From the NCBI GenBank assembly GCA_945873105.1, contig CAMCBW010000016.1, positions 1 through 64,000 of the forward strand: DNA of 64,000 bases, read 5' to 3'. The notes beneath the pieces are model-generated. The model made no database searches and had not been told where the DNA came from. It saw only the letters and a list, made by a program, of their open reading frames with translations. The translations under genes were made by a program, and so were the position numbers. This DNA is from Tangfeifania diversioriginum (GTDB taxonomy: Bacteria > Bacteroidota > Bacteroidia > Bacteroidales > Prolixibacteraceae). This document shows positions 1 through 64,000 of the stretch, piece by piece (the stretch's first letter is position 1; each line of letters begins with the position of its first letter).

Positions 1-153
1 ATCACCAAAAATGCAGATGGTACCTTTGCCTACGATCTGACCAAAGAGGCCGAAGGACGTGCCTACAAATCGGCTTACCTGCCTCTTCCTTATGTCGAGA
101 TCCTCAGGATGAGCAACCTGGAGCAGAACGAAGGTTGGGATGGTTGGAAATAA
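1..153 (+). CDS. SusD/RagB-family outer-membrane lipoprotein, C-terminal fragment
   Basis: Frame 1 is open from the window edge to TAA at 151-153 (50 codons). The fragment ends in LPLPYVEILRMSNLEQNEGW, which matches the usual SusD/RagB ending (a YLxPIPxxEI-like stretch followed by NLxQNxGW). SusD proteins cap a SusC TonB-dependent channel and bind glycans at the cell surface. The start of this gene and its SusC partner lie outside the window. The next gene, a DUF1735-type lipoprotein, fits the usual order susC-susD-surface lipoprotein. Family assignment rests only on this tail. Confidence 0.8.
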   Translation: MTKNADGTFAYDLTKEAEGRAYKSAYLPLPYVEILRMSNLEQNEGWDGWK

Positions 154-187
154 GCATGATGGTAAAAAAATTAAAAAAAAGAATGAT

Positions 188-1159
188 ATGAAAAAAATAT
201 GGATTGTTTTACTACTTGCAGTAGCCATGGGATCCTGCTACGAGGATTACATCACCGATTTTGATTACGATGGAATCTACTTTCCCTACCAGACGGATGT
301 GCGCACCTTCGTGGTTGGGGAGGGAATGAAAATCGAAGTGGGTGCTGCACTGGGCGGTGTGCGTGAGAACACGAGGGACCGCATCGTTACCTTTTCGATC
401 GACAACAGCCTGGTCAATGCTGCCACACTCACCGCCATGAAGGGAGGCGCTCCCTACATCAAGGATGCAGTGGCTACAGTTACCACCCTGCTGCCGATTC
501 CGGCCAACTATTACACCCTGAGCAACAACAACACCATGGTGATCAAATCAGGGTTGCACATGGGTTCGGTGGTCATGAAGATCGACTCTGCCAGATTCCT
601 GGCCGATCCGAAGGCCCTGGTTGCCAATTATGCCATTCCATTCAACATGCTCACTGCGGATGCGGATACCATTCTGGCAACCAAAAGGACCGCGGTTATC
701 GGCTTGAAGTATGAGAACATGTTGTTTGGAAACTATTGGCATGGAGGTGTAACCACCGAAAAGGATGCAGCAGGTACTGTCATCAAGACTACAGCTTATT
801 ATACTGCCGTCAACCAGCCTGAAAACAAGACCTGGAAATTGACTACTGTGGCTCCAAATGCTTTGGTTACCAACGGTATCAGTGACAACACCTCTGCCAA
901 GCAGGAGATGATGCTGACCCTGGACGGCACCAACATCACCGTGAGCACCATGGCCGGTTCCACCTTCCCCGTTACAGCCAATGGCGCAAGCACTTTCAAC
1001 AGGGCCAAACTGTTGCAGGACAGAAAGATCCTGCTTAACTACAAGTATGTCAACGCAGCCGGAAATACCTGTTTCGCACAGGACACCCTCACCTTCCGCA
1101 ACCGCGTACGCGACGGCGTGAACGAGTGGCAGGACGAGAACCCCGCTAATTACAAATAA
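188..1159 (+). CDS. DUF1735/DUF4361-like surface lipoprotein following SusD
   Basis: 323 aa lipoprotein. I start at ATG 188 (MKKIW...) rather than the in-frame ATG at 140, because the downstream start gives a clean lipoprotein signal with lipobox MGSC and Cys17, and 140 lies inside the susD end. The body has a YFPYQTDVRTF stretch near residues 31-41 and beta-rich sequence typical of proteins that follow SusD (DUF1735 or BT_3987-type N-domain, DUF4361-like C-part). Such proteins are thought to bind glycan at the surface. It sits 34 bp after susD and is followed at once by a strong terminator, so it is the last gene of the locus. Family call is from context and pattern; ligand unknown. Confidence 0.7.
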   Translation: MKKIWIVLLLAVAMGSCYEDYITDFDYDGIYFPYQTDVRTFVVGEGMKIEVGAALGGVRENTRDRIVTFSIDNSLVNAATLTAMKGGAPYIKDAVATVTTLLPIPANYYTLSNNNTMVIKSGLHMGSVVMKIDSARFLADPKALVANYAIPFNMLTADADTILATKRTAVIGLKYENMLFGNYWHGGVTTEKDAAGTVIKTTAYYTAVNQPENKTWKLTTVAPNALVTNGISDNTSAKQEMMLTLDGTNITVSTMAGSTFPVTANGASTFNRAKLLQDRKILLNYKYVNAAGNTCFAQDTLTFRNRVRDGVNEWQDENPANYK

Positions 1160-1180
1160 TTGAAATTCGCTTCATTAAAA

Positions 1181-1217
1181 AGCCGGTTGTTTCGAAAGAG
1201 GCAACCGGCTTTGTTTT
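1181..1217 (+). terminator. Rho-independent terminator of the SusD-locus operon
   Basis: A 9-bp perfect stem (AGCCGGTTG at 1181-1189 with CAACCGGCT at 1202-1210) with a 12-nt loop is followed by a T-rich tract. It lies 21 bp after the lipoprotein stop codon. Confidence 0.9.
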
Positions 1218-1252
1218 TTATTTAAATCTTTGGCGTCCGATTAAACCATTCT

Positions 1253-1722
1253 TTATCCGCTACGCGGAAAGGAATTCATATTATCTGTTCTTTCTACCAT
1301 ACTGTATCCGCTACGCGGAAAGCCAACTGTCGCGCACCATCTTATGTTCTAAAAAATAGGACATTTTGTAAGACAATAGCAATTATAAAATCTTCTTTCC
1401 GCGAAGCGGATACCGCATTTTAGAAAAACAAGCTAGAATTGACCTCCGCGAGGTCAAATATTTATAGAAAATGTTTGTCCGATTTTTGTTCGACCCCGGC
1501 TGGGGTCGTATAGCCGGGTGGTTGATCCATTTTCTATAAGCATGTTATCCCTCCGGGATAATTTTTAAAAAAGACTGAGAGACTGTTTAAATTTAATCTT
1601 TATAATCCCGCCAGGGATTTCATGTGGGTAGAAAATCGACCTATCGTGATTATCTCGTCCCGTACGGGACGAAATGGACGATCTGTCATTTGATTTCTAC
1701 CCACCTATTATACCTCCGGTAT
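1253..1722. repeat. Cluster of about nine short C/G-centred palindromes
   Basis: Between the SusD-locus terminator and the next array lie about nine separate palindromes of 13-18 bp: a TATCCGC-TA-GCGGAAA type near 1253 and 1305 and its reverse near 1394, then ones centred on CTCCGCGAG (1441), CCCCGGCTGGGG (1491), CCCTCCGGG (1546), CCCGCCAGGG (1604), CCCGTACGGG (1655) and CCTCCGG (1710). Two are nested in longer inverted arms: 1463-1472 with 1528-1537, and GTGGGTAGAAA at 1624-1634 with its complement at 1694-1704. No ORF is convincing here. A fragment GAGACTGTTTAAA near 1579 resembles the ends of the element at 19303-19574. Confidence 0.75.
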
Positions 1723-1747
1723 ATTGATTATCAAGGTTGCCCTGCTG

Positions 1748-1948
1748 CACCTCCATGGCGGGATTACGCACCATTTTGGTAGAACAACGCACCAAATTGG
1801 TGAAAATTTCACCTCCACAGTGGGATCATGCACCATTTTGGTGAAACGACGCACCAAATTGGTGAAACGATGCACCTGAATGGTGAGAATTTCACCTCCA
1901 TGGTGGGATGACGCACCATTTCGGTGAAACGAAGCACCTGAACGGTGA
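1748..1948. repeat. Ten-copy array of CACC-N5-GGTG palindromes with about 21-bp spacing
   Basis: Thirteen-bp units of the form CACC NNNNN GGTG start at about 1748, 1769, 1790, 1810, 1831, 1852, 1873, 1893, 1914 and 1936, so the period is 20-22 bp. The first (ending GGCG), second and third copies are degenerate. The central five bases vary among ATTTT, AAATT, TCCAC, TGAAT, TCCAT, ATTTC and TGAAC, while the CACC/GGTG arms are kept. The array ends 8 bp before the sulfatase stop codon, so it is immediately 3' of that gene. Confidence 0.85.
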
Positions 1949-1955
1949 AAATTTC

Positions 1956-3485
1956 CTATTTGCTTTTGATTTGCTGCAGTTTTGCCTTGAGTCTTGCGAC
2001 CTGATCCGAGTGACTGGCAGCCAGATTTACTTTCTCCCCGCTATCCGTAATCAAATCATACAACTGATCCTTGTCAAGATTTCCGAACTCGGTATTGGTC
2101 AGTTTCTGAATGGCAGGCCCTTTGGAGGGTGCGATGAATTTCCATTTACCATCTTCGATAGAGAGGTTGTTCTGTACATTTTGCAGCACCAGGTACTCGC
2201 GTCCTTTCCCTCCCCGGTTCAACCAGGCATTGAGGTGATTTTCGCTGTCAGGGGCAGCATTGGCCGGAATTGGTACCTGAAGCATTGCGGCAAAAGTGGC
2301 TGTCATATCAATCTGGCAGAGAAGTCGGTCTGAAACTCCCGGTTTCACAGTACCTGGCCAACTGAGCAAGCCTGGTACCCGGGTTCCCCCCTCGAAGCTG
2401 CTGTATTTGCCACCCCTGTATACACCGGCAGGTTTGTGGTTACCCAATAGTTCAACTGCCTGGTCCTTGTAACCATCGTCTACCACCGGACCATTGTCAC
2501 TGGAGAGCACCACGATGGTTTTTTGATCCAGGTTAAGCCGTTTCAAGGTAGTAAGAATTTCACCCACCGACCAGTCAAACTCAAGCAGTGCATCGCCCCG
2601 TGGTCCCATGCCGCTTTTCCCCACAAACCTTGGGTGAGGCACCCTTGGAACATGAACATCCTGGGTGGCAAAGTAGAGGAAAAATGGTTTAGACCTGTTT
2701 TCTTCCAGAAAAGAAACTGCTTTTGAGGTAATCCTGTCGGCCATCTCTTCATCGATCCAAAGGGCCGACTTGCCCCCTTTCATGAAGCCAATCCGCGAAA
2801 TACCATTGACAATAGACATGTCGTGTCCATGGCTGGGGTGCATTTTGAGCAGTTCGGGGTTCAACTTCCCGGTAGGTTCACCTTCGAAATTTTTTTCGTA
2901 ACTGACGTAAACCGGATCCTTTGGATCGAGGTCAACAATGCGTTCATTTTCCACATAGACACAGGGGACCCTGTCACCGGTGGCTGCAAGGATAAAGGAG
3001 TAGTCAAAACCAATGTCGGAGGGTCCCGGGGTGATGTGGCCATTCCAATCCTGGGTTCCTGTTTTGTCGCCAAGCCCCAGGTGCCACTTCCCCACTACCC
3101 CTGTCTTGTAGCCGGAAAGCTGGAAAACATCCGCCAAAGTATACCGATCGGGACGGATAATGGAGCCTGCGTTTCCGGCAGCTATGCCGGTACCCTCCTT
3201 CCGCCAGGCATATTCGCCGGTCAACAGAGCATACCTGGAGGGGGTGCAGGAGGCCGCAGAACTGTGCATGTTGGTAAAACGCACCCCCTGACTGGCCAAT
3301 TTGTCCACATTGGGCGTTTGGATCGCTTTTGCGCCATTGCAACTCAAATCACCATACCCGATGTCGTCGGCATAAATAAACACCACGTTGGGCTTGATTG
3401 GGGATTTTTGAGCCATGGAATTTTGTGCCAACCAGCCAATTGGGATGGAGAGCAACAATGGAAGAAAAGAATTAATTTTTTGCAT
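1956..3485 (-). CDS. Exported arylsulfatase (S1 family)
   Basis: 509 aa. Residues 1-25 form a signal peptide. Metal-binding Asp pair sits in ADD (40-41), and the sulfatase signature CTPSR at 80-84 followed by LLTG marks Cys80 as the residue to be converted to formylglycine, which requires an anaerobic or FGE-type maturase elsewhere in the genome. Further expected motifs include GKWHLG and SSDNGP. It would hydrolyse sulfate esters of glycans in the periplasm or at the surface. Its length fits the family. It lies downstream of the GH5 gene on the same strand but 291 bp away, separated by a TTCCGG array, so it may have its own promoter. Substrate is unknown; a sulfated polysaccharide is an inference from the SusD and GH5 neighbours. 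Confidence 0.92.
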   Translation of the reverse strand: MQKINSFLPLLLSIPIGWLAQNSMAQKSPIKPNVVFIYADDIGYGDLSCNGAKAIQTPNVDKLASQGVRFTNMHSSAASCTPSRYALLTGEYAWRKEGTGIAAGNAGSIIRPDRYTLADVFQLSGYKTGVVGKWHLGLGDKTGTQDWNGHITPGPSDIGFDYSFILAATGDRVPCVYVENERIVDLDPKDPVYVSYEKNFEGEPTGKLNPELLKMHPSHGHDMSIVNGISRIGFMKGGKSALWIDEEMADRITSKAVSFLEENRSKPFFLYFATQDVHVPRVPHPRFVGKSGMGPRGDALLEFDWSVGEILTTLKRLNLDQKTIVVLSSDNGPVVDDGYKDQAVELLGNHKPAGVYRGGKYSSFEGGTRVPGLLSWPGTVKPGVSDRLLCQIDMTATFAAMLQVPIPANAAPDSENHLNAWLNRGGKGREYLVLQNVQNNLSIEDGKWKFIAPSKGPAIQKLTNTEFGNLDKDQLYDLITDSGEKVNLAASHSDQVARLKAKLQQIKSK

Positions 3486-3520
3486 AGCTGGATAACTTAA
3501 ACTTTTTAAGGTCCGACAGC

Positions 3521-3692
3521 TTCCGGAAACTGCCTCTGGTTCCGGAATTGACCTTCCGGAGTGACGGAAAATATTTTTCTCACAATATAGTACTTTCCGG
3601 TGGTGCGGAGATCCAATTTAGCACAATTTAATACCTTCCGGGCTTCCGGAAACCAATTTTCGCAAAAAAAGTGACTTTCCGGAATCCCGGAG
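3521..3692. repeat. Array of TTCCGGAA-type palindromes upstream of the sulfatase
   Basis: TTCCGG or TTCCGGAA occurs near 3521, 3540, 3554, 3595, 3636, 3644 and 3677, with partial CCCGGAG forms between. The spacing is irregular. The array fills the gap between the GH5 stop and the sulfatase start, that is, the sulfatase promoter region. No ORF is supported here. Confidence 0.7.
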
Positions 3693-3776
3693 CGAATTGT
3701 AGCCTGGTCTTAGAGCCGGAGGCCAATGTGATCCTAAAACAGTTCCAATTTTTAGGAAGAAACAGTTGAAATGAAA

Positions 3777-4757
3777 TTATTTGTTCAAAAGTCGCAATTG
3801 TTCCCGCATGTATTTTCCGTTGGCAGTCAGCTGTTCCAGCTTCCAGCCTCCAGTGGCCGGTGCGCCAGGCAGCAACAATGCCGTTGTTTCATTCTTGTCG
3901 GTCACATTCCACACCGCCCAGCTAAGCCGGTTTTGCTCCATCCAGTCCAACCAACGGCCGGTCTTTTCGAGGTTAAATTCACCACTCCCATTGGATTCTC
4001 CAACGCCCCATTCGGTCACAAAAAGCGCCAGGCCACGCTTCATGGCCAACTCCGCCTTGGCTCTCAGCCCCTCCTGGTGGTTGGGATCGGAGGCATAGAA
4101 ATGAAAAGAGTAGACCAGGTTGTCAAACCCTTTGATTGGATCGGCAGCTGCCACATCCACATCCTGGTCCCACCTGGGACTTCCTACCACTATGATGTTG
4201 TTGGGATCGTATTGCCGGATGGTTTTGATCACCTCTACAGAATAATTTTTAACCACTTCCCAGCTCTGTTTGGCAGGCTCATTGAATATTTCATAGATCA
4301 CATTGGGAACTCCCGCATACTTTTTTGACATCTGTGCAAAGAAGGCTTTCGACTCCTCCAGATGCAATTCTGCGTTGTGATCGTGCCAGTCGATGAGCAC
4401 ATAGATGCCCTCTGCAATGGCTTTGTCGATCACCGCTGTCATCAATGACAGCTGTTCAGCCGGATCCGTCAAATACCCCCCCTGTGGCTGCACAGCCATC
4501 GAGGCACGAAGCAGGTTGATCCGGAAATCCTTGACCAGCCAGCTTACCACCTCCGGATTGTAGTATTTTTTACCTCCCCACAGACTCCACGACAGAGAGA
4601 TACCCCTTAGTTGCGGAGGTTGACCTGCCTGATTGACCAGCTGGTTTCCTTTCACCCCAAGGGCACCATTCAATTCTACAGGTTGAACAGATTCTTGCGC
4701 CGTTGATTGAAGGAGGCAGAAAAAAAGTGCCAGAAGGAATAGCGTCTTGTACATCAT
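3777..4757 (-). CDS. Secreted glycoside hydrolase family 5 (endoglucanase-like)
   Basis: 326 aa with a signal peptide (about residues 1-21). GH5 hallmarks: RGISLSWSLWGG near 51-62, LIDWHDH at 121-127, acid/base Glu160 in YEIFNEP, and nucleophile Glu249 in FVTEWG. This motif spacing fits subfamily-2-like endo-beta-1,4-glucanases; actual specificity (cellulose, mixed-linkage glucan, mannan) cannot be read from sequence. No carbohydrate-binding module is fused. It begins 5 bp after the 136-aa lipoprotein gene, so the two form an operon, and it may act with the nearby sulfatase on a decorated glycan. Two adjacent ATGs (4757 and 4754) are possible starts. Confidence 0.9.
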   Translation of the reverse strand: MMYKTLFLLALFFCLLQSTAQESVQPVELNGALGVKGNQLVNQAGQPPQLRGISLSWSLWGGKKYYNPEVVSWLVKDFRINLLRASMAVQPQGGYLTDPAEQLSLMTAVIDKAIAEGIYVLIDWHDHNAELHLEESKAFFAQMSKKYAGVPNVIYEIFNEPAKQSWEVVKNYSVEVIKTIRQYDPNNIIVVGSPRWDQDVDVAAADPIKGFDNLVYSFHFYASDPNHQEGLRAKAELAMKRGLALFVTEWGVGESNGSGEFNLEKTGRWLDWMEQNRLSWAVWNVTDKNETTALLLPGAPATGGWKLEQLTANGKYMREQLRLLNK

Positions 4758-4762
4758 CTAAT

Positions 4763-5173
4763 TTAGTTGGAAACAATGAGTCTAAATGAAACAGCAGTAG
4801 TTATTTTACCAGCAGGCTGGTAGGCAATATCCACCAGTTTGTAATCGACCCTGTAAGTTCCGGCAGGCAATTTCCCAAGAGAGATGGTATCATTCGTGAG
4901 CACACAGGGTGCCATGATCATGCTGTTGTACTGCTTCTCAACCACAAGGGTGCTACCGTCCCGTTTGACACCCATCAGTTTGTTGTACTTGCACTCTTCG
5001 TAGACTACCAGCTTAACATCGGAGGTGGATACAGGTACATCGGGCAGGATTTTCATCTTGTATTTTGACAGATCAGCAACAGTCAACTCCGGCATCTGGG
5101 GTTCATAGACCGAATCACTGCATGCATTTGAGAACAGCAGGAGGACTACAGATAGCATCTTGTAAAACTTCAT
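4763..5173 (-). CDS. Small hypothetical lipoprotein
   Basis: 136 aa with a lipoprotein signal: hydrophobic stretch at residues 6-15 and Cys18 after SNA. The mature part looks beta-rich and ends with a Gly-Thr-Tyr-Arg-Val-Asp-Tyr stretch like an immunoglobulin-type or DUF fold. I do not recognise the family. It is the first gene of a two-gene operon with the GH5 enzyme (5-bp gap), so a role in carbohydrate handling at the cell surface is plausible but not shown. Confidence 0.65.
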   Translation of the reverse strand: MKFYKMLSVVLLLFSNACSDSVYEPQMPELTVADLSKYKMKILPDVPVSTSDVKLVVYEECKYNKLMGVKRDGSTLVVEKQYNSMIMAPCVLTNDTISLGKLPAGTYRVDYKLVDIAYQPAGKITTAVSFRLIVSN

Positions 5174-5264
5174 GAATAAATGTTTAATTTCGATAAAGAA
5201 ACTGTTTGACCTAAAAATACTACAAATATGAGGCCAATGTTGTTTGAAATAAAAAAATCCTGAA

Positions 5265-6257
5265 ATGAAAAAGCGTTTCCTTGTTTTTCTTCAATTATTG
5301 TTGGCAGTGTCACTATCTGCCCAGACAGGAACAAAATACGCACTCGTTCTGCACGGTGGCGCGGGAGTAATGTCCCAAAAATCAATGACCCCCGAAATGC
5401 AGAAAGCCTATCTGTCGGATCTGAACCGGGCGCTTCATGTGGGAGATTCTGTACTTGCTTCAGGCGGCACCTGCATGGATGCCGTGGTCAGGACCATCAT
5501 GGTAATGGAAGATTCCCCCCTCTTCAATGCGGGGAAAGGTGCTGTTTTTACCCACGAAGGGACTGTCGAGTTGGATGCTTCAGTAATGGATGGGAAAACT
5601 TTGGGAGCAGGGGCAGTTACCGGTGTGACGGATGTGCGCAACCCAATCATGCTGGCCAGATCGGTGATGGAAAAATCGAAACACGTTTTCCTGACGGGAA
5701 AAGGGGCCTCTCAGTTTGCCGTTGAACAGGGTTTCAAACCCGTACCTAACAGTTATTTCCATACAGAGAAGAGGTACCAGCAACTGCAGGAACTGCTCAG
5801 GAAAGAGCGGGAAGCCGGTCAGGGGGACAAGCATGGCACCGTTGGCTGTGTCGCGCTGGATCGATACGGCAATATTGCTGCCGGTACTTCAACTGGAGGA
5901 ATGAACAACAAAAGGTATGGCAGGGTTGGAGATGCACCGATCATAGGTGCAGGTACCTATGCCAACAATGCTACCGGCGGGTTCTCCTGCACTGGGCATG
6001 GTGAATACTATATCCGCCTGGGATTTTCAAGGGATATTTCTGCCATGATGGAATACCAAAAAATGGATATTCAAAAAGCATGTCAGTTGGAAATTGAGAA
6101 GCTGACCAAGCTGGGTGGAACAGGTGGGGTCATCGGACTGGACAAAGCGGGTAAGGTGGCCATGGAATTCAATACATCCGGCATGTTCAGGGGATACATT
6201 AAATCAGGAGGAGAAAAGTACTTAGGTATCTTTCAAAGGTCGGAGACACAACATTAA
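5265..6257 (+). CDS. Isoaspartyl peptidase / type-2 L-asparaginase (Ntn hydrolase)
   Basis: 330 aa, with a signal peptide cleaved near SLSAQ-TG (residue 20). It is a plant-type asparaginase: the chain autocleaves before Thr192 in the motif GDKHGTVGCVALD, leaving Thr192 as the N-terminal nucleophile of the beta subunit. The downstream GGMNNKRYGRVGDAPIIGAGTYA region forms the substrate pocket, and SCTGHGE follows. It should remove isoaspartyl residues from peptides or hydrolyse asparagine in the periplasm. It is monocistronic, divergent from the lipoprotein gene, and ends at a bidirectional terminator. Confidence 0.92.
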   Translation: MKKRFLVFLQLLLAVSLSAQTGTKYALVLHGGAGVMSQKSMTPEMQKAYLSDLNRALHVGDSVLASGGTCMDAVVRTIMVMEDSPLFNAGKGAVFTHEGTVELDASVMDGKTLGAGAVTGVTDVRNPIMLARSVMEKSKHVFLTGKGASQFAVEQGFKPVPNSYFHTEKRYQQLQELLRKEREAGQGDKHGTVGCVALDRYGNIAAGTSTGGMNNKRYGRVGDAPIIGAGTYANNATGGFSCTGHGEYYIRLGFSRDISAMMEYQKMDIQKACQLEIEKLTKLGGTGGVIGLDKAGKVAMEFNTSGMFRGYIKSGGEKYLGIFQRSETQH

Positions 6258-6260
6258 TCC

Positions 6261-6298
6261 AAACAAAAAACCAGGACTCTCGCCCTGGTTTTTTGTTT
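6261..6298. terminator. Bidirectional hairpin terminator between convergent genes
   Basis: A 15-bp perfect inverted repeat (6261-6275 with 6284-6298), A-rich on the left and T-rich on the right, with an 8-nt loop. It lies 3 bp after the asparaginase stop and just before the stop of the convergent M16 protease, so it can end both transcripts. Confidence 0.92.
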
Positions 6299-6300
6299 AA

Positions 6301-9096
6301 CTATTTGTATAGTATTGGATTACCCAACCCTACTTCTTTCAGTGGTTCCAACTGGGTTTTGGCATCTCCCACCACCACATAATACATCTTGGCCGGATCA
6401 ATGTACTTTTTGGCCATTTGAAGTTGTTTGTCGGTGGTCAATCCTTTGATATATTTCTCTTCCTGTTTGATGTAATCCGCAGGCAGATTGAAATCAGTCA
6501 TGGTATTCAGCATGCCCAGCAGGCCGTTCAACGTCTCAAACCTCAGGGCATTCCCTTTCAGAAGTGAAGATTTGGTGAAATCAACATACTCCTGCGGAAT
6601 GGCTTGCCGGTATTTTTCCATCTCCGTCTTGAAGATGGTGACAGATTCCAGGGTGGAATTGGTACGTACCTTTGAAGAGGCGGTAAACTGCCCATAATCC
6701 TTTGCTCCATAGAAGCTTGACCTCGCACCATAGGTAAATCCTTTCTCCTCCCGCAGGATGAGGTTCAGGTTGCCATTGAAGGAACCACCCAGCTTATAAT
6801 TTGCTACATAGGCAGGATAGTAATCAGGATTGGTACGTGGCATGGAGGGTGTGCCAATCGAGATAACGGATTGCTTGGCTCCCGGTACATCCACGAAATA
6901 GATCTGAGATTTTTCAGGGGCTGCAGGTACTTTGATGGCTGGAAGTTCGACTGTTTTGGCAGCCCATTTGCTGTTGAGTGCAGACAGCGATTTCTCTACC
7001 TTGGCCTGTTCCACATCCCCAACAATTAGGAATTTCGAAATGGAAGGAGAGATGTATTTGCTGTAGTACTCCTTCAGGTCGTCCAGGGTAATGGCGGCAA
7101 CCGAAGCTTCTGTTCCTGAAGCATCTACAGCCAGGATACTGTTGCCAAAGACCAGCTTGTTGAGTGTAACCGATGCAAGGTACTCCGGATTGGCAGCATT
7201 CCTTTTCAGGTTGTTGATGTTCCTGTTTTTGACAATGTCAAATTGCTCCTTGTCCCACCGGGGTTCCAAAAGTATCTCTTCCACCAGGGCCAGGGTCTTC
7301 TCGAAATTACGGGTCAGAGTGCTGACTGAAATGGAAACATCTTCATTTCCTGACATCACCCTGATGTCGGCGCCAAGAAGTCCGATGGCATCCTCCAACT
7401 GCTCGGGCGTCTTGTTTTTGGTCCCTTCATTCATCATCTGGGCCACCATGCTTGCTACCCCAGCCTTTTCAAGCTTATCCAGCTTGTGACCTCCATCGAT
7501 GTTGATGGAATATTGCACCAAAGGCAACTCATTCTGCATGATTCCCCAAATTTTCATTCCGTTCGGCAAGGAACTTGTCCAGGGTTTTGGAATGGTAACT
7601 TCCGGGTCAGGACCGGGTTGCGGTTTGATGGAACGATCCAGTTTGGTAACTGTTTTTACCACCTTTTCCTCCGCGACTGCCGCAGCCTTTACTTCAGCAG
7701 CTTTTGTCACATCCTCCTCGACAATACCGGCATTGACAGATCCTTCCGCAATCAATTTGAGGCTTCCCTTCGGTACAAAACTTGTTTCAACATAATTCTT
7801 TCCCTTCAGGTATTTTTCGTAGACTGCCTTTACATCCGCCATGGTTACAGCCTGGATGCTGGCCAGATCCTTTTTGTAGAATTCCGGATCCCCGGTATAC
7901 ATGGTATATTCAGCCAAAGTAAAAGCCTTGCTCTGTACACTCTCAAAGGAGTTGTAAAAGCGGGTCTCGTAGCTTGCCTTGATTCTGGTCAGATCTTCTT
8001 CCGAAAAGCCATCCTTCTCAAATTTTGCGAATCCTTCAAATATAGCCTTCTCAACATCGGTAAGATTCACCCCCGGGTTGGCCGATACTGAAAAGTTAAA
8101 TGAACCTGCCAACTCCTGGGAACCATTCCTGGCAAAAACCCTCGAGGTCAGCTTTTTCTCTTTGACCAGAATCGTGTAAATCGGTGATTTCTTGGAACCG
8201 GCCATCAGCTCACCCAGGAAATTGAGGGCATAGGCATCCTTCGAATAGCGTGGAGCCGTAGGAAATACCATCGTGAGCATCGGTACTTTGGCAAAGTTAT
8301 CTTCGTGGTACAATTTCACGGTAGTGGCGAGTGAAACAGGCATTGGTTTGCGTTTCTCAATGGCTACTCCCTTGGGTATCTCACCAAAGTATTTCTCCAC
8401 CATTGCCTTTACCTCACTCTTGTTGATATCCCCGGAGACAACCAATGTGGCATTGTTGGGGGCATAATATTTTTGGTGGAATGCCTTGACATCCTCTACC
8501 GTCGCACTGGTAAGATCCTTCATTTCGCCAATGACTGTCCAGCTGTAGGGATGCCCCTGTGGATAGAGGGTTTTGGCAATCAATCCGTAGTTGAAACCAT
8601 AGGCAGCGTTGTCGACACTTTCGCGTTTCTCGTTCTGTACAACATTTTGCTGGTTGACGAGGGCCGATTTGGTGACCATGCTCTCAAGGTAACCCATCCG
8701 GTCGGACTCCATCCACAAGGCCATTTCCAGGGCATTCTTCGGAACAACCTCATAGTAATTGGTGCGGTCCTGGCTGGTACTGCCATTCAAAGACCCCCCT
8801 GCTCCCTGGATATTTTTAAAAAATTGATCTTCAGGCACATTCTCAGATTTTTGAAACATCATGTGCTCAAACAAATGCGCAAATCCGGTCTTCCCCGTAA
8901 CCTCCCTGCTGGAGCCAACATGGTAATAAACAGCAACGGCCGCAATTGGATCAGACTTGTCCTCGTGCAGAACCACTGTCAACCCGTTTTTCAGGGTGTA
9001 CTTCTCAATCGGGATGGACAAACTGGCATCCTTTGCCTGCGTTTTCACCGATGCAAAAGTCAAAATGAACATCATGCACAAAACTGGTTTTTTCAT
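6301..9096 (-). CDS. Periplasmic M16-family zinc metalloprotease, two-module
   Basis: 931 aa with a signal peptide (about 1-21). The first M16 module carries the inverted zinc motif HLFEH (His74, Glu77, His78), followed by the expected distal Glu within an ENEKR-like region. A second M16 module (about 500-931) lacks the HxxEH motif and is the usual inactive half, as in pitrilysin-like clamshell proteases. It should degrade peptides in the periplasm. An Ala/Glu/Val-rich linker (about 455-485) joins the halves. It is monocistronic, flanked by the shared terminator and by an upstream word-repeat region. Confidence 0.92.
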   Translation of the reverse strand: MKKPVLCMMFILTFASVKTQAKDASLSIPIEKYTLKNGLTVVLHEDKSDPIAAVAVYYHVGSSREVTGKTGFAHLFEHMMFQKSENVPEDQFFKNIQGAGGSLNGSTSQDRTNYYEVVPKNALEMALWMESDRMGYLESMVTKSALVNQQNVVQNEKRESVDNAAYGFNYGLIAKTLYPQGHPYSWTVIGEMKDLTSATVEDVKAFHQKYYAPNNATLVVSGDINKSEVKAMVEKYFGEIPKGVAIEKRKPMPVSLATTVKLYHEDNFAKVPMLTMVFPTAPRYSKDAYALNFLGELMAGSKKSPIYTILVKEKKLTSRVFARNGSQELAGSFNFSVSANPGVNLTDVEKAIFEGFAKFEKDGFSEEDLTRIKASYETRFYNSFESVQSKAFTLAEYTMYTGDPEFYKKDLASIQAVTMADVKAVYEKYLKGKNYVETSFVPKGSLKLIAEGSVNAGIVEEDVTKAAEVKAAAVAEEKVVKTVTKLDRSIKPQPGPDPEVTIPKPWTSSLPNGMKIWGIMQNELPLVQYSINIDGGHKLDKLEKAGVASMVAQMMNEGTKNKTPEQLEDAIGLLGADIRVMSGNEDVSISVSTLTRNFEKTLALVEEILLEPRWDKEQFDIVKNRNINNLKRNAANPEYLASVTLNKLVFGNSILAVDASGTEASVAAITLDDLKEYYSKYISPSISKFLIVGDVEQAKVEKSLSALNSKWAAKTVELPAIKVPAAPEKSQIYFVDVPGAKQSVISIGTPSMPRTNPDYYPAYVANYKLGGSFNGNLNLILREEKGFTYGARSSFYGAKDYGQFTASSKVRTNSTLESVTIFKTEMEKYRQAIPQEYVDFTKSSLLKGNALRFETLNGLLGMLNTMTDFNLPADYIKQEEKYIKGLTTDKQLQMAKKYIDPAKMYYVVVGDAKTQLEPLKEVGLGNPILYK

Positions 9097-9103
9097 ATAA
9101 GTA

Positions 9104-9273
9104 AAAAATTAAGTGACTAAAGTGAGCTAAAGTGACTAAAGTGAACTAAAGTACTTAAAAAAGGGATTTGGGCCAAGGATTATTATTACCTTTTTGATTG
9201 TTAAAATGATTATGCTGGCAATAATCCCCAGCAAATGACCGGAGTCCCCAACTTTAGTCACTTTAGTCACTCG
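9104..9273. repeat. Word repeat AGTGACTAAAGTGA with inverted copy
   Basis: From 9104 to about 9158 the words GTGACTAAA / GTGAGCTAAA / GTGAACTAAA are repeated. Reverse-complement copies (TTTAGTCACTTTAGTCACT) lie at about 9252-9272, so the two can pair across about 90 bp. The region lies between the M16 start and the stop of the phosphatase gene. Confidence 0.75.
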
Positions 9274-9287
9274 CTTTCAACCTATGA

Positions 9288-9767
9288 TCAGGAGGCTTTA
9301 ACGTTTTCGGTTATTTCCCTGATCAATCCCTCACAAGCATCTTCCAAAATATCTATCACCAGTTCATAATCCCTGGTCTCACCGTAATAGGGATCCGGGA
9401 CGGAAGTGTAGCGCCTGTTGGCACAAAAATCGGTCATCTTGCGGATCTTCTCCTTCAACTTCCCGGTAGGGGCCATTCGGTTCAGATCCCTGATATTCTG
9501 GTCATCCATGCCAATGATCAGATCGAATGCCTCAAAATCCCGCTCCGGCTTAACAGGCCTGGAGATGGAGGTAAGGTCATAGCCTCGCTGAAGGGCTACC
9601 TTTTTCATTTTTGGATAGGCTCCCTCCCCTTTGTTGTAACCAACGATACCAGCCGAATCACAGGTAATTTTCTGGTCTAGACCCGCTCGCCCAAGAAGAT
9701 GACTGAAAATTCCTTCGGCGGCTGGAGAACGGCAAATATTGCCAAGGCAAACAAATAAAATTCTCAT
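9288..9767 (-). CDS. Low-molecular-weight protein-tyrosine phosphatase
   Basis: 159 aa, cytoplasmic. The N-terminus carries the P-loop CLGNICRS: nucleophile Cys7 and Arg13 (CX5R). The general acid Asp125 is in VPDPYYG. Length and motif positions are typical of LMW-PTPs such as Wzb/YwlE. It dephosphorylates protein tyrosine or arginine. No tyrosine kinase or capsule gene is adjacent, so its partner is unknown. Confidence 0.93.
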   Translation of the reverse strand: MRILFVCLGNICRSPAAEGIFSHLLGRAGLDQKITCDSAGIVGYNKGEGAYPKMKKVALQRGYDLTSISRPVKPERDFEAFDLIIGMDDQNIRDLNRMAPTGKLKEKIRKMTDFCANRRYTSVPDPYYGETRDYELVIDILEDACEGLIREITENVKAS

Positions 9768-9840
9768 ATTTTGTTAAAAAAGCTGAACAAAGAAAAGAAT
9801 AAAAATTCTTTTGGCACTCATTTTGTAACTTCACCGTGGA

Positions 9841-10006
9841 AAGCTATTGGCTGTTAGCCATTAGCTATTGGCTTTGGGTTTTGTGGAATTTGATTTTTTA
9901 ATGCAATTAATTTAAATCAAAATTTTATGTTTGCTTCACTATGGAGTACCGCGAATCAAAAGCTAAAAGCTAACGGCTAATAGCCAACAAATTTTGGCTA
10001 ACAGCC
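9841..10006. repeat. Word repeat of the AGCTATTAGC type, inverted pair
   Basis: Words such as AGCTATTGGCTGTTAGCC occupy 9841-9874, and complementary words (GCTAACGGCTAATAGCC and similar) occupy 9960-10006. They flank an AT-rich centre in the divergent region between the phosphatase and YccF genes. The same family recurs at 47494-47579 and 63888-64000. Confidence 0.8.
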
Positions 10007-10034
10007 TGAATATATACATAATACAATCAACACC

Positions 10035-10403
10035 ATGAGTCTTATCGGAAACATTATCTGGATTATTTTCGGAGGCCTTTTGTCCTTCCTAGGTTACCTC
10101 TGGGGAGGTTTGATCCTCTGTTGCACCATTATTGGCATTCCATGGGGTTTGCAAGCCATCAAAATAGGTATTGCCACACTGGCTCCATTCGGGAAATCTG
10201 TCCATTCAAATGGCGCCTCCATACCCATTCTCTCGTTTCTGCTGAATGTAATCTGGATCATCTTTGCAGGATTGTGGATCGCACTGACCCATCTCCTCTT
10301 TGGTATCCTGCTAAGCATCACCATCATCGGCATCCCATTCGGATTGCAACATTTCAAACTGATGCGGTTGAGCCTCTACCCGTTTGGGTATGATTTGATG
10401 TAG
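10035..10403 (+). CDS. YccF domain-containing inner-membrane protein
   Basis: 122 aa with about four hydrophobic segments arranged as two similar halves, each ending in an IIGIPxGLQ motif (near residues 37-44 and 97-104) followed by a short amphipathic stretch. This internal duplication with GIPWGLQA/GIPFGLQH is typical of the YccF (DUF307) family. Function is unknown. It is 41 bp upstream of cinA on the same strand and may be co-transcribed. Confidence 0.85.
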   Translation: MSLIGNIIWIIFGGLLSFLGYLWGGLILCCTIIGIPWGLQAIKIGIATLAPFGKSVHSNGASIPILSFLLNVIWIIFAGLWIALTHLLFGILLSITIIGIPFGLQHFKLMRLSLYPFGYDLM

Positions 10404-10444
10404 AAAACCAATCCCAATCTTCCAAAAATTCTGAACATCACTCC

Positions 10445-11692
10445 ATGAACATAGACATTATAACCATCGGCGATGAGATTCTGATCGGCCAGATCGTAGA
10501 CACCAACTCTGCCTGGATGGCAAAGAAACTCAACGACGAAGGGATCAATGTACGGCAAATTTCCAGCATCTCGGATGATCCGGGGCATATCGTGGAGGCT
10601 TTCAATGAATCTTCGCAGAAGGTGAAACTGGTATTGGTGACCGGCGGATTGGGGCCTACGAAGGACGACAAAACCAAGGATACCATCTGCGACTATTTCG
10701 GCACCAAATTGGTGCACGACCCCTCCGTCCTGAAAAACGTCGAGGAGCTACTCAGCAAACGGGGCATTGCGCTCAACCGGCTGAACCGCGACCAGGCCCT
10801 GGTTCCCGAAAACAGCCGTGTATTTGAGAACAAACTCGGCACCGCACCCGGATTGCTGCTGGAGAAAAATGGTTGCTCCTTCATCTTCATGCCCGGAGTT
10901 CCATTCGAGATGAAATACCTGATGGAGTTCGAAATCCTGCCCTATCTGAGGGAGAACTTCCAGACCTCCACCATTTACCACCGGACAGTATTGACCCAGG
11001 GGTTGCCGGAATCGATGCTGGCAGAAAAAATTTCGGCCTGGGAAGATGCCTTGCCTTCCTACATTAAGCTTGCCTATCTGCCAAGTCCGCAAGGGGTGAG
11101 GTTACGACTGTCGGCCAGGGGATTGGCTCAACCTGTTATGGAGGCCGACGTTGCCGGACAGGTGGTGAAATTGCAGAAACTAATTGCCCCCAACATTTAT
11201 GGTTTCGACGACGAATCGCCGGCAGCCAGTATCGGAAAAATCATGGCAGAGAGCGGTTGGACTGTCTCCACAGCCGAGAGTTGTACCGGAGGAGCAATTG
11301 CCCGACTTTTTACAGAAAATCCGGGCAGTTCAGCCTATTTCAAAGGTTCAGTCGTGGCCTACTCGAATGACATAAAAACGAAATTACTGAATGTTGACGC
11401 AGATCTTCTCCTGAACCATGGGGCTGTAAGCCGCGAAGTTGTGGAGAAAATGGCGTTGGAGTCCTGCAAACTTTTGGAAACTGATTTTTCCATTGCCACA
11501 TCCGGGATAGCCGGCCCGGGCGGAGGAACCGATGAGAAGCCGGTGGGTACCGTATGGATTGCCGTTGCAGGAATGGGAAAAGTGACCTCCCAACAATTTA
11601 ACTTTGGCAACGACCGCGAACGCAACATCATCAGAACTGGCCAAAATGGCTTGTTCATGCTGAGAAAATTAATACTTACCATAAAACAATGA
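10445..11692 (+). CDS. cinA: CinA-family nicotinamide-nucleotide amidohydrolase / competence-damage protein
   Basis: 415 aa. The N-terminal COG1058 domain (molybdopterin-binding fold, about 1-170) begins IDIITIGDEILIGQIVDTN and carries the VTGGLGPTKDD motif. The C-terminal PncC domain (about 250-415) has TAESCTGG and SGIAGPGGG, the amidase motifs that convert NMN to nicotinate mononucleotide. Together they recycle pyridine nucleotides. The stop codon overlaps the ATG of the AsmA gene by 4 bp, indicating translational coupling. Confidence 0.95.
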   Translation: MNIDIITIGDEILIGQIVDTNSAWMAKKLNDEGINVRQISSISDDPGHIVEAFNESSQKVKLVLVTGGLGPTKDDKTKDTICDYFGTKLVHDPSVLKNVEELLSKRGIALNRLNRDQALVPENSRVFENKLGTAPGLLLEKNGCSFIFMPGVPFEMKYLMEFEILPYLRENFQTSTIYHRTVLTQGLPESMLAEKISAWEDALPSYIKLAYLPSPQGVRLRLSARGLAQPVMEADVAGQVVKLQKLIAPNIYGFDDESPAASIGKIMAESGWTVSTAESCTGGAIARLFTENPGSSAYFKGSVVAYSNDIKTKLLNVDADLLLNHGAVSREVVEKMALESCKLLETDFSIATSGIAGPGGGTDEKPVGTVWIAVAGMGKVTSQQFNFGNDRERNIIRTGQNGLFMLRKLILTIKQ

Positions 11693-14148
11693 TGAACAAC
11701 AAGAAAATATTCCTGATCTCCGGAGCTGTAGGGATGGTACTGGCTTTGACAATTATGCTGATTCCGGTGCTCTTCAAAGGCAAAATTGTCAATGCTGTCA
11801 AGGAGATGGCCAACACCTCCCTGGTAGCCAAACTGGATTTCAAAACGGCCGAGGTCTCTCTTTTCAGGAACTTTCCACAGTTGGATCTCCGGCTGAACGA
11901 TTTAACCATTCGGGGAATCAATGAGTTTGAAGGTAAAACACTCCTGCAGGTCGGGACCCTTTCAACTTCAGTTTCACTCTCCTCCCTCTGGAAAAGCAAC
12001 GGCATTACGGTTTCTGCCATTCTCCTGGAAGATCCGAAGTTTGAACTGCTGGTGAACCCTACCGGGAAAGCCAATTGGGACATTGTGAAACCTGCCGCTG
12101 CAAATTCACCGGCAACCGAGAAAAAACCCATGGAAATTGAATTGTCAAAAATTCAGCTTCAAAATAGCATACTCACCTACCGGGATGACCAGTCAAAAAT
12201 ATTTTCAGGCTTTAAAGAAGGAAATTTTGAACTCTCAGGATCCCTGAAGGGGAGTGAAAGTAAACTGAAATTCAAGGGTAGTACCGATAGCCTCTTTTTT
12301 ACCAAAGGGGAGCATCCGCTGGTAAGCGGGATGAAGGTCAGTGGGGAGGGTACATTGCAAGCCAATTTCGACAAGAAGAGCTTCCAATTCCTCGACAACA
12401 AATTCAGGATCAACGATCTCCCATTGGCCCTCCAGGGAAGTTTCGCAATGGGAGACCAGGAAGACCAGTACGATCTCTCCTTTCGGTCTGAAGGTTCCTC
12501 CCTCAATGAATTGATAGGATTTTTGCCGCAGCACTACCAGCAAACATTGAAAAATTATGAAAAAGGAGGTACCTTGGCCTTCTCCGGAACTGTGAAAGGA
12601 GCCTATTCCAACCATACCTCCCCTGCCCTCCAGGCCAGTCTGAAATTGACGGAGGGCCGGATGAAATACCCTGGCATGCCATCAGAAATAGGTAAAATAG
12701 AAGTGGAAGCAAGGATTGAAAAACCCCAGGGAGTGATGGATTCACTGGTGTTCACCGTGGGAAAGATACAGGCAGAAATTTCGGGTCATCCGATCATTGC
12801 CAACCTGCTTGTCAAAACTCCGGTTAGCAATCCGCTCATAAAAGGTGCCATTGTAGGGGAGATAGATTTCCCCTCCTTAAAAAAGGCCATTCCCGTCGAT
12901 TCGATGGAAATTGGGGGAATCGTTCGGGCCAATGTACATTTCGACGGTCCCTGGTCGGCCATCGACAAGGGAGAGTACGACAAGTTTCAAACCAAAGGGG
13001 AGCTTTCGCTGTTGGATTTCTTTTACCGTTCTGCTGCTTTCCCGGAGAGATTAGGGGTCCAATCCGCGGCATTCACCTTCAACGCCAAAGAGGTCATCAT
13101 CTCCTCCATGAAGGGCAAACTCGGGACCAGCGACTTCACGGTAGATGGGTCGATTGCAGACTATTGGCCGTATATGCTGAAGAAGGGGATCCTCCTGGGT
13201 AATCTTAGGGTTAAATCGGACTTGCTGGATGTAACCCAGCTGATGAATGGCGGAAGGCAAACCATGGATACCGTGAATACAGAACCGTATGTCATTCCGG
13301 CAAGGGTAAACCTGACCCTCCTGGCCACTGTCAGCCGAATGCTTTACAACCGGATGGAGATCAGGGAGACCAACGGGAAACTGGTGGTAAACGACCAAAA
13401 ACTGACCCTCGACCAGCTCTCCATGAACCTGCTCGGCGGAAAGATGATCTTGTCGGGGCTCTATTTTGCCAAAGAGCAGCTCCCCGCAGACTTCAATTTC
13501 AAAATAGAGATCCAAAATTTTGACCTGCCTACGGCCTATCGATCGCTCGGAGTAGTCAGGCACATTCTACCCATTGCGGGAAAGAGCAAGGGGACTTTTA
13601 CTTCTGCAATGTCCCTCAACGGGAAATTGGGCAAGGATTATGCACCCTATTTCGAGACACTGAACGGAAACGGCCAGATTTCCGTTTCGAGCCTGGAACT
13701 CGTTGGGGCAGGAATGTTTGAAGAGGTGGGAAAATATTTCAGGAAGGATCTCTTTACCAATGTCAGAGTGAACGACTTCACCAGCAACATCGTCCTCACC
13801 AATGGCGCCCTATCCGTCGCTCCATTCACGACAAAGGTTGCCAACCAGGAGGTTACGGTTTCCGGAAGTCAGAGCCTTGCCCTGGATCTCAACTATCTGT
13901 TCTTCTTCAAAGTCAATAAAAATGACCTGAATTCTGAAGTTACCAGTTTCATCGGTATGGTCCCCGGAACCGAAAACATCGACAAATACCCGATCAAAAT
14001 CAATGTCGTGGGCAACCTGAAGAAACCGGAGGTCAAGGTTGACCTTTCGGAAGCCAAAGATTTGGTAGCCAGGGAGTTTTCAAAAAAAGCCAAAAACTCG
14101 CTACAGGATGTAGTCAAAAAATTTGGTTTGGATGGTCTGTTTAAATAG
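11689..14148 (+). CDS. AsmA-family inner-membrane-anchored protein
   Basis: 819 aa. A single N-terminal transmembrane anchor (about 7-28) is followed by a long periplasmic beta-rich chain: an AsmA N-domain (KLDFKTAEVSLFRNFPQLDLRLNDLTI) and an AsmA-like C-terminal region ending near VKKFGLDGLFK. AsmA-like proteins of the repeating-beta-groove type are linked to phospholipid transport or outer-membrane assembly. It overlaps cinA by 4 bp (ATGA). An ATG at 11692 is an alternative start. No clear terminator follows. Confidence 0.88.
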   Translation: MMNNKKIFLISGAVGMVLALTIMLIPVLFKGKIVNAVKEMANTSLVAKLDFKTAEVSLFRNFPQLDLRLNDLTIRGINEFEGKTLLQVGTLSTSVSLSSLWKSNGITVSAILLEDPKFELLVNPTGKANWDIVKPAAANSPATEKKPMEIELSKIQLQNSILTYRDDQSKIFSGFKEGNFELSGSLKGSESKLKFKGSTDSLFFTKGEHPLVSGMKVSGEGTLQANFDKKSFQFLDNKFRINDLPLALQGSFAMGDQEDQYDLSFRSEGSSLNELIGFLPQHYQQTLKNYEKGGTLAFSGTVKGAYSNHTSPALQASLKLTEGRMKYPGMPSEIGKIEVEARIEKPQGVMDSLVFTVGKIQAEISGHPIIANLLVKTPVSNPLIKGAIVGEIDFPSLKKAIPVDSMEIGGIVRANVHFDGPWSAIDKGEYDKFQTKGELSLLDFFYRSAAFPERLGVQSAAFTFNAKEVIISSMKGKLGTSDFTVDGSIADYWPYMLKKGILLGNLRVKSDLLDVTQLMNGGRQTMDTVNTEPYVIPARVNLTLLATVSRMLYNRMEIRETNGKLVVNDQKLTLDQLSMNLLGGKMILSGLYFAKEQLPADFNFKIEIQNFDLPTAYRSLGVVRHILPIAGKSKGTFTSAMSLNGKLGKDYAPYFETLNGNGQISVSSLELVGAGMFEEVGKYFRKDLFTNVRVNDFTSNIVLTNGALSVAPFTTKVANQEVTVSGSQSLALDLNYLFFFKVNKNDLNSEVTSFIGMVPGTENIDKYPIKINVVGNLKKPEVKVDLSEAKDLVAREFSKKAKNSLQDVVKKFGLDGLFK

Positions 14149-14346
14149 CAAATTCTATTGGAAGTCATCTTAAATCTTCAACATTTCGCTGTTCATGTAA
14201 CTTTACACACAATTCTTACTTTCCCACTAGTATTTTTTGAAATATTTGTATACATTCGTCTTAAACCAAATTCGGTTTTGGGATTTATTTATTTCGACCT
14301 GTTTCCACCAGCTTCCTAAATTCTAAACTGTCCGCATAATCCAGTT

Positions 14347-15027
14347 ATGACAGGTTTTTTAGATAACATAATCGATTCTATTCATAAGAACCTTTTGGTG
14401 GGTGATGCCTATCTAATTGTTTTAAAAGGACTTTGGATCACAATTTCAATCTCAGTCCTAAGCTTATTTTTTGGGACTATTCTTGGTGGAATTCTGTGTT
14501 CCCTTAGAATGTCAAAAATTAAATTATTGAAGGTCGCAGCTCATTTTGTGATAGCCGTTCTGCGGGGTAGCCCTGTTCTGCTAATTCTGATGATTCTCTA
14601 CTACGTAGTCTTTGCTGACAGCAGGATTGATGCAGTATACATAGCTGTAACCGCATTTGCACTAAACAGTGGTGCGCACATTGCAGAATTGATGCGCTCC
14701 TCTTTGGAAGCAGTGGATAAAAAACAATTGGAAGCTGCCCGGATGCTGGGATTCTCAAAGACGGGTGCATTTTTTGCCATCACCATTCCACAGGCCGGGA
14801 AAATTGCAAAACCGGTCTACCAAAGTGTAATTGTCAACTTGATACAATGGACTTCTGTGGTGGGTTATGTCACGATAACCGATTTGACCAGAACGGTAAA
14901 CAACATCGGGGCACGCACAGGTGATCCTTTTTTCGCACTATTCTTTGGCGTTTTGATTTATTTGGGATTATCCTATGCTGTCTTCGGTTTGTTTTCAATT
15001 GGGAGAAAGAGAGGTGAGTCAAGATGA
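14347..15027 (+). CDS. Polar-solute ABC transporter permease (HisM/GlnP type)
   Basis: 226 aa, about five transmembrane segments. The cytoplasmic EAA loop is EAARMLGFSKTGAFFAITIPQA (about 134-155), which contacts the ATPase. An N-terminal ILKGLWITISISVLSL segment is typical of the His/Glu/Gln permease family. It probably acts as a homodimer because no second permease is present. It overlaps the ATPase gene by 4 bp (ATGA). This class is not common in Bacteroidota, and the surrounding 14.2-19.7 kb is visibly more AT-rich than its neighbours, which hints at transfer. Confidence 0.9.
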   Translation: MTGFLDNIIDSIHKNLLVGDAYLIVLKGLWITISISVLSLFFGTILGGILCSLRMSKIKLLKVAAHFVIAVLRGSPVLLILMILYYVVFADSRIDAVYIAVTAFALNSGAHIAELMRSSLEAVDKKQLEAARMLGFSKTGAFFAITIPQAGKIAKPVYQSVIVNLIQWTSVVGYVTITDLTRTVNNIGARTGDPFFALFFGVLIYLGLSYAVFGLFSIGRKRGESR

Positions 15028-16118
15028 TAAGAATAAGTGGGCTATCTAAAAAATTCGGTGACCTGGTGGTTTTTGAAAACATCAACACCCACATTCTCAA
15101 AGGGGAATGTGTAGCAGTCATAGGCCCTTCAGGGACCGGTAAGAGTGTCTTCTTCCGTACCATTGCCATGCTGGAGAAACCAGACAGCGGCCACATTTTT
15201 ATCAAGGGAGTCGATATTACACAAAAAGCGGTAAACATCAACCAGATAAGGGAAAAAATGGGGATGGTCTACCAGGGATTTCACCTTTTCTCACATTTGA
15301 ATGTTCTGGATAACATCACGTTGGCTCCACAATTGGTAAAAAAACAAAACAAAGACAACGCTGAAAGAAAGGCAATGGAACTGCTCTCGCTGGTCGGTCT
15401 GGCCGAAAAAGCCAATTCCTACCCGCATCAACTCTCAGGAGGCCAGCAGCAACGAATAGCCATCGCGAGAAGTTTGGCGATGGAGCCCGAGATAATCCTG
15501 TTTGATGAGCCAACCTCGGCATTGGATCCTACCATGACCAGCGAAGTTTTATCAATCATCAGAAAACTCACCAAAATGGGGTTAACGCTGCTGATAGTTA
15601 CCCATGAAATGAATTTCGCAAAAGAGATCGCCAACCGAATTTTTTACATCGATGAGGGTGGAATTTATGAAGAGGGAACACCTACCGAGATTTTTGACCA
15701 TCCAAAAAAAGAAAAAACAAAGGCATTTATCAACAAATTGAAGGTATTCAGCTACCAAATTCAGTCAAGAAACTTCGACCATGTGAAGATGAATGCAGAA
15801 ATTGAAATTTTTTGTCAGAAATACAACCTTGGCGCCAAACAGGTATATCGTATCCAACTCTTCCTGGAAGAGTTGATTCTGGTCATATTTGCAAATTGTT
15901 TTAAAATTGCAACACCCAACATTGAAATTGCCATATCGTATTCAGATGAAACTACCGAAACTACAGTGATGGTCACTTACCAGGCAAATAATTTTAACCC
16001 TTTTCATTTCGAAAAGGAAGACCCCGACAACCTGGGTATGAACCTCATCACCAGAATGTCCAAAAAATATGAACACCATTGTGAAAAGGATTTAAATACG
16101 GTTCATGTCAAACTATAA
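15024..16118 (+). CDS. ABC transporter ATPase fused to a degenerate RsbW-like GHKL domain
   Basis: 364 aa. Residues 1-240 are a complete polar-amino-acid-type ABC ATPase: Walker A GPSGTGKS (34-41), Q-loop YQG (83-85), signature LSGGQ (137-141), Walker B ILFDEP (158-163), H-loop His194. Residues about 248-364 are an extra domain whose pattern (helix with LFLEEL, beta strands, then NLGMNLITRMSKKYEH and a final strand VHVKL) resembles anti-sigma kinases of the RsbW/SpoIIAB family. Key GHKL residues look lost: the N-box Asn position is Val286 and the G1 Asp region reads YQANNFNPF, so catalysis is doubtful and a regulatory or dimerising role is more likely. GlnQ-type ATPases are normally about 240 aa. 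The domain call is by eye. Confidence 0.8.
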   Translation: MIRISGLSKKFGDLVVFENINTHILKGECVAVIGPSGTGKSVFFRTIAMLEKPDSGHIFIKGVDITQKAVNINQIREKMGMVYQGFHLFSHLNVLDNITLAPQLVKKQNKDNAERKAMELLSLVGLAEKANSYPHQLSGGQQQRIAIARSLAMEPEIILFDEPTSALDPTMTSEVLSIIRKLTKMGLTLLIVTHEMNFAKEIANRIFYIDEGGIYEEGTPTEIFDHPKKEKTKAFINKLKVFSYQIQSRNFDHVKMNAEIEIFCQKYNLGAKQVYRIQLFLEELILVIFANCFKIATPNIEIAISYSDETTETTVMVTYQANNFNPFHFEKEDPDNLGMNLITRMSKKYEHHCEKDLNTVHVKL

Positions 16119-16440
16119 AAAAGATGATCTCTAAACTGCACATTTATGGTTGGAAAATCAAAACAGATTCCACATAAAACATTCTATTTTAAAGATTTAA
16201 GTAATTAGAAAATAAAATGTCATCTATTTTTCCTGCGTTATTTTGCATTCAATTCTCGATGCTATTGTCAAGTTAGCAGGACAGTAGAATTTAAACTAAG
16301 ACATTTATTGTTTCTAATACTTAAGCTCGATCAAGCTTCGGAGGACCGAAATTTCTTGTGCGTAATGAATTGACACGTCATATTTTATTGACCAAATTGA
16401 GAAAGCTGGAACAAAAATTCAATTAATTAAAAACATCGTC
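16119..16440. other. Intergenic region between ATPase and binding-protein genes
   Basis: 322 bp, strongly AT-rich, no supported ORF, no perfect hairpin terminator. It probably holds a promoter for the binding protein (a TTATTTTGC stretch near 16230 loosely resembles a Bacteroidota -7 box), but I cannot define it. Confidence 0.5.
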
Positions 16441-17265
16441 ATGAAAAAAGTAACAACAGTTCTATTCGTTGCCATTTTGGCAGTTACCCTAAGTGGTTGT
16501 GGAGGTACCAAAACAGAGAAAATCAATACCATTCCTGATCTGAAAGGGAAAGTAATTGGAGCCTTGGCCTCGGGTGCATCTACAAAAAATTATGAGACAA
16601 TGATTTACAACCTTATTGGGGCAGAACCCAAAGAAATTGTCTATTTTAAACGGGGAATGGACGTACATACTGCACTTACCAGTGGGAAGATTGATGCTTT
16701 TCCCTCCATGAACTTCTGCGCAAATTACATTCTCAAGAGAGATGAGACATTAAAAATGATTGAGGTACCTGCAAAGATAGAAGGCGGGGTTATCATGGTG
16801 GTGCGCACCGAAGACCAACTATTAAAAGAGGATTTGGACAAAGGCATCACAACCCTTCAGGACAATGGCACTTTAAACACACTGGAGAGCAAATGGATTA
16901 CCAACCTCTCTGAAAACGATCCGGTTAGTGAACCGATGCCAAAAATTGAAGGGGCAAAAACTGTTTACGTTGGTGTCTCAGGAGATTGGAAACCGCTTGA
17001 TTACATTGCAGCTGACGGCCGGCCGGCTGGATACAATGTGGCCATCCTGTCAGAAATTGGAAAAATACTCAATATCAACTTCGAGTTTGTCTCCATTGAA
17101 GCAGATGCGAGGTTCACAGCTCTTTTCAGTAAAAAAATCGATGTAATCTTCTACCATTTCCAGAGTTCGAATACCGATTATTTTGATGAATTCAAAAATC
17201 CCAACTGGATTGGAACCAAACCTTACTACTCCTACAAAGGTGGTTGCTTTATTGTCAAAAAATGA
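16441..17265 (+). CDS. Solute-binding lipoprotein, family 3-like, with apparently permuted halves
   Basis: 274 aa. Lipoprotein signal with lipobox TLSGC (Cys20). Residues 31-153 match the second half of family-3 binding proteins: PDLKGKVIGALASGAST, ALTSGKIDAF, then LDKGITTLQDNGTLNTLESKW, which is the usual C-terminus. Residues 173-274 match the normal first half: TVYVGVSGDWKPLDY, DGRPAGYNVAILSEIGKIL, ALFSKKIDVI, KPYYSYKGGCFIVKK. The order is therefore reversed relative to the family, with a Pro/Glu linker at 156-170. The TxxR position that holds the ligand carboxylate in amino-acid binders reads SSNTDYFD, without Arg, so the ligand may not be an amino acid. Total length equals one ordinary binding protein. 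Confidence 0.85.
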   Translation: MKKVTTVLFVAILAVTLSGCGGTKTEKINTIPDLKGKVIGALASGASTKNYETMIYNLIGAEPKEIVYFKRGMDVHTALTSGKIDAFPSMNFCANYILKRDETLKMIEVPAKIEGGVIMVVRTEDQLLKEDLDKGITTLQDNGTLNTLESKWITNLSENDPVSEPMPKIEGAKTVYVGVSGDWKPLDYIAADGRPAGYNVAILSEIGKILNINFEFVSIEADARFTALFSKKIDVIFYHFQSSNTDYFDEFKNPNWIGTKPYYSYKGGCFIVKK

Positions 17266-17290
17266 TTTATCCCTTCCATTGGAAAATTAG

Positions 17291-17315
17291 GCCATTGCAC
17301 CTCCACTGCAATGGC
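17291..17315 (+). terminator. Intercistronic stem-loop between binding protein and TonB receptor
   Basis: A 9-bp perfect stem (GCCATTGCA at 17291-17299 with TGCAATGGC at 17307-17315) and a 7-nt loop, followed by TTAATTC rather than a long T run. It may be a weak terminator or an RNA-processing or attenuation hairpin that sets the ratio of the two genes. Confidence 0.55.
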
Positions 17316-17343
17316 TTAATTCAGGCTTTATAAGCAAGATCTC

Positions 17344-19290
17344 ATGAAGATTCCTATAACACTATTTCTCTGCTTGTTATCTGTTGAATTGTTATCACAA
17401 GTCGTAAAAGACACGCTATCAACTACCGAATTACCGGAAATTGTTATAACAGCGAGTGGCTTTCTAAAACGATCCAACCTAAATACAAGCATCAGCTATT
17501 TGCCAACTGAGCAAATAGCCCTGACGCATCCGGAAAAAATAACCGATGGATTAACATTTCTCCCAGGGATTTATAGTGTTCCGGATGGCGGACTGGGGGG
17601 CCAAACGCTAAATGTCAGGGGCTTTGAGCAAAACCGTGTCAATATTTTCTTCAACGGTATTCCATTGAGGTCCAATGCAGAAGGCAGAATCAACATCGAT
17701 GGTTTTTTCTTTACAAATGCTGATATATCCGTTGAAAAAGGAACTGCATCATTGATTTATGGGGCAAATTCTTCTGGAAATGTAATACGAATTGACAATA
17801 GAATTTTTTTGGAAGAAAAAATTGGCATTAAAATAAATTCTTATCTGGGCACCAATGGTAAAAAGAGTTTCAATGGCCTGATAACTGGCAATATTAAAAA
17901 GAAAATCCATTTTCAGGCATCCGCGAATCTGGTTAAAAGCAATTCATTCCTGATTTCCAAGGATTTTGAAACAGTACCCTCCCAAATGACAAGGGAAAGA
18001 GTAAACAGTGATCAGGAAAATGTGGAGATAATTTCAACAATTACCTACACCCCAAACAAGAACCATCATTTTAGCCTGACAGGAATGCACAATGAAAGAG
18101 TCTTTGGGTATGCACCCTCCACAAGCTATCCCAGATTCCGGAGAATGGATTACTGGAAAAACTCAATCGTTGGTCTAAGAAATATTTCGTCCTTTGGCAA
18201 TAAAATAAGTTTGGAAACGAATTTCTATTTTACCTTTCTAAATGATACCATCAACGATTACAAGGACAACACCTTTACAAAGGTAAACCAATTTAGCCAT
18301 TGGAAGGATAAAACCACAGGAGCAAGGGGAATCCTATCCTACCAGTTTACCAAACAACATCAGCTAAGCTATTCAATTGATTACAAAAATGATATCCACA
18401 ACCAGACCTGGGTAACAACAGCAACGACGAAGATAAAATCATTTTTATCGGCCGTTGAATACAGGGGAACTTTTTCAAATGGAATTTCTTTGAATGCAGG
18501 CTCTTCCTTTAATCTGTATAATCCCGTTAACAATTTAGCCAACAGTAGCATCGCCAGAAAGGATTTATCGGAATGGAACTACCAATTGTCAACAGCCTAC
18601 AGTACGGCGAATCTTAAGCATAAAATTCATGCAGGATACAGCAGAACCTCTATTTTTCCCAGAATGCTTGATTTGTTTGGAGACGTTTTAATGGGCTATT
18701 CAGCCAATCCTGATTTAATTTCGGAGACGAGCAACAATGTTGACGCAGGTGTCAGCTCCCTCTTCTTTGACAACCAATTGACAATTCAGCTCGGTGGATA
18801 TTACAGCCCTGTCAAAAATCTTATAACCACTGTAAAAGCGACAGAAACAACTTACAAAATCATCAACCTGAAATCTGCCGTTCTTGCCGGGGGAGAGTTT
18901 ATGTTGAAATACTCGCCCAATGACAATGTTTTCGCCATAATTAGCTATTCCTACTTAAACGCGAAAAACACTTCGGCCAATCGCACTTCAGATTACATTG
19001 CCTATCGACCCAAAAATCAACTAAAGACATTCCTTTCCTACATGCCCGTAAAGTACCTGGGTTTTGATCTCACTTACACTGCAGTATCAAAAAGATATTA
19101 CGACAACCAAACGATTTGGCATGAACTACCCGGCTATTCCTTGGTTGATTTCGGCATAACTTCCAAGCCAATCCAACACCTTACCTGCTGGCTGAAAGCA
19201 TACAACCTGTTGGACAAAAATTTTGTGAGCGCATTTGACCAACCTCAACCTGGTCGTGAATTCCGCCTGGGATTGTCCTTTCAATGGTAA
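17344..19290 (+). CDS. TonB-dependent outer-membrane receptor
   Basis: 648 aa with signal peptide (about 1-19). No carboxypeptidase-like N-domain; after a short TonB-box-like stretch (TELPEIVITASG, about 29-40) comes the plug domain with LPGIYSVPDGGLGGQTLNVRGF and the ending SASLIYG-type motif (TASLIYGANSSGNVIRI), then a beta barrel that ends in Trp (LGLSFQW). It resembles metal-chelate or small-solute receptors rather than SusC. It follows the binding-protein gene by 78 bp on the same strand, so it probably supplies the same solute to the periplasm. Ligand unknown. Confidence 0.9.
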   Translation: MKIPITLFLCLLSVELLSQVVKDTLSTTELPEIVITASGFLKRSNLNTSISYLPTEQIALTHPEKITDGLTFLPGIYSVPDGGLGGQTLNVRGFEQNRVNIFFNGIPLRSNAEGRINIDGFFFTNADISVEKGTASLIYGANSSGNVIRIDNRIFLEEKIGIKINSYLGTNGKKSFNGLITGNIKKKIHFQASANLVKSNSFLISKDFETVPSQMTRERVNSDQENVEIISTITYTPNKNHHFSLTGMHNERVFGYAPSTSYPRFRRMDYWKNSIVGLRNISSFGNKISLETNFYFTFLNDTINDYKDNTFTKVNQFSHWKDKTTGARGILSYQFTKQHQLSYSIDYKNDIHNQTWVTTATTKIKSFLSAVEYRGTFSNGISLNAGSSFNLYNPVNNLANSSIARKDLSEWNYQLSTAYSTANLKHKIHAGYSRTSIFPRMLDLFGDVLMGYSANPDLISETSNNVDAGVSSLFFDNQLTIQLGGYYSPVKNLITTVKATETTYKIINLKSAVLAGGEFMLKYSPNDNVFAIISYSYLNAKNTSANRTSDYIAYRPKNQLKTFLSYMPVKYLGFDLTYTAVSKRYYDNQTIWHELPGYSLVDFGITSKPIQHLTCWLKAYNLLDKNFVSAFDQPQPGREFRLGLSFQW

Positions 19291-19302
19291 CTGAATTTAG
19301 AA

Positions 19303-19574
19303 GCTGTTTAAAATTAATACACAGAGTATTTATTACTCCTTGATGAAACTGATCATGTCATTGAAATTGTCGCATTGTGCAAAAATTTTCAAGAGAAAAA
19401 ATGAGGTACACAACTTGTCCCGATTCATCGGGAGAGAGGAAATCGCTTGCGATTTTCCAACTCTGTGAAACTCCGGGGTTTCTCTTATGAAAATTCGAAA
19501 TAGCAGAAATTTCTATTTGCTCTCTCTTTTCGATAAATAGTTAGATATTCTCTGTGTTATTTATTTAAACAGTC
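19303..19574. mobile_element. MITE-like element with imperfect terminal inverted repeats
   Basis: About 272 bp. The left end (19303-19329: GCTGTTTAAAATTAATACAC followed by AGAGTA) and right end (19546-19574, reverse complement beginning AGACTGTTTAAATAAATAAC) match at most positions over about 26 bp. Inside are two small palindromes: AAATCGC-TT-GCGATTT near 19440 and CTCCGGGG-like near 19470. There is no ORF. A fragment of the same end sequence occurs near 1579. Length, ends and lack of coding capacity fit a non-autonomous element, but I cannot see a target-site duplication. The remaining DNA to 19850 holds no supported gene. Confidence 0.5.
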
Positions 19575-19850
19575 TCTTCTTAGACAGTCGCTCAATCTTG
19601 AATGTAATTTTTGATTGTGTCTATTGAAAGGAAAAGCCCGGGAATATCAATGATTATTGCAGATTATATCCTTATAAAAATACGATAATACCTGCTTAGA
19701 TAATCCTTATTACCTACTCCTGCTGGCTAAGACCAAAGCCAAATAGCCAATGGTATTCCTGGCAGTGAAATTCAAAAGCTATTTTTTCCCGAGAAATCTT
19801 ACTTTTGTAATTCGTTTGAGGAAAAACATACTCATTGTAAAAATTGGAGC

Positions 19851-20567
19851 ATGAAGCTAGCGTTGATAGGTTACGGAAAAATGGGAAAAGAGATTGAACA
19901 GATCGCAATACATCGCGGTCATTCCATCGTTCTCAAAATTGACATCAACAACCAACACGACCTGACTGTCGAAAATCTCGCCGGGGCAGATGTGGCCATT
20001 GAGTTTACTACACCTGATACGGCGACCCAAAACTACCGCCTCTGCTTCGATGCAGGTGTTCCTGTCGTAAGTGGAACTACCGGATGGCTGGATCAAAAAT
20101 CTGCCATCGAAAACGAGTGTATCTCAAAAAATGGTTGTTTCTTCTATACTTCCAATTTCAGTCTGGGAATGAACCTGTTTTTCGAACTGAACAAGATCCT
20201 GGCCAGAATGATGAAGCCATTCCCAGCCTACGACATTACCATGACAGAGATCCATCACACCCAAAAACTGGATGCTCCCAGTGGAACCGCCATTACCCTG
20301 GCCGAAGGTATAATCGCAGAGAATGGCGCCAAAAAATCATGGACCATCGAACCATCCCAAAACAAGGAAGAACTTTTTATTCATCCGGTTCGAAAAGATC
20401 CCTATCCGGGATTGCACACAATAAAATATGATTCGGAAATCGATTGTATCGAAATTACCCACAACGCATACAGCAGAAAAGGGTTAGCTTTGGGAGCCGT
20501 TTTGGCCGCAGAGTTCTGCTTTGGCAAAAAGGGTATTTTCACCATGTCTGATATGTTAAAATTATAA
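19851..20567 (+). CDS. dapB: 4-hydroxy-tetrahydrodipicolinate reductase
   Basis: 238 aa. N-terminal nucleotide-binding fold with GYGKMG (7-12); the catalytic motif HHTQKLDAPSGTA (His135, His136, Lys139) is intact. Enzyme of lysine and diaminopimelate synthesis, using NAD(P)H to reduce the DapA product. Length is slightly below the roughly 260 aa enterobacterial enzyme but typical for Bacteroidota. It is 11 bp upstream of lepB, so it starts an operon dapB-lepB-wbqC-like. Confidence 0.96.
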   Translation: MKLALIGYGKMGKEIEQIAIHRGHSIVLKIDINNQHDLTVENLAGADVAIEFTTPDTATQNYRLCFDAGVPVVSGTTGWLDQKSAIENECISKNGCFFYTSNFSLGMNLFFELNKILARMMKPFPAYDITMTEIHHTQKLDAPSGTAITLAEGIIAENGAKKSWTIEPSQNKEELFIHPVRKDPYPGLHTIKYDSEIDCIEITHNAYSRKGLALGAVLAAEFCFGKKGIFTMSDMLKL

Positions 20568-20578
20568 CTTGATTCAAT

Positions 20579-21919
20579 ATGTTTAAGAACATCTCTAAAG
20601 GTCAATGGATTACATTTGGTATTGTTGCAGGATTATACCTGCTTTGGGTAATCTGGCTCGGTAACTTCTGGTGGCTGATCGGAGTCGGCATCATTTTCGA
20701 CATGTACATTACAGAAAAAGTCAACTGGACCTTCTGGAAAAAAAGAAATCCGGTTGGGGGAAAACAGACCAAATTGGTCGAATGGGTCGATGCCATTATC
20801 TTTGCAGTGATCGCAGCTACCTTTATCCGGCTCTTCTTCATCGAAGCCTATACCATTCCGACCTCCTCGATGGAAAAATCAATGATGGTGGGGGATTATC
20901 TCTTCGTAAGCAAAACCTCCTATGGCCCGAAATTGCCCAATACTCCGGTTGCCTTCCCTTTTGTACACCATACCATGCCTTTTACAGCTGCTACCCGCTC
21001 TTTCAGCGAAGTAATCCACAACGATTACAGAAGACTGGCCGGATTTGGAAAAGTCAAAAACGACGATGTGGTGGTCTTCAACTTCCCGGAAGGAGATACT
21101 GTATGTACCAATATGCAGGAGCGCAGTTATTACGATCTGGTTCGGAGCTATGGCAGGGAAAGAGTGGTATCAGACAAACGATCCTTCGGCGACATCATCT
21201 ACCGTCCTGTCGATAAGCGGGAAAACTACATCAAGCGTTGCATTGCCATCGCTGGCGATTCGCTTAAAATTGAAAGCGGAAAGGTTTATGTCAACGGAAA
21301 ATTACAAAAAGAGATTCCCGGTATCCAGAGCAAGTACCTCATCACCATACAGGGTAACTCCCTCAATCCGAATGCAATGGAAAAACTGGACATTACCCCC
21401 GAAGACATCGAGGGTTCTGGATCCAGACTGGTCGTCTCCCTCACCGCAGAAAATTACAAAAAACTGGAGGGAATGAAGTTTGTCACAAGCAAGGAGCAGG
21501 TCGGCTGGTCCAAAGACGAACGTGATCCGAGCATTTTCCCCAGTGATGAACAATATACCTGGAATCTCGACAATTTTGGCCCGATTTGGGTGCCAAAAAA
21601 GGGTACAACCATCCAACTCACAACAAAAAACCTTCCACTTTACAAAAGGATCATCGATGTATACGAGGAGAACGATCTTGCGGTCAGAAATGGGGAAATC
21701 TACATCAACGGTGCCGTGGCGAAGGACTATACCTTTAAGTTGGACTACTTCTGGATGATGGGTGACAACCGTTACAACTCGGCTGACTCAAGATTCTGGG
21801 GCTTCGTGCCTGAGGACCATGTAGTAGGAAAAGCCTCCTTTGTCTGGCTCTCCCTCGACAAGAACAAATCATTCCTCTCCAAAATCCGCTGGAACCGCTT
21901 CTTCATGGGGGTCAAATAA
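20579..21919 (+). CDS. lepB: Signal peptidase I
   Basis: 446 aa. Two hydrophobic segments near the N-terminus (about 11-42) and one before the catalytic Ser (about 70-90). Catalytic Ser97 in IPTSSMEKSM; general-base Lys219 in YIKRCIAIAGD; C-terminal box MMGDNRYNSADSRFWGFVP. It cleaves signal peptides on the periplasmic face of the inner membrane. A large insertion between the Lys box and the GDNR box (about 230-390) makes it longer than Gram-negative relatives of about 320 aa, as is common in this phylum. Confidence 0.96.
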   Translation: MFKNISKGQWITFGIVAGLYLLWVIWLGNFWWLIGVGIIFDMYITEKVNWTFWKKRNPVGGKQTKLVEWVDAIIFAVIAATFIRLFFIEAYTIPTSSMEKSMMVGDYLFVSKTSYGPKLPNTPVAFPFVHHTMPFTAATRSFSEVIHNDYRRLAGFGKVKNDDVVVFNFPEGDTVCTNMQERSYYDLVRSYGRERVVSDKRSFGDIIYRPVDKRENYIKRCIAIAGDSLKIESGKVYVNGKLQKEIPGIQSKYLITIQGNSLNPNAMEKLDITPEDIEGSGSRLVVSLTAENYKKLEGMKFVTSKEQVGWSKDERDPSIFPSDEQYTWNLDNFGPIWVPKKGTTIQLTTKNLPLYKRIIDVYEENDLAVRNGEIYINGAVAKDYTFKLDYFWMMGDNRYNSADSRFWGFVPEDHVVGKASFVWLSLDKNKSFLSKIRWNRFFMGVK

Positions 21920-21935
21920 CCGACTTTCCCTTTAA

Positions 21936-22619
21936 ATGGAATCCCGGAAAAATAGTATACTGCTGAGCAGCGCTTATCTGGCGCCTGTTCAGTACTATAC
22001 AAAACTGCTATCTTACCAGGAAGTCGGTATTGAACTATACGAGCACTTTCTGAAGCAGACCTACCGTAACCGCACCACCATCCTTTCGGCAAACGGACCG
22101 CAAAACCTGACGGTTCCCGTTACCGAAGGATCAAATTCCAAAAGGCTTTTCCAGGATGTTGCCATCTCTTACGACCATCCATGGCAGAAATTGCACTGGA
22201 GGGCCTTGTTGTCTGCCTACAACAATGCGCCGTTTTTTGAATATTACTGCGACAGCCTGAAACCATTCTACCAGGAAAAAAGATGGAGGTACCTGATCGA
22301 CTTCAACGAGGAGATCCAACAGGTTGTTTTGGCGGAAATGAACCTGAAATGCGCAACCAAACGGACTGAATTCTTCACTTCACCTGGTGAAATATCGTCT
22401 GGGACAACTGATTTTCGTTACGCCATTCATCCCAAAACCAGCCACCAGTTACACGATGAAAATTTCATACCGGTGGTTTACATGCAGGTCTTTCAGGAAA
22501 AATTTGGCTTTACACCCAATCTGGGCATCCTGGATCTGCTTTTCAACGAGGGCCCGATGGCGGTGGATATTCTCAAAAAATCAACGAGTCAAAAAAGACT
22601 GGGGGACTTAGGGACTTAG
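21936..22619 (+). CDS. WbqC-family protein
   Basis: 227 aa. Starts with SSAYLAPVQYYTKLL and carries RNRTTILSANGPQNLTVPV and HPWQKLHWRALLSAYNNAPFFEYY, which are typical of the WbqC family (linked to O-antigen or polysaccharide synthesis; enzymatic role not established). It is 16 bp after lepB. The last residues (RLGDLGT) are encoded by the first units of a GGGACTTAG word repeat, so the natural C-terminus may have been replaced or extended by repeat growth. Confidence 0.85.
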   Translation: MESRKNSILLSSAYLAPVQYYTKLLSYQEVGIELYEHFLKQTYRNRTTILSANGPQNLTVPVTEGSNSKRLFQDVAISYDHPWQKLHWRALLSAYNNAPFFEYYCDSLKPFYQEKRWRYLIDFNEEIQQVVLAEMNLKCATKRTEFFTSPGEISSGTTDFRYAIHPKTSHQLHDENFIPVVYMQVFQEKFGFTPNLGILDLLFNEGPMAVDILKKSTSQKRLGDLGT

Positions 22620-22866
22620 AGACATAGGGACATAGGGACTTAGGGACATAGGGACTTAGGGACCAGGAGATAGGACTACTGTGTTTTGAAACGGGGAAAT
22701 AGAGAAAGAAGCAACGGTCCCTGAGCGAAGCCGAAGGTAACGTGAAAGGTCCATTTCAGTGATAACCATGACCGGTCCCTGAGCGAAGCCGAAGGGTGCA
22801 ACTCGTGGTTGGGAAGGGTTAATCCAAAATCGAAAATCCAAAATCGAAAATCCAAAATCCAAAATA
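22600..22866. repeat. Three different word repeats between convergent genes
   Basis: First, GGGACTTAGGGACATA-type words in tandem (about 22600-22670), beginning inside the WbqC gene. Second, two copies of a 22-bp unit GGTCCCTGAGCGAAGCCGAA plus GG at 22716-22737 and 22774-22795; related words beginning CCTGAGCG and ending GAAGG are known dispersed repeats in Bacteroidota genomes. Third, AATCCAAAATCGAAAATCC-type words (about 22822-22865). No ORF is supported. Confidence 0.85.
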
Positions 22867-22877
22867 ATTCCTGGTTT

Positions 22878-23675
22878 TCAATCATTCCCCTGAATGATCC
22901 TTCTCATCAGTCGCATCTGATGGGAATACCGGCCGGTATCGATATTGAAAATCCCGAAATGATCGATGTTGTCAATCCTTACTTTTCCGGAAGCATGGAT
23001 AATCTTGTTCTTCTCCCAGATAATCCCCACATGGACAATTTTTCCATCTTCGTTGTCAAAAAAGGCGAGATCTCCCGGTTGTGCCTCTTCCACGAAGGTA
23101 ATATTCTCCCCCATCAAGGCCTGCTGACCGGCATCCCTGGGAATTTGCAACCCAATCATTTTGTAAAGAATCTGTGACAATCCTGAACAGTCGACGCCAA
23201 AAGGAGATCTTCCGCCCCACAAATAAGGAGAATTGAAGTACTTCAGCGCGTTCTCTATCAATACATTCCTGACATTTTTTTTAACCGGTAAAATCTTATC
23301 TCCCTGTATGGTATAGGTTTCAGATCCAATCCTGAAGCTGTTGCTGGCAGATTTGTAAAAGGGAAGTGAACTTCCGGCTACCACCAGGAAACTTCCATAT
23401 CCCTTTTCCGGCTGAACGATGTTGAATGGATTGGTGGTGATGGCCAACTGTTGCTGTACCGATTGCAAATAGGTTTTTTCGTCAACCTCATTGACCATTT
23501 TAAGGTCAATCCAGCCCTCATAATGATCGAAATCGAGCTTAACCTTGCACCATTTTTTGTTTTCCTCAGTGATACTATAATGCTCACCAAAAAGTATTTG
23601 GGTGCACATTTCACTGGTTTCACTCGGATCGGTCCGTACCGGAACGATGCTAAGATTCGAGATTCCGTATCTCAT
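22878..23675 (-). CDS. SH3b / NlpC-P60 cell-wall endopeptidase
   Basis: 265 aa from ATG 23675 (MRYGISNLSIVPVR); the longer in-frame extension to 23777 lacks support. Bacterial SH3-like domains cover about 1-130. The NlpC/P60 catalytic domain (about 135-260) has Cys163 in GVDCSGL, His215 in IVHVGI, and His227 in IIHASG. These cleave the D-Glu to diamino-acid bond in peptidoglycan peptides, often in recycling. No clear signal peptide is seen, suggesting a cytoplasmic dipeptidyl-peptidase VI-like enzyme. A TATCTTTG sequence about 40 bp upstream fits the -7 consensus TAnnTTTG. Confidence 0.9.
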   Translation of the reverse strand: MRYGISNLSIVPVRTDPSETSEMCTQILFGEHYSITEENKKWCKVKLDFDHYEGWIDLKMVNEVDEKTYLQSVQQQLAITTNPFNIVQPEKGYGSFLVVAGSSLPFYKSASNSFRIGSETYTIQGDKILPVKKNVRNVLIENALKYFNSPYLWGGRSPFGVDCSGLSQILYKMIGLQIPRDAGQQALMGENITFVEEAQPGDLAFFDNEDGKIVHVGIIWEKNKIIHASGKVRIDNIDHFGIFNIDTGRYSHQMRLMRRIIQGND

Positions 23676-23812
23676 TAAAAATTTACTATTTTTGATTCTA
23701 CCCAAAGATAGAAATATTTGTATTTGGAGCGTGCTTTTGGAGGAGGAAATCCGATGAAATGCACGGATTGTTCTCAATTCTTATCGGGCATTTGAAAAAA
23801 TAAATTAATCGG

Positions 23813-25903
23813 ATGAAGCAAATTTTAAGAAAAAGAATTAACCCAAAAACCGGACACCGGTTCTTTCTGGTTGCTCTTTTTCTTTTAACCAGTGTCGCCC
23901 TCTACTTTTCACTGCCCCAAGATGCCCGATTCAGGTATGAATACCAAAAAGGTCGTCCATGGTTGCATGAGACACTGTATGCCCCATACAATTTCGCCAT
24001 CCAAAAATCGGATTCTGAGATCTCCTTCGAAAAGGATTCCCTGCTGAAAGAACTCATACCCTACTTTGTCTATGCAGATACGGTAACGAAAAGGGAAATG
24101 GAACATTTAAGCAAGGTTTTGGATCGGATAAACAGCACAGGATCAAAAAACAATGCGCAACAGAACCTCTTAAAAAACAAGATCCTGCAAGTGTACAAGG
24201 ATATCTATGCAGTAGGTATCCTGGAGCAGGACTATATCAATGGTTCGAATTTATCCCAAAAACATGAGCTCAAGGTTCTGAAGAACAATATGGGAAGCGT
24301 AACCCAACCCTCTGCACTCTACTCGCTCAAAAGTGCCTACCACGAAGTGCGCAGCAAGCTAGATGAACTTTCACTTCAATTTAAAGATTCCAAAAATTTC
24401 CTCGATCACTTTCAGCCTGAACTTTACCTCTCCAGCAACCTGGTTTATGACCTGGAAAGAAACCGCCAGATGGAAGAGAAATTGGTGGAAAACCTTTCAG
24501 CCAATCATGGAATCGTTCAGGAAGGGGAACGAATTACTTCACAAGGCGATATTATTTCAACCCATACATTTTCCATTCTTGAATCACTCCGCTTTACCTA
24601 TGAAAAAAGTCGCGGAGAAAATTCCAAGTACATCTTAACCGTCCTGGGAAGAATCCTGCTGGTAATCATGCTACTCCTGACACTGTACCTATTTTTACTC
24701 AATATTCGCCGGAAACTGATAAGATCCAAAAGGGATGTGACATTCATCCTGATTACATTAAGCATCATGATTGTCGGTTGCTCCGTGGTAATCAGAACAG
24801 CGGCCTTCGACATTTATGTTGTCCCTTTTACCGCACTTGCGCTGATCATCCGCACCTTCTTGGATACCAGAGTGGCCATCTTCGTCAATACCATCGCAGC
24901 ACTCATCATTGGCTTCATCGTCCCAAACGGGTATGAGTTTGTACTGCTCCAAATAACGGTTGGCAGCATAGCGGTAATTAGTCTGAATAAAATGCAGAAG
25001 CGAGAACAGCTAATTCTTACTGCACTAATGGTATTTCTCTCCTATTCAATCATTTACATCGGTATTTCCTTGGTACAAGAAGCAAATTTAAGTGGAATTG
25101 ATTGGCTGAAGATCAAATGGTTTGCCCTCAATGCTACCCTTACGCTTATCACCTATCTATTGATCTACCTGCTTGAAAAATCTTTCGGTTTCGTTTCAGA
25201 CATCACCCTGATTGAACTAACCTTCTCCAACCAAAAGCTGATCAAAAAACTGGCCATGGAGGCTCCCGGAACGATGCACCACTCCCTGCAGGTTGCCAAT
25301 CTGGCAGAGATGGCCATCGCTAAAATAGGAGGAAACTCCTTGCTGGTACGTGCAGGGGCACTCTACCACGACATTGGTAAAATAGACAACGCCATCTACT
25401 TCATAGAAAACCAAACGATTGGGATCAACCCCCACGACAAGCTAACCTGCAAAGAGAGTGCAGCCATTATCATCGACCATGTAGAAAGGGGGGTAGAACT
25501 GGCAAAAAAGTACAAGTTGCCTGAGCAAATCATCGATTTTATCCGTACCCACCATGGCACCACCCAAACAGGATATTTTTACCAAAAGTATCTCAACAGT
25601 AATCCAGATGAGGTCGTTGATAAAAAACTCTTTACCTACAAAGGCCCTTTGCCCACAACCAAGGAAACAGCTGTATTTATGTTGGCAGACAGTATAGAAG
25701 CAGCCTCCAGAAGCCTTCCGGTCAAGAATTCGGAGACCATACGAAACCTGGTAGAGCAAATATTCAAACAAAAAGTCGAGATGGGTCAATTGGAATATGC
25801 ACCGTTGACCTTTAAGGACATCAGGGTACTCAAAGGGCTGTTTCACGAGAAACTGATCAACAGTTACCATGTACGGGTCAATTATCCGGAACTAAAAAGT
25901 TAA
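23813..25903 (+). CDS. 7TM-HD family phosphodiesterase (PgpH-like, probable c-di-AMP hydrolase)
   Basis: 696 aa. A first transmembrane helix (about 17-36), a large extracytoplasmic domain (about 40-270), a block of about seven helices (about 275-460), then a cytoplasmic HD domain (about 475-690) with HHSLQVANLAEMA and ALYHDIGKID metal motifs and a later HHGT. The architecture matches PgpH, which hydrolyses cyclic di-AMP. Activity is inferred from architecture. It is 12 bp upstream of the C1 peptidase. Confidence 0.88.
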   Translation: MKQILRKRINPKTGHRFFLVALFLLTSVALYFSLPQDARFRYEYQKGRPWLHETLYAPYNFAIQKSDSEISFEKDSLLKELIPYFVYADTVTKREMEHLSKVLDRINSTGSKNNAQQNLLKNKILQVYKDIYAVGILEQDYINGSNLSQKHELKVLKNNMGSVTQPSALYSLKSAYHEVRSKLDELSLQFKDSKNFLDHFQPELYLSSNLVYDLERNRQMEEKLVENLSANHGIVQEGERITSQGDIISTHTFSILESLRFTYEKSRGENSKYILTVLGRILLVIMLLLTLYLFLLNIRRKLIRSKRDVTFILITLSIMIVGCSVVIRTAAFDIYVVPFTALALIIRTFLDTRVAIFVNTIAALIIGFIVPNGYEFVLLQITVGSIAVISLNKMQKREQLILTALMVFLSYSIIYIGISLVQEANLSGIDWLKIKWFALNATLTLITYLLIYLLEKSFGFVSDITLIELTFSNQKLIKKLAMEAPGTMHHSLQVANLAEMAIAKIGGNSLLVRAGALYHDIGKIDNAIYFIENQTIGINPHDKLTCKESAAIIIDHVERGVELAKKYKLPEQIIDFIRTHHGTTQTGYFYQKYLNSNPDEVVDKKLFTYKGPLPTTKETAVFMLADSIEAASRSLPVKNSETIRNLVEQIFKQKVEMGQLEYAPLTFKDIRVLKGLFHEKLINSYHVRVNYPELKS

Positions 25904-25915
25904 TTATATACTCCT

Positions 25916-27118
25916 ATGAATTTCAGATTCTTAAGTACAATTATCACTTTGCTACTTTTGGGAAGCATCCCAGGCAAGGCGCAAGACAAAAAAGACACCA
26001 GCTATCGATTTACAACTGTAAAAGAGCTACCTCACACGCCCGTTAAGGATCAGTTTCGAACAGGCACCTGCTGGTCATTTGCCGGGACCTCCTTCATTGA
26101 ATCCGAGCTTTTAAGGATCGGCAAACCTGAAATAGACCTCTCTGAGATGTTTCTGGTGAACCACTGCTACCGCGACAAAGCCGAACGTTATGTCAGGATG
26201 CAGGGCAATGCCAATTTTGGCGGAGGTGGCCTGCTTCACGACATTACCTATGTGATGAAAAACTATGGGCTTGTACCTGAATCCAACTATCCCGGTTTAA
26301 ATTACGGGGAGAAAAAGCACGTCCACGGGGAGGTGGACAATCTGTTGAAAAGCCTGGTGGTAGCGGTTGTTCAAAACAAGAACAGAAAATTGTCTCCTTC
26401 CTGGCCCATCGCCTTTCGGAAGAGCGCAGATGCCTATTTTGGCGAGATCCCGGATGATTTCAAATACGAGAAGAAAAAGTATACCCCAGCTACCTTTGCG
26501 TCTGATTTCTGCAGTGGCATCCAACCGGACGACTATGTCGAAATTACCTCATTTAGCCATCACCCCTTCTACCAGCAATTTGTTCTGGAAGTTCCGGACA
26601 ATTGGCTCTGGGAAAAACTCTACAACGTACCCCTGGAGGATATTCAGTCCATTATCGACCATGCGATTGAAAATGGATACACCATAGGATGGGCTGCCGA
26701 TGTGAGCGAAAAAGGATTTGTAACCTCTCAGAAAGGCGTTGCTGTTGTGCCGGATATCAACAGGGAAGAGCTGAAAGATGCCGAAATTTCCAAATGGGAG
26801 AAACTCTCCGAAACTGAAAAAGAGAAAACCCTTTACAAACTGGAAAAACCAGGAAAAGAAAAGTTCATTACCCAGGAGATCAGACAGGCAGCTTTTGATT
26901 CCCAAGAGACCACAGACGATCACGCCATGCACCTGGTAGGAACCGCCACAGACCAGAATGGCACTCGCTATTACAAAATCAAAAACTCCTGGGGACCCTA
27001 CAACAGTCATGACGGATATTTCTATGCATCAATACCTTACATCAAATACAAGACGACCGCAATCATGGTTCACAAAAATGCAGTCCCAAAGGAAATCAGA
27101 TCAAAACTTGGATTCTAA
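25916..27118 (+). CDS. Exported papain-like (C1) cysteine peptidase
   Basis: 400 aa with signal peptide (about 1-22). Catalytic Cys52 in FRTGTCWSFAG, His339 in DDHAMHLVG, Asn357 in IKNSWG. It belongs to the bleomycin-hydrolase / aminopeptidase C branch as found in gut Bacteroidetes, which act on peptides. The substrate side and oligomeric state cannot be read here. It is 12 bp after the HD phosphodiesterase gene, so it may share its transcript. Confidence 0.92.
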   Translation: MNFRFLSTIITLLLLGSIPGKAQDKKDTSYRFTTVKELPHTPVKDQFRTGTCWSFAGTSFIESELLRIGKPEIDLSEMFLVNHCYRDKAERYVRMQGNANFGGGGLLHDITYVMKNYGLVPESNYPGLNYGEKKHVHGEVDNLLKSLVVAVVQNKNRKLSPSWPIAFRKSADAYFGEIPDDFKYEKKKYTPATFASDFCSGIQPDDYVEITSFSHHPFYQQFVLEVPDNWLWEKLYNVPLEDIQSIIDHAIENGYTIGWAADVSEKGFVTSQKGVAVVPDINREELKDAEISKWEKLSETEKEKTLYKLEKPGKEKFITQEIRQAAFDSQETTDDHAMHLVGTATDQNGTRYYKIKNSWGPYNSHDGYFYASIPYIKYKTTAIMVHKNAVPKEIRSKLGF

Positions 27119-27283
27119 AACCATTGTATTCAACTGAATTGCCACAAAACAATTTTTCTCCAAAAATTTCTTTCTGAGAAAAATAATACCTATTTTCGCA
27201 CCCGATTTCCGTACGCAATCTCTGGCAGCAAACAACTGGACACTGTTTACATTGCGTTCGTCAAACAAGTAAAAACTATTGCA

Positions 27284-27634
27284 ATGGATTTAATTAAAAT
27301 TGCTGAAAATGCGTTTTTAGCAGAACAAAAGGAGTTTCCGGCATTTCACCCGGGTGATACCATCACCGTAAGGTACAAAATCGTCGAGGGTAACAAAGAG
27401 CGGATCCAGAACTACAAAGGTACTGTCATCCAAATCAAGGGAACCGGAACTACCAAAACATTCACCGTCCGCAAAATGTCGGGCAACGTAGGTGTTGAAC
27501 GTATTTTCCCGATGACTTCTCCTTTCATCGACGGGATCGAAGTCAATCGTATGGGTCATGTTCGCCGTGCCAGATTGTTCTATCTGCGCAGCCTTACAGG
27601 TAAAAAAGCCCGTATCAAAGAGAAAAGATTTTAA
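27284..27634 (+). CDS. rplS: 50S ribosomal protein L19
   Basis: 116 aa, full length. Contains the L19 core [36 protein letters not shown] and the C-terminal [21 protein letters not shown]. It sits at the subunit interface of the ribosome. It is alone, without trmD or rpsP, as is usual in this phylum, and is followed by a strong terminator. Confidence 0.98.
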
Positions 27635-27649
27635 TCACATTTGGTTGAC

Positions 27650-27682
27650 AAAAAAGGTTCTCACAAGGAACCTTTTTTTTTT
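27650..27682 (+). terminator. Terminator of rplS
   Basis: Stem AAAAAAGGTTC (27650-27660) with GAACCTTTTTT (27668-27678), 7-nt loop, continuing T run. It lies 15 bp after rplS. Confidence 0.93.
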
Positions 27683-27745
27683 CAGTGAACTGCCAAAAGA
27701 GACACCTCTGACTAATTTTTCCTAATTTTAGACAAACCTTTCTCC

Positions 27746-28666
27746 ATGATAGCAAAGTCCACACAGAAAATATTTTCCACCAGGTGGTTTCTTGATTACG
27801 GAATGATTACCATTGGCTCATTTGTCATGGCAGTGGGCTACGTCTATTTTATAACTCCACACAAAATCGTCCCCGGAGGAGTATATGGTTTGGGTATCAT
27901 CTTTTATTACCTTACCAAGGGGATGGCACTTTGGCCGGATGGATTCCCGATAGGTGTATTCAACTTACTGGTAAACATCCCACTAACCTATATTGGCATC
28001 AAAATGTTGGGGCCACGCTTCGGTTTTAAAACCATCTACGGTTTTGTCTCCTCCTCCATATTCATGGATGGTATCACCCTGATGCGGGAAGTCGGTGATG
28101 CACCATTGGTGCAGGATGTACTGCTCTCCTGTATCTTTGGCGGAGTACTCACAGGCATCGGACTTGGTCTGATTTTCAAATCCAAGGCAACCTCGGGAGG
28201 CAGCGACATTGTGGCCATGATTCTCACGAAATATACCCGGATACCAATCGGGCAAATGTTGATTTGGGTAGATACTGCCATTGTTTTTGTGGCACTGGCC
28301 GCCTTCAAGGATTGGCAAATTCCGCTTTACAGTATCATCGCCATCTACATTACGGGCCGGGCCGTTGACCTGATCCTACAGGGGGCAAACTACAACAAGG
28401 CTCTGATCATCATTTCGGACGAACACGAGAAAATCAGGGATAAAATTGTCATCGACCTCGAAAGGGGCGGAACCTATCTGAAAGGGGTTGGCATGTACAC
28501 CAATGCCGAGAAGCATGTGATTTTTACGGTAGTGAGCCGCCGTGAAGTGGCTATCCTGGAAGAACAAATTGCAGCCATTGACCCGCACGCATTTATCACC
28601 ATCATGGATGCAAGCGAAATACTGGGTGAAGGTTTCCGCTCCCTCAAACACAAAATCGAAGACTAA
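27746..28666 (+). CDS. YitT family membrane protein (DUF161 / DUF2179)
   Basis: 306 aa. Five or six transmembrane segments in the first 200 residues, including VPGGVYGLGIIFYYL and a glycine-rich TSGGSDIVAMIL motif; the C-terminal cytoplasmic DUF2179 domain (about 220-290) includes the ERGGTYLKGVGMYTNAEKHVI stretch. YitT proteins are conserved but of unknown function (transport suspected). It is a single gene. Confidence 0.92.
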   Translation: MIAKSTQKIFSTRWFLDYGMITIGSFVMAVGYVYFITPHKIVPGGVYGLGIIFYYLTKGMALWPDGFPIGVFNLLVNIPLTYIGIKMLGPRFGFKTIYGFVSSSIFMDGITLMREVGDAPLVQDVLLSCIFGGVLTGIGLGLIFKSKATSGGSDIVAMILTKYTRIPIGQMLIWVDTAIVFVALAAFKDWQIPLYSIIAIYITGRAVDLILQGANYNKALIIISDEHEKIRDKIVIDLERGGTYLKGVGMYTNAEKHVIFTVVSRREVAILEEQIAAIDPHAFITIMDASEILGEGFRSLKHKIED

Positions 28667-28671
28667 GATCC

Positions 28672-28750
28672 AATGTGAAAATGTGAAAATTGGGAAATGT
28701 GAAAATGTTCGCCTCGTACAAAGCGCCTTCATTTTCACATTTTCTCATTT
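28672..28750. repeat. Word repeat GTGAAAATTGGGAAAT forming a hairpin between convergent genes
   Basis: Left arm 28672-28707 (repeated GTGAAAAT words) and right arm about 28730-28750 (ATTTTCACATTTTCTCATTT) can pair. The right arm overlaps the last codons and stop of the PAS gene, so it may serve as a terminator for both genes. Same family at 33238-33281 and 38296-38386. Confidence 0.8.
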
Positions 28751-29095
28751 GCGCAGGTGATGGGGCATCACGGCCGGAATCTCAAAGGAGACCTCAACCA
28801 CACCGCTGAAAACGCCATCCTTTAGCCAGGGCGACTGACGGATGATTTTTTTTATGCCATTTTTTTCGACAGTATAAATATTGGTTTCAGGGGTTTTAAG
28901 CATCGACAACAATTTAGACCGTGCCGGTTCAGGATGACATTCGATCAGGCTGGAACCAACGGAAACACTATTGTCATCATATTTGGTAAAGGCCTTCCTG
29001 GACCGGTCGTTCATGTAAAGTATGATACCGCTCAAATCGCAAATGGTGATTGCTGCTTCATCCTCATCCAACCAACTTTTCATGATACCGCCCAT
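28745..29095 (-). CDS. Small PAS-domain protein
   Basis: 116 aa, essentially a single PAS fold: AAITICDLSGIILYMNDRSRKAF (about 14-36) is the classic PAS core, followed by GSSLIECHPEPARSKL. No output domain is attached. The start codon overlaps the stop of the upstream gene by 1 nt (TAATG), so the two are coupled. The ligand and partner are unknown; a heme or small-molecule sensor working with the GH16-fold protein is only a guess. Confidence 0.8.
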   Translation of the reverse strand: MGGIMKSWLDEDEAAITICDLSGIILYMNDRSRKAFTKYDDNSVSVGSSLIECHPEPARSKLLSMLKTPETNIYTVEKNGIKKIIRQSPWLKDGVFSGVVEVSFEIPAVMPHHLRK

Positions 29096-30543
29096 TAATT
29101 TTTCTTAGCCAGACACCGAATCCAATCAATTTCAAACCTGTGCGGCAGCATATGTTCATTGACCTCTCCATGCAGGGTAGTGAGCAAATGAAAGAACAGT
29201 GGTTCAGTCAGTCTCAGGTTATGACGGAAAACTTCTGTGCCGTTAATTTTCCACACCAGTTCATTGCCAAAAATCTCCAGTCTGTAAATATGGAAATGGC
29301 TATCGTTGTGACCATTCAATGTCCTGTATTTGGATGAATGTGCTTCGTTCTTTTCCAGGATACCCATGCCAATACCATTCTTGGTACTCCTGAACAAATC
29401 GACCTGTGGAAAGGGCTTCTCCCCTGTCAAAGAAAAAGCTGAAACAATGGTTGCATCTTTTCTAAACCTTACCCTGGCTTCGACAACACCCTCTTTGAGC
29501 CTGAAAGAATTGGCACTGTTCAAAATGGCGGAGGTATAATCAAACTGCTTGGGCAGGATTCCAATGGCAGGATTCCAAACACTTCCCTGCATCCGCTCTT
29601 TTTTGGACCAGATGGAAAGGGTATTGTTGCTGATTTCAATGTTGGGAAGACCATGATAGCCCTGCTTTTGACCCTCTTGGGAGAAACTGACCCCCGCATG
29701 CTTATATCCCCACCAGTCTTCGTGCTGCCATAGTTCCGTATTCAGTTTCTTGTCACTGAAATTCTCTTCAAAAATAACCTCCCAATTTTCAAAGAACTCA
29801 AGCTCCTTGGCTTTTTTAAGCTTTCGATAGGCAACCATGAAGCTGCTTTTATCCGAATTGTTGAAATCAACAATCTTTTTATATCCGTCACTTTTGAGAT
29901 ACCGCTTCTTGTCTTTCAAATAGGCCACCCTTTCCTGAAATTGGGAAGACGCAGTCAAAACCCCAAGCTCCTCCATACGGGCCAGTTCCCTGGAATCGAC
30001 AGTTTTTAAATAACTCAGATAACTTTCAGAGTGACCGAATTTGCGCCAAAAAGAGATATCATCACTCTTTCGCAACTGGTTGAATTCCTTCAAAAGAGCA
30101 TGATCCGGACTCTTTAAAAATTCCCTCCTCTTTTGGCTGGCCCTCCTTTTTACAAAATCTTGGGATTCCACCTCCTGTTGAAGTGCAGTAAATCTTTTCA
30201 GATTGCTTCCCGAAAGGATTTTGCCAAAACGATCCAATTGAATGGAACCTGCCAATTTTTGGTAGTTTCTGATAGCCTTTGACCTCGACAAATCCTTGTA
30301 CTCCAGCATCAGTTTTTCCTCTTCGCTGCCTGAATACTGAAGACTTTCAATCTCGCGCTTGCTATGCTGAAAGGCTGTTGATTCGACCAGATTTCTTAAA
30401 TCTTCATATTGCTTCAATTCGGCTGAAGCTTCCATTCGAACCAGATCATCCCGCATTTTGATCAGATTTTCCCATTTTGCGTCCAGTTGATCGGCAGAGG
30501 GTATAAGTCCTAAAGCATATTTCAGTCTAAAAGCAATTGACAT
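29095..30543 (-). CDS. Helical-repeat protein with catalytically dead GH16-like C-domain
   Basis: 482 aa, no signal peptide, so apparently cytoplasmic. Residues 20-250 are charged helical segments of about 30-40 aa that repeat a pattern like Y/F-x2-L-x3-S-x2-L. Residues 255-480 match the concanavalin-like GH16 fold: FEENFSDKKLNTELW, FDYTSAI, GVVEARVRF, HIYRLEIFGNELVWKINGTEVF, IDWIRC. The catalytic ExDxxE site reads Q380-V-D382-L-F-R385, so both catalytic Glu are lost and hydrolysis is not expected; it may bind sugars or proteins. It is translationally coupled to the PAS gene. The family is not one I can name. Confidence 0.75.
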   Translation of the reverse strand: MSIAFRLKYALGLIPSADQLDAKWENLIKMRDDLVRMEASAELKQYEDLRNLVESTAFQHSKREIESLQYSGSEEEKLMLEYKDLSRSKAIRNYQKLAGSIQLDRFGKILSGSNLKRFTALQQEVESQDFVKRRASQKRREFLKSPDHALLKEFNQLRKSDDISFWRKFGHSESYLSYLKTVDSRELARMEELGVLTASSQFQERVAYLKDKKRYLKSDGYKKIVDFNNSDKSSFMVAYRKLKKAKELEFFENWEVIFEENFSDKKLNTELWQHEDWWGYKHAGVSFSQEGQKQGYHGLPNIEISNNTLSIWSKKERMQGSVWNPAIGILPKQFDYTSAILNSANSFRLKEGVVEARVRFRKDATIVSAFSLTGEKPFPQVDLFRSTKNGIGMGILEKNEAHSSKYRTLNGHNDSHFHIYRLEIFGNELVWKINGTEVFRHNLRLTEPLFFHLLTTLHGEVNEHMLPHRFEIDWIRCLAKKN

Positions 30544-30619
30544 GGTGGTCGAATTAGTTATCGAACAAATTTAAAATAATCCCTGAAAAAAATAGCTAAT
30601 TTTGACAAAAAGAGTTCAA

Positions 30620-32026
30620 ATGATCATTCTTCCGGCATCTTTTGAAAATAGAATGAGCAGGATCCTGGGGCCTGAGTTTCCTGCCTTCCACAGCTCACTC
30701 TCCGCAGACATTCACCATTCAGTTCGATTTAATCCAAAAAAGGTAGTAACCGTTGCAGAACCAAGCCATGTTCCAACTTGCCAGACAGGCTATTACCTTC
30801 CTGTTCGTCCGATTTACACCCTCGATCCGCTCTTTCATGCCGGCCTCTATTATGTGCAGGAATCCAGTTCCATGTTTCTCGAACAATTCCTGGTACAGTC
30901 CAATAAAAAGCAGTTGCGGGTACTCGATCTCTGTGCTGCACCAGGAGGCAAATCGACCCATTTGAGCTCATTGCTTCCCGATGAGGCACTGCTGGTAAGC
31001 AATGAAGTGATTCATTCCCGGGCCATGGTTCTGTCTGAAAACCTCAAGAAATGGGGCAATCCCAATGTCATCGTAACCTGTTGCGACCCGAGGGACTTCT
31101 CCCGGTTGCCCGGATATTTTGATCTGATCGTCGTAGATGCGCCCTGTTCCGGTGAGGGATTGTTCCGGCGCGACCCTTCGGCCATGGAGGAGTGGTCGGA
31201 AGCCAATGCTGCCCATTGCGCACTTCGTCAACGAAGGATCCTGGCAGATGTATGGCCTGCCCTGGCAGAGGGTGGAATGCTGGTTTACAGTACATGCACC
31301 TTCAATCCTGCTGAAAATGAAGAGAACATCAGCTGGCTTAGCGAAACGATGGAAACTGAAGCTGTTGAACTGGAACTCAGGAAGGAGTGGAACATCGTCA
31401 CAACCGATGCCTCCGGGTATCCATGCTACCGCTTTTATCCGCACAATGTGGCCGGAGAAGGTTTTTTTACGGCAGCAGTGATAAAAAAAGAGATCCCAGC
31501 CGTAACATCTCGCTCCAAAAGTAAAACGACGCTGCCCTTGGCAGGGAAAAGCGAACTACACCTGTTAAGTAATCTGCTGCAAAATTTGCCACTTGTTCAG
31601 CTAAAGTTTGAAGAGACATTTTTGGCCTTTCCGTCTGCCCTGTTGTCCGAACTTGAGTTGGTCAAATCCTCTCTTCGGATTGTACATGCCGGTGTAAAGG
31701 TCGGTGAAATCAAACAGGGAAGTCTAATACCTGGACACGAGCTTGCAGTCTCTACCATTGCCAATAAATCCTTCTTTCCATCAGTCGATCTTCCTCTGGA
31801 ACAAGCCATTGGTTTCCTGAAAAGAGAGGATTTTCAACTTAATTGCACGGTGAAAGGCTGGAACCTGATCACCTACCGCAACCACCCAATCGGTTGGGCT
31901 AAAAACATTGGAAACCGATTCAACAACGGTTATCCCAAGGAGTGGCGCATCAGGATGTCCACTTCCGAATACACTGGGGAACGATTGGCAGAAGAGGCCA
32001 GAAAATTTCCCCAAATCACCTTGTAA
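30620..32026 (+). CDS. RsmF/RsmB-type rRNA m5C methyltransferase
   Basis: 468 aa from ATG 30620 (an upstream TTG is in frame but unlikely). NOL1/NOP2/Sun domain (about 1-290): SAM site LDLCAAPGGKSTHLSSLL, motif IV VDAPCSGEG, and catalytic Cys in YSTCTFNPAENE. The C-terminal region (about 320-468) matches the RsmF-type RNA-binding domain (NHPIGWAKNIGNRFNNGYPKEWRI). It methylates C5 of cytosine in 16S rRNA; exact position not determinable. Confidence 0.92.
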   Translation: MIILPASFENRMSRILGPEFPAFHSSLSADIHHSVRFNPKKVVTVAEPSHVPTCQTGYYLPVRPIYTLDPLFHAGLYYVQESSSMFLEQFLVQSNKKQLRVLDLCAAPGGKSTHLSSLLPDEALLVSNEVIHSRAMVLSENLKKWGNPNVIVTCCDPRDFSRLPGYFDLIVVDAPCSGEGLFRRDPSAMEEWSEANAAHCALRQRRILADVWPALAEGGMLVYSTCTFNPAENEENISWLSETMETEAVELELRKEWNIVTTDASGYPCYRFYPHNVAGEGFFTAAVIKKEIPAVTSRSKSKTTLPLAGKSELHLLSNLLQNLPLVQLKFEETFLAFPSALLSELELVKSSLRIVHAGVKVGEIKQGSLIPGHELAVSTIANKSFFPSVDLPLEQAIGFLKREDFQLNCTVKGWNLITYRNHPIGWAKNIGNRFNNGYPKEWRIRMSTSEYTGERLAEEARKFPQITL

Positions 32027-32088
32027 ATGAACTACTTCAACCCGATCTCGATCAGAGATAACTCATCACTTATCACTCATAACTCCTT

Positions 32089-33234
32089 TTAGTCCATTCT
32101 CTCCTTGTAATCACCATACCCAAATTCCCGCAACAGCGTAAAACCCTTCTCCTCACTCCAGATCCCAATGGAAGGGTGAGCAACGCCATTGAACATGGTG
32201 GTTTTTACCACGGTATAATGAATCATGTCTTCAAAAAGGATGGCATCTCCTGACTTTGGCAGCTGGTCAAAAGACCAGTATCCCATGTAGTCGCCCGCCA
32301 GACAAGAATTCCCTCCCATCCGACAGGCAAATTTCCCCGGAACAGCTTCCTGGTAAGCCCCACTGATCCTGGGTTGGTAGGGCATCTCCAGGCAATCTGG
32401 CATATGGGCGGTAAAGGAAACATTCAGGATCGCAGTTCTGATCCCCTTGTTTTCGACCACATCCACCACTGAGGCCAACAAAAAACCAGTCTCCCAGGCA
32501 AAAGCACTCCCCGGTTCCAGTATGACAGATAAATTAGGCCACCTCGATCTAAAAGCTTTCAATACCGTTACCAGATGGTTGGTATCATAGTTCTTGCGGG
32601 TCATCAAATGGCCTCCGCCAAAATTTACCCATTTCAACTGTCCCAGAAATTTTCCAAAGCGGGCTTCAAAAGCCTCGAGGGTCTTCTCCAGATCCTGCGA
32701 AGAGGATTCACACAAAGTATGGAAATGAAATCCCTCCACACCCTCCGGAAGCTGATCGCCCAGCTGATCTGCCGTGATTCCCAGTCTGGCGCCGGGAGCA
32801 CAGGGGTTGTACAATTCGGTTGCAACCTCCGAAAATTCAGGATTGACCCGCAGCCCAACCGTGATGGCTCGCTCATACGCCTTCACACGTTCCCCATAAT
32901 GCGCCAATTGGGTCAATGAATTGAAGGTGATATGGGAAGAGCATTCCAAAACCTGATCAAAATCTGCCTCAGTGAAAGCAGGCGAATAGGTGTGCGCGAG
33001 GGTCTTCATCTCTTCCACGGCAAGCTTGGCTTCATGGGCCCCGCTGGCGGTAGCCCCTGAAACATACTCCCTGACAATCGGAAAGACCTTCCACAAGGAA
33101 AAACCCTTGAAGGCCAGAATGATCTCTACACCGGCCTCCTGGCCCACCCGTTGGATCGTTTCAAGATTCCTGCGCAACAAGCGCTCTTCAATTACATAAC
33201 AGGGATTGGGTATTTGGGAAAAATCGATGGCCAT
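32089..33234 (-). CDS. nspC: Carboxynorspermidine decarboxylase
   Basis: 381 aa. PLP-binding Lys43 in LAFKGFSLW, N-terminal PNPCYVIEE, HTLCESSSQD and NFGGGHLMT (phosphate-binding Gly loop), and the active-site Cys/Asp region RMGGNSCLAGDYMGYWSFD. A fold-III decarboxylase making norspermidine or spermidine from the carboxylated form. Its usual partner, carboxynorspermidine dehydrogenase, is not adjacent. The 60 bp downstream hold another word repeat (ACTCATCACTTATCACTCAT). Confidence 0.94.
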   Translation of the reverse strand: MAIDFSQIPNPCYVIEERLLRRNLETIQRVGQEAGVEIILAFKGFSLWKVFPIVREYVSGATASGAHEAKLAVEEMKTLAHTYSPAFTEADFDQVLECSSHITFNSLTQLAHYGERVKAYERAITVGLRVNPEFSEVATELYNPCAPGARLGITADQLGDQLPEGVEGFHFHTLCESSSQDLEKTLEAFEARFGKFLGQLKWVNFGGGHLMTRKNYDTNHLVTVLKAFRSRWPNLSVILEPGSAFAWETGFLLASVVDVVENKGIRTAILNVSFTAHMPDCLEMPYQPRISGAYQEAVPGKFACRMGGNSCLAGDYMGYWSFDQLPKSGDAILFEDMIHYTVVKTTMFNGVAHPSIGIWSEEKGFTLLREFGYGDYKERMD

Positions 33235-33237
33235 AGC

Positions 33238-33281
33238 AATGTGAAAATTTGGAAATGTGAAAATTTGGAAATGTGAAAATT
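33238..33281. repeat. Word repeat GTGAAAATTTGGAAAT, three copies
   Basis: Three tandem copies of a 15-bp word directly upstream of nspC, unpaired here. The remaining DNA to 33615 is AT-rich with no supported ORF; it should contain the promoter of the peptide genes that follow, but I see no clear consensus. Confidence 0.75.
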
Positions 33282-33615
33282 ATTGCAAGGCAAAATTTAT
33301 GCGCAAAAATTCGTTTTTGTCATCTAAATGTCTTAAATTTAAGGGAGTAAACGCGTTCTGCCAATATTATTTTCCAAGGCAAAGATAAAATTATTTGGCC
33401 AAACTGGTTTCCACTCCAAACATTCGTTCTTTGCATCCGAACTCCACCACCCTCTCTCCTGCTCGAAAAAATTTTGTGGTGATCCTCAAAATAAATGCTT
33501 CCCTATCATCTTATGAGAGTGAACGACCGTAAATTTATAGTGAGTTTCGTGCACACAACTTAGGCAGATCCGAAAAGCCTGAAAAAGAGTAGGGTTAATT
33601 CAATACTTTACAACC

Positions 33616-33783
33616 ATGAAAGAGTTGGAAAAAAGTGAAATGATGGTCTTAAATGGTGGGAACCAACCAGTGGCTACTTATCTTACTGCGGAACAAATCA
33701 CAGCTGCAGGCGATGCAATCGTAAATACAGGTGCTTTTATTCTTGGAGTTGTTTGCGGCTTTTTTGGATTTAAACTTCTTTAA
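33616..33783 (+). CDS. Double-glycine-leader peptide 1 (bacteriocin-like)
   Basis: 55 aa. Residues 1-15 (MKELEKSEMMVLNGG) form a class-II-type leader ending in Gly-Gly, the cleavage site of PCAT-type peptidase ABC transporters. The predicted 40-aa mature peptide starts NQPVATYL and ends in a hydrophobic Gly-rich helix with a GVVCG (GxxxG) motif and a final FKLL. GxxxG motifs and paired genes are hallmarks of class IIb two-peptide bacteriocins. It is 2 bp upstream of peptide 2. No transporter lies in the window. Product function is inferred. Confidence 0.8.
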   Translation: MKELEKSEMMVLNGGNQPVATYLTAEQITAAGDAIVNTGAFILGVVCGFFGFKLL

Positions 33784-33785
33784 TC

Positions 33786-33956
33786 ATGGAAAACACAATC
33801 TCAATTTCCAAATCATTTGGCATTTTAGATAAAGATGAATTGTGCTTAATACAAGGTGGCACAATTCAAGAATCTTATGATGCAGGTTATAAATTAGGTC
33901 AATACCTCAGACAACTATGGGATAGCTGGGGTGTTATAAAATGGATTTTTGCATAA
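33786..33956 (+). CDS. Double-glycine-leader peptide 2 (bacteriocin-like)
   Basis: 56 aa. Leader of 25 residues ending DKDELCLIQGG (hydrophobics at -4, -7 and -12 as usual for GG leaders). The 31-aa mature peptide starts TIQESYDAGYKLG, with GYKLG giving one GxxxG, and ends in a Trp-rich amphipathic tail (LWDSWGVIKWIFA). It starts 2 bp after the peptide 1 stop codon and is followed by a strong hairpin, so the two peptides form their own transcript. Reading frame, leader and position agree; activity is unproven. Confidence 0.8.
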   Translation: MENTISISKSFGILDKDELCLIQGGTIQESYDAGYKLGQYLRQLWDSWGVIKWIFA

Positions 33957-33960
33957 AATA

Positions 33961-34000
33961 AATGGCAGGTATTTCAATTTTGTAACCAATACCTGCCATT
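33961..34000 (+). terminator. Hairpin terminator after the two peptide genes
   Basis: A perfect 13-bp stem (AATGGCAGGTATT at 33961-33973 with AATACCTGCCATT at 33988-34000), 14-nt loop, followed by ATGCCTTTTTG. It starts 4 bp after the peptide 2 stop codon. Partial read-through would let the CPBP gene be expressed from the same promoter. Confidence 0.85.
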
Positions 34001-34080
34001 ATGCCTTTTTGTCAAATCACCTTGCAGAATTATGAGAAGGTACTATTCATCCTCCTATTTGACTATACTTTATTAAAAAC

Positions 34081-34731
34081 ATGATGACAGAATTCCTTAA
34101 TTTCCTAAAAAATCCAACTTGTAGTACAAAGTTCTATAAACCCAATTTTTACCACTTGCTGAATTTGTTCATTTTATACATATTTTCAGTGATCATGTTA
34201 GGCGTTTTCGCCTATATGATATCTCAAATTTTTGGCATTTCGCACAATAAGATTGATTTATCATTTTCAAAAAAAATATTAATCGGTTTTCTCTTAGCAC
34301 CAATTTATGAAGAGATTTTTTTTAGATCACTCTTGAAATTTAACAACCAAAATATATCACTTTTCATGCTAAATCTATCTGGATTTGTAGCTTGGGCAGT
34401 TATCAAAGAAAAACCTGAACTCCTAATTGTGACATCATTCATTCTTTTGACGACGATTTCACTAGTCATGGCATTAAAAAGAGAAATCATATCGAAGTGG
34501 ATTTCAGCAAACATTAAACCTCTCTTTTATCTCACTTCTCTCCTTTTTGGATTATTTCATGTTATTAATTTTTCGGGTAACTTTTGGCTAATACTTTTAT
34601 TTTCAGCAATTTTATGTAGTCCGCAGATAATTGCAGGTTTAATTCTTGGCTATATTCGATTGAAATATGGTCTGGTATATGCAATATTGTTCCATATGCT
34701 GATTAATTCCTCCATCTTAATTGTTCCTTGA
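34081..34731 (+). CDS. CPBP-family intramembrane metalloprotease (Abi), likely immunity or processing
   Basis: 216 aa, about six or seven transmembrane helices. The CPBP motifs are all present: EExxxR (Glu77, Glu78, Arg82) in APIYEEIFFRSLL, FxxxH (Phe156, His160) in FGLFHVINF, and HxxxN (His205, Asn209) in FHMLINS. CPBP proteases often accompany bacteriocins, where they act in self-immunity or peptide maturation. It lies 80 bp after the peptide-gene terminator and shares the island's low GC content. ATG 34084 is an alternative start. Confidence 0.88.
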   Translation: MMTEFLNFLKNPTCSTKFYKPNFYHLLNLFILYIFSVIMLGVFAYMISQIFGISHNKIDLSFSKKILIGFLLAPIYEEIFFRSLLKFNNQNISLFMLNLSGFVAWAVIKEKPELLIVTSFILLTTISLVMALKREIISKWISANIKPLFYLTSLLFGLFHVINFSGNFWLILLFSAILCSPQIIAGLILGYIRLKYGLVYAILFHMLINSSILIVP

Positions 34732-34818
34732 GTATCAAATGAATTGTCAACTGAATTTATCTCTAAATTGTGATTCCATTACGCCTTATCAATCCAATAA
34801 AACATTTAAGGCCTAACT

Positions 34819-34953
34819 ATGAAAGCAATCAATATTAACATTTTACGAAATAAAGCAAGAGTCCTTCTAATATGGACAACAGCTCTTCTGTTTGGGAAAT
34901 ATGTTTTGGGAAATTGGGACAAGATCAAAACTTTTGTAATCAATGCGATTTAA
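34819..34953 (+). CDS. Single-helix micro-protein A (possible immunity peptide)
   Basis: 44 aa: a basic N-terminus (KAININILRNKAR), one hydrophobic helix (about 15-31, VLLIWTTALLFGKYVLG), then NWDKIKTFVINAI. It resembles the next ORF in layout and in the C-terminal pattern WDxIxxFV/I. Small one-helix proteins beside bacteriocin genes are often immunity factors, but there is no direct evidence here. Being short, it could be chance; the resemblance to its neighbour is the main support. Confidence 0.5.
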   Translation: MKAININILRNKARVLLIWTTALLFGKYVLGNWDKIKTFVINAI

Positions 34954-34977
34954 AACCCTCTTTACACAGAAGATTAT

Positions 34978-35109
34978 ATGAAAAATTCAAATCGGGCAAA
35001 GGCAACTCGGAAAGAAATAATATCTTTCATTGCGGTATGCTCTATCTCATTTTACATTTTTTCAAAATGGGATGCAATAGAACGATTTATCTTTCAATTG
35101 TTTAAATAA
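34978..35109 (+). CDS. Single-helix micro-protein B, paralogue-like of A
   Basis: 43 aa: basic N-terminus (NRAKATRK), hydrophobic helix (about 14-29, IISFIAVCSISFYIFS), then KWDAIERFIFQLFK. It shares the pattern helix - WD - xI - xxF - V/I with micro-protein A, 24 bp upstream. An overlapping ORF in another frame (start at 34872) is less credible because it lacks these features. Likely the same transcript as A. Confidence 0.5.
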   Translation: MKNSNRAKATRKEIISFIAVCSISFYIFSKWDAIERFIFQLFK

Positions 35110-35144
35110 GGTATCTATTATCGATAATCCACCCACCTGCCTCC

Positions 35145-35235
35145 AGAACCCTTCAAAACTTTTCAAACAATTCAAACCCTTTAAACCCTTCAAACTTTTC
35201 AAACCCTTCAAACCTTTCAAACCTTTCAATCCCTT
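35145..35235. repeat. Tandem word repeat TTCAAACCC (about ten copies)
   Basis: Ten or so copies of TTCAAACCC / TTCAAACTTTT / TTCAAACCTT with a period of about 10 bp, ending at the stop codon of the DciA-like gene. It separates the AT-rich peptide island from the housekeeping genes. Confidence 0.85.
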
Positions 35236-35238
35236 CGT

Positions 35239-35529
35239 TCATTTCAGCACAATTGCCTTCACAATGGTTCGTCCGGCATGGTCGTTCATGGCCCTTATAA
35301 TATCGTTGCGCATCATGAAGAGCTCGTTGCGGACAATGGAGGAGCTAAGGCTGACATACAACGTTTCATTCTTGATAAAGATGGAGGTGGTGGCTCGTGC
35401 AATCGGTTTCCCAATGATAAATTCCCAGGAGGTGATGGCATCCACTTCCGCCAGCTTCCTGTCAAATTTCGACTCTTTCAGAAAGGTTTTTATGGCACTT
35501 CCCAAAGAATGGATCTCACTTCGTCTCAT
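35239..35529 (-). CDS. DUF721 / DciA-like protein
   Basis: 96 aa. Pattern IxxLxxAIKTFLKES...KLAEVDAITSWEFIIGKPIARATTSIFIKNETLYVSLSSS..RNEL matches DUF721, the family of the replicative-helicase loader DciA. Its start overlaps the recF stop by 4 bp, so both are translated together. RecF plus DUF721 is a known neighbourhood in Bacteroidota and fits a role in replication or repair. Confidence 0.88.
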   Translation of the reverse strand: MRRSEIHSLGSAIKTFLKESKFDRKLAEVDAITSWEFIIGKPIARATTSIFIKNETLYVSLSSSIVRNELFMMRNDIIRAMNDHAGRTIVKAIVLK

Positions 35530-36644
35530 ACCCTCTTTTCAATTAATTGCACCATCCCACTTTCCACTTTGAAGATCCGGAAATCCTCCCCACCGGCCTC
35601 CCGCAATATTCCATCCAGGTGTTCACGGTTGGTATCCGTGATGAAAATCTGTCCGAAGTGATCGTCCGAAACCAGCTTTACAATCTCCTCTACCCTTTCA
35701 CTGTCTAGCTTGTCAAAGATATCATCCAATAAGAGAATGGGTTTGATACTGTTCAGCGAACAGATAAAGTCAAATTGAGCAAATTTAAGGGCAATCAGGT
35801 AGGTCTTGTTTTGACCTTGGGAACCAAGCCGCTTGATGGGATAACCGTCCAACTTCAATTCCAGGTCATCCTTGTGAATGCCTGCTGTCGAAAATTGCAG
35901 GAGACGATCCCGAGAAAATGACTCCTTGAGCAACTGGTCAAAAGCCTGGTTGTTCAACTGGGAGCCGTATTCAAGGGAGACTCTCTCATTCCCGCCGGAT
36001 ATCAGGCTGTAATATTTCTGAAATACCGGGAGCAACTCTTCCAGAAACTGTCTCCTCTTGTGATGAATCTTCTCCCCCAACTGGATCATCTGCTCATCCC
36101 AAATGGCGAAGATGTCCGGATCAACACTGGACTGACCGGCACAACTCTTCAGCAAGTTGTTTCGCTGTTGCACCACCCTGTTGTAGCGAACCAGCCAATC
36201 CAGATAACTCCTGTCGTATTGCGAAATGACACTGTCCATGAATCGGCGCCGCTCCTCGCTCCCTCCCTGGATCAGCACCGAATCGGCAGGCGAGATCATC
36301 ACCAATGGCAGCAATCCGATATGGTCAGAAAACCGCTCATACTCCTTCTTGTTCCGCCTGATTTTCTTCTTCTGACCGTTCTTAAAGCCACAGTGAATCT
36401 CCTCAACACCCTCCCTGAGCTCATATTTTCCCTGCAAGGCAAAGTAATCCATGGTATGCCGGACATTCTGAGAATCCGGAATATTAAAATAGCTCTTGCA
36501 GAAGGACAAATAATAGATGGCATCCAGCAAGTTGGTCTTTCCAACGCCATTGTTGCCAATGAAACAATTTACCTTTCTGGAGAAACCCAGGGTGGCCTCA
36601 CCAAAATTTTTATAATTCAAGACAGAAAGCTCCCTGATGTACAT
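35526..36644 (-). CDS. recF: DNA replication and repair protein RecF
   Basis: 372 aa. Walker A GNNGVGKT (30-37) followed by NLLDAIYYLSFCKSY; the ABC-type signature region QGQNKTYLIALK and Walker B ILLLDDIFDKLD lie in the C-terminal third. RecF loads RecA at gaps. It is first in a two-gene operon with the DUF721 gene, divergent from the TPR gene. Confidence 0.97.
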   Translation of the reverse strand: MYIRELSVLNYKNFGEATLGFSRKVNCFIGNNGVGKTNLLDAIYYLSFCKSYFNIPDSQNVRHTMDYFALQGKYELREGVEEIHCGFKNGQKKKIRRNKKEYERFSDHIGLLPLVMISPADSVLIQGGSEERRRFMDSVISQYDRSYLDWLVRYNRVVQQRNNLLKSCAGQSSVDPDIFAIWDEQMIQLGEKIHHKRRQFLEELLPVFQKYYSLISGGNERVSLEYGSQLNNQAFDQLLKESFSRDRLLQFSTAGIHKDDLELKLDGYPIKRLGSQGQNKTYLIALKFAQFDFICSLNSIKPILLLDDIFDKLDSERVEEIVKLVSDDHFGQIFITDTNREHLDGILREAGGEDFRIFKVESGMVQLIEKRV

Positions 36645-36786
36645 AGATCCAATTTTTCGACCTACAAATCTAAACTTTTTAGAGATGCTTTCTCCCGATG
36701 GGGAACCGTTGTTTCAAACAAAAAAAGGATTCAACATGGTATTTCTACTTAAAACCACAAAAACCTGCCGGATATTTTTCAATTTG

Positions 36787-36818
36787 TTGCGATCGTTTGT
36801 TAAAAACGATTATTTTTG
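36787..36818 (+). promoter_or_regulatory. Promoter with a palindrome in its spacer
   Basis: TTG at 36787-36789 and TATTTTTG (TAnnTTTG) at 36811-36818 fit the Bacteroidota -33/-7 arrangement and lie about 45 bp before ATG 36864. The spacer holds the perfect inverted repeat ATCGTTT (36792-36798) / AAACGAT (36804-36810) with a 5-nt centre, a possible repressor operator. Confidence 0.55.
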
Positions 36819-36863
36819 CACACGCATACAAAAAAGCATCCATTTAAGAGTAATCTATACGTT

Positions 36864-37550
36864 ATGAGCAAAGAGAAAAAGGTCCAGGCCAATGAAAATC
36901 TGAAAGAAGTTGAACACGCACTAACAACTGCTGAAATGTTCTTTGAAAAGAACGCAAAGATTATCTCAATCGTCTTTGGTGCTGCTGTATTGGTCGCCTT
37001 GTTGATGCTCGCTACCCATCGTTTTTACACCATACCACACGAAAACAAAGCAAAGGAGCAAATCTTTGCTGCAGAACAATATTTTGAGAAGGATTCATTT
37101 AACCTTGCTTTGAACGGTGACGGTAATTACCCTGGGGTTCTGGACATTATCGATGGTTATGGCCGCACTCCTGCCGGAAACCTTGCCAGGTATTATGCCG
37201 GTATCTCCTTCCTCCATCTTGGTAAATACAACGATGCCATTAGCTACCTGGAAGATTTCAAGTCGGACGACCTCTTGCTGAAGCCAGTTGCAACTGGTGC
37301 CATCGGGGATGCCTATGCAGAACTTGGCAACAAGGAGAAAGCAGCAAAATTTTATGCCGAAGCAGCAGCCCTGAAAGCCAATAACTTCACAACCCCGATC
37401 TATTTGTTGAAGGAGGGAAGAATGTATGAAATGATGGGGAACAAAGAAAAAGCCCTAACAGTCTATCAGTCCATCAAAGACAAATATGGCGACAGCAACG
37501 AAGGCCGTCTGGTTGAAAAATACATCGCACGCATCGAAGCCACCAAATAA
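36864..37550 (+). CDS. Membrane-anchored TPR protein
   Basis: 228 aa from ATG 36864 (MSKEKK...), chosen because it lies just after the promoter elements; the in-frame TTG upstream is not credible. A transmembrane helix (about 32-50) is followed by tetratricopeptide-like repeats (about 80-225: LARYYAGISFLHLGKYNDAISYLEDF, AIGDAYAELGNKEKAAKFYAEAA, MYEMMGNKEKALTVYQSI). Similar to YfgM-type chaperone-associated proteins with periplasmic TPRs. Function not determined. Confidence 0.88.
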   Translation: MSKEKKVQANENLKEVEHALTTAEMFFEKNAKIISIVFGAAVLVALLMLATHRFYTIPHENKAKEQIFAAEQYFEKDSFNLALNGDGNYPGVLDIIDGYGRTPAGNLARYYAGISFLHLGKYNDAISYLEDFKSDDLLLKPVATGAIGDAYAELGNKEKAAKFYAEAAALKANNFTTPIYLLKEGRMYEMMGNKEKALTVYQSIKDKYGDSNEGRLVEKYIARIEATK

Positions 37551-37568
37551 AAAAATATTTTACGACTG

Positions 37569-37599
37569 AAAAGCCTTGCCATACCGGTGAGGCTTTTTT
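37569..37599 (+). terminator. Terminator of the TPR gene
   Basis: Stem AAAAGCCT (37569-37576) with AGGCTTTT (37590-37597), followed by TT; 18 bp after the stop codon. A TAATTTTG just downstream may belong to the promoter of the next gene. Confidence 0.88.
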
Positions 37600-37647
37600 G
37601 TTGTAATTTTGTTTGGATTCTTCCCAACAATCTAAATAATTTCGGCC

Positions 37648-38199
37648 ATGAACACTTCAATTTTGATTCACCTGGCTACAGGTTTCGAGGAAACCGAAGC
37701 CATAACCATTGTAGATGTGCTGAGACGCGCCAACCTAGTTGCCATAACTGTCTCGGTAACCGGATCCCTGAATGTCACCGGTGCACACAACATCACCATC
37801 CTGGCTGACCAACTGTACGACGAAGCGGATTACTCCCATGCCGGCATGATTCTACTACCGGGAGGTATGCCGGGCACCACCAACCTATCGAACCACAGCG
37901 GCCTAATCAGACAACTGAAGCGGTTCAACGAAGAACAAAAGTACATTGCGGCCATTTGCGCTGCCCCGATGATTTTGGGATCACTTGACTTCCTGATCGG
38001 GAAAAAAGCAGTCTGCTACCCTGGATTCGAATCCAAACTGAACGGTGCCACGGTACTGTACACACCCTTTGCAGTGGATGGTCACCTGATAACGGGAAGG
38101 GGGGTCGGTACAGCGCTCGATTTTTCGCTGGAAATTGTACGGCTGTTAAAAGGGGAAAAAGTTGCCACCGACCTTAGGACTTCACTGGTAATTCCTTGA
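37648..38199 (+). CDS. DJ-1/PfpI-family protein
   Basis: 183 aa. Starts with LATGFEETEAITIVDVLRRANLVAITVSV and carries the nucleophile-elbow Cys in AAICAAPMILG (about 111-115), with the conserved Glu in FEETE. DJ-1/YajL-like proteins act as glyoxalase or deglycase-type stress proteins. Single gene with its own promoter-like TAATTTTG. Confidence 0.93.
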   Translation: MNTSILIHLATGFEETEAITIVDVLRRANLVAITVSVTGSLNVTGAHNITILADQLYDEADYSHAGMILLPGGMPGTTNLSNHSGLIRQLKRFNEEQKYIAAICAAPMILGSLDFLIGKKAVCYPGFESKLNGATVLYTPFAVDGHLITGRGVGTALDFSLEIVRLLKGEKVATDLRTSLVIP

Positions 38200-38295
38200 T
38201 TGTGAGTGCAAATAAGGCTAGTTAAGCGATAAGGAGCTGTCAATCCCTTTCTCTCAATCCATACCCGGATAATCTTCCAGGGCGCAACCTTTGCT

Positions 38296-38386
38296 TCAAT
38301 TTTCACATTTCCACATTTTCCAATTTTCCAATTTTCACATTACCACTTTACCAAAATTTCAAATCTTCAAATTTCCACACTATCAC
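38296..38386. repeat. Word repeat TTTTCACATTTCCACATTTT
   Basis: Tandem copies of CAATTTTCACATTTCCA-like words and a derived AATTTCAAATCTTCAAATTTCC stretch. It is the reverse complement of the family at 28672-28750 and 33238-33281. It lies between the PfpI gene and the DUF6132 gene. Confidence 0.8.
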
Positions 38387-38425
38387 CTACTGCCCAAAAT
38401 TTTCTTTTCTTTGCAAAAAAAAACG

Positions 38426-38638
38426 ATGATTGATTGGTTAAAAAAGAGAAGCGTAAGTGTGGTATTTCTTTTCCTGGGAGGCTTGGGCGGTTTTCTTTAC
38501 TGGAAGTTTATTGGCTGTAGCTCCGGGACCTGCCCCATCACCTCCAAATGGCATGCCAGTATTTTGTACGGAATGATTATGGGATGGCTCATAGGCGACT
38601 TAATTGCCTCATTTACGAATAGAAAGACGAAAGAATAA
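38426..38638 (+). CDS. DUF6132-family small membrane protein
   Basis: 70 aa from ATG 38426 (MIDWLKKRS); the longer ORF upstream is only translated repeat. Two hydrophobic segments (about 9-26 and 43-60) flank the signature IGCSSGTCPITSKWHASILYG, typical of DUF6132 proteins. Function unknown; the two Cys might bind a metal or form a disulfide. Its stop is directly adjacent to the stop of convergent tilS (no gap). Confidence 0.85.
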   Translation: MIDWLKKRSVSVVFLFLGGLGGFLYWKFIGCSSGTCPITSKWHASILYGMIMGWLIGDLIASFTNRKTKE

Positions 38639-39964
38639 TCAATCCACCGTCACAATCAACAGGTTCTTTGTTTCAGCTGTGACTTTGTACCGCTCATCGA
38701 GTCTATTCCCAATGATCCATACGACCTCTTCCCCATTGGTGAGTAACCAGGTTCTCTCCTTTTCCGGAAGGCTGAATTTTTCATCCACAAAAAAGTTGCT
38801 TAACTTTTTCATCCCCTTCATGCCCAGTGGCTGGAAATAGTCGCCAACCTGCCACCTGCGGAGGATCAAGGGATATTGAAGCCTGTCAGAATCGATGCAT
38901 GCCATGTTTTGGGCGGTTGTCAGCTTGAAATCTGCGCTTCGCCCAACAGACTGAAAGGTCAGTTTAATCGGCAAATCAATACTTTCACACCCCTGCTCCA
39001 GGTAATATCTTTGGGCTGAAAACTCCTGAATCCGTTCAATCAGAATTTTATCCCGATCCAGTACCGCCCGGTGTGTTGATGAAAAAAACTGCTTGCCTGG
39101 CTGTCCTTCCAAGGCATGTATCATCTCCTGGACTACCGTTCCATTGAACTGAAAAGGTTTGAGAAATTCGAATAAAAAGGTCGACATCGGCTGTAATAGG
39201 CTCAGTGAAGCCAGGGAGATCTCCGCTTCGCCATCAGCATTGTACCGCATCGCCAAAGCTCTTGCTTGATCGATGGATTGCGAATATATCGTGGATGTAT
39301 CTTTCAGGTAGGAAATTGTTTCCACCATTCGATCCCGGAAGGCGGGATTTAACTCCTCCATTTGTGGAATGACCAAATGCCTGATTTTGTTTCGCTGGAA
39401 ATCAGTCACTGAATTGGAACTATCCTCCCTGTAACTCAAATTCTTGTGGGCAGCATAGGCCACAATCTCCAGTCTGGAGGCAAATAACAATGGCCTTACA
39501 ACCCGCCCGTTCACAACATTCATACCGGTAAGGCCTGCTATGCCGGTACCCCTGGCAAGGTTGAGAAAGAATGTTTCGACCTGATCATCCCGGTGATGGG
39601 CTACCACCACCCAATCAAAATTTTGAGTTTCCCTGACCTCTTCAAACCACGCATAACGCAAATCCCTGGCTGCCATCTCGATGGAAATACCTCGTAGTCC
39701 AGCTATTTCACTTGTATTGAAAGAGTGGGAGAAAAAGGGAACCCCATAACGGCTGGCAAGTGACTTTACAAAAACCTCATCCAGATCAGATTCTACTCCC
39801 CGAAGATGGAAATTGCAGTGGGCTACTGCGAAGGAAAAACCAGTGGAAGAGAGCAGGTCCAGCAATACGACAGAATCAATGCCACCACTAACACCCACCA
39901 GGAGGGTTTGGTTGGACCCGAAAGTGTCAATCGATCCGAAAGATTTTACCAATCTGTCCAGCAT
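38639..39964 (-). CDS. tilS: tRNA(Ile)-lysidine synthase
   Basis: 441 aa. PP-loop SGGIDS at 26-31, then HCNFHLRGVESDLDE and HHRDDQVETFFLNLARGTGIAGLTGM, the TilS core; the C-terminal TilS domain (LRRWQVGDYFQPLGMKGMKKLSNFFVDEK) is complete. It adds lysine to C34 of tRNA-Ile(CAU). Located 27 bp downstream of pepT on the same strand. Confidence 0.97.
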   Translation of the reverse strand: MLDRLVKSFGSIDTFGSNQTLLVGVSGGIDSVVLLDLLSSTGFSFAVAHCNFHLRGVESDLDEVFVKSLASRYGVPFFSHSFNTSEIAGLRGISIEMAARDLRYAWFEEVRETQNFDWVVVAHHRDDQVETFFLNLARGTGIAGLTGMNVVNGRVVRPLLFASRLEIVAYAAHKNLSYREDSSNSVTDFQRNKIRHLVIPQMEELNPAFRDRMVETISYLKDTSTIYSQSIDQARALAMRYNADGEAEISLASLSLLQPMSTFLFEFLKPFQFNGTVVQEMIHALEGQPGKQFFSSTHRAVLDRDKILIERIQEFSAQRYYLEQGCESIDLPIKLTFQSVGRSADFKLTTAQNMACIDSDRLQYPLILRRWQVGDYFQPLGMKGMKKLSNFFVDEKFSLPEKERTWLLTNGEEVVWIIGNRLDERYKVTAETKNLLIVTVD

Positions 39965-39991
39965 CCGTTCAGCTTTTTTGTAAAATAATAC

Positions 39992-41224
39992 TCAAAGTGT
40001 GGCGACCCTGCCTGCAATCTCTACAATTACCCGGCATGCGCTTTCCATCGATTTGGTAGGAATGTATTCATAAACACCATGGAAATTGTGTCCGCCTCCG
40101 AAAATATTGGGACAGGGCAACCCCATGTAGGATAGCCTGGAGCCATCCGTTCCTCCCCTTACAGGAATGATCAGGGGTTCAACGTTGCAGGAGATCATCG
40201 ATTGCTTCGCCAGTTCAACAATAAAAAAATGATCATCAATCTTCTCTTTCATGTTGAAATATTGATCCTTGATGGAAATCTCTACAACCTGCTCTCCGTA
40301 TTGGAGATTTAATGCATCCACCTGGCTGCTCAGCCAGGCTTTTCTTTGTTCAAACTTTTCCTTGTCAAAATCACGGATGATAAACTCTATCTCCGTCTCA
40401 TCCACACGACCAGTAAATCTAACCAGGTGAAAGAATCCTTCGTACCCGGAAGTCTGCTCAGGGACCTCTTGTACCGGCAGAGACTCAACAAACCGATTGG
40501 CCATGAGGATGGAATTTCTCATCTTTTTATAAGCCGAACCAGGATGCACATTCACGCCATGAAAGACAATATGGGCGGAAGCAGCATTAAAATTCTCGTA
40601 TTGCAACTCCCCCAGCTCACCACCATCAATGGTATAGGCAAAATCAGCACCAAAAGTGGGCAGATGAAAGTGATCTGCTCCATGTCCAATCTCCTCATCC
40701 GGCGTAAACGCAACCCGAATCTTACCATGCGGGATCTCTGGATGAGCCACCAAATATTCCATGGCTGTAACGATCTCGGCCACACCTGCCTTATCATCCG
40801 CACCCAAAAGCGTGGTGCCATCCGTGAAGATGATTCGCTGACCTTTGTAGTTCAATATCTCCGGAAACCGCTTGACAGAGAAAACAACATTTTTTTCCTG
40901 GTTCAAGGTCAAATCCTTGCCGTCAAAAGCATCCACCAGGCGGGGACGCACATTCCTGCCCGAACAATCCGGACTGGTATCCATGTGCGCAATAAATCCA
41001 ACCACCGGAACAGTGCGTGCAATGTTGGCGGGCAATGTAGCCATGACATAACCGTTCCAATCGACCAAAACTTCAGTCAGGCCAATGCGGACCAGCTCCT
41101 CCGCCAAGGCTTTCCCAAACTTGAGCTGACCTTCAGTACTGGGGAAACTGGTGCTGTCAGGGTCAGACTGTGTATGAAACCCAACGTACCGCAGAAACCT
41201 GTCTACTACAATTTTTTCCATCAT
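39992..41224 (-). CDS. pepT: Peptidase T (tripeptide aminopeptidase)
   Basis: 410 aa from ATG 41224 (MMEKIVVDRFLRY); the longer ORF would overlap proS. M20-family di-zinc enzyme: GFIAHMDTSPD (His/Asp ligands), TLLGADDKAG, FTPDEEIGHGADHF (catalytic Glu), and the HPGSAYKKMRNS dimerisation region. It removes N-terminal residues from tripeptides. It is 28 bp downstream of proS, so proS-pepT-tilS form a probable operon. Confidence 0.96.
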   Translation of the reverse strand: MMEKIVVDRFLRYVGFHTQSDPDSTSFPSTEGQLKFGKALAEELVRIGLTEVLVDWNGYVMATLPANIARTVPVVGFIAHMDTSPDCSGRNVRPRLVDAFDGKDLTLNQEKNVVFSVKRFPEILNYKGQRIIFTDGTTLLGADDKAGVAEIVTAMEYLVAHPEIPHGKIRVAFTPDEEIGHGADHFHLPTFGADFAYTIDGGELGELQYENFNAASAHIVFHGVNVHPGSAYKKMRNSILMANRFVESLPVQEVPEQTSGYEGFFHLVRFTGRVDETEIEFIIRDFDKEKFEQRKAWLSSQVDALNLQYGEQVVEISIKDQYFNMKEKIDDHFFIVELAKQSMISCNVEPLIIPVRGGTDGSRLSYMGLPCPNIFGGGHNFHGVYEYIPTKSMESACRVIVEIAGRVATL

Positions 41225-41252
41225 GTTGACCGCTGTAAACAGCATTGGTAGA

Positions 41253-42728
41253 TCAATAGGAGAGTGCAAAGAGAACCCGACGACTGGATGGCTTGCCGGT
41301 TAAGATGCATTTTCCCTCCTCCTCTTCGCCATCGAAAGGAATGCAGCGTATGGTAGCCTTGGTCTCTTCCTTGATGATGGCCTCACTCTCCTTGGTACCA
41401 TCCCAGTGCGCTAGTATAAATCCCGGTTTGCTGGCCAGTCGCTCCTTAAACTCTTCGTAGGTATCCACTTTGGTGGTATTCTCTTCCCTGAATTTCAAGG
41501 CCTTGTTATAGATATTGTCCTGAATTTCAACAAGTAATTTCTCTATATGTTGTGCTATTCCTTCAAGCTGCTCAACTTTTTTCTCGAGTGTATCACGTCT
41601 GGCAATTTCAACACTGCCATTCTCCAGGTCGCGGGGACCAATGGCCAGCCGTACCGGAACACCCTTCATCTCATACTCGGCAAATTTCCACCCCGGACGC
41701 TGTGAATCCCGGTCGTCGTATTTCACACGAATACCCATTTGCCGGAGCTCCTTAACCAATACATTAACTTTCGCGGATATTTGATCCAATTGCTCAAAAT
41801 TCTTGTAGATAGGAACGATGACCACTTGAATTGGCGCCAGTTTTGGGGGCAGCACCAATCCGTTGTTGTCTGAATGTGCCATGATCAAAGCTCCGATCAA
41901 CCTCGTGGATACACCCCAGGAGGTAGCCCATACATACTCCAGCTTCCCCTCTTTGGAGGTAAACTGAACCTCAAAAGCCTTGGCAAAATTCTGACCCAGA
42001 AAGTGCGAGGTGCCGGATTGAAGTGCCTTGCCATCCTGCATCAGTGCCTCAATGCTGTAAGTTTCCAAGGCTCCGGCAAATCGCTCATGTTCGGACTTCG
42101 CTCCCTTTATCACAGGAACAGCCATGTAATTCTCCACAAAATCGGCATAGACATTGATCATCTTCTCGGTCTCTTCCAATGCCTCCTCTTTGGTTGCATG
42201 TGCCGTATGACCCTCTTGCCACAAAAATTCAGCAGTCCTCAGAAACATCCTGGTGCGCATCTCCCAACGTACCACATTGGCCCACTGGTTCACCAGGATC
42301 GGCAAATCCCGGTAGGACTGCACCCAATTTTTATAGGTACTCCAAATAATCGTCTCGGAAGTTGGCCGGATTATCAGCTCCTCCTCCAGCTTTGCATCCG
42401 GATCCACAATGATCCCCTTGCCATTTGGATCATTCATCAACCTGTAGTGGGTCACCACCGCACACTCCTTGGCAAAGCCATCCACATGGCTTGCCTCTTT
42501 CGAGAAGAAGGATTTGGGAATAAAAAGCGGAAAATAGGCATTTTCATGTCCGGTCTCCTTGAACATCTGATCCAGTGCCGCTTGCATCTTCTCCCAGATG
42601 GCATATCCATAGGGTTTGATCACCATACATCCCCGAACGGCAGAGTTTTCAGCCAGATCAGCCTTGCTAACCAGATCATTGTACCACTGTGAATAATTTT
42701 CCTCTTTTGTTGTAAGTTCTTTAGCCAT
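41253..42728 (-). CDS. proS: Prolyl-tRNA synthetase, archaeal/eukaryotic-type
   Basis: 491 aa from ATG 42728 ([16 protein letters not shown]); upstream in-frame sequence is intergenic. Class II motifs: motif 2 around [29 protein letters not shown], motif 3 near the anticodon-binding region, and a C-terminal domain ending with Tyr (LFALSY). It lacks the bacterial editing insertion; this compact type is standard in Bacteroidota. It charges tRNA-Pro. Confidence 0.97.
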
Positions 42729-42828
42729 TTTACTATTTTGGTATGATATTTGCTTGTATTCAGGTATATTTCCAATTGCAAAAATAAGGAAATTGAAGGA
42801 CTTTTTTAAATAGAAGGAGGAACAAAAG

Positions 42829-44355
42829 ATGAAAACTACCGTGAATCTCTTATTAGCCGTTGCACTGATGGCTACAGCCTGCACAACAGGCTCAAAGATC
42901 ACCTCCAGTGAATATTCGGATGATCTCTATTTCATGCCCGGAGATGCGCAGCCAATGGCACAAAAACCCGTCAAACAGGCCAAACCAGTTCAGCAGAAAA
43001 GTACTGTTTTGATGGAGGTTCAGGAAAATGAACAGGGCAAAATTGTAAACAATTATGTGGTCCCCAAAGGTAGCCGGTCCGACAAGAACGCCTATTACTT
43101 TGATGAGCAACCAGCCTATTCAGATACAATCTCTGAATACAAGGATGACAAGGAACAGGTAACCATCAACAACTACTACGAAGGTGACGAGATGGACTAT
43201 ACTACCCGTATCAGAACCTTCTATGATCCCTTTTTCTATGACCCATTCTGGGATCCCTACTGGAATTTCGGTTTCGGATCCAACTGGGGCTGGGGGGGTT
43301 ACTACCCATCTTACGGACTTGGCTGGGGAGGTTATTATCCCTCTTACGGATTTGGCTGGGGCGGTTATTATCCATATTATGGATTTGGATACGGATATGG
43401 ATATGGATACGGATGGGGTGGATACAATCCATGGTATCCTCCATATTACGGCGGCGGCTATTACCCGAACTATGGCGGATCCTATTACGCCGGGGATGTT
43501 TATGTAGGCAAACAGAACCATACAGGCAAACGTGGTGAATCCAATGCAGTAAGATATGGTGCCAACAGCAACAAAAGCGGAAGTTTCAACAATGCGAACG
43601 GGCAGGTTCTGGGTAGAAATCCAGGCACTTCCAGTGGCAGGTTGCAGAATATTGGAACGGTTCAAAATGGGGCCGTATCAGGCAACAGGACGGAAACCGG
43701 AGCGGGAGCCACCGGTACCAGACTCTCTTCAAACAGGGGCGTAAATACACCACAACAGGCAGTTGAAAAAACCGCTGTTCAAGGAAGTAAAAATCTCAGG
43801 GGAGAGACCATCTCCAACCTGCGCCGTTCAAATTCTGTCAACAACCAGGGAACCACCAATCCGAACCAATCACGCAGTACAGCCAGGCCTGCCACCGGAG
43901 GGAATGAGTATACACCAACCTACAACAAGCCAAGGATGAATACCCAACCTTCCTACAACAGCGGCACGACCAGGCAATACAGTTCACCCCAGTCGGGCAG
44001 CAGTACCACGCAGACAGGTCGTTACACCCGTCCACAGACTTCTGGCAGCGCAGTTCCCAGTTCCTCCAGGACTCAACAATCAAGCAGCTACCAACGAGGT
44101 TCAGTAAGCAGCTCCCAATCCCGGTCATCTGGCAGTGAGGGCAGCAGCACCAGAAGTTCATCTCCATCCTATTCAGGATCAAACTCCTCTTCCAGGAGCT
44201 ATTCGGCTCCCTCCTACAACAACAGCTCAAGCGGCAGTTTCAGCGGAGGAAGTAGCAGTGGAACCAGAGGTGCAAGCTCAGGCGGAGGTTTTAGCGGAGG
44301 TGGCAGCAGCGGCAGCAGTGGCAGCAGCAGCGGAAGCTCTGGCAGAACACGTTAA
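42829..44355 (+). CDS. Low-complexity Gly/Tyr/Trp- and Ser-rich lipoprotein
   Basis: 508 aa. Lipoprotein signal with Cys18 (MATACTTG). After a short acidic region ([15 protein letters not shown] at about 137-151) comes a run of [10 protein letters not shown] and GYGYGYG repeats (about 152-215), then a Gln/Asn/Thr/Ser-rich tail with many SSS and GGSSSG motifs to the end. The DNA is correspondingly repetitive, but reading is continuous. No catalytic domain is seen. Similar proteins are annotated only as hypothetical; an adhesive or scaffold role is possible. Upstream promoter region is divergent from proS. Confidence 0.8.
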
Positions 44356-44532
44356 TGGGATAATAATTTACAAAAGAGAGTGGGCCATCAAAGTCTTTTC
44401 TGCCTCAAACAACAAACTTTACCCAAGTAATGCTATCATAAGAAAATACGGGGGAAGTACAAATGATGCAGACAAGGATTGGCTTCTCCCTACTTAAATT
44501 CCAGCTAGCAATTAAAAATAAAATACACACAC

Positions 44533-46074
44533 ATGAAACCATATTTATTCATCTTTGCGATGATCCTTTTAGGATCTTCAGTTTCAGCTCAATATGTCGA
44601 CAATGCCCTCTTGTTTTCACAACAAAATTATGGATCCACTGCCCGGTTAAAAGCCATGGGAAACGCTTTTGGAGCCCTGGGTGGTGATTTTGGGGCGCTG
44701 AGTATTAACCCGGCTGGTGTTGCCATTTATCAACGGACCGAATTGTCGACCACCATGGGTCTTTTAAACCTCAATTCTACAGAATCCACCTACCAGGGAA
44801 GCAGCTTCAAGGAAGAAAATAACAATTTCAATTTCAAAAATTTCGGCTACGTCTCAGCCCTTCCTGCTTCAGGCAAGACTTCTGGACTGGTCTCCCTTAA
44901 TTTTGGGTTAGGTTACAACCGGTTGGCCAATTTCAACCAAAACACGGCTGTAGGTTCCAACAGCTCCCCCTATTCCCGCATGGATGCCTTTGCACAGAAC
45001 ACCAATGGCATCAACTACAACAATCTGGTAACCACCGATGGTTATGATCCCTACAACAGTGTTCCCTGGGAAAGTAAACTTGCCTGGGAGACCTACCTGA
45101 TAGACGTTAGTAATCCCACCGGCCCAGGGAACCAGTACACAACTTTTCTGCTCGAGAACGAAACAGTACAACAACTGCAAACTTCCAGCCAGGAAGGATT
45201 CATCAACGAATATGTCGCCACTTTGGGTGCCAACTTTAACCACCGGCTCTACCTGGGGATGACCCTTGGGATGCAGGATCTCTTTTTCGACGAGGCCAAA
45301 CTCTACAGCGAAAATGGAGATAATAGCTTGGGTTCCAATGCCGGAAGCTGGGGTAATTACAATTACACCAATTACTCCAGGTCTAACGGATTCGGCTATA
45401 ATTTCAAATTCGGAGCTATTTTCCGTCCTGTTCCGGTACTGAGGCTGGGTGTTGCCATCCACACGCCTACCTATTTCAAATTCAATGAATCCTACAGTTC
45501 CAGCATGAGTTCAGATCTAAGCGGTATCAGTGACGATGCCGACGGCAAACACAGCGAAAGTTCCCCGGTAGGTACCTATAAATATAATTTTCACACGCCA
45601 ATGCATGTGATTGGAAGTATAGCTTACCAGGTGGCAAAAAAAGCATTGATCTCCGTGGATTATGAATTCGTGGATTACGGTGCAATGAAATACAGCAATG
45701 GATTGGGTGGAGGTACCTTTAATACGGAAAACGGTGAGATAGAAACCATTTACAAGGCTGCGCATACTTTGCGGGTTGGAGCTGAATACAAACCAGTGAG
45801 TGCAGTGAGCCTGCGAGGTGGGGTCGAGTTCATCGGTAATCCCTACCAATCCTCCGCCTATGGCCTTTCCCAGCCGAATGCAGACTACAAATACCGCACC
45901 TACAATGGCGGAATCGGTTACCGCCATGGAAACTTCTCCCTCGATGTAACCTTTAGCCTCGGCGACAGGACCAACTTCCTCTACATGTACCAGGTGGAAG
46001 GTGTCAATGTGGATCCGGTTAAGTATCAATCAATGAACCACGAATTGCTTCTGACCCTGGCCATAAGGATGTAG
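44533..46074 (+). CDS. FadL/OMPP1-type outer-membrane transport protein
   Basis: 513 aa with signal peptide (about 1-19, ending SVSA). N-terminus of the mature part has the Gly-rich LKAMGNAFGALGGDFGALSINPAGVA pattern of the FadL/TodX hatch, followed by beta strands ending in a C-terminal aromatic-type stretch (LLLTLAIRM). This family moves hydrophobic molecules across the outer membrane. Ligand unknown. It is followed by a 30-bp perfect hairpin. Confidence 0.88.
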   Translation: MKPYLFIFAMILLGSSVSAQYVDNALLFSQQNYGSTARLKAMGNAFGALGGDFGALSINPAGVAIYQRTELSTTMGLLNLNSTESTYQGSSFKEENNNFNFKNFGYVSALPASGKTSGLVSLNFGLGYNRLANFNQNTAVGSNSSPYSRMDAFAQNTNGINYNNLVTTDGYDPYNSVPWESKLAWETYLIDVSNPTGPGNQYTTFLLENETVQQLQTSSQEGFINEYVATLGANFNHRLYLGMTLGMQDLFFDEAKLYSENGDNSLGSNAGSWGNYNYTNYSRSNGFGYNFKFGAIFRPVPVLRLGVAIHTPTYFKFNESYSSSMSSDLSGISDDADGKHSESSPVGTYKYNFHTPMHVIGSIAYQVAKKALISVDYEFVDYGAMKYSNGLGGGTFNTENGEIETIYKAAHTLRVGAEYKPVSAVSLRGGVEFIGNPYQSSAYGLSQPNADYKYRTYNGGIGYRHGNFSLDVTFSLGDRTNFLYMYQVEGVNVDPVKYQSMNHELLLTLAIRM

Positions 46075-46080
46075 CAGGGA

Positions 46081-46146
46081 AATAAGTTGAAATAAATAGA
46101 AATAGGTGGAAATATCTCCACCTATTTCTATTTATTTCAACTTATT
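46081..46146. terminator. 30-bp perfect inverted repeat between convergent genes
   Basis: Arms 46081-46110 and 46117-46146 are perfect reverse complements with a 6-nt loop AATATC. The arms are themselves made of the word GAAATA / AAATAGA. It lies 6 bp after the FadL-like stop and 20 bp from the cysN stop, so it is likely a bidirectional terminator. Confidence 0.85.
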
Positions 46147-46166
46147 AACGGCTATTTCACGCTCTC

Positions 46167-47462
46167 TCAAAGGATCATCCCCGCCCCTACTACATTGTTG
46201 GTGGCCTCATCGATCAATATCAAACTGCCGGTTTCCCGGTTTCTCCGGTAGGGATCAAAAAATATGGGCCGGGTAGTCTTGACAGAAATTTTGGCGATCT
46301 CATTCAACCCTATGGAAGTATCTTCGTGGAGCTCCTCCAGCGTATTGATGTTCACCTTGTAGGCAACTTCGGTCACCACGCATTTCATTTCGTTGGAGGT
46401 ATGCTTGAGCAGGTATTTGCCACGAAGCTGAAGTGGCTTGCTGTTGAGCCAGCACACCATCAAATCGATCTCCTGGCTCTGTACCGGTTGATTGACCGCA
46501 TCCACGATCATCGAACCCCTGCTGATATCTATTTCATGGGCCAGGCGCAGTGTCACCGATTGAGGGGCAAAAGCCAACTGCAGATTTTCCTCGCCAAAGT
46601 CAATCCCTTCAATAGTTGTTTTTTGACCACCAGGCAAGGCTACCACCGCTTGTCCAACCCGGAAGATACCTCCGGCGACCCTGCCTGCATATCCCCGGTA
46701 ATCATGAAACTGATCAGACTGGGGACGAATCACATACTGCACAGGGAAACGCGGATCGGTAAAATTGTGGTCACCTCCAACCGGCAACGTCTCCATCAGG
46801 CCGATAAAAGTAGGCCCGGTGTACCAGTCCATATTCAGGGAACGGTCCACCACATTGTCTCCCAGCTTTGCGCTGATGGGCAAAAAATGAACATCATTGT
46901 TTCCCAGTTTCCGGGCAACTTCCGTAAAATCAGTTTTAATCGCTTCAAAAACCTCTTCTGCAAAGTCGACAAGGTCCATCTTGTTGACACAAACTACCAC
47001 ATGTGGAATCTGGAGCAATGCTGCGATGTAGGCATGACGCCGTGTCTGTTCAATCACCCCGTTGCGTGCATCAATCAAAATGACGGCAGCATTGGCGGTA
47101 GATGCACCTGTCACCATGTTGCGGGTATACTGAATGTGCCCCGGCGTGTCAGCAATGATAAATTTCCTTTTGGGGGTGGCAAAGTACCGGTAGGCCACAT
47201 CAATGGTGATCCCTTGCTCCCGCTCGGCACGCAATCCATCGGTCAGCAAAGCCAGGTTAACCTCTTCTCCACCCCTGCTGATACTGGCCCTTTCAATCGC
47301 CTCCATCTGATCCTCGAAAATGGCTTTGCTATCGTACAACAATCTCCCAATCAAAGTACTTTTCCCGTCGTCAACACTTCCGGCAGTTGTGAACCTTAAC
47401 AGCTCCATATCCAAATATCCGATCTCTTTCCCGGTCAAAACTGCTGCTTTATCGTCTATCAT
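46167..47462 (-). CDS. cysN: Sulfate adenylyltransferase subunit 1 (GTPase)
   Basis: 431 aa. Translation-factor-type GTPase: G1 GSVDDGKS (28-35), G3 DTPGH, G4 NKMD, plus the EREQGITIDVAYRYFAT switch. C-terminal EF-Tu-like beta domains follow. With CysD it makes adenosine 5'-phosphosulfate from sulfate and ATP, driven by GTP. No APS kinase domain (CysC) is fused. It is downstream of cysD with a 114-bp gap that contains a hairpin-forming repeat. Confidence 0.96.
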   Translation of the reverse strand: MIDDKAAVLTGKEIGYLDMELLRFTTAGSVDDGKSTLIGRLLYDSKAIFEDQMEAIERASISRGGEEVNLALLTDGLRAEREQGITIDVAYRYFATPKRKFIIADTPGHIQYTRNMVTGASTANAAVILIDARNGVIEQTRRHAYIAALLQIPHVVVCVNKMDLVDFAEEVFEAIKTDFTEVARKLGNNDVHFLPISAKLGDNVVDRSLNMDWYTGPTFIGLMETLPVGGDHNFTDPRFPVQYVIRPQSDQFHDYRGYAGRVAGGIFRVGQAVVALPGGQKTTIEGIDFGEENLQLAFAPQSVTLRLAHEIDISRGSMIVDAVNQPVQSQEIDLMVCWLNSKPLQLRGKYLLKHTSNEMKCVVTEVAYKVNINTLEELHEDTSIGLNEIAKISVKTTRPIFFDPYRRNRETGSLILIDEATNNVVGAGMIL

Positions 47463-47493
47463 GCTAACTATATATCATTTCAATTATTAATAA

Positions 47494-47579
47494 AAAGCTA
47501 TTAGCTGTTAGCTTTTAGCTTTTAGAAAAACCAATTTATCCTGGAAGCTAACTACTAACAGCTAACTGCTAATAGCTTA
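47494..47579. repeat. AGCTATTAGC word repeat inside the cysD-cysN intergenic region
   Basis: Arm 1 (47494-47525: AAAGCTATTAGCTGTTAGC and more) and arm 2 (47544-47579: complementary words such as CAGCTAACTGCTAATAGC) can form a hairpin. Arm 2 touches the cysD stop codon. Same family as 9841-10006 and 63888-64000. Its place within an operon makes a terminator role partial at most. Confidence 0.8.
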
Positions 47580-48482
47580 AAAATATCCCTCTTTTTTCCT
47601 GTCTTCCATGGCTGCTTCCGAACGCTTGTCATCGGCCCGGCCACCGCGTTCAGTGACACGACTGGAAGCAACCTCCTGAATAATCTCTTCGAGCGTATTG
47701 GCCTCCGAAAGTGCTACACCTGTACAGGTTATATCTCCGATCGTCCTGCAGCGGATCCGCTTTACTTCTGCTTTCTCCCCGGGTTTCAGCTGCATAAATG
47801 GAGCCGTTGCCAGCCAAACACCATCCCTGCAGAAAACTTCCCTTTCGTGGGTGAAATAGAGGCTGGGCATTGGGATACTCTCCATCAGAATGTATTGCCA
47901 TACATCCATTTCCGTCCAGTTACTGATGGGAAAAACCCTGAAATGCTCCCCAATGTGTTTCTTCCCATTGAACAGGTTCCAAAGCTCCGGGCGCTGGTTC
48001 TTGGGGTCCCACTGACCGAATTCATCGCGGTGGGAGAAAAAGCGCTCCTTGGCGCGGGCCTTCTCCTCATCCCTGCGTCCGCCTCCCATGGCACAATCAA
48101 ATTTCATCTCCTCGATGGCATCCAGCAAGGTTACTGTCTGCAGCACATTTCGGCTGGCATTTACACCTTTCTCTTCAACGGCCCTCCCCTTGTCAATCGA
48201 TGCCTGCACATACTTGACAATCATCTTTGTACCGGTCTTTTCTGCCAGGTCATCCCGGTAGGTAATGGTCTCTTCAAAGTTGTGACCCGTATCAATGTGC
48301 ATCAGTGGGAACGGAACTTTGGCAGGGTAAAAGGCCTTTCTTGCCAAAAAAAACATAACGATAGAATCCTTTCCGCCCGAAAAAAGCATCACGGGATTCT
48401 CAAATTGTGCAGCTACTTCACGAATCACGAAGATCGATTCTGCCTCCAGCTCCCGAAGATGGTTAATGGTATGTAATTCCAT
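47577..48482 (-). CDS. cysD: Sulfate adenylyltransferase subunit 2
   Basis: 301 aa from ATG 48482 (MELHTINHLREL); the upstream in-frame part is not typical. PP-loop SGGKDS at 35-40, PLMHIDTGHNFEE, DCAMGGGRRDEEKARAKERFFS, and the C-terminal SSRVTERGGRADDKRSEAAMEDRKKEGYF. ATP sulfurylase subunit of assimilatory sulfate reduction; cysH is about 13 kb away, so the pathway is split. Confidence 0.97.
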   Translation of the reverse strand: MELHTINHLRELEAESIFVIREVAAQFENPVMLFSGGKDSIVMFFLARKAFYPAKVPFPLMHIDTGHNFEETITYRDDLAEKTGTKMIVKYVQASIDKGRAVEEKGVNASRNVLQTVTLLDAIEEMKFDCAMGGGRRDEEKARAKERFFSHRDEFGQWDPKNQRPELWNLFNGKKHIGEHFRVFPISNWTEMDVWQYILMESIPMPSLYFTHEREVFCRDGVWLATAPFMQLKPGEKAEVKRIRCRTIGDITCTGVALSEANTLEEIIQEVASSRVTERGGRADDKRSEAAMEDRKKEGYF

Positions 48483-48714
48483 AAAAACTAAATCATAGGT
48501 AAGATCATCAGCTCCGGAACATCCGGCTTTTAGACGAGCCACAAAAATAAACAATAAGATGAGAAATCCCTACTGAATGTCAATCTCTGTCCGGTGAAAT
48601 AAAATGACTTTCAACGCAGGTACTACACGTTCCTGATCCTCGAATGATCAACACCATGATGTTCAACAGGCAAAAGGGCTAATTGAAGTACAGCCAATGG
48701 ATAAAAAAATGCGA

Positions 48715-49362
48715 CTATGCCATCTTGACTATGATCGTGTAGAAGATGCCGGATATGTCATCGCATTTGTCGATGGCCTTTTCCAGGCTTGTAGCAATAT
48801 CTCTCTTTTTAATCAAATCAACGACATAGGTTTCCTGCTCAAAAAGAGTGGCCATGTATTGCTGGTAAAGGTCGTCTACCTGACTCTCCATCTCTCCGAT
48901 GCGTTGGCACGAATCAATGTACTTCTGAAAATCACTGATGGTATGAACATTGTGCAGGATGTGTTGAATTTCCCTGTTGGCTGAGAGAATTAACCCTGCC
49001 ATCTGGACAAACTCTTCCGGGAAAAGTGGGAGTTTATACCTTTGAACACGTTTGGAAGCAGAATAGAGGTGGTCCACAATCCGGTCCATGGCATAGACAA
49101 GGGAATGTATATCTCCCCGCTCAAAGGGAGTGATAAAAGAGTGGTTCAGTTCTGCATTTATTCTCCTGGTAATGCCGACTCCAGTCAGCTTTGCCTCGTT
49201 GATTTGAAAGATCAACTGTTGCCTCTTGTCAAGATCTACCTCTTCAAACAATGCGACAAGCAATTCGGAGGTGTAAACAAGATTGTCAACTGCAACAATA
49301 AACAATGGAAAAAACTTGTGGTCTTTGGGTACAAGAAAACTAAAAATTCGATCGAGCTTCAT
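48715..49362 (-). CDS. DUF47 / PhoU-like protein
   Basis: 215 aa, all helical: FSFLVPKDHKFFPLF at the start is the DUF47 signature, with helix bundles carrying conserved acidic residues (ALFEEVDLD, MDRIVDHLYSASKRV, IDKCDDISGIFYTII). DUF47 proteins usually pair with a Pit phosphate transporter; none lies next to it here. A strong three-repeat Pho box stands upstream, so expression under phosphate shortage is likely. Confidence 0.9.
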   Translation of the reverse strand: MKLDRIFSFLVPKDHKFFPLFIVAVDNLVYTSELLVALFEEVDLDKRQQLIFQINEAKLTGVGITRRINAELNHSFITPFERGDIHSLVYAMDRIVDHLYSASKRVQRYKLPLFPEEFVQMAGLILSANREIQHILHNVHTISDFQKYIDSCQRIGEMESQVDDLYQQYMATLFEQETYVVDLIKKRDIATSLEKAIDKCDDISGIFYTIIVKMA

Positions 49363-49417
49363 CCGTTGGTTTAGTTAATGATCGCAAATCTTTCAGCAGA
49401 GTTGGAAAAAATGATGG

Positions 49418-49465
49418 GTAAAGTTCCCATTTAGATGTTTCACATTGGTTACATTCCGATTACAT
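49418..49465 (-). promoter_or_regulatory. Pho-box promoter of the DUF47/PhoU-like gene
   Basis: On the minus strand three 7-mers ATGTAAT (49465-49459), ATGTAAC (49454-49448) and GTGAAAC (49443-49437) are spaced exactly 11 bp apart, followed after 14 bp by TTTAC (49422-49418), about 55 bp upstream of the start codon. Layout equals the three other Pho boxes of this region. Confidence 0.75.
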
Positions 49466-49580
49466 TTCGTCAAGAAAACCAAATAGTAAGCTTGACCCCA
49501 AATAGCTCCGGGTACAATCCTGAAGGAGAATTCCTTCCGCAGTTTCATCGAAACAGACTCCTGTAATTAATGGCTTGCAA

Positions 49581-50633
49581 TTAAATCTTGGCCATCCGGT
49601 TGGTCAACTGGTAACTCAATTCCCAACTGTTGCTGCGAATAACACTTTGCACCTTCATTTCAAGGATTTTCCGGACAATTACCCGGGTTAAATCAGGATA
49701 ATTGACTTCAACCCTTGGGCCGCAATCCAGCCATTCTCCAATTTTGGCCAAATATTTTGTCTTTAAATCCTTGATAACCGGAATACCCATCTCCTTTAGC
49801 GCTTCAGCATTGCACTGCTGCTCGTACTGTCCGTGCATGGGTATTACCATCAATTTTTTCTTCAGAAAAAGTGCCTCAGCCGGTGTTTCGAACCCAGCCC
49901 CGCACAATACCCCCCTGGAACGGGCCATATCCTCCACAAAGCTGTTGTTTTCAATGGGTTTTATCTGGATATTCCCGGTTTGGTAGGACTTCCTGGCATG
50001 TTTGGAGAAAATATGCCAATGGGTATTTTCAAAGCGCGACAAGTAGGCGATCAGGCGCTGGTCATCAAATGCCGGCAAATAGACGGTGTAGTAGTTCAGA
50101 TCCTCCACAACGGAATCTCTGACCTGCTTTCTGATCACGGGGGTGAAGATAAACTCGTCATAGGGCTTAAAATGAAACCCAAAGTTAAGGGTAGATGGTG
50201 CATAGTTTTCAAGAATCCACTTGCCCAGCAGATCCTTTTGGTCAGGGATGGGAACTCTGCTGCTCTTCAGTGACCCCTGGTGACTCAAACTGATGCACTG
50301 TACATTTTTGCGTTTGCAGGCCCAGGCCGAAACCGGTTCAAAATCATTGATCACCAAGTCATACTCCTCCACGGGCACCTGGCTGATCTCCCGGAAGAGC
50401 CAGAAGAAATTTGCCCGGGTGATGGTCTTCCAAAGGTCAACTCCCCCTGACTTTCCAAAAACAAAACTCAAACCCTTGAAACGATATTTGATGGGATAGC
50501 CAAGACTAACATCACATTGGGTGCCGCTTACCAGGATATCGCATTGACAAAATTCCTGCAGGTGGGGAATAATATCCCGGGCCCTGCTGATATGCCCGTT
50601 CCCTGTTCCTTGAATCGCATATAGTATCTTCAT
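49581..50633 (-). CDS. MurG-like glycosyltransferase, probable glycolipid synthase
   Basis: 350 aa from ATG 50633 (MKILYAIQGTGNGH). N-terminal GTGNGHISRA is the Gly-rich acceptor loop of GT28-type enzymes; the C-terminal half has GAGFETPAEALFLKKKLMVIPMHGQYEQQCNA, the nucleotide-sugar site with the conserved Gln-Glu/Gln. It follows the metallophosphoesterase by 25 bp. In marine and rhizobial bacteria a PlcP phospholipase and an adjacent glycosyltransferase replace phospholipids with glycolipids when phosphate is scarce; the Pho box before this operon supports the same role here. Sugar donor unknown. Confidence 0.85.
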   Translation of the reverse strand: MKILYAIQGTGNGHISRARDIIPHLQEFCQCDILVSGTQCDVSLGYPIKYRFKGLSFVFGKSGGVDLWKTITRANFFWLFREISQVPVEEYDLVINDFEPVSAWACKRKNVQCISLSHQGSLKSSRVPIPDQKDLLGKWILENYAPSTLNFGFHFKPYDEFIFTPVIRKQVRDSVVEDLNYYTVYLPAFDDQRLIAYLSRFENTHWHIFSKHARKSYQTGNIQIKPIENNSFVEDMARSRGVLCGAGFETPAEALFLKKKLMVIPMHGQYEQQCNAEALKEMGIPVIKDLKTKYLAKIGEWLDCGPRVEVNYPDLTRVIVRKILEMKVQSVIRSNSWELSYQLTNRMAKI

Positions 50634-50658
50634 TTTAAGACGTTTTAGAGTGATCAGT

Positions 50659-51510
50659 TCAACGTTGAAATTCGACCAGCATGTTGTTAAACAACTCTTT
50701 TGTTTCCGCATCTACGATTTTTTCAAAATCAAGGTCAACGTTATCCTGTTGTTCAACAAAATCGGTCCTGTAATTGAATATCCGCCATTTCCCATTGTTG
50801 TATTCAAGGGAGGTAAGGTTCTCGATCCAGTCACCAGAATTGAGGTAGTTGACAGATTGCTCTCCAAGGCTGATCCTTCTGATTTCTGGTTTGTGAATAT
50901 GTCCGCAGATTACCGTATCGGCTCCTTTCCGAATGGCAGCTGCAGAGACAGTATCCTCAAATGCATTGATGTATTTGACAGCCCCTTTCACCGACTCCTT
51001 GATTCGCTTGGAGAAGGAGACCGGCTTAACCTTGATGTCCAGTTCGCGAAGGAGCCAATTCACAAAGGTGTTGAGCGAAACCAGGGTATCATAACCGATG
51101 GCACCTACCTTTGAAAGCCATTTCGAATGTTGCATCACCACATCAAAAACATCCCCATGGAAAATCCAAACCGACTTTCCTCCCAGTTCGAGTCTCAAGT
51201 CATTGATGATTTTCAATTTTCCGATTTTCATGCCAGAAAATCTCCGGAACATCTCGTCGTGATTTCCGGTAATGTAATAGACGGAACATCTTTGGGAGGC
51301 CAATCCAAGCAGGTGCTTTACCACCCTTAGGTGTGATTTGGGGAAATAGCGTTTCTTGAATTGCCAGATATCGATGATATCCCCATTCAAAATCAGCATT
51401 TTGGGTTTGATGCTTTTCAGGTATTTGAGCAGCTCAACGGCATGACTTCCGGAGGTACCCAGGTGTACATCCGACAAAACTACCAATTCAACATTTCTTC
51501 TGCTGTCCAT
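50659..51510 (-). CDS. LpxH/PlcP-like metallophosphoesterase
   Basis: 283 aa. Calcineurin-type metal motifs: SDVHLG (13-18), NGDIIDIW, GNHDE, and CGHIHKPEI, with HGDVFD. The IDIWQFKKRYFPKSH and GNHDEMFRRFSGMKIGKL stretches match the COG2908 group that includes both LpxH and the phosphate-starvation phospholipase C PlcP. Pho-box control and the adjacent glycosyltransferase favour PlcP (phosphatidyl head-group removal) over a housekeeping LpxH, but sequence alone cannot settle it. Confidence 0.85.
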   Translation of the reverse strand: MDSRRNVELVVLSDVHLGTSGSHAVELLKYLKSIKPKMLILNGDIIDIWQFKKRYFPKSHLRVVKHLLGLASQRCSVYYITGNHDEMFRRFSGMKIGKLKIINDLRLELGGKSVWIFHGDVFDVVMQHSKWLSKVGAIGYDTLVSLNTFVNWLLRELDIKVKPVSFSKRIKESVKGAVKYINAFEDTVSAAAIRKGADTVICGHIHKPEIRRISLGEQSVNYLNSGDWIENLTSLEYNNGKWRIFNYRTDFVEQQDNVDLDFEKIVDAETKELFNNMLVEFQR

Positions 51511-51543
51511 AAGTTACGTTTTAATGCACGCAGCTAAGCAACA

Positions 51544-51591
51544 GCAATTTAATTTCGTTACAGTTACAAAAGGATGAAACAATAATTACAG
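51544..51591 (-). promoter_or_regulatory. Pho-box promoter of the PlcP-like / glycosyltransferase operon
   Basis: On the minus strand CTGTAAT (51591-51585), GTTTCAT (51580-51574) and TTGTAAC (51569-51563) at an exact 11-bp period, then 14 bp, then ATTGC (51548-51544) at about 34 bp before the start codon. Confidence 0.75.
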
Positions 51592-51969
51592 ATTTTGAAA
51601 CCCAACCATGGTTATGAAAGCCTCAAAATAGAGTTGACACCCTCCCATAACCTGCGAAAACGCATTTACTGAACCGTTAAAGACCGTCATCGTTTATGAA
51701 TGCCGTTTACAGCGCTGACTTATACAACCATTGTTGATGGTTTGAACTTACAGCGCAGTTGGTGGTTTCCATAGCTTTTGGCGTTGACGTACAGCAGTGG
51801 ATTCGTATCCGCAATGATTCCAGTACTTTGATTGTTGTCAAAATCCAATGGTCAGTTCAGGAAAAAACAAACCAAATAGCTTCTTTAACAATTTTGTCAC
51901 ACAAATGTACCATCAACTGTAACAATTGCGACCGAATTTTGTTTCGAATCCGGTTAGACAATTTAACAA
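51592..51969. other. Intergenic region without a supported gene
   Basis: About 380 bp between the phosphoesterase Pho box and the GH1 stop codon. A 79-codon ORF on the plus strand (51759-51998) overlaps the end of the GH1 gene and has no recognisable features. No repeat or hairpin of note. Confidence 0.6.
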
Positions 51970-53397
51970 CTAAACACTTTCTTTCAAAAAATCCCTGAAC
52001 CAGTACCCTGAATCCTTTACCGTACGTTGCTGCGTTTCAAAATCGTTGTAAACCAAACCAAATCTGGGCCGGTTCCCCTCTGCCCATTCAAAGTTGTCGA
52101 TCAAGGTCCAGGCGAAATAACCCTTTACGTTGACCCCTTCCCTCTTTGCCCGCAGAATTTGCTCAAGATAGCCTTTGAAAAAATCAATTCTTTGCTGGTC
52201 ATGAACACGCCCATCGGTCATTACATCCGGAAAGGCTGCTCCATTTTCGGTAACGATAATCTCCTTGATGGGATATTTTGAGAACTGTTTCAGAATCTTG
52301 TAGATACCCTCCGGCGCCACCTCCCACCCCATCTCTGTAATTTCAACCCCATCCCCGGGTTTCATGCGATTGGCCCAGATGAAAGGGATCATAGAGGGTT
52401 TACTGATCAACCGGAAATAATTCTGCAGCCCGATAAAATCAAACTCAAACTTCAGTCTTTCAAGATCCCCGGGTTGGATGTATTTGTTTATCTTTCTCAA
52501 AAAGGGTACCTCAACAATCGGATAACCCATCCCCAGCGATGGTTCAATAAAAAGCCGATTGAGCACCACATCCAGCCTGTCCGCTGCATTCCGGTGACAA
52601 TGGGTCAATTTGTTTGGCTCGACAAAGGAACAGGAAAATGTGGTGCCTACGTGACTCCCGCTAACATTTTGCCGGATAATCCTGCCACCTTCCGCCTGGC
52701 ACATGCAGGCATGGTGCACAGCAGCCAAAAATATCCCGATTCCGGTTCGATCCGGTGCATGGACGCCCGAAAGGTATCCCAAAGTGGTAAAACCGGCAGG
52801 TTCATTCAACACCATCCAATGCTTGACCCTATCCCCAAATCTTCGTGTACACAAATCTGCATATTCAGAAAACCAGCCAATGATATCCCGATTGGCCCAT
52901 CCTCCCCGATCCTCCAATGCCTGCGGAAGATCCCAGTGGTAGAGTACCGCCCAGGGTTCTATGCCAAGTTCAAGGCAGGAATCAATCAATCGGTCGTAAA
53001 AATCAAGACCTTTTTCATTGATCTTTCCGGAGCCTTCAGGTAAAATACGGGCCCAGGAAAATGAAAACCTGAAGTTTTCAAAATTAAGTCGCTTCAACAA
53101 CTTCAAATCAGCCGCATAAGTATGGTAAAATTCAATGGCTGCTTTGGCGTTGGTCTTGTCCTTGATATTTCCCTCTTTCCCTGAAAAGGTATCCCAAATG
53201 GAGGGCCCTTTGCCATCAAGATCCCAGGCCCCTTCGACCTGAAAAGCAGAGGTCCCGACACCCCACTGGAAATCTCTGCCAAAGTCACTGCCTTTAAAAT
53301 CGGATCCGGATTCCAGCATCCTGTCAAACGTGAGCGGGTTAAACTTTGCCAGCGAGGCAAATGACAGCATGTATTTCAAAAACTCAAGTCGTACCAT
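51970..53397 (-). CDS. Glycoside hydrolase family 1 (beta-glucosidase-like)
   Basis: 475 aa. GH1 core starts at FQWGVGTSAFQVEGAW (about 43-58). Acid/base Glu199 in VLNEPA, nucleophile Glu384 in VTENGAAF, and the ending FAWTLIDNFEWAEG that binds the sugar. There are about 40 extra residues before the core without a clear signal peptide, so the true start may be internal (e.g. Met27). It should cleave beta-glucosides in the cytoplasm. It lies between Pho-controlled operons but has no Pho box in the minus-strand orientation; a link to glycolipid turnover is speculative. Confidence 0.92.
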   Translation of the reverse strand: MVRLEFLKYMLSFASLAKFNPLTFDRMLESGSDFKGSDFGRDFQWGVGTSAFQVEGAWDLDGKGPSIWDTFSGKEGNIKDKTNAKAAIEFYHTYAADLKLLKRLNFENFRFSFSWARILPEGSGKINEKGLDFYDRLIDSCLELGIEPWAVLYHWDLPQALEDRGGWANRDIIGWFSEYADLCTRRFGDRVKHWMVLNEPAGFTTLGYLSGVHAPDRTGIGIFLAAVHHACMCQAEGGRIIRQNVSGSHVGTTFSCSFVEPNKLTHCHRNAADRLDVVLNRLFIEPSLGMGYPIVEVPFLRKINKYIQPGDLERLKFEFDFIGLQNYFRLISKPSMIPFIWANRMKPGDGVEITEMGWEVAPEGIYKILKQFSKYPIKEIIVTENGAAFPDVMTDGRVHDQQRIDFFKGYLEQILRAKREGVNVKGYFAWTLIDNFEWAEGNRPRFGLVYNDFETQQRTVKDSGYWFRDFLKESV

Positions 53398-53468
53398 TCA
53401 TTCAGTTTCAGGAAATTTGAAATGTCAAAATTATTTCAATAATGTTCAGTTACTAACACCTCCTTTAA

Positions 53469-53527
53469 GTTTAACCACTCTGTATTTTATTTGAAACATT
53501 TCTGTAACAGTTAACCTTCAACTTTGC
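53469..53527 (+). promoter_or_regulatory. Pho-box promoter of the TonB receptor operon
   Basis: Four 7-mers GTTTAAC (53469), CTGTATT (53480), TTGAAAC (53491) and CTGTAAC (53502) at an exact 11-bp period, then 14 bp, then TTTGC (53523-53527). The layout is that of E. coli-type Pho boxes (7-bp direct repeats, 4-bp spacers). Confidence 0.8.
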
Positions 53528-53572
53528 AGCAGAAAATGCATTGTTCCATTGTTTATGATTTTACTATTCAAG

Positions 53573-56524
53573 ATGTCTCAAAACTCAACACAGCACCTAC
53601 CAGAATCTACTGCCAAAAATCTAACCAAAAATCCACAAATTCGTCGGATCCTAAATCGCACCTGCAACATTCCACCAAGACTACTTCAACTCCTGTTCGG
53701 TTTTCTGATGATTTTAATCTTCAGCAGCAATACCTTCAGCGCGAACGGCTCGATTGAGGGAACCGTTTTTGACAAGAAAACAAGGGAAACACTCGTCGGG
53801 GCACAGGTGATTGTAGAAGGAACCACTGTAGGGGCTGTCACAAATTTTGATGGCCACTATCTAATAGACAACCTTAAACCGGGAACCTACAATATAAAGG
53901 TCACCTACATCTCCTACAATACAGTCACGTTTGAAAAGGTGGTGGTAGTTGCCAACAAATCCATCCAGTTGAATGTAGACCTGGAGGAGGCAACCATCAG
54001 CCTTGGGGATATCACCGTAACCGCCACCAGACGCCAGGGATCGGATGTCTCCATCCTGACTGCCATGAAATCAAGCCTGATTGCTTCCAATGGTATTTCC
54101 AACCAGCAGATCCAGCGCTCGCAGGACAGGGACGCATCCGAGGTTGTCAAACGCGTACCGGGTGTAACGGTCGTAGATGACCGTTTTGTGATCGTCAGGG
54201 GATTGGGACAACGGTACAACAGTGTTTGGCTCAACAACGCTTCAGCCCCCAGCTCAGAGGCCGACAGCAGGGCCTTTTCATTCGATCTGGTTCCGAGTTC
54301 CATGATCGAAAATATGGTGGTGTTTAAGACACCGGCACCGGAATTGCCCGGAGATTTTTCCGGAGGATTCATCAAACTGACGACAAAAGATGTTCCTGAA
54401 TCGAATTCTTACTCTTTTTCTATTGGAACCTCCTATTCACAAGGCACCACCTTCAGTGATTTTTACAAATACCAGGGTGGGAAAACGGATTGGTTGGGGA
54501 TAGACGATAGGACCAGGAAACTGCCAGCATCCTTTCCAACCGACCTGCGCGAAGTTGGCAAAAACGACCAGGTACTGCTGGGTCGAATGCTTAATAAAAA
54601 CTGGGTAGCCAATTCACAGATGGCTACACCTGATTTGCGCATGTCATTCAGCATGGCACACCGCTTTAAAATCAAAAAAATTGTGATCGGTGAAGTAACC
54701 GGCATAAATTACAGCAACGTAAAAAATTACGACCAGGTTGAAAACAACAATTTTGGTGTCTACCAATTTCAAAATGACAAGCCGGGTTATGATTTTTCCT
54801 TTGTCGATGATGTTTATAAAAACACCGCAAAACTAGGGATTTTGAGCAACTGGAGTGCTTTTCTGGGCAATGGACACAAGATCGAGTTCCGGAACCTTTT
54901 CAACCACATCGGTTACACCAAAACGTCGATGAGACGTGGTACCGAGTATTACAGCAATTCCAAAATCCAATCCTACGAATATGCGTTCATGGGTCGGACC
55001 ACCTACATGGGACAGCTCAGCGGAACCCATTCTTTCAATGAAAACAAAACAAAAATAGACTGGACGACAGGTTATTCAAGGGCCACGCGTGACGAACCTG
55101 ACCTGAAAAGGTTGAAACTTACCATGAATGAAAACAAAACGGATCCCAACTATGGCAAATATTACATGGTCTTTCCGGTCAATCCGTTAACAGCCAATGC
55201 CGGAAGGGTATACATGAACCTTGTGGAGAATGTCTATTCGGCTACGGCAAATCTGGAACACACCTTCTCCATCTTAAATATCAACCCGACATTGAAGGCT
55301 GGTATCTTTGCAGAGCAAAAAGATCGCGAATTTAGTGCCAGGAAGCTGGGTTATGTGGTTTCAAACAGTGGAACTTACGACACCAAAATAGGATATTTGC
55401 CATTGGATCAAATGTTCAACGATGCAAACATCAATACCACAACAGGCATCAAGCTGGATGAAGAAACCAGTAAATCAGACTCCTATACTGGAAATAACAA
55501 CCAGGTAGCTGGTTATCTCGCATTTCAGATACCCTTTACCAAAAAATTGTCTGCCTACGTAGGAGTCAGGGGTGAAAACAACATCCAGCAAATCGATAGT
55601 TACGACAGGTTTCTCCAACCCATTACCGTCAAGAACGACACTTTCAGCATTTTGCCCTCGTTCAATGCCGTTTACCAATTCAATGAAGGGAACCAGCTCC
55701 GCATCGCCTATGGCCAATCGTTGAACCGTCCGGAGTTCAGGGAGATTGCACCTTTCCCATTCTATGATTTCGAAAGCAATGCGGTTTACTCAGGAAATCC
55801 GTCCCTCAAAAATGCGATTGTCACCAACAGTGAGATCCGGTATGAATACTATCCCTCCAAAAACGAATTGTTCTCGGTCGGACTATTTTACAAGAAATTC
55901 AAAAATCCAATTGAGGTAAAATACCTTCAGACCGGAAGCGGACTGGAATACTCCTACCAGAATGCAGACGAAGCAACCAATTATGGCATTGAGGCAGAGA
56001 TGCGTAAAACACTTGGATCAGCCGGCATTTGGGAAAAATTAAGTGTGGTAATGAATGGTGCGCTGATCAAAAGCGAAATAAACTTTGCCAACAAAATCAC
56101 AGAAAAATCTCGTCCCATGGCCGGACAATCTCCCTACATCCTCAATGCGGGGATCTTTTACACCGAGGAGGCCAAAAGCAGACTGATGGTGAACCTGATG
56201 TACAATGTGATCGGCAAAAGGATTCAAATTGTAGGAATTCCCCAACAGAATGGCTGGGAAGATGTACCGGATGTGTATGAAATGCCCCGTCACCTGGTTG
56301 ATTTTGTCATCAGCAAAAAGATCGGCAAATATGCAGAGATCAAATTCTCCATCAAGGATCTGCTCAACCAAAGCATTGTCTACAAACAAAATGTCAACAC
56401 GGATGTTGACATGAGTTACTACAATGGAGGCAGCACCGATATCAAGCATTTTAACCGTGATCAGGTCCTAAAAAGCTACAAACCCGGAAGCAGCATCTCC
56501 CTGGAACTGGGATTCCGCTTCTAA
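53573..56524 (+). CDS. TonB-dependent receptor with carboxypeptidase-like N-domain, Pho-controlled
   Basis: 983 aa from ATG 53573; ATG 53555 is an alternative. An unusually long N-region (about 33 residues) precedes the signal helix (LLQLLFGFLMILIF). A carboxypeptidase-D-regulatory-like domain covers about 58-140 (IEGTVFDKKTRETLVGAQVI, NLKPGTYNIKVTYISYN), then the plug (DASEVVKRVPGVTVVDDRFVIVRGLGQRYNSVWLN), then a large barrel ending SISLELGFRF. The RGLGQRYN plug is a receptor subgroup distinct from SusC. It is first in a Pho-boxed operon with the beta-helix lipoprotein, so it probably imports a phosphorus-containing nutrient. Confidence 0.88.
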   Translation: MSQNSTQHLPESTAKNLTKNPQIRRILNRTCNIPPRLLQLLFGFLMILIFSSNTFSANGSIEGTVFDKKTRETLVGAQVIVEGTTVGAVTNFDGHYLIDNLKPGTYNIKVTYISYNTVTFEKVVVVANKSIQLNVDLEEATISLGDITVTATRRQGSDVSILTAMKSSLIASNGISNQQIQRSQDRDASEVVKRVPGVTVVDDRFVIVRGLGQRYNSVWLNNASAPSSEADSRAFSFDLVPSSMIENMVVFKTPAPELPGDFSGGFIKLTTKDVPESNSYSFSIGTSYSQGTTFSDFYKYQGGKTDWLGIDDRTRKLPASFPTDLREVGKNDQVLLGRMLNKNWVANSQMATPDLRMSFSMAHRFKIKKIVIGEVTGINYSNVKNYDQVENNNFGVYQFQNDKPGYDFSFVDDVYKNTAKLGILSNWSAFLGNGHKIEFRNLFNHIGYTKTSMRRGTEYYSNSKIQSYEYAFMGRTTYMGQLSGTHSFNENKTKIDWTTGYSRATRDEPDLKRLKLTMNENKTDPNYGKYYMVFPVNPLTANAGRVYMNLVENVYSATANLEHTFSILNINPTLKAGIFAEQKDREFSARKLGYVVSNSGTYDTKIGYLPLDQMFNDANINTTTGIKLDEETSKSDSYTGNNNQVAGYLAFQIPFTKKLSAYVGVRGENNIQQIDSYDRFLQPITVKNDTFSILPSFNAVYQFNEGNQLRIAYGQSLNRPEFREIAPFPFYDFESNAVYSGNPSLKNAIVTNSEIRYEYYPSKNELFSVGLFYKKFKNPIEVKYLQTGSGLEYSYQNADEATNYGIEAEMRKTLGSAGIWEKLSVVMNGALIKSEINFANKITEKSRPMAGQSPYILNAGIFYTEEAKSRLMVNLMYNVIGKRIQIVGIPQQNGWEDVPDVYEMPRHLVDFVISKKIGKYAEIKFSIKDLLNQSIVYKQNVNTDVDMSYYNGGSTDIKHFNRDQVLKSYKPGSSISLELGFRF

Positions 56525-56620
56525 GTTTAGCATGAGAACAATTCCCCTATTGGCTTAAATAAAAATAAATAGAATAAATTTTAAATGAAGTACTTATTTA
56601 ACGATCAAAACATTAAAACC

Positions 56621-58174
56621 ATGAAACGTTTTATTTCAAATTCCTTATTAATGGTTCTGTTTCTTGCAGTGATGGTCTCCTGCTCTAAAGATCCTGTTAT
56701 CGTAAAAGTTGCAGGTGTAACCCTGGACACGAAAATCGCAACAGTCAGAATTGGAACCCCGTTGAAATTAACGGTATCCATCGCTCCATTCGATGCGACA
56801 GACAAAACAGTAACCTGGAGTACCAAGGATGCAGCAGTGGCAACAGTTGCTGCAGATGGTACCGTGTCAGGAGTAACCACCGGAACAACGGAAATTACCG
56901 TTAAAACAACGGATGGCATGTTCGAAGACAAATGCGCCATCACAGTCTTCGCGGCAGCTGGTTCTACACAAACAATTGCTGGTAACATTACCAGCAATAT
57001 CACCTTGAAATCGGACATCAATTACGTGCTGGATGGCTGGGTTTACGTCAAATCAGGTGCCACCATCACCATCGAACCCGGAACAGTAATCAAAGGTAAA
57101 GTGGATACCAAGGCCTCCCTGGTGATCGAAAGGGGTGGAAAAATCATGGCAGATGGAACTGCGGCCAAACCTATCGTCTTTACCTCAGCCAAGCCTGCTG
57201 GTTCACGTGCGGCCGGGGACTGGGGTGGAATCGTTCTCTGCGGAAAAGCAAAGATCAATGTAACCGGAGGTGAAGCCGAAATTGAAGGTGGACTAGGCAC
57301 CAAATACGGCGGTACGGACGACAACGACAACTCTGGGATTTTGAGATATGTCAGAATTGAGTTTGGCGGATATGCCTTTCAACCCGATAAAGAAATCAAT
57401 GGTTTGACTTTGGGTGCTGTAGGAAAAGCGACTACCATAGATTATGTGCAGGTTTCCTACGCCAACGATGACTCCTTCGAATGGTTTGGAGGAACAGTAA
57501 ATTGCAAACACCTGATTGCCTTTAGTGGCATAGATGATGAATTTGACACAGATTTTGGCTATACTGGATACGTTCAGTATGCGGTTGGTTTGTGTGATCC
57601 AAATGTTGCTGACATCTCTAAATCAAACGGATTCGAAAGTGACAACGATGGTAGCGGTTCAACCAATCCACCGATAACAAACGTAAAATTTGCCAATGTA
57701 AGTCTCTTTGGACCGCTTGCTACCCCAACAACAACCATTAATCCGTTGTTCCAGGCATCCATGCATCTCAAGAGAAGAACCAATCTGGAAGTTTATAACT
57801 CAGTTTTTGCCGGTTGGCCAAAAGGCTTGTTGATGGCAGATTCCAAAGGGAATGCCGGTACAGGGGCACAAGTCAAAGCTTGTATGCTTGCCGGAATAAC
57901 CGACAATTACAGTGGAAATGCAGCAGGAGAAAAAGCCTTCTACGAAGATGCAACCCGCATGAACAGGTCTGTTGCTCTGAATGCTGATCTCAAGCTGACC
58001 GATCCCTTCAACCTGACTGCACCAAAATTCCTTCCTTTGACAGGCTCACCACTGCTCACAGGAGCGACAACGCTGCCAACTGGATTTGAAGCCACCGATT
58101 ACCTGGGCGCCTTCAAAACTACCGACTGGACGGCTGGATGGGCCAATTGGACCCCTAAAACTACGGCTTATTAA
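56621..58174 (+). CDS. BIG2-domain, beta-helix-like surface lipoprotein
   Basis: 517 aa from ATG 56621; lipobox VSCS with Cys21. A BIG2-type Ig-like domain (about 30-115: VTLDTKIATVRIGTPLKLTVSIAP ... TTGTTEITVKTTDG), then a parallel-beta-helix-like region (about 130-430: GWVYVKSGATITIEPGTVIKG, AKPIVFTSAKPAGSRAAGDWGGIVLCG) and a C-terminal domain ending TAGWANWTPKTTAY. It follows the receptor by about 100 bp and ends at a terminator. It probably captures a ligand at the surface and hands it to the receptor; phosphate-related by regulation only. Confidence 0.85.
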   Translation: MKRFISNSLLMVLFLAVMVSCSKDPVIVKVAGVTLDTKIATVRIGTPLKLTVSIAPFDATDKTVTWSTKDAAVATVAADGTVSGVTTGTTEITVKTTDGMFEDKCAITVFAAAGSTQTIAGNITSNITLKSDINYVLDGWVYVKSGATITIEPGTVIKGKVDTKASLVIERGGKIMADGTAAKPIVFTSAKPAGSRAAGDWGGIVLCGKAKINVTGGEAEIEGGLGTKYGGTDDNDNSGILRYVRIEFGGYAFQPDKEINGLTLGAVGKATTIDYVQVSYANDDSFEWFGGTVNCKHLIAFSGIDDEFDTDFGYTGYVQYAVGLCDPNVADISKSNGFESDNDGSGSTNPPITNVKFANVSLFGPLATPTTTINPLFQASMHLKRRTNLEVYNSVFAGWPKGLLMADSKGNAGTGAQVKACMLAGITDNYSGNAAGEKAFYEDATRMNRSVALNADLKLTDPFNLTAPKFLPLTGSPLLTGATTLPTGFEATDYLGAFKTTDWTAGWANWTPKTTAY

Positions 58175-58192
58175 TTAAAGAGCGATCCAAAT

Positions 58193-58228
58193 AAAAAGGC
58201 AGCTCCACCCGGAGCGGCCTTTTCTTTT
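58193..58228 (+). terminator. Terminator of the Pho-controlled receptor operon
   Basis: AAAAAGGC-A-GCTCC / GGAGC-G-GCCTTTT with a 4-nt loop ACCC and one internal mismatch, then TCTTTT; 19 bp after the lipoprotein stop. Confidence 0.88.
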
Positions 58229-58315
58229 GGGTTGCAAACAACAATGTTCCAAATATCTGCACCATTATTTGCTATATTTGGAACACCAGAAACGCTACAT
58301 ACAATTATTATTTAA

Positions 58316-58771
58316 ATGAAAAAGAAACTGCTGGTTGTTTTGATGATGGTGATGGCTTCGGTAGCCTATTCCCAGGAGATTGAAAATATTGATGGCAAAT
58401 ATTTCAAGAAAGGAATGCTCTACTCCGGTATTCACACCGAGTACTTCGAAAACAAACAACCCAAATCCATTTTGAACATCTCCAATGGTGTGCTGGAGGG
58501 AACCGTCACCACCTTTTTTGAAAATGGGAAAAAACAAGAGTTGAGATCCTACAAAAATGGAAAAAAAGATGGGCTTTGGCTCACCTGGGATGAAAAAGGA
58601 AACAAGACCGCACAAGCGGAATACAAGGACAACGTCAAACACGGTGATTGGTTTATCTGGACTCCCGGGGGGAAACCGCTCTATGAACTTCATTACCAGA
58701 TGGGTCAAAAAACAGGAACCTGGAAAATTTACGATGAGACAGGCAAGTTAACCAGTGAAAGAACCTATTAG
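58316..58771 (+). CDS. Exported MORN-repeat protein (YwqK-like)
   Basis: 151 aa with signal peptide (about 1-20). At least four MORN-2-type repeats: YSGIHTEYFENKQPKSILN, LEGTVTTFFENGKKQELRSY, KDGLWLTWDEKGNKTAQAEY, KHGDWFIWTPGGKPLYELHY, KTGTWKIYDETGKL. Often annotated as a YwqK-family antitoxin, but no toxin is present and the signal peptide argues against that. Likely an envelope binding protein. It sits between two Pho-boxed units. Confidence 0.85.
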   Translation: MKKKLLVVLMMVMASVAYSQEIENIDGKYFKKGMLYSGIHTEYFENKQPKSILNISNGVLEGTVTTFFENGKKQELRSYKNGKKDGLWLTWDEKGNKTAQAEYKDNVKHGDWFIWTPGGKPLYELHYQMGQKTGTWKIYDETGKLTSERTY

Positions 58772-58780
58772 ATGACAAAT

Positions 58781-58850
58781 CTGTTACAGAGGTTTAACTG
58801 ATTTGTGATGATTCTGTAATCAATCTGTAACATTCTTGCCTGATATTTGC
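58781..58850 (+). promoter_or_regulatory. Five-repeat Pho-box promoter
   Basis: CTGTTAC (58781), GTTTAAC (58792), TTGTGAT (58803), CTGTAAT (58814) and CTGTAAC (58825) at an exact 11-bp period, then 14 bp, then TTTGC (58846-58850). It lies 21 bp before the ATG of the next gene and is the longest Pho box in the window. Confidence 0.82.
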
Positions 58851-58871
58851 ACTGTACTAAAAATTCAGAAA

Positions 58872-59246
58872 ATGAAAAAGTCACTGCTCACCATCTTGTT
58901 TGTTTCAATCTTCGCAATAACCTTTGCAATTAACAATGAAAGTTCAACGGCAAAGGGTAAATCTACAGAGACCACTGCTTCGGCTCCTTTGGCTGCCGTA
59001 TCTATCTCCGGTAAAGTGATTGATTTGAATTCAGGTGAAGCACTTGCAGGTGTTGAAGTAACCATCGAAGGATCCACCAAAAAAGTTCATACTGATTTAG
59101 ATGGAAACTTTACGATTGAAAACCTCAAACCAGGCGCTTACAACGTAATAGCCTCATACATCTCCTACAACAAAAGTTTTATCGAAAAATTGGAGGTTGG
59201 AAAACCAAACCAGTCTTTGGACATCAAATTGCAGTCTGCCAATTAG
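58872..59246 (+). CDS. Secreted single carboxypeptidase-regulatory-like domain protein
   Basis: 124 aa from ATG 58872. Signal peptide (about 1-20), a Ser/Thr/Ala linker (21-42), then one CarboxypepD-reg-like domain (43-124). The run IENLKPGAYNVIASYISYN (83-101) is nearly the same as the IDNLKPGTYNIKVTYISYN run in the N-domain of the TonB receptor at 53573, so the two are clear relatives. It has no plug or barrel. It is driven by the strongest Pho box of the region and ends at a terminator. Function is unknown. Confidence 0.85.
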   Translation: MKKSLLTILFVSIFAITFAINNESSTAKGKSTETTASAPLAAVSISGKVIDLNSGEALAGVEVTIEGSTKKVHTDLDGNFTIENLKPGAYNVIASYISYNKSFIEKLEVGKPNQSLDIKLQSAN

Positions 59247-59264
59247 TTTCACAGATAATTTTTT

Positions 59265-59300
59265 AAAAACGGAATGGCTTTTGGGCGGTTCCGTTTTTTT
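59265..59300 (+). terminator. Terminator of the single-domain gene
   Basis: Stem AAAAACGGAA (59265-59274) with TTCCGTTTTT (59289-59298), 14-nt loop, then TT. Confidence 0.92.
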
Positions 59301-59442
59301 ATTTCTGCGCTTTTAGAAAACATACCATACTTTGTGTTTCCTTTGTGTTATCCTTCGTTACCTTAGTGGTTTAGATAGTCCTATTCAATTCAGATATAGT
59401 ATCAAAACACGCACAAAAACGACACAGCAAAATTGATTAACC

Positions 59443-60129
59443 ATGAGAGATATTTTTAGAATCCTGGTGGCCGAAGACGAAGAGGATATTTGTGAAATTC
59501 TTCAGTTCAATCTCGAAAGCGAAGGATACAAGGTGGATGTTGTGCACTCTGCAGAGGATGCCTTGAAAAAGAAACTTGCCACCTATGACCTGTTCCTGCT
59601 GGATGTCATGATGGGAAAAATGACCGGATTTGCTTTGGCACAGAAAATGCGCAAAGAGCTAGACATCACCACGCCCATTGTTTTTTTGACAGCCCGAAAC
59701 AATGAGAACGATCTGTTGACTGGATTCTCAGTCGGAGCCGACGACTATATCGCCAAGCCCTTTTCCATCCGGGAACTGCAGGCAAGGGTCCGAACCATTC
59801 TAAAACGTTCCAGCCATCTGGCAACTACCGAAGAGTCATCCGTGCTGGAATTGGGCAACATTGGGCTGGACAACAAGACCAAACGCCTGATCATGGACGG
59901 AAAAAAGGTTGAACTTACCAGGAAAGAGTTTGAAATCATTCTGTTGCTGGCAAAAAACCAGGGAAGAATTTTCTCCCGGGAGGAGATTTTGGATAGAATC
60001 TGGGCCGACGACGTGATCGTAACTGACAGGACCGTCGATGTGAACATGACCCGATTGAGAAAAAAATTGGGTGGATATGGACAATACATTCGCAACAAAG
60101 CCGGCTACGGCTACTATTTTGAAGTATGA
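59443..60129 (+). CDS. phoB: OmpR-family response regulator, probable PhoB
   Basis: 228 aa. Receiver domain: acidic Glu11/Asp12, phosphoacceptor Asp54 in FLLDVMMG, Thr83 and Lys105 (AKPF). The winged-helix DNA-binding domain (about 130-228) has LTRKEFEIILLLAKNQGRIFSREEILDRIW and the VDVNMTRLRKKLG recognition region. Its four neighbouring Pho-boxed promoters identify the probable target genes. It overlaps the kinase gene by 4 bp. The PhoB name is supported by context. Confidence 0.88.
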   Translation: MRDIFRILVAEDEEDICEILQFNLESEGYKVDVVHSAEDALKKKLATYDLFLLDVMMGKMTGFALAQKMRKELDITTPIVFLTARNNENDLLTGFSVGADDYIAKPFSIRELQARVRTILKRSSHLATTEESSVLELGNIGLDNKTKRLIMDGKKVELTRKEFEIILLLAKNQGRIFSREEILDRIWADDVIVTDRTVDVNMTRLRKKLGGYGQYIRNKAGYGYYFEV

Positions 60130-61916
60130 AGGTTTTTAGAAACAAGGTGAAGACAAAATACAAATCACTGAAGTGGAAACTGTTTTCCAATTATCTCCTC
60201 CTGTTTGTGGTATTCCTCCTGTCTGTACTGATCTACCAGCAGCAACATGAAAAACAGTTCAGGATATCGCTGCTCGAAAACAGACTCGAAGTCAATACAG
60301 AAATCTTTTACAAGTACATCCGCAATTTAGATCCCTTGCCGGCAGATCAACTGTCGAAGCTGGATACCCTCAAAAAATTGATTGCTCCCGCGGAGACCCG
60401 GATCACCGTATTCGATATGCAGGGGGATGTGCTGTACGACAATCTGGTGACCGACTATTTGAAATTGGAAAACCATTTCGAGCGCCCTGAATTTCAGAAA
60501 GCTTTAAAAAATGGCTCCGGCTACAACATTCGCCATTCTACGACCACCAACCTGGACTATTTTTACTACGCTAAATCTTACAACGACTTTATTATCAGAT
60601 CAGCTGTTCTCTACAACGTTCAAACCCGCAGCTTTCTAGACATCGACCGCGCATTCATACTCTATTTTCTATTGTTGTTTATCCTGTTTGGAATCATCCT
60701 AAGACTGATTACCAATCACCTGGGTGATTCAGTTGCAAAACTGAAAGATTTCGCGCTAAGGGTTAGAAATGGGAAAAAAATGGATGCTGACCTGCAATTC
60801 TCCAACGATGAAATTGGTATCATCAGTAATGAGATCAGCCACCTTTTTGAATTGTCCAACATTGCCAAAACAGAACTCCTTCAGGAAAAAGAGAAACTGA
60901 TCAGTCATCTTTTCGTGCTCAAAGAAGGAGTGGCGTTCTTCTCCCCGGACAAGAAAATCATCCTCAACAATGGCCATTTCATTTTCTACATCAATGTAAT
61001 TGCTGAAGAATCAACAATTTCTGCAGAAAAGATTTTTGAATTGAACGAGTTCAATGCCATCAGTGTTTTTGTCGAGAGAACCTTCGAAGACAATACCACC
61101 ATCACGGTCAATGAATTGCCACGTCTGGAGTATTCCATCCAGCGCGATGGTTCCCATTTTCAAATTCAGTGCATCATCTTCCAGGACAAGAGCTTCGAAA
61201 TTCTGATTACGGACAATACCCAGCAGATGAAAAGGAGCATGATGAAACAACAGATTACCTCCAACATCTCGCATGAGCTGAAGACACCCATTGCCACGGT
61301 AAAAGGATACCTTGAAACCCTGCTGAACAATCCGGATATGGATCAGAAAAGGCAGCAATACTTCATCAACAAAGCCCACAGTCAATCCGAAAGACTTACC
61401 CAGCTTGTCAATGACATTGCCCTGCTAAATAAAATTGAGGAATCCTCTGAACTTTATCCCAAAGGAAGGATCGAAGTTAAAAAACTGGTGGATGAAGTCT
61501 GCGAAAGCTTCAACGATCTAATCCTGCAGAAGAATGTAATTGTTGAGACAAACATTGACCACAAAGTAGTTGTCAACGCCAATTATTCCCTGCTCTTCTC
61601 CGTATTCAGAAACCTGCTTGAGAATTCGTTGCACTACGGAGGAGAAGGCATCACCATTGAACTCTCCAATTACCATGAAGATCAGAACTTCCACTATTTC
61701 TCATTCGCCGACAATGGTCCGGGAGTAGCAGAAGAACACCTTCCCCGGATCTTTGAGCGATTTTACCGGGTCGATACCGGACGCTCCCGAAAAAAGGGGG
61801 GTACCGGACTTGGACTCGCCATTGTAAAAAATGCCATTCTCAGCTTCAAAGGGGAAATCTCAGCCAGAACCCACAAAGGTGGAGGACTTGAATTTATCTT
61901 CTCCCTGCCCAAATGA
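60126..61916 (+). CDS. phoR: Membrane sensor histidine kinase, probable PhoR
   Basis: 596 aa. TM1 about 19-37, extracytoplasmic domain about 38-175, TM2 about 176-197, a linker and PAS-like region (about 265-365), then HisKA with His383 in SNISHELKTPIATVKGY and a HATPase domain: N-box RNLLENSLHYGG, G1 DNGPG, F-box FERFYRVDTG, G2 GTGLGLAIV. All catalytic residues are present. Its start overlaps the phoB stop (ATGA), so the pair is translationally coupled. The sensory domain is larger than in E. coli PhoR, as is usual in Bacteroidota. Confidence 0.9.
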   Translation: MKVFRNKVKTKYKSLKWKLFSNYLLLFVVFLLSVLIYQQQHEKQFRISLLENRLEVNTEIFYKYIRNLDPLPADQLSKLDTLKKLIAPAETRITVFDMQGDVLYDNLVTDYLKLENHFERPEFQKALKNGSGYNIRHSTTTNLDYFYYAKSYNDFIIRSAVLYNVQTRSFLDIDRAFILYFLLLFILFGIILRLITNHLGDSVAKLKDFALRVRNGKKMDADLQFSNDEIGIISNEISHLFELSNIAKTELLQEKEKLISHLFVLKEGVAFFSPDKKIILNNGHFIFYINVIAEESTISAEKIFELNEFNAISVFVERTFEDNTTITVNELPRLEYSIQRDGSHFQIQCIIFQDKSFEILITDNTQQMKRSMMKQQITSNISHELKTPIATVKGYLETLLNNPDMDQKRQQYFINKAHSQSERLTQLVNDIALLNKIEESSELYPKGRIEVKKLVDEVCESFNDLILQKNVIVETNIDHKVVVNANYSLLFSVFRNLLENSLHYGGEGITIELSNYHEDQNFHYFSFADNGPGVAEEHLPRIFERFYRVDTGRSRKKGGTGLGLAIVKNAILSFKGEISARTHKGGGLEFIFSLPK

Positions 61917-61973
61917 GATAAATTGGCTCTTTTTGGCTATTTTTGTGGTCACCATAATACATTCATCCCCCCT

Positions 61974-62675
61974 ATGAAAGACCAAATAATTGCACTCAAC
62001 CAACAACTTGCCAACGCTGGTGCCAGTGAACTGATCCGTTTCTTCCTCGAAAAATACAAGGGCAAAATTGCCCTCTCAAGCAGCCTGGGACTGGAAGACC
62101 AGGTGCTCACGGATATGGTATGCAATATTGACAGCCAAACAAAGATCTTCACCCTCGATACCGGCAGACTTTTCCCCGAAACCTATGACCTGATCCACCG
62201 CACCAATCAGAAATATGGGATTAAGATGCAGGTATTCTTCCCTGATGCTGAAAAGGTGGAAGAGATGGTAAACAGCAAAGGGATAAACCTCTTTTACAAC
62301 TCGATCGAAGATCGTAAAACCTGCTGCCGTATCCGGAAAATTGAACCCCTGAAAAGGGCGTTTGCCGGACTGGAGGTATGGATTTGCGGATTAAGAAGGG
62401 ATCAATCCATTACACGCTCAGAGATGCAACCCATCGAATGGGATGAAAACAATGGACTCATCAAACTTAATCCACTCATTGACTGGACAGAGGAGCAGGT
62501 ACGCACCTACATCAAGGAACACAAGATTCCCTTCAATCCGCTCCACGACCGCGATTTTCCAAGCATTGGCTGTCAACCTTGTACCCGTGCCGTTCTCCCC
62601 GGAGAAGATCTCCGTGCTGGTCGTTGGTGGTGGGAAAATCCCGAAACCAAAGAGTGTGGCCTGCACAAAAGATAA
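61974..62675 (+). CDS. cysH: Adenosine phosphosulfate (APS) reductase, iron-sulfur type
   Basis: 233 aa from ATG 61974; the longer ORF begins with TTG. PP-loop-type SSSLGLEDQ (35-43), KIFTLDTGRLFPETY, and four cluster Cys: CC at 117-118 and CxxC at 200-203, plus catalytic Cys228 in ECGLH. The CC...CxxC pattern marks the 4Fe-4S form that reduces APS directly, which fits the lack of an APS kinase next to cysDN. A TATTTTTG element at 61938-61945 could be its -7 box. Confidence 0.93.
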   Translation: MKDQIIALNQQLANAGASELIRFFLEKYKGKIALSSSLGLEDQVLTDMVCNIDSQTKIFTLDTGRLFPETYDLIHRTNQKYGIKMQVFFPDAEKVEEMVNSKGINLFYNSIEDRKTCCRIRKIEPLKRAFAGLEVWICGLRRDQSITRSEMQPIEWDENNGLIKLNPLIDWTEEQVRTYIKEHKIPFNPLHDRDFPSIGCQPCTRAVLPGEDLRAGRWWWENPETKECGLHKR

Positions 62676-62693
62676 ACTGAAAAACTAACCATC

Positions 62694-63875
62694 ATGACAT
62701 CCCCTGATCGCCGTTCCTTTCTCAAAACAGCTGCCGCGTGTAGTTCTCTGATTGGACTTACCGGAGCAGCAACCCTTGGCTTTTCAGCCCCTGCAAAGAA
62801 GCTGAATCCACTTCCACGCTGGCGGGGATTCAACCTGCTCGATTTTTACACCTCCAGGCCAATGGTTCTTCCACGGCCTCAAAAAAATAGCACCACCAGT
62901 GAAGATGATTTTAAATGGATGTCTGACTGGGGCTTTGACTTTGTTAGGATTCCTGTTCAATACCCCAGCTATCTGAAATTTGATGGTGGAAATGACAAGG
63001 AAAAAAGGATAACTCCACAGGAGGTTCTGGATTTCAATGAACAAGCCATTGAAGAGATTGAAAAGCTTGTATACCTGGCCAACAAGCATGGACTGCACGT
63101 CAGCCTGAACCTGCACCGGGTTCCGGGATTTTGCATCAATGCCGGTTTCATCGAGCCATACAATCTTTGGAAAGATGCGGAGGCTCAGCAGGCACTTTAT
63201 GCACATTGGGGAATGTGGGCCAAAAGATTCAAGGAAGTACCTGCCGACAAACTTAGTTTTGACCTGATCAATGAACCCTGCTTCAGGGAGGATATGAACG
63301 ATCAGTACGGCAAAAGAACAAAGATAGAAGGAATGTTGTACCGCCAAATTGTGCAGGGATGCCTTGAGGCAATCCACAGGCAAAATCCTGAAAGATTGGT
63401 CCTGGCCGACGGCAATGACGGTGGCGGAGCAGTGACACCAGAATTGAAAGATCTAAAGGTGGCCCAAAGCTGCAGAGGTTACCATCCTGGATCCGTTTCC
63501 CATTACCGCGCACCTTGGGTATGGAAAAATCCCGATGATGCACCAAAACCTGTATGGCCGGGCAATATCAACGGCAAAGAGTACAGTAGAAAAAACCTGG
63601 AGGATTTCTACAGGCCCTGGATAGAATTGGTGGATCAAGGCATTGGGGTGCATTGTGGAGAGTGCGGATGCTACAGGGAAACTCCCCACGAAGTCTTTCT
63701 TGCCTGGATGACTGATGTGCTGGATATCTTGACAGAAAACAAGATTGGCTGGGCCTTTTGGAATTTCAAGGGTGATTTTGGGCTGCTTAATTCAGGCAGA
63801 AAAGATGTGGTTTACGAAGATTGGTACGGCCACAAATTGGATAGAAAGATGTTGGAAATGCTGCAGAGGCACTGA
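62694..63875 (+). CDS. Tat-exported glycoside hydrolase family 5
   Basis: 393 aa. A twin-arginine signal: SPDRRSFLKTAAA, with the RR at 6-7, then a hydrophobic core. GH5 catalytic domain: acid/base Glu194 in FDLINEPC, nucleophile Glu323 in HCGECGC, and RIPVQYP (85-91) in place of the usual RxPxxW. It resembles cellulase or exo-glucanase-type GH5 enzymes. Tat export suggests folding in the cytoplasm, for example with a cofactor. It is 18 bp after cysH on the same strand, which may be accidental. Confidence 0.85.
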   Translation: MTSPDRRSFLKTAAACSSLIGLTGAATLGFSAPAKKLNPLPRWRGFNLLDFYTSRPMVLPRPQKNSTTSEDDFKWMSDWGFDFVRIPVQYPSYLKFDGGNDKEKRITPQEVLDFNEQAIEEIEKLVYLANKHGLHVSLNLHRVPGFCINAGFIEPYNLWKDAEAQQALYAHWGMWAKRFKEVPADKLSFDLINEPCFREDMNDQYGKRTKIEGMLYRQIVQGCLEAIHRQNPERLVLADGNDGGGAVTPELKDLKVAQSCRGYHPGSVSHYRAPWVWKNPDDAPKPVWPGNINGKEYSRKNLEDFYRPWIELVDQGIGVHCGECGCYRETPHEVFLAWMTDVLDILTENKIGWAFWNFKGDFGLLNSGRKDVVYEDWYGHKLDRKMLEMLQRH

Positions 63876-63887
63876 GATGGGGGTGCT

Positions 63888-64000
63888 TTTAACTGTTAGC
63901 CTTTAGCTATTAGTTTGTTAGTTGTTAGCCTGTTAACCATCAACTAATGGCTAATCACTAATAGCTAACAGCTTATTTCCAACAGCCAATAGCCAATAGC
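63888..64000. repeat. AGCTATTAGC word repeat at the window end
   Basis: AACTGTTAGCCTTTAGCTATTAG-like words on the left and ACTAATGGCTAATCACTAATAGC, CAACAGCCAATAGCC words on the right form an inverted arrangement. It is the third copy of the family at 9841-10006 and 47494-47579, and continues past the window edge. Confidence 0.8.

Follow-up and report, generated by a model that had tools for sequence, protein, structure and literature searches.

Most known two-peptide bacteriocins come from Gram-positive bacteria. Those of class IIb, such as lactococcin G and plantaricin EF/JK, have cationic cores, as classical bacteriocins do. The gene set described here is located in the window, that is, the whole stretch of 64,000 nucleotides of Tangfeifania diversioriginum that was analysed. 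It resembles the class IIb systems in its two adjoining precursors with double-glycine (GG) leaders, in the GxxxG motif of both cores, in the CPBP (Abi) gene of the cluster and, in relatives, in a C39 ABC exporter with an HlyD-type partner. It differs from them in belonging to the Bacteroidota, in its neutral to slightly acidic cores, in the lack of a curated match for the window peptides, and in its unlinked exporter, apparently orphan micro-proteins and RNA leader.

Class II bacteriocins have already been shown or predicted in Bacteroidota (PMC6671954; PMC12648078, IIBacFinder preview). The bacteroidetocins are comparable in phylum, short GG leader (15–16 aa) and C39 ABC exporter, but they are single class IIa-like Cys peptides, accompanied by a TM protein and a thiol oxidoreductase and lacking an immunity protein (PMC6671954). 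The window set has two peptides, no cysteine pattern (one Cys in the core of peptide 1, none in that of peptide 2) and a CPBP gene, and neither a TM protein nor a thiol oxidoreductase gene of the bacteroidetocin type was found in the island. The CdzC/CdzD system of Caulobacter, likened here by description, also consists of two proteins in a Gram-negative host, with glycine zippers, secretion by a type I system and a small membrane immunity protein; it differs in being surface-associated and killing by contact, and in having the small membrane protein CdzI (PMC5380434).

Among the titles and abstract beginnings searched, with most subscription journals outside this scope, neither a two-peptide/CPBP set in Bacteroidota nor a GG-bearing winged-helix protein was described; the further literature comprised Hungate1000 (PMC13289728), RiPP mining (PMC10352776) and angicin (PMC8692603). 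The term "undescribed", used in the preliminary description of this DNA, therefore fits the two-peptide/CPBP architecture only, since class II bacteriocins as such have precedents in the phylum.

The AT-rich island and its genes

The island had a G+C fraction of 0.30–0.36 (500-base windows, positions 33500–35249) vs 0.45–0.52 at positions 31000–33249. Its left neighbour is nspC; on the right a gene of 96 aa, which we take to be DUF721, intervenes before recF. Short repeats were seen by eye at both edges (33240–33280 and 35140–35235), the right one with counterparts in the congeners G002, G003 and G005. Regarding a plasmid origin, neither CPBP nor peptide 1 had a tblastn match in 72,556 plasmid records. 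A phage origin was also discarded: the match of peptide 1 to Pfam Phage_Coat_B was sub-threshold (22.3 vs 23.5 bits) and was read as hydrophobic-helix resemblance, and 26 pattern matches for CPBP relatives in viral contigs yielded none that was confirmed.

All features are on the forward strand. A conserved block common to other GG-peptide loci (33488–33560), probably a promoter region, is followed by a DUF805b RNA element (Rfam RF02914, 33561–33595; 38.4 bits vs a gathering score of 35.6), located 20 nt before peptide 1. The precursor of peptide 1 (33616–33783, 55 aa) has homologs in G062, G305, G321 and Bacteroidales S147_9; its leader, MKELEKSEMMVLNGG (33616–33660), ends in Gly-Gly (codons 33655–33660) and precedes a 40-aa core. 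The precursor of peptide 2 (33786–33956, 56 aa) has a leader also ending in Gly-Gly (33786–33860) and a 31-aa core. As previously described, both ORFs are short and carry GG leaders, and each mature part has exactly one GxxxG motif, GVVCG in peptide 1 and GYKLG in peptide 2. A CPBP intramembrane protease (34081–34731, 216 aa) and micro-proteins 1 (34819–34953, 44 aa, with a short hydrophobic stretch and a W[DE] motif) and 2 (34978–35109, 43 aa, of the same family) follow. All five ORFs are open.

Shuffled mature peptides contained GxxxG in 40% (peptide 1) and 17% (peptide 2) of trials. GxxxG by itself is thus within chance expectation, and the case for the peptides rests on conservation among relatives. 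Over five aligned rows of peptide 1, Gly14-Gly15 and Gly44 were invariant, a GxxxG that includes Gly44 was present in all rows and Gly48 in four; in the five rows of peptide 2 both GG and GxxxG were invariant. The Gly-Gly and GxxxG positions, at which the preliminary description asked for purifying selection, are kept.

With respect to class IIb, the precursor genes were adjoining and co-directional in the window and in four relatives, GG was invariant, a C39 exporter of the same clade was present in the own genome and beside three of the four other clusters, and GxxxG occurred in both cores in all rows. A CPBP gene, as a candidate for the dedicated immunity protein, was present in all five clusters. 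The net charge of the cores was −1 (peptide 1) and 0 (peptide 2), that is, not cationic. No curated NCBIfam model matched the window peptides, and peptide 2 scored 14.1 bits against PF10439 (cut-off 27.1); peptide A of a relative with the same kind of cluster (G070) passed the class IIb model TIGR03949 (33.4 vs 21.5). The class IIb reading hence stands for gene order, GG and GxxxG positions and exporter clade, but not for charge or model membership.

The CPBP protein scored 31.6 bits against Pfam PF02517 (cut-off 22.4), and residues E77, E78, R82, F156, H160, H205 and N209, to which we assign the motif names EExxxR, FxxxH and HxxxN, were invariant in a six-row alignment, which places it in the Rce1-like (CPBP) family and bears out the earlier claim of a protease with all catalytic motifs. 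Its identity to five relatives was 39–46%, and four of these lie directly after a pep1-pep2 pair; the homologs begin at the second Met of the window ORF (34084). Abi proteins were reportedly linked to self-immunity by Kjos and co-workers in 2010. The CPBP protein is a probable self-immunity protein of the pep1-pep2 cassette. With NCBIfam NF052640 (M949_0222 family) it has whole-length similarity but is far under the curated cut-off (70.1 bits vs 220), three of its relatives scoring 55.6–60.6 bits. A Riemerella CPBP gene, M949_RS01035, possibly the gene of that model, is linked to LPS (PMC6142336).

The perfect 13-bp hairpin claimed previously was found between peptide 2 and CPBP (33961–34000, loop of 14 nt) and is a probable terminator or attenuator. 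The hairpin stretches had RNA folding z values of −4.0 and −5.1, with none of 200 shuffles as stable. A perfect stem of 13–16 bp was present between pep2 and CPBP in four of the five loci (reached by 0/200 shuffles), that of S147_9 having a 60-nt loop; the stem in G305 was of 8 bp (reached by 97/200 shuffles). A standard terminator scan of the window called no terminator, because the 14-nt loop exceeds its limit.

Recurrence of the gene set and its exporter

The gene order pep1-pep2-CPBP was found in five loci: the window, G062 (Prolixibacteraceae UBA6029, locus L060), G305 (L063), G321 and Bacteroidales S147_9 (L062). The co-occurrence of the peptides with the CPBP gene in relatives, which the preliminary description had proposed to examine, is thus documented in four other genomes, and the refutation it had named, a lack of such recurrence, did not come about. 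The clusters of G062, G321 and S147_9 also contain HlyD and the C39 exporter; that of G305 includes the small winged-helix gene, and its contig breaks off about 0.4 kb further on.

The set is rare. Peptide 2 was found in 2 of 140 family genomes by search, in 3 of 344 order genomes with a two-row profile and in 2 of 395 class genomes with a five-row profile, the own genome included each time; the other class genome, G738, matched only in part. With a CPBP profile of six rows, the own gene was the only one detected in the 395 class genomes at E ≤ 1e-30. No congener had peptide 2 or a close CPBP, G002 having only a partial match (34%). Scanning one genome per species over 84,980 species with the CPBP alignment gave 21 loci, four of them with 43–46% identity over nearly the whole length and three others with 43–50% over short parts only. 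Counting the window, five of six close CPBP genes were directly 3' of a pep1-pep2 pair, and the sixth, in Cfx3-03 (L061), had no peptide genes tagged within ±5 kb. Within 2.2 kb of the 17 more distant CPBP loci, a strict GG pattern, which missed a few true GG peptides elsewhere, tagged nothing, and a looser one tagged three isolated ORFs and no GG-peptide pair. Two further genomes had parts of the set: G145, with HlyD, exporter and winged helix followed by two peptides resembling pep1 and pep2 and without CPBP, and G128, with the exporter and a pep1 homolog before the contig end.

The own genome has two C39 proteins. One of them, an open gene at C1:245 kb accompanied by HlyD and a winged-helix gene, shared 61% identity with the G062 exporter and 55–56% with the exporters of S147_9 and G321; the second C39 protein was 30–31% identical to these three. 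With TIGR01193 ("peptide cleavage/export", cut-off 523.85), the G062 exporter passed (562.2) and the own C1 exporter was just below (521.3). An HlyD/C39 exporter of the clade of the pep1-pep2 clusters is therefore present elsewhere in the genome, on another contig, as the preliminary description had suggested checking. No GG-peptide gene was tagged beside it in the fetched stretch, so export in trans is assumed, and the C1:245 kb exporter would be the one that exports the window peptides.

The winged-helix gene beside the own exporter was located at L024:5292–5612 on the reverse strand (C1:243291–243611). Genes of this type (about 105 aa) were found in 60 of 140 family genomes, many of the weaker matches being shorter and without the tail; the homologs analysed were L092–L119, L021, L058, L059 and L085. 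An exporter ORF directly upstream was flagged in 19 of 30 fetched loci, an undercount, as the own genome and G128 have the exporter and were unflagged. GG was present near position 89 in 27 of the 30 loci (L111 and L121 end before it, L120 lacks it), and in an alignment that omitted L111, L118, L120 and L121 and included three loci from other searches, it was invariant (29/29 rows). The 12 residues preceding it resembled GG leaders in score: relative to 563 GG sites taken from other ORFs, 27 of 29 rows were above the 95th percentile and 17 above the 99th, although the mean score of 3.4 was well below that of the 36 leaders that trained the score (19.8); the own protein scored 0.3, about the 99th percentile. 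The AlphaFold model was a winged helix with a C-terminal helix (81–101), with a mean pLDDT of 83 and of 50–61 at the end. A PDB fold search with it returned no match at E ≤ 0.001 (best 0.05). The protein is possibly a regulator that would be cleaved by the exporter.

Shared 5' module, variable chromosomal site and micro-proteins

The upstream block (−127 to −56 from the start of peptide 1) was 84–89% identical over aligned positions to those of the congeners G002 and G006 and of two own contigs, C21 and C31, and 75% identical to that of G062. Among the GG-peptide loci compared with the window, the stretch from DUF805b to the start was 80–93% identical, and the leader DNA agreed in 32–37 of 45 nt vs 8–14 of the next 45 nt in register. 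The window/G002 BLAST alignment stopped at 33659, inside the Gly-Gly codons, and those with G006, C21 and C31 slightly earlier, within the leader. As block, RNA and leader are shared and the cores different, the cores look exchanged; the core of G062 is a true pep1 homolog (66/98 aligned positions further downstream), so this reading rests on G002, G006, C21 and C31. The data point to cores exchanged behind a kept leader, or to cores diverging fast, and the former is the reading adopted.

In own C21, own C31, G062, G145, G006 and G004, a GG-peptide gene likewise begins about 20 nt after DUF805b; of three GG genes located behind a copy in G033 (L025), two are preceded by it in this way and one is about 210 nt away. 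It was present in 102 of the 140 genomes of the family, and in 58 of them it scored over the cut-off. Specificity of the element for GG peptides was rejected, since inspection by eye of 35 loci (L015–L020 and L027–L055, L018 being the window's own copy) showed only 7 that precede GG peptides; the scripted GG tags at these loci included two false and one missed. The first ATG ORF (≥28 aa, within 60 nt) started 15–28 nt downstream in 34 of the 35 loci, an uncontrolled count. The genes after DUF805b were very different, comprising GG peptides, membrane proteins and others, some of which are presumably NVEALA-like secreted peptides. The stretch alone folded no more stably than shuffles (z −0.5), and DUF805b looks like a general 5' element in Prolixibacteraceae.

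The junction between nspC and DUF721 (window 33235–35238) was compared at loci L185, L186, L156, L159 and L161. Of seven congeners, two carried other GG cassettes and three had none; the remaining two were G004, where a contig end interrupts the site, and G001, in which no match was obtained. The cassette of G002 comprised a peptide A with INDWDNFERGF, a second GG peptide and a micro-protein, and that of G006 a peptide A with SDWENFERGLFG plus a micro-protein, listed with a TTG start. At the junction G003 has only about 65 bp, G005 about 170 bp and G007 about 15 bp. Other arrangements of GG peptides were also observed: own C21 has a GG-peptide pair with a 32-aa ORF between (L022:230–705); G033 (L025, L089, L090) has many different GG peptides around an HlyD/C39 exporter, with repeated segments, the repeated ORF copies being, we assume, transposase-like; and in G738 (L085:5800–7130) GG-peptide genes, three CPBP genes and one micro-protein accompany an HlyD and a C39 exporter that appear as separate pieces.

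Micro-protein 2 was most similar to the micro-protein of G006 at the same chromosomal site (z 18.0), with DNA similarity at 35045–35110, and micro-protein 1 to one of G007 beside a GG peptide (z 14.5). Searches matched 44 of 140 family genomes at E ≤ 0.05, most weakly and few strongly; of the matches under 1e-3, that in G088 is not a micro-protein and that in G122 is near GG peptides and a CPBP gene, without the W motif. Seven micro-proteins outside the window (two in G070, one each in G111, G007, G738, G002 and G006) were about 1 kb or less from GG peptides of the "WD/WE" type, those of G070 and G738 not being independent finds because both were in the search profile. When micro-proteins were compared with the neighbouring WD-type core in six pairs, with G006 left out, 2–24 of 1000 shuffles were as good in five and 41 of 1000 in one. 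In six micro-protein/peptide loci, the K/E agreement four residues after W had a permutation probability of 1 in 15, which is suggestive only. In own C21, the 32-aa micro-ORF nearly reproduces the core of the first, neighbouring peptide and has no leader (z 16.7).

Immunity to the window pair as a role for the micro-proteins found no support in similarity, none that was clear being detected to the window peptides (201, 814, 89 and 19 of 1000 shuffles as good). The preliminary description had included them in the set: two similar micro-ORFs do exist, but they seem not to belong with this pair, as their family recurs beside another GG-peptide type and the closest relative of micro-protein 2 is at the same site in a congener with a different peptide. 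We read them as probable remnants of the immunity to another bacteriocin, with products that would imitate a bacteriocin core and that are orphans in the window.

Interpretation and significance

The best explanation, which we hold to be probable, is that the island is a chromosomal bacteriocin cassette, with antagonism as its predicted function. Peptides 1 and 2 would be made with GG leaders from one message starting with the shared DUF805b leader; the HlyD/C39-peptidase ABC exporter encoded elsewhere in the genome would remove the leaders and export cores of 40 and 31 residues, and these, with a GxxxG helix in each, would jointly attack the membrane of close relatives. The CPBP protease would protect the producer, and the hairpin in front may lower its expression. 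The micro-proteins would be leftover immunity to the different GG-peptide type present at this site in sibling species. Observed are the gene set and its recurrence, the conservation of GG and GxxxG, an own exporter of the matching clade, the common leader module, and cassettes that differ or are missing at the site; the joint transcript, the cleavage of the leaders, export in trans, the pairing of the cores, killing and all immunity roles of the cassette are predictions.

It is rather unlikely that the GG peptides are secreted pheromone-like signals, not antibacterial, which CPBP processes or degrades. Signalling peptides, too, are made with GG leaders and exported by C39 exporters (PMC7018657), and several different small GG peptides lie behind one leader module in this genome (window, C21 and C31). 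Nevertheless, no sensor kinase was noticed in an overview of the peptide-carrying loci, short of annotating each ORF, the combination of differing cores after a similar leader with CPBP or with small membrane proteins fits toxin/immunity exchange, and the G070 peptide matches a class IIb bacteriocin model.

That CPBP is a peptide maturation enzyme instead of the immunity protein is unlikely. Its catalytic residues are retained, and the CAAX protease SilX is tied to production of the bacteriocin angicin (PMC9298176); however, the CPBP of Cfx3-03 occurs with no tagged peptide genes within ±5 kb, as an orphan immunity gene would, and small membrane proteins occupy the CPBP position in G070 and G002, so the exporter type seemingly needs no protease. 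That the cassette is a remnant, decaying or silent for want of a working exporter, is improbable: no exporter adjoins the cassette, three congeners lack a cassette at the site and the micro-proteins look orphaned, but all ORFs are open with GG and catalytic residues retained, and an open exporter gene accompanied by HlyD and a winged-helix gene is present in the genome. The reading that only CPBP is real, and that the short ORFs and the hairpin arose by chance in AT-rich DNA, is already refuted, very short as the ORFs are and frequent as GxxxG is by chance, by peptides and gene order recurring in four other genomes, micro-protein relatives with z up to 18 and a hairpin recurring in four of five loci.

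Three leads from the putative bacteriocin cassette are the most interesting: the site with its variable content, the micro-proteins that resemble cores, and the winged helix with its GG. Taken together they would describe a modular antagonism, in which a fixed launch module (promoter, DUF805b RNA and leader) is kept, cores and matching immunity genes are swapped at the Gly-Gly, leaderless micro-proteins mimic cores and thereby give immunity, and a C-terminal C39 cleavage site of the winged-helix regulator beside the exporter feeds export back on gene control; this wider proposal is tentative, and we regard it as more doubtful than probable. The conserved two-peptide and CPBP set in environmental Bacteroidota provides testable peptides and a testable candidate for self-protection, and the congeners with other or no cassettes are natural indicator strains. 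The boundary between leader and core opens the question of how bacteriocin specificity gets exchanged, and the core-like micro-proteins that of whether small toxin imitations can confer immunity.
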